NCBI GenBank assembly: GCA_016193065.1
Contig: JACPSX010000021.1
Span: 1 to 8,362, forward strand
Length of the DNA: 8,362 nucleotides
Source: Candidatus Tectimicrobiota bacterium
GTDB lineage: Bacteria > JACPSX01
Direction of reading: 5' to 3'
Shown here: piece after piece, positions 1-8,362 of the stretch
How positions within the stretch are numbered: position 1 is the stretch's first letter
Layout: each line of letters starts with the position of its first letter
The notes under the pieces: generated by a model
Told to the model about the DNA's origin: nothing
The model's database searches: none
Seen by the model: the letters and a program-made list of their open reading frames with translations, nothing else
Made by a program: the position numbers and the translations under genes

Positions 1-196
1 AGCTCCCCATCTGATGCGGTCCGATTGAAGACCCTCTCTTTCCTAGATCATGTCCACCAATCTGGTGCTTAGCAGTCCCAGCGCTCCACGGTCACAGGCC
101 CTCCGGACTACTTGTGGGTTCCGAGGAAAGAGTGCCTTGTTTCCACCGCCGAAAGTTGCTAGTCTAGTGACAGATTTTTATACGGGAGGGTACGCT

Positions 197-436
197 ATGG
201 TCAAGGTCCATGCACAGCAAGTGGGGCCCGAGAAGGCTCTTGTGGACCGGGAGGAACTTCAACATCTCATAGATGTGGCCCGGAAGGTTGAAGAGGTCGA
301 ACTGATCGAGCTTCAGGACGACTTGCCCACCGAGGGGTTGATGCGGCTAGTCCAGGAGGGCGGGAGTTTCGAGTTTCTTGAAGACTCACGGGAGGACATC
401 TATACGCTCAGCGATTTGAAGGTCCGCTACCGTTGA
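197..436 (+). CDS. Antitoxin of a PemK/MazF-type toxin-antitoxin pair
   Basis: A 79-residue acidic protein (roughly 19 Asp/Glu against 10 Lys/Arg) that overlaps the start of a PemK/MazF toxin by 4 nt. I infer that it is the cognate antitoxin, which would bind and neutralise the toxin and probably repress the operon. The start is ATG at 197, because GGGAGG lies at about 185-190 with normal spacing. The frame stays open up to an ATG at 50, but that extension is Pro/Ser-rich, has no ribosome site and does not look conserved. The middle (about residues 16-40, ALVDREELQHLIDVARKVEE) should form an amphipathic helix. The C-terminal half ends in IYTLSDLKVRYR, probably the toxin-binding tail. I see no clear AbrB, ribbon-helix-helix or Phd fold, so the DNA-binding class is undetermined. 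The role rests mainly on position, size and charge. Confidence 0.8.
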   Translation: MVKVHAQQVGPEKALVDREELQHLIDVARKVEEVELIELQDDLPTEGLMRLVQEGGSFEFLEDSREDIYTLSDLKVRYR

Positions 437-774
437 AAAGGGGGACGATCGTCCTCACCCCTTTTCCGTTCACAGACTTGGCGGGTACGAAAATCCGACC
501 TGCCATCGTGGTTTCCCGGACCGACCGACCAGGGGACGATGTAATCTTAGCTTTCATCACGTCCGTACCATCTTCAAGACTTCTTCCCACGGACCTCTCT
601 CTGGAACCTTCCCACCCGGACTTTCGAGCCACTGGTCTGAAGGTGCGCTCCGTCATCAAGTGCGATAAGCTCGCGACCGTTCAGCGGCGGATCCTCCTGG
701 GTGAGCTTGGAGCCCTCTCTCCACCCCTCATACGGGATTTGGATCAACGGCTGAGGCACGCCTTGAAGTTATAG
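433..774 (+). CDS. PemK/MazF family endoribonuclease toxin
   Basis: A 113-residue protein of normal MazF length, predicted to cut mRNA when not held by its antitoxin. The N-terminus KRGTIVLTPFPFTDL is the classic first strand pair of the family. KIRPAIVVS follows, with Arg22 as the likely catalytic arginine, and AFITS with Thr43 at the position of the second active-site residue. LKVRSVIKCDKLATV (about residues 69-83) matches the family's third conserved block. Translation starts at TTG (433-435), whose last two bases are part of the antitoxin's TGA stop. This TTGA overlap makes toxin synthesis depend on antitoxin translation. No ATG or GTG fits near the conserved N-terminus. All key residues are present, so the toxin looks intact. 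A chromosomal stabilisation or stress role is inferred only from the family. Confidence 0.92.
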   Translation: MKRGTIVLTPFPFTDLAGTKIRPAIVVSRTDRPGDDVILAFITSVPSSRLLPTDLSLEPSHPDFRATGLKVRSVIKCDKLATVQRRILLGELGALSPPLIRDLDQRLRHALKL

Positions 775-854
775 CTAAGCCGCGGTGGAACTGTCAAAAC
801 CGGTGAAAGCCTGCCCCCACCCTTCCCCTCCTCCACGGAGAGGCTGTGTCATAA

Positions 855-907
855 GTCCGTTCATGGTTCGTCCTTCGACGCGCTCAGGAGGCTCACCACG
901 AACGGAC
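855..907. repeat. 53-bp imperfect palindrome (REP-like unit)
   Basis: GTCCGTTC at 855-862 is the exact inverse of GAACGGAC at 900-907. TGGT (864-867) also pairs with ACCA (895-898), and the interior is partly complementary. Words such as TTCGTCCTTCGACGCGCTCAGGA and TCACCACGAACGG resemble a palindromic repeat I recall from many environmental proteobacterial genomes. That similarity is from memory and unverified. As RNA it would fold into a long imperfect hairpin between the toxin-antitoxin operon and the nitrilase gene. Confidence 0.55.
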
Positions 908-960
908 AAGAATATACGGAAACCCAACCAACTACCCGTTCGTCCTCACCCGGAAACCGC

Positions 961-981
961 ACCCGCTTCGCGGGTACCCGC
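961..981. repeat. Compact hairpin plus 12-bp perfect palindrome
   Basis: ACCCGC (961-966), a TTC loop, then GCGGGT (970-975) make a perfect 6-bp stem. The second arm is also half of a perfect 12-bp palindrome, GCGGGTACCCGC (970-981). The segment ACCCGC therefore occurs twice and can pair in two alternative ways with the same GCGGGT. It lies near the centre of the larger inverted-repeat element. There is no T-run after it, so it is not an intrinsic terminator. Confidence 0.55.
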
Positions 982-1110
982 GGTCGAAGAGCGAACGGTG
1001 AATTGCGACACAGTCTCCGAGGGGGGAGGGATTACTTTGAGCCTTCTCCACAGAGAGGAAAGGGTGGCCTCCCTCATCGAGGTGACAGTATACGGGTCTG
1101 GCAGGCGCTG

Positions 1111-1139
1111 TTGACAGGCCACTATCCCGGTTGTACCTT
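1111..1139 (+). promoter_or_regulatory. Candidate sigma70-type promoter for the nitrilase gene
   Basis: A perfect -35 word TTGACA (1111-1116) is followed after exactly 17 bp by TACCTT (1134-1139). This keeps the most conserved -10 positions (T1, A2, T6) but is otherwise weak. The start site would fall near 1146, leaving a short leader with the ribosome site GGAGG at 1147-1151 only just inside the transcript. The position suits the gene at 1160. It lies just outside the right edge of the inverted-repeat element. Confidence 0.35.
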
Positions 1140-1159
1140 CCATCGTGGAGGCAAGCTTG

Positions 1160-1972
1160 ATGGAACGGAAGATCTGGCGGGTCGCCGCGGCCCAGATGAA
1201 CAGCACGAGCGATAAGGAGAGGAACCTGCGGGTGGCCCGGGCCCTCGCCGTCCTGGCGGCGCGGGAAGGAGCCCAGGTGGTGGCCTTCCCTGAGCTCTTC
1301 AACTGGAGAGGCCCCAGCGAGCAGGAAAGGGAGATGGCGGAGCCCCTGGACGGCCCCACGCTCAGCACCATGGCTGCACTGGCCCGCGAGCATCACCTGT
1401 TTATCCTGGCGGGATCCATCCTCGAGTCTCTTCCTGGAGAAGAGCGGGCTTTCAACACGAGCGTCTTGCTGAATCCCGCCGGGGAGCGGATCGCCACCTA
1501 CCGCAAGATCCACCTGTTCGACGTGGACGTGGAAGGGGTGGGGAGCCTGCGGGAGTCCGCGACCCGAAAACCAGGTCAGGAGGTCGTGGTGGATTCCGAG
1601 AGGGGACTTTTCGGCCTTTCCGTCTGCTACGATTTGCGCTTCCCGGAGCTTTACCGGGAACTGACCCGCCGCGGGGCCCGGATTCACTTCGTGCCCAGCG
1701 CTTTCACACTGATGACCGGGAAAGACCACTGGAAACCCCTGCTCCGGGCCCGGGCCATCGAGAACCAGGTTTACATAGTCGCTCCGGCCCAGATCGGCAA
1801 GGGAGTTTCCGGCCCGGCAAACTACGGACACGCGATGATCCTGGATCCCTGGGGGAACATCCTGGCGGGAGCGCAGGACCGGGAGGGAATCTTGGTGGTC
1901 GCGGACTTAGACCTCGGATACCTGGAAAAAGTCAGGAGGGAGCTGCCGGCTCTGGAGCACCGACGCCTCTAA
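1160..1972 (+). CDS. Carbon-nitrogen hydrolase (nitrilase superfamily, Nit1/Nit2-type amidase)
   Basis: A 270-residue cytosolic-type amidase, the usual length for single-domain members. The catalytic triad is complete: Glu45 in VVAFPELFNW, Lys116 in TYRKIHLFDVDV, and the nucleophile Cys156 in GLSVCYDLRFPELYR. Further family marks are AGSI (84-87), FNTSVLLNPAGE (98-109) and WKPLLRARAIENQVYIVAPAQIG in the C-terminal half. YRKIHLFDVDV together with CYDLRFPELYR is typical of the Nit1/Nit2 branch, whose members hydrolyse amides such as deaminated glutathione or alpha-ketoglutaramate. The exact substrate here is not shown. The start is ATG 1160, with GGAGG at 1147-1151 eight bases upstream. A GTG at 1145 in frame has no such site. 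It is alone on its strand and converges with the HAD gene, the two stop codons overlapping. A metabolite-repair or omega-amidase role is the best inference. Confidence 0.93.
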   Translation: MERKIWRVAAAQMNSTSDKERNLRVARALAVLAAREGAQVVAFPELFNWRGPSEQEREMAEPLDGPTLSTMAALAREHHLFILAGSILESLPGEERAFNTSVLLNPAGERIATYRKIHLFDVDVEGVGSLRESATRKPGQEVVVDSERGLFGLSVCYDLRFPELYRELTRRGARIHFVPSAFTLMTGKDHWKPLLRARAIENQVYIVAPAQIGKGVSGPANYGHAMILDPWGNILAGAQDREGILVVADLDLGYLEKVRRELPALEHRRL

Positions 1973-1981
1973 GGCTTTTTT
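1965..1981 (+). terminator. Possible short intrinsic terminator at the nitrilase stop codon
   Basis: GCCT (1965-1968), loop CTA, AGGC (1972-1975) and then six T (1976-1981). The layout is that of an intrinsic terminator and overlaps the TAA stop, but the stem is only 4 bp, so termination would be weak at best. It also lies within the tail of the opposing HAD gene. Confidence 0.25.
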
Positions 1982-2676
1982 CTCCTCTCCACCAAGAACA
2001 AGCTCTCCAGGCGATCCAGATCGATCCCCATGAGGCTCGGAACCACCAGGTTCGCCTCGGCCAGCCGCTCGCGGGGATAGGAATTGGACACAGCCAGACA
2101 CCTCATCCCCGCGCTGCGGGCGGCCTCCACGCCAGCCACCGAGTCCTCGATGACCAGGCACTCCTCGGCCGAAAGGGGAGGAGAGGAATCGGGATTGCTC
2201 CGGTTCAAGAGAGCCAGGGTTTTGACGAAGACCTCCGGGTTCGGCTTGGGCTCCGAGAAATCCTCGGCGCTCACGATGACCTCGAAATACTGCCGCACGT
2301 TTCCCCGGTTCAGGATCTGCTCGATTTCCCGGCGCGCGGCCCCGGAAGCGATGGCCAGGCGGTAGCGCTGGGCTGTCTGCGGGATCAGATCTAAAACCCC
2401 GGGGAAGAAGGTCAGCTTTTGCCGGATGGCTTCGGCGTAGTAGGCTGCCTTGCGGCGGATCAACTCCTCCATGTCGGGGTCGCTTGTTTCCCGCCGGTTC
2501 ACCTGTAAGATGGCTTGAAAACAAGAGCGATCATCCAGGGCCAGGTACTTCTCATGATATTCCTCCGCACTCAGGTAGATCCCCTCCTCGGCTAGAACCC
2601 GGCAAAACGTCTCCTGGTGGATCGGCTCGTCGTCCACGATGACGCCGTTGAAATCAAAAATGACCGCGCGCAACAT
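1969..2676 (-). CDS. HAD-superfamily hydrolase, beta-phosphoglucomutase/phosphatase-like, with D-x-N motif I
   Basis: A 235-residue HAD subfamily IA protein, predicted to be cytosolic and to act on a small phosphorylated metabolite. Motif I is IFDFNGVIVDDEP, with nucleophile Asp8. Position +2, normally Asp, is Asn10. A helical cap follows (about residues 16-90). Motif II is IASGAAR with Ser111, motif III is SEPKPNPEVF with Lys144, and motif IV is VIEDSVAGVEAA with Glu177/Asp178 for Mg2+. The overall order fits beta-phosphoglucomutase-like phosphatases. Asn10 removes the usual general acid/base, so ordinary phosphatase turnover is uncertain. I chose ATG 2676 because GGAGGTGGAGG lies directly upstream and motif I then sits at the usual distance from the start. 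An in-frame ATG at 2724 would add 16 atypical residues. It lies 85 bp downstream of the AttH-like gene on the same strand and may be cotranscribed with it. Its end overlaps the nitrilase stop. Confidence 0.9.
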   Translation of the reverse strand: MLRAVIFDFNGVIVDDEPIHQETFCRVLAEEGIYLSAEEYHEKYLALDDRSCFQAILQVNRRETSDPDMEELIRRKAAYYAEAIRQKLTFFPGVLDLIPQTAQRYRLAIASGAARREIEQILNRGNVRQYFEVIVSAEDFSEPKPNPEVFVKTLALLNRSNPDSSPPLSAEECLVIEDSVAGVEAARSAGMRCLAVSNSYPRERLAEANLVVPSLMGIDLDRLESLFLVERRKKP

Positions 2677-2761
2677 CTTCCTCCACCTCCCGCCAGACTG
2701 CATAGAGAATGGGGAAAGGAGCATAGCATATTTTGCGCCGGGCCACTTCAGAAAATCCCTC

Positions 2762-3880
2762 TCATTCGAATTTCTTCCCCAGGCTCTCTTTGTAGCCGGT
2801 CAGCTCCACGTACCCTTTCCCCCGAATGGGTTTTCCTCTCTGCGTTCCTCGCACCTGCACGCTTCCTTCCCAATAGATAATTCCAGTGGTTAGGCTGGTA
2901 TCCAGCTCTTGTTCGGGAAACGCCGGAGTCACCGTAAGCTCAATTCCCTCCCCAGGAATCAATAAGACCCAACCGCTGGGATAGGGAGTTTGAGAACGGG
3001 GACTGCGCCAGCGCCCGGTAGCCTCGACCGAAAATGCACCAGACGGGAGGTGGATGCTCCTGCCATCGGCCAGGACCCGGGTGCCGCTGGAGAAGGGGTC
3101 GACTCCTCCACCCCGGCGGCGGATCTGGTAGAGCATGATTTCCGTACCGTCTTCGAGTTGAAGACCGAACCAGTCCCAGCCCACCTGCTCGGGGTCCAAC
3201 TGGTTGCTGCCAAACTCATGGTCCATCCAGGTCTCGCCGTTCACTGCAAAGACTTTCTCCCCTAACCGCAGGGAGCCCATGGCCGCAAGACGCGTCAGAG
3301 AATAGTAGTAGGTTGCCCGCCCTTCGCCCGCCCCTTTCCGGCTAAGCCCCTGCTCCCCATGGAGGACGGGCCCCTTGCGGGGGCGCAACGCGAGATTGAT
3401 CTCTCCTTCAGAGGCCGCGGCCTTGAGAAAATGGGTTCCCCCCTGTAACTGCGCCGACCAGTTCTCGACCCAAACCTGATAGCGATCCGTGCGGCTTCCC
3501 GCTCGACCCAGAACTGTTCGATTCATCTTCTGCCAGAAGAAAAATTTCCGGTGCTTGAGGTCCGAGAGGGCAAAATGCGCGAAGTAGAGATCCTCGGCCT
3601 TCCAGGCCGAAGGATTTTCCTCACGGGCCAGATCCTTTAAGCCGCTGCGGAAGAAGGTGAGCTGAAACCCAAATTCCTCTCCCGATGGAGAGCGCAGGTG
3701 GCCCGTGTAGTACCACCATTCGGTGCGGTAGTCCGGGTGCGAGGCATGGTCGCGGGGAAACTGAATCCGGTAACCGGGGGCAGCGGACCGGTAGTGAAAC
3801 GGCCCGAGGACGACGGGCAACACGAGCAGAGCCGAGCACAGGCGAATCCGCAAGCCGGACCGAAGAGGGCGCAGATTCAT
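2762..3880 (-). CDS. Secreted AttH/CrtC-like lipocalin-fold protein (COG5621-type 'predicted secreted hydrolase')
   Basis: A 372-residue protein with an N-terminal signal sequence: Arg-rich residues 2-13, hydrophobic 14-27, no lipobox cysteine. Hallmarks of the AttH/carotenoid-hydratase-like double-lipocalin family are all present: TEWWYYTGHL (53-62), LYFAHFALSD (98-107), GETWMDHEFGS (215-225), GWDWFGLQL (234-242), IIYWEGSV (335-342) and a closing GYVELTGY (356-363). Despite the older name, hydrolase or hydratase activity is unproven for this group. The fold suggests binding of a hydrophobic ligand in the periplasm. It starts 8 nt after the permease C-terminal reading frame, with AGGAA (3890-3886) as ribosome site, so it is surely part of the same operon. 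I infer that it is the periplasmic partner of the FtsX-type transporter, as in AttEFGH-like clusters. Length and motifs look intact. Confidence 0.9.
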   Translation of the reverse strand: MNLRPLRSGLRIRLCSALLVLPVVLGPFHYRSAAPGYRIQFPRDHASHPDYRTEWWYYTGHLRSPSGEEFGFQLTFFRSGLKDLAREENPSAWKAEDLYFAHFALSDLKHRKFFFWQKMNRTVLGRAGSRTDRYQVWVENWSAQLQGGTHFLKAAASEGEINLALRPRKGPVLHGEQGLSRKGAGEGRATYYYSLTRLAAMGSLRLGEKVFAVNGETWMDHEFGSNQLDPEQVGWDWFGLQLEDGTEIMLYQIRRRGGGVDPFSSGTRVLADGRSIHLPSGAFSVEATGRWRSPRSQTPYPSGWVLLIPGEGIELTVTPAFPEQELDTSLTTGIIYWEGSVQVRGTQRGKPIRGKGYVELTGYKESLGKKFE

Positions 3881-3888
3881 GGAATTTC

Positions 3889-4119
3889 CTATTCGTAACG
3901 CAAGGCGCTCGCTACGGGAACGCGGCCAGCCCGGATAGCGGGAAAGATGCCGCCGGCAATTGCAGCTCCCAAGACGAGGGCCAGGGCTTCCGCCACGATG
4001 GCCAGAGGGCTGGCAAACTGGATCGTCCAGCCGAAGGTCTGCAGGTTGATCACGTAAATTAAAATGAGAGACAAAAAGAGGCCCGCCAGGCTCCCCAGCA
4101 GGTGGCCCGTCACTCCCAT
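3889..4119 (-). CDS. C-terminal membrane segment of the FtsX-type ABC permease, in a separate frame
   Basis: Seventy-six codons encode two hydrophobic stretches (about residues 8-26 and 38-61) and end in GGIFPAIRAGRVPVASALRYE, the standard close of a MacB/LolC-type FtsX domain (P-A-x-R-A-x-x-x-x-x-x-A-L-R-Y-E). This is exactly the part missing from the upstream permease. Reading the same frame backward through the upstream gene's stop gives EASLMGV. Joined to IVLT, that makes the usual FtsX continuation RRIVLT-EASLMGVTGHLLG. Its ATG (4119-4117) overlaps the permease TGA as TGATG, and GAGG lies 8 nt before it, so reinitiation is possible. Either it is a coupled second subunit, or it is the tail of one frameshifted gene of about 859 residues. 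I favour the broken or misread single gene. The AttH-like gene follows after 8 nt. Confidence 0.75.
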   Translation of the reverse strand: MGVTGHLLGSLAGLFLSLILIYVINLQTFGWTIQFASPLAIVAEALALVLGAAIAGGIFPAIRAGRVPVASALRYE

Positions 4120-4133
4120 CAGCGAGGCCTCGT
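4117..4133 (-). other. Frame-change site inside the permease (-1 relative shift at a TGATG junction)
   Basis: On the minus strand the sequence reads ACGAGGCCTCGCTGATG. The upstream frame gives Thr-Arg-Pro-Arg-stop. The -1 frame gives Glu-Ala-Ser-Leu-Met, which restores the expected FtsX domain. Adding one G (ACG GAG GCC) would produce a single continuous gene. No X-XXY-YYZ slippery heptamer is seen here, which speaks against classical programmed -1 frameshifting. Confidence 0.7.
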
Positions 4134-6467
4134 CAGGACAATCCGCCGCAGTTGGGAAGGAGCGCAGCCCACGGCGCGCAAAATCCCGGTCTCCCGGGTG
4201 CGCTCGACCACTGAGGCGAGAAGGGCGGAAATGACCCCCAGGACGGCCACCGCCACGGCGATGAGTTCCAGAGCCTTGGTCAGGACAAAGGTCTGGTCAA
4301 AAATCTCCAACACCTTTTCCCGGATCTCCCGGTTCGTTTGCACCACGGCCTCTCCCGGACGGTCCAAGATTTCCACAATCTCCCGCCGCACCTGGTCCGT
4401 GGAGGCCCCGGGGCGCAAAAACACCGGAATCGTACTCAGGCCCGCGTCTCCGAAATCATCGAGAAACCTCTGCCGGTCGATAAGGATCAATCCCTGGTCC
4501 GTGGAGTAGTCGTAGAAGACGCCGTACACGGTGTAGTCTCGAATACCCGACAAGGCAGGAAGGGGGATTTTGTCCCCTTCGCGCACCCCAAAGCGGCGCG
4601 CGAAGCTCTCGGTGACCACAGCTCCTCTGTCCCGTCCCGCCCGGTTGAAGATCTCTCTGCCGTCTCCGGCGCGGAAGCGCAGGTTCCGGTAGTCCCGCAA
4701 GCGGGAGAACTGCCCCGAGGCGAGAACTACGGGTTCACCCCGGAAAGAAATGCGGACCTCCCGGTAACGATCCACCGCCTCCACTCCGGGCAGGCGCTCG
4801 ATCCGGGAAGGCAGGGCGGGATCGAGACGCCCCTGCCGGCGGCCCTCAAAGTGGCCGGCCGGGTAGACGACCAGGTCGGCACGGATCGTGCCCGCAATCC
4901 ACTGCTCGACCGTGAGCCGAAAGCTGTGGACCATGGTCCACAGGCCCACCAGCATGGCCACGCTGATCAAGAGAGCCGCGACCGCGATGGCGTTACGCCG
5001 GAGGGCGCGCCGAAACGAATCCACTCCAAGCGCCCCCACCTGGGCGCAAACCCGTACAGCCAGCGGGCGCACCAGGATACTGATCAGGACGATCGCCGCG
5101 GGAGAGAGGAAGGCAAATCCGGCCACCGTGAGGAAGGCCGCCCCGTAGCCGAACAGAGGGACCGGGCCCACGGGTTTCTGGTTAGCGCACAGGCCGGCCA
5201 GCACCAGCAGCCCCAGGCCCACCGCCCCCCAAAGGGTCCAGCGGCTCTCCCCGCGCTCCTCATAACTGCCCCGCGAGAGCGCCTCCCGCGGCACGATGCG
5301 GGCCGCCTCCAGTGCAGGGATCAGCGTGCCCGCCAGCGCCGCCCCCAAACCGAGAAGAATCCCCAGGACAATCCCCTGAGGGTCGGCAATTAACCGGGGT
5401 GTCACACCGGCAACGTAGAGGGCACCGACGGTGCGAGCCATCATCTTGAGGGCACTGCCGGCAAGACCCCAGCCCAGAAGGATTCCCAGAAGGCTTCCCG
5501 ACAGGCCGTACAAGGCCCCTTCGGCCAGGAACAGAGCGAGGATCTGACTCCGTCCCATTCCCAGCGCGCGCAAAACCCCGATCTCTTCCCGCCGGGTGAC
5601 CACGGCAAACGAAAGCGCATTGTAAATGAGGAAAACACCGACCCCGAGGGCCAGGAAACTCAGGATCCTCAGGTTGAGCTGGAACGAGGCGATCATCTTC
5701 TCAATCTGCCGCGTGCGGGCCTGCGGACGGTCCACTGTGAAGGAGCCGTTTCCCAGAGCCGCGATGCGGCTCCTCACTGCCGCTTCGGAGGCTTCGGGGC
5801 GTAAGACGATGCCGATCCGGTCGATTTTCCCCGCTTTGCGGAAAAGCCACTGGGCCGCCGACAGGTCCAGGAGGACGGTATGGCGGGGGAGAAGCAGCTT
5901 TCGATCTTTTCCTGCCTCGATGACCCCTCGCACCACCAGGTCAACGGCTCCCCGGTCCGTGACCACCTCGAACCGGCGCCCGGGGGCCAGACCCAAGGTG
6001 TCGGCCGCCGGGCGCGGCAGGAGCACGGAGTGCGGGTCCACCAGGAGGCTTAAAAAATCCCGGGAATCTCTTGTGCCGGTCAGGGGGAAATCCCGGAAGG
6101 GGTTAGCGCTGAGCAGATCGAGTCCCAGAAAGAGCAAGGTCTCCCGGGATCCGGCCACGGTGGCGTTCTCCTCGATGCGAGGAACCACCTCGGCCACTCC
6201 GTCAACGGCGGAGACTTTCAGGAGCAGGGTCTCTTCCAGCCCCAGGTCTCCCCGGCTCACCTCAAGCTGGCTTCTGCCCGCTGCGGCTTCGAAGGACTCT
6301 ACGAAGGATCGCTCAACGCTCGTGTTGGCCAGGCGGACGGCCAGCGTCACGGCCACCCCCAGGACGACTCCAAAGAGGGTCAGGAGGTTGCGTAACCGAT
6401 GTTCCCGGAGGTGACTCCAGAACAGAGACACTGCGAGAGTAAGGAAGGAGAAAAGACCTCTCCTCAT
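4119..6467 (-). CDS. ABC transporter permease with two FtsX/MacB-PCD units (AttF/AttG-like), C-terminus cut by frameshift
   Basis: A 782-residue inner-membrane protein. Its order is: TM1 (about 27-47), a first periplasmic MacB-type core domain (48-260), an FtsX domain with TMs near 264-290, 308-340 and 363-388 including RREEIGVLRALGMGRSQ (292-308), two further TMs (411-428, 437-467), TM 492-513, a second periplasmic domain (515-725), and the start of a second FtsX domain (TM 732-757, then VERTRETGILRAVGCAPSQLRRIVLT). It then ends abruptly with RPR, lacking the last two helices, which lie in the next frame (4119-3889). The joined protein would be about 859 residues, normal for a fused ten-helix permease. 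It starts with ATG at 6467 and overlaps the ATPase stop as ATGA, showing tight coupling. Proteins of this type use ATP-driven mechanical motion to move lipoproteins, lipids or other envelope substrates rather than forming a simple channel. The substrate is unknown. Confidence 0.88.
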   Translation of the reverse strand: MRRGLFSFLTLAVSLFWSHLREHRLRNLLTLFGVVLGVAVTLAVRLANTSVERSFVESFEAAAGRSQLEVSRGDLGLEETLLLKVSAVDGVAEVVPRIEENATVAGSRETLLFLGLDLLSANPFRDFPLTGTRDSRDFLSLLVDPHSVLLPRPAADTLGLAPGRRFEVVTDRGAVDLVVRGVIEAGKDRKLLLPRHTVLLDLSAAQWLFRKAGKIDRIGIVLRPEASEAAVRSRIAALGNGSFTVDRPQARTRQIEKMIASFQLNLRILSFLALGVGVFLIYNALSFAVVTRREEIGVLRALGMGRSQILALFLAEGALYGLSGSLLGILLGWGLAGSALKMMARTVGALYVAGVTPRLIADPQGIVLGILLGLGAALAGTLIPALEAARIVPREALSRGSYEERGESRWTLWGAVGLGLLVLAGLCANQKPVGPVPLFGYGAAFLTVAGFAFLSPAAIVLISILVRPLAVRVCAQVGALGVDSFRRALRRNAIAVAALLISVAMLVGLWTMVHSFRLTVEQWIAGTIRADLVVYPAGHFEGRRQGRLDPALPSRIERLPGVEAVDRYREVRISFRGEPVVLASGQFSRLRDYRNLRFRAGDGREIFNRAGRDRGAVVTESFARRFGVREGDKIPLPALSGIRDYTVYGVFYDYSTDQGLILIDRQRFLDDFGDAGLSTIPVFLRPGASTDQVRREIVEILDRPGEAVVQTNREIREKVLEIFDQTFVLTKALELIAVAVAVLGVISALLASVVERTRETGILRAVGCAPSQLRRIVLTRPR

Positions 6468-7210
6468 GCTGCGTCCGGATTTTCGATCATGCCATCCCGC
6501 AGGCGCACGATCCGGTCGGCGCGAGCGCCTACTTCGGCACTGTGTGTGGCCAGGACCAGGGTTTTCCCGCGTTGGCGGCAGAGATCGAGAAGAAGGGCAA
6601 GGACCTCGAGCCCTACCTGAGAGTCCAGGTTCCCGGTGGGCTCGTCGGCTAAAACAATTTGCGGATCGTTGGCCAAAGCCCGGGCCAGGGCCACCCGCTG
6701 CATTTCCCCGCCGGAAAGCTGATAGGCTTTCTGCCGGGCCCGGTGTCCCAGATGAACGCGATCGAGGAGTTCACTTACCTGCGCTTCCACTTTCATGGCC
6801 GGCTGCCCGTTTAAGTGCAAGGGGAGGGCCACATTTTCCCAAACCGTGAGGGTAGGCAGCAGATGAAAGAACTGAAAGATGATCCCCACATGCCGCCGGC
6901 GGAACAGTGTGAGATCTTTCTCTCCCATCGCGGCCAGGGAGTGCCCGGCCACCCAGACCTGTCCCGCAGTCGGAACGTCGAGCCCGCCCATAAGGTTCAA
7001 AAGCGTGGTCTTACCGCAGCCGCTGGGACCCATGAGGGCAAGCGCTTCCCCCCGGGCGACCCGCACCGTAGCCCCCCGCAAGGCATGAACGGGCTCCGCC
7101 CCGTTCCAGTAGGTCTTGGTGACCCCTTCCAGGGCAATGGCCGGCTGTTCTCCTACTCCTCTCTTCTCCACGGACAATTCCAAGAAGACTCGCTGCCCAG
7201 AATATGTCAA
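6464..7210 (-). CDS. ABC transporter ATPase, LolD/MacB/FtsE type (AttE-like)
   Basis: A 248-residue nucleotide-binding subunit that would power the FtsX-type permease encoded next to it. All motifs are intact (numbering from the TTG start): Walker [10 protein letters not shown] (61-69), Q-loop Gln113 in [18 protein letters not shown], signature [16 protein letters not shown] (164-179), Walker [14 protein letters not shown] (185-197) and H-switch His223 in LATHS. The sequence through the Q-loop and signature is typical of the LolD/MacB group. Its TGA stop overlaps the permease ATG. The start is uncertain. TTG at 7210 gives the longest form, but its nearest AGGA (7229-7226) is about 15 nt away. 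GTG at 7171 (235 residues) is an alternative that still keeps the whole domain, which begins near [11 protein letters not shown]. It lies 17 nt after the URO-D-like gene, so cotranscription is likely. Confidence 0.93.
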
Positions 7211-7227
7211 CTGGGGATTGTGAATTC

Positions 7228-8202
7228 CTAAAGGGTGGTCAGGAGTTTCATGAGATTGTGAAACTGTTGAGCAGGAATCTCAGGGTCCATTTCACCGGGA
7301 GTTACAAAAAACCATTCTCTCCCCAAGGAATCCCCCCAGGAGACCCGGTTCTTCAACGCCTCCTCTTCCCCGGCAAGGGCAGGTGCAGACAGAGGAACCC
7401 CGATCGGGCAATTCACCCGCCCGGCAGCTTCCCGGAAAAACTCGGCCGGCTGGTCTGTCAGGAAGGCAACCGCGTCGACCTGCACCTCTGCCAGGGAATC
7501 CAGAACCGCCAGGTCTGCAGGGCCATCCAGGGCCATCACCAAGGGGGCCTCAAAGTAGTTTGCCACGTTTACCTGAGGCCGGAAGAGGTCGGCAAGTAAC
7601 TCCTTTCCCCAATTCCCCGGAACCGCCGGGACTGCATCCAGGAGGAGAAGGACCTCTGTTCTGATCTCGCAGAACTTCTTGAGAAGCCCGAGGCTCACCT
7701 CACCGCAGGTCAGCACCAGCTCCTCGGCAGCCGCGCTCTCCCTGCGAAACTCGCAGAGAAAGGAAGCTCCCGCCAACTGCCGAGCCAGCAAAAAAGGTCC
7801 GGGCACAACGCCAGCCACCCGGGGCGAACCTCGAAATTCAGCCAAGAGCCTGCGGGTGGCTTCCAGGACCACGGGCACGGCGCCCCGTTCTTCCCAGCCG
7901 GCGGGCCGGAAGCGCTCCATCTCCTGCACAGAGGACAGCAAAGGAACCGCAATCCGCTTCTCGCCGGCCTCCCACCCGCACGATGCGCCGCAGGCTTCGG
8001 CCAGCAGAGCGCGGTCAAAGTGATTGCTGACGATCCGGTAACCAAACAGGCGCTGGGCGGAGCGCAAGCAGCGGGTCAACGTTCCCGGATCCCTTTCAAG
8101 TTCCGCAGCCGATACCTGCTCCAGCGCGCCCGCCAGCCGATAGACCAGAGGGAAGAAGGGCCGCCCCCCGCCTCCAATCATCTCCAACAAAGTGCCCGCC
8201 AT
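7228..8202 (-). CDS. Uroporphyrinogen decarboxylase-like protein (URO-D/MtaA superfamily)
   Basis: A 324-residue TIM-barrel-type protein. Recognition rests on the spacing of family blocks: RPFFPLVYRLAGALEQVS near the N-terminus (14-31), LRSAQRLFGYRIVSNHFD (46-63), VAGVVPGPFLLARQLAG (129-145), LLLLDAVP (185-192) and the C-terminal FFVTPGEMDPEIPAQQFHNL (298-317), which matches the '(F/L)x(T)xGxExPPxTPxEN' end of the superfamily. The N-terminal Arg-rich substrate loop of true HemE is not seen, nor is a clear His-x-Cys...Cys zinc site of corrinoid methyltransferases. It is therefore probably neither standard HemE nor a standard MtaA. I prefer ATG 8202, because GGAG (8211-8208) lies 5 nt before it. 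The slightly longer GTG start at 8208 abuts that site. An in-frame stop precedes at 8214-8212. It is the first complete gene of the leftward operon; a link to the transporter is not obvious. Confidence 0.8.
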   Translation of the reverse strand: MAGTLLEMIGGGGRPFFPLVYRLAGALEQVSAAELERDPGTLTRCLRSAQRLFGYRIVSNHFDRALLAEACGASCGWEAGEKRIAVPLLSSVQEMERFRPAGWEERGAVPVVLEATRRLLAEFRGSPRVAGVVPGPFLLARQLAGASFLCEFRRESAAAEELVLTCGEVSLGLLKKFCEIRTEVLLLLDAVPAVPGNWGKELLADLFRPQVNVANYFEAPLVMALDGPADLAVLDSLAEVQVDAVAFLTDQPAEFFREAAGRVNCPIGVPLSAPALAGEEEALKNRVSWGDSLGREWFFVTPGEMDPEIPAQQFHNLMKLLTTL

Positions 8203-8280
8203 TTCCACTCCCTACAACGTACCCGCGAGAACTCCACTGCGAATATTGTCCCGCGGAGCTCATTCGGAAATCATCTCCTC

Positions 8281-8362
8281 TTAACACGACACTTGCATAC
8301 CGTCAAGGCCGGTCAACTCTCGGTAGTATCCTAATTTGATCTTGTTGTCTTGGTGGCGATGA
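8281..8362 (-). CDS. Possible C-terminal end of an off-window gene (partial)
   Basis: From the right edge leftward, one minus-strand frame is open for 26 codons and ends in TAA (8283-8281), reading HRHQDNKIKLGYYRELTGLDGMQVSC. The composition looks protein-like and the codons are ordinary, but a run of this length can occur by chance, and I do not recognise the family. If real, it would be the gene before the URO-D-like gene in the same operon, with a gap of about 78 bp that contains GAGGAG (8280-8275). Confidence 0.35.
   Translation of the reverse strand, partial: HRHQDNKIKLGYYRELTGLDGMQVSC

Follow-up and report, generated by a model that had tools for sequence, protein, structure and literature searches.

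The window (the whole 8.4-kb stretch of DNA analysed) is an entire contig, C172, of a draft genome that consists of 294 contigs, is 86% complete and contains N runs. The minus strand carries a three-gene operon in which the permease is divided between two reading frames, with the following features:

6464..7210, minus strand: ABC ATPase of LolD/MacB type, intact, overlapping the start of the permease (profile match)
4119..6467, minus strand: duplicated FtsX/MacB-type ABC permease, first part, 782 aa before the break (two MacB_PCD and two FtsX matches; lolCE and ADOP matches below cut-off)
4117..4134, minus strand: junction, with frame change, GAGG and TGATG overlap (sequence reading)
3889..4131, minus strand: the same permease, last ~80 codons in the -1 frame, including the last two helices (profile matches, alignment with relatives)
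2762..3880, minus strand: CrtC/AttH-like lipocalin protein with two domains, intact, directly following the permease (PF07143, 5e-55; PF17186, 8e-44)

At the other end of the window, a PemK/MazF-like toxin gene (433-774, plus strand) is preceded and overlapped by a 128-aa orf with no Pfam match, possibly an antitoxin gene (the pair spanning 50-774, plus strand).

The permease orf (6467..4119, minus strand) ends in ...QLRRIVLTRPR and is followed by a 76-aa orf (4119..3889, minus strand; MGVTGH...ASALRYE) in the -1 frame, which reads EASLMGV...ALRYE across the junction (cggattgtcctgacgaggcctcgctgatgggagtg). The stop codon of the former (TGA, 4121-4119) and the ATG of the latter (4119-4117) have one A in common (TGATG), and GAGG (4131-4128) lies 8 nt 5′ of this ATG. 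Both the division of the permease over two frames and the TGATG junction with its upstream GAGG are thus as the earlier note had described them. The frame change adjoins an ACG codon (4133-4131), and the base absent at ~4131 does not lie inside a long homopolymer. The second frame contains no stop from 4299 to 3889 and matches positions 56-118 of the 120 in the Pfam FtsX profile (PF02687; E 6e-4), although with 20.2 bits the fragment alone falls below the cut-off of 25.5 bits. It also matches the last 68 positions (736-803 of 803) of the NCBIfam ADOP profile, and the proteins of relatives align with it unbroken over the junction. The coding match of the second frame exceeds chance, because both C-terminal profiles are matched and the alignment with relatives continues over the junction.

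The first permease orf passes the Pfam cut-offs for MacB_PCD (97.6 bits, cut-off 27) and FtsX (79.7 bits, cut-off 25.5), while its scores against the ADOP profile TIGR03434 (72.9 bits) and the LolC/LolE profile TIGR02212 (89.3 bits) place it outside both families (curated cut-offs 622.3 and 362.45, respectively). The lipocalin gene also neighbours the permease in 30 of the 80 relatives with enough flanking sequence, and both neighbours, ATPase and lipocalin, are present in 23/85. The operon of ATPase, duplicated permease and CrtC/AttH-like lipocalin is a widespread and ordinary type. At many Nitrospira loci, the ATPase gene lies further upstream and no lipocalin match is found near the permease.

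Relatives were collected by searches of whole genomes and species genomes, giving 85 related long-permease loci, none from the phylum of the window; the 80 loci from species genomes have 31-39% identity to the window permease. In 83 of the 85 the permease is one orf that runs 79-87 residues beyond the position of the break in the window, typically ending in a motif resembling ALRYE, so that the helices of this FtsX/MacB-type permease, divided in the assembly as given, lie in one chain. The two exceptions are a gene that runs off the end of its contig and one in a Nitrospira draft (CG24E) with a frame break of its own (near 7450-7500 of its locus, L074), tens of residues further downstream. None of the 85, which include no close relative, is split at the position seen in the window. 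Dividing the identity to relatives over the 78 residues after the break by that over the 75 before it gives 0.951 for the window, and because this matches the value for relatives among themselves (0.932 ± 0.067), the C-terminal part is judged to be free of decay.

A screen of the draft for places where the coding signal moves to another frame covered 40 stretches (421 kb excluding N, with the window among them), and breaks were counted when a family search placed both parts in consecutive profile ranges in different frames. Six other conserved genes, in stretches L103, L104, L115, L118, L123 and L131, are cut mid-gene in this way:

ParA: frame break between AAA_31 profile positions 2-97 and 109-170
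TRAP DctM: frame break between profile positions 2-193 and 208-413
LPG_synthase_TM: frame break between profile positions 3-100 and 145-270
Acetolactate synthase: frame break between a part reaching profile position 351 and one starting at 359 (profile length 557)
DMSO-reductase-family molybdopterin oxidoreductase: frame break between Molybdopterin profile positions 1-81 and 127-352
UbiD: frame break between profile positions 8-52 and 65-205

With that of the window, seven frame breaks in 421 kb correspond to ~1 per 60 kb, an approximate rate and a lower bound. For acetolactate synthase, the whole draft gives no match above the family cut-off, which 14/14 control genomes pass. In this gene (L118:3838-5440, contig C17 of the draft), profile positions 110-149 (~40) are also absent although the DNA is uninterrupted, perhaps through assembly collapse. 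The same screen returned 10 strong candidates in the 421 kb of the draft, versus 3 in 382 kb of a second genome (G047), at least one or two of which look by eye like real frame breaks; the comparison therefore shows about a threefold excess of breaks rather than a clean zero in the control, and real mutations may account for some of the breaks in one draft or the other.

Several candidates were left out of the count: screen hits in L125 and L130 that by eye are normal gene ends, NuoL (L124) and ArgB/ArgD (L134), which were ambiguous after family search, and a putative break near 913 in L103 that is clear by eye, with no family match for its second half. A gene for a Csx15-like CRISPR-associated protein (L102:1109-1435; NF040560), whose profile match does not begin until position 25, adjoins a long orf in another frame and is possibly a further frame break. 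Contig C4 (L105) reads as N over all of its 2774 bases, and N there may not mean unknown bases.

Three readings of the junction had been offered in the earlier note: sequencing error, recent inactivation and a genuinely split subunit. An indel error in the draft assembly of one ordinary permease gene is the best reading and, in our judgement, a probable one, because the gene is continuous in nearly all relatives and other conserved genes of the draft are broken likewise. The locus would then hold a single gene for a duplicated FtsX/MacB-type permease of ~860 residues, partner of the adjacent ATPase and lipocalin-type protein. The absence of one base at ~4131 in the assembly would shift the frame, so that the last two helices would appear as a separate 76-aa orf. 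We infer that it is the assembly, and not the DNA of the organism, that lacks this base. A real and recent one-base deletion is unlikely but deserves some weight; it would make the gene a pseudogene or strain variant, whether in the organism itself or in some minority strain within the community. A C-terminus free of decay is equally compatible with a very recent event and with an error, and the position outside a long homopolymer also speaks for a deletion. However, the several other broken genes in the draft, a biosynthetic gene among them, and the intact operon partners of the permease count against such a deletion.

That the last two helices form a separate subunit in the lineage of the window, translated by coupling at TGATG, is very improbable. 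The overlap of stop and start, the GAGG 8 nt before the ATG and the conservation of the downstream orf would all suit a two-chain permease, but the continuous orf in relatives, which the earlier note had itself named as the outcome that would speak against a natural split, and the lack of any relative split at this position oppose it. The putative start and Shine-Dalgarno signals are also internal codons: GAGGC encodes Glu-Ala, conserved in relatives (E in 68/82, A in 67/82), and the ATG falls on an internal position that L, I, M or V occupies in relatives, so both GAGG and ATG are present for coding reasons, as in any continuous gene. Programmed -1 ribosomal frameshifting, yielding the full-length protein, would agree with the -1 relation and with a second frame open upstream to 4299. 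Neither of the two hallmarks of a gene of this kind was found: the overlap of the frames contains no in-frame X XXY YYZ slippery heptamer, and a stimulatory structure is not indicated, the RNA at the junction folding no better than shuffled sequence (z 0.40). As relatives in addition need no shift, we rejected programmed frameshifting, to which we attach scarcely any probability.

The apparent split is thus most likely not a real feature and adds nothing on the substrate of the operon. Breaks of this kind, affecting single genes in fragmented draft metagenome genomes, can mimic split subunits with convincing start and Shine-Dalgarno signals, and claims on split or fused genes from this draft need care.

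Taken as one chain, the permease resembles ADOP-type duplicated permeases (TIGR03434) in having two MacB_PCD/FtsX units in a single protein of ~800-870 aa, but it lies so far under the TIGR03434 cut-off as to represent a separate subfamily. With LolCDE and MacB systems the operon shares an FtsX-type permease accompanied by a LolD-like ATPase, and among solved structures its permease is nearest in sequence to chains of MacB (5nik) and LolC (7arh). By analogy with these systems, the permease is presumably ATPase-driven and of the mechanotransmission type. It differs from both in being duplicated, without a fused ATPase, and in the lipocalin-type protein encoded downstream, and the operon scores below the lolCE and LolD cut-offs. 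In gene content the operon resembles ABC transporters with an AttH/CrtC-like lipocalin: here too ATPase and permease genes adjoin one for a CrtC/AttH-like lipocalin. Some genome annotations name such lipocalin-linked transporters AttEFGH (e.g. PMC6386574), the genome context of NE1406 likewise places a lipocalin-type protein with an ABC transporter, and earlier work connects the CrtC/AttH-like fold family with lipid metabolism and, via genome context, with ABC transporters (PMC2954199). The substrate of the window operon is probably lipid-like and handled together with the CrtC/AttH-like lipocalin protein.
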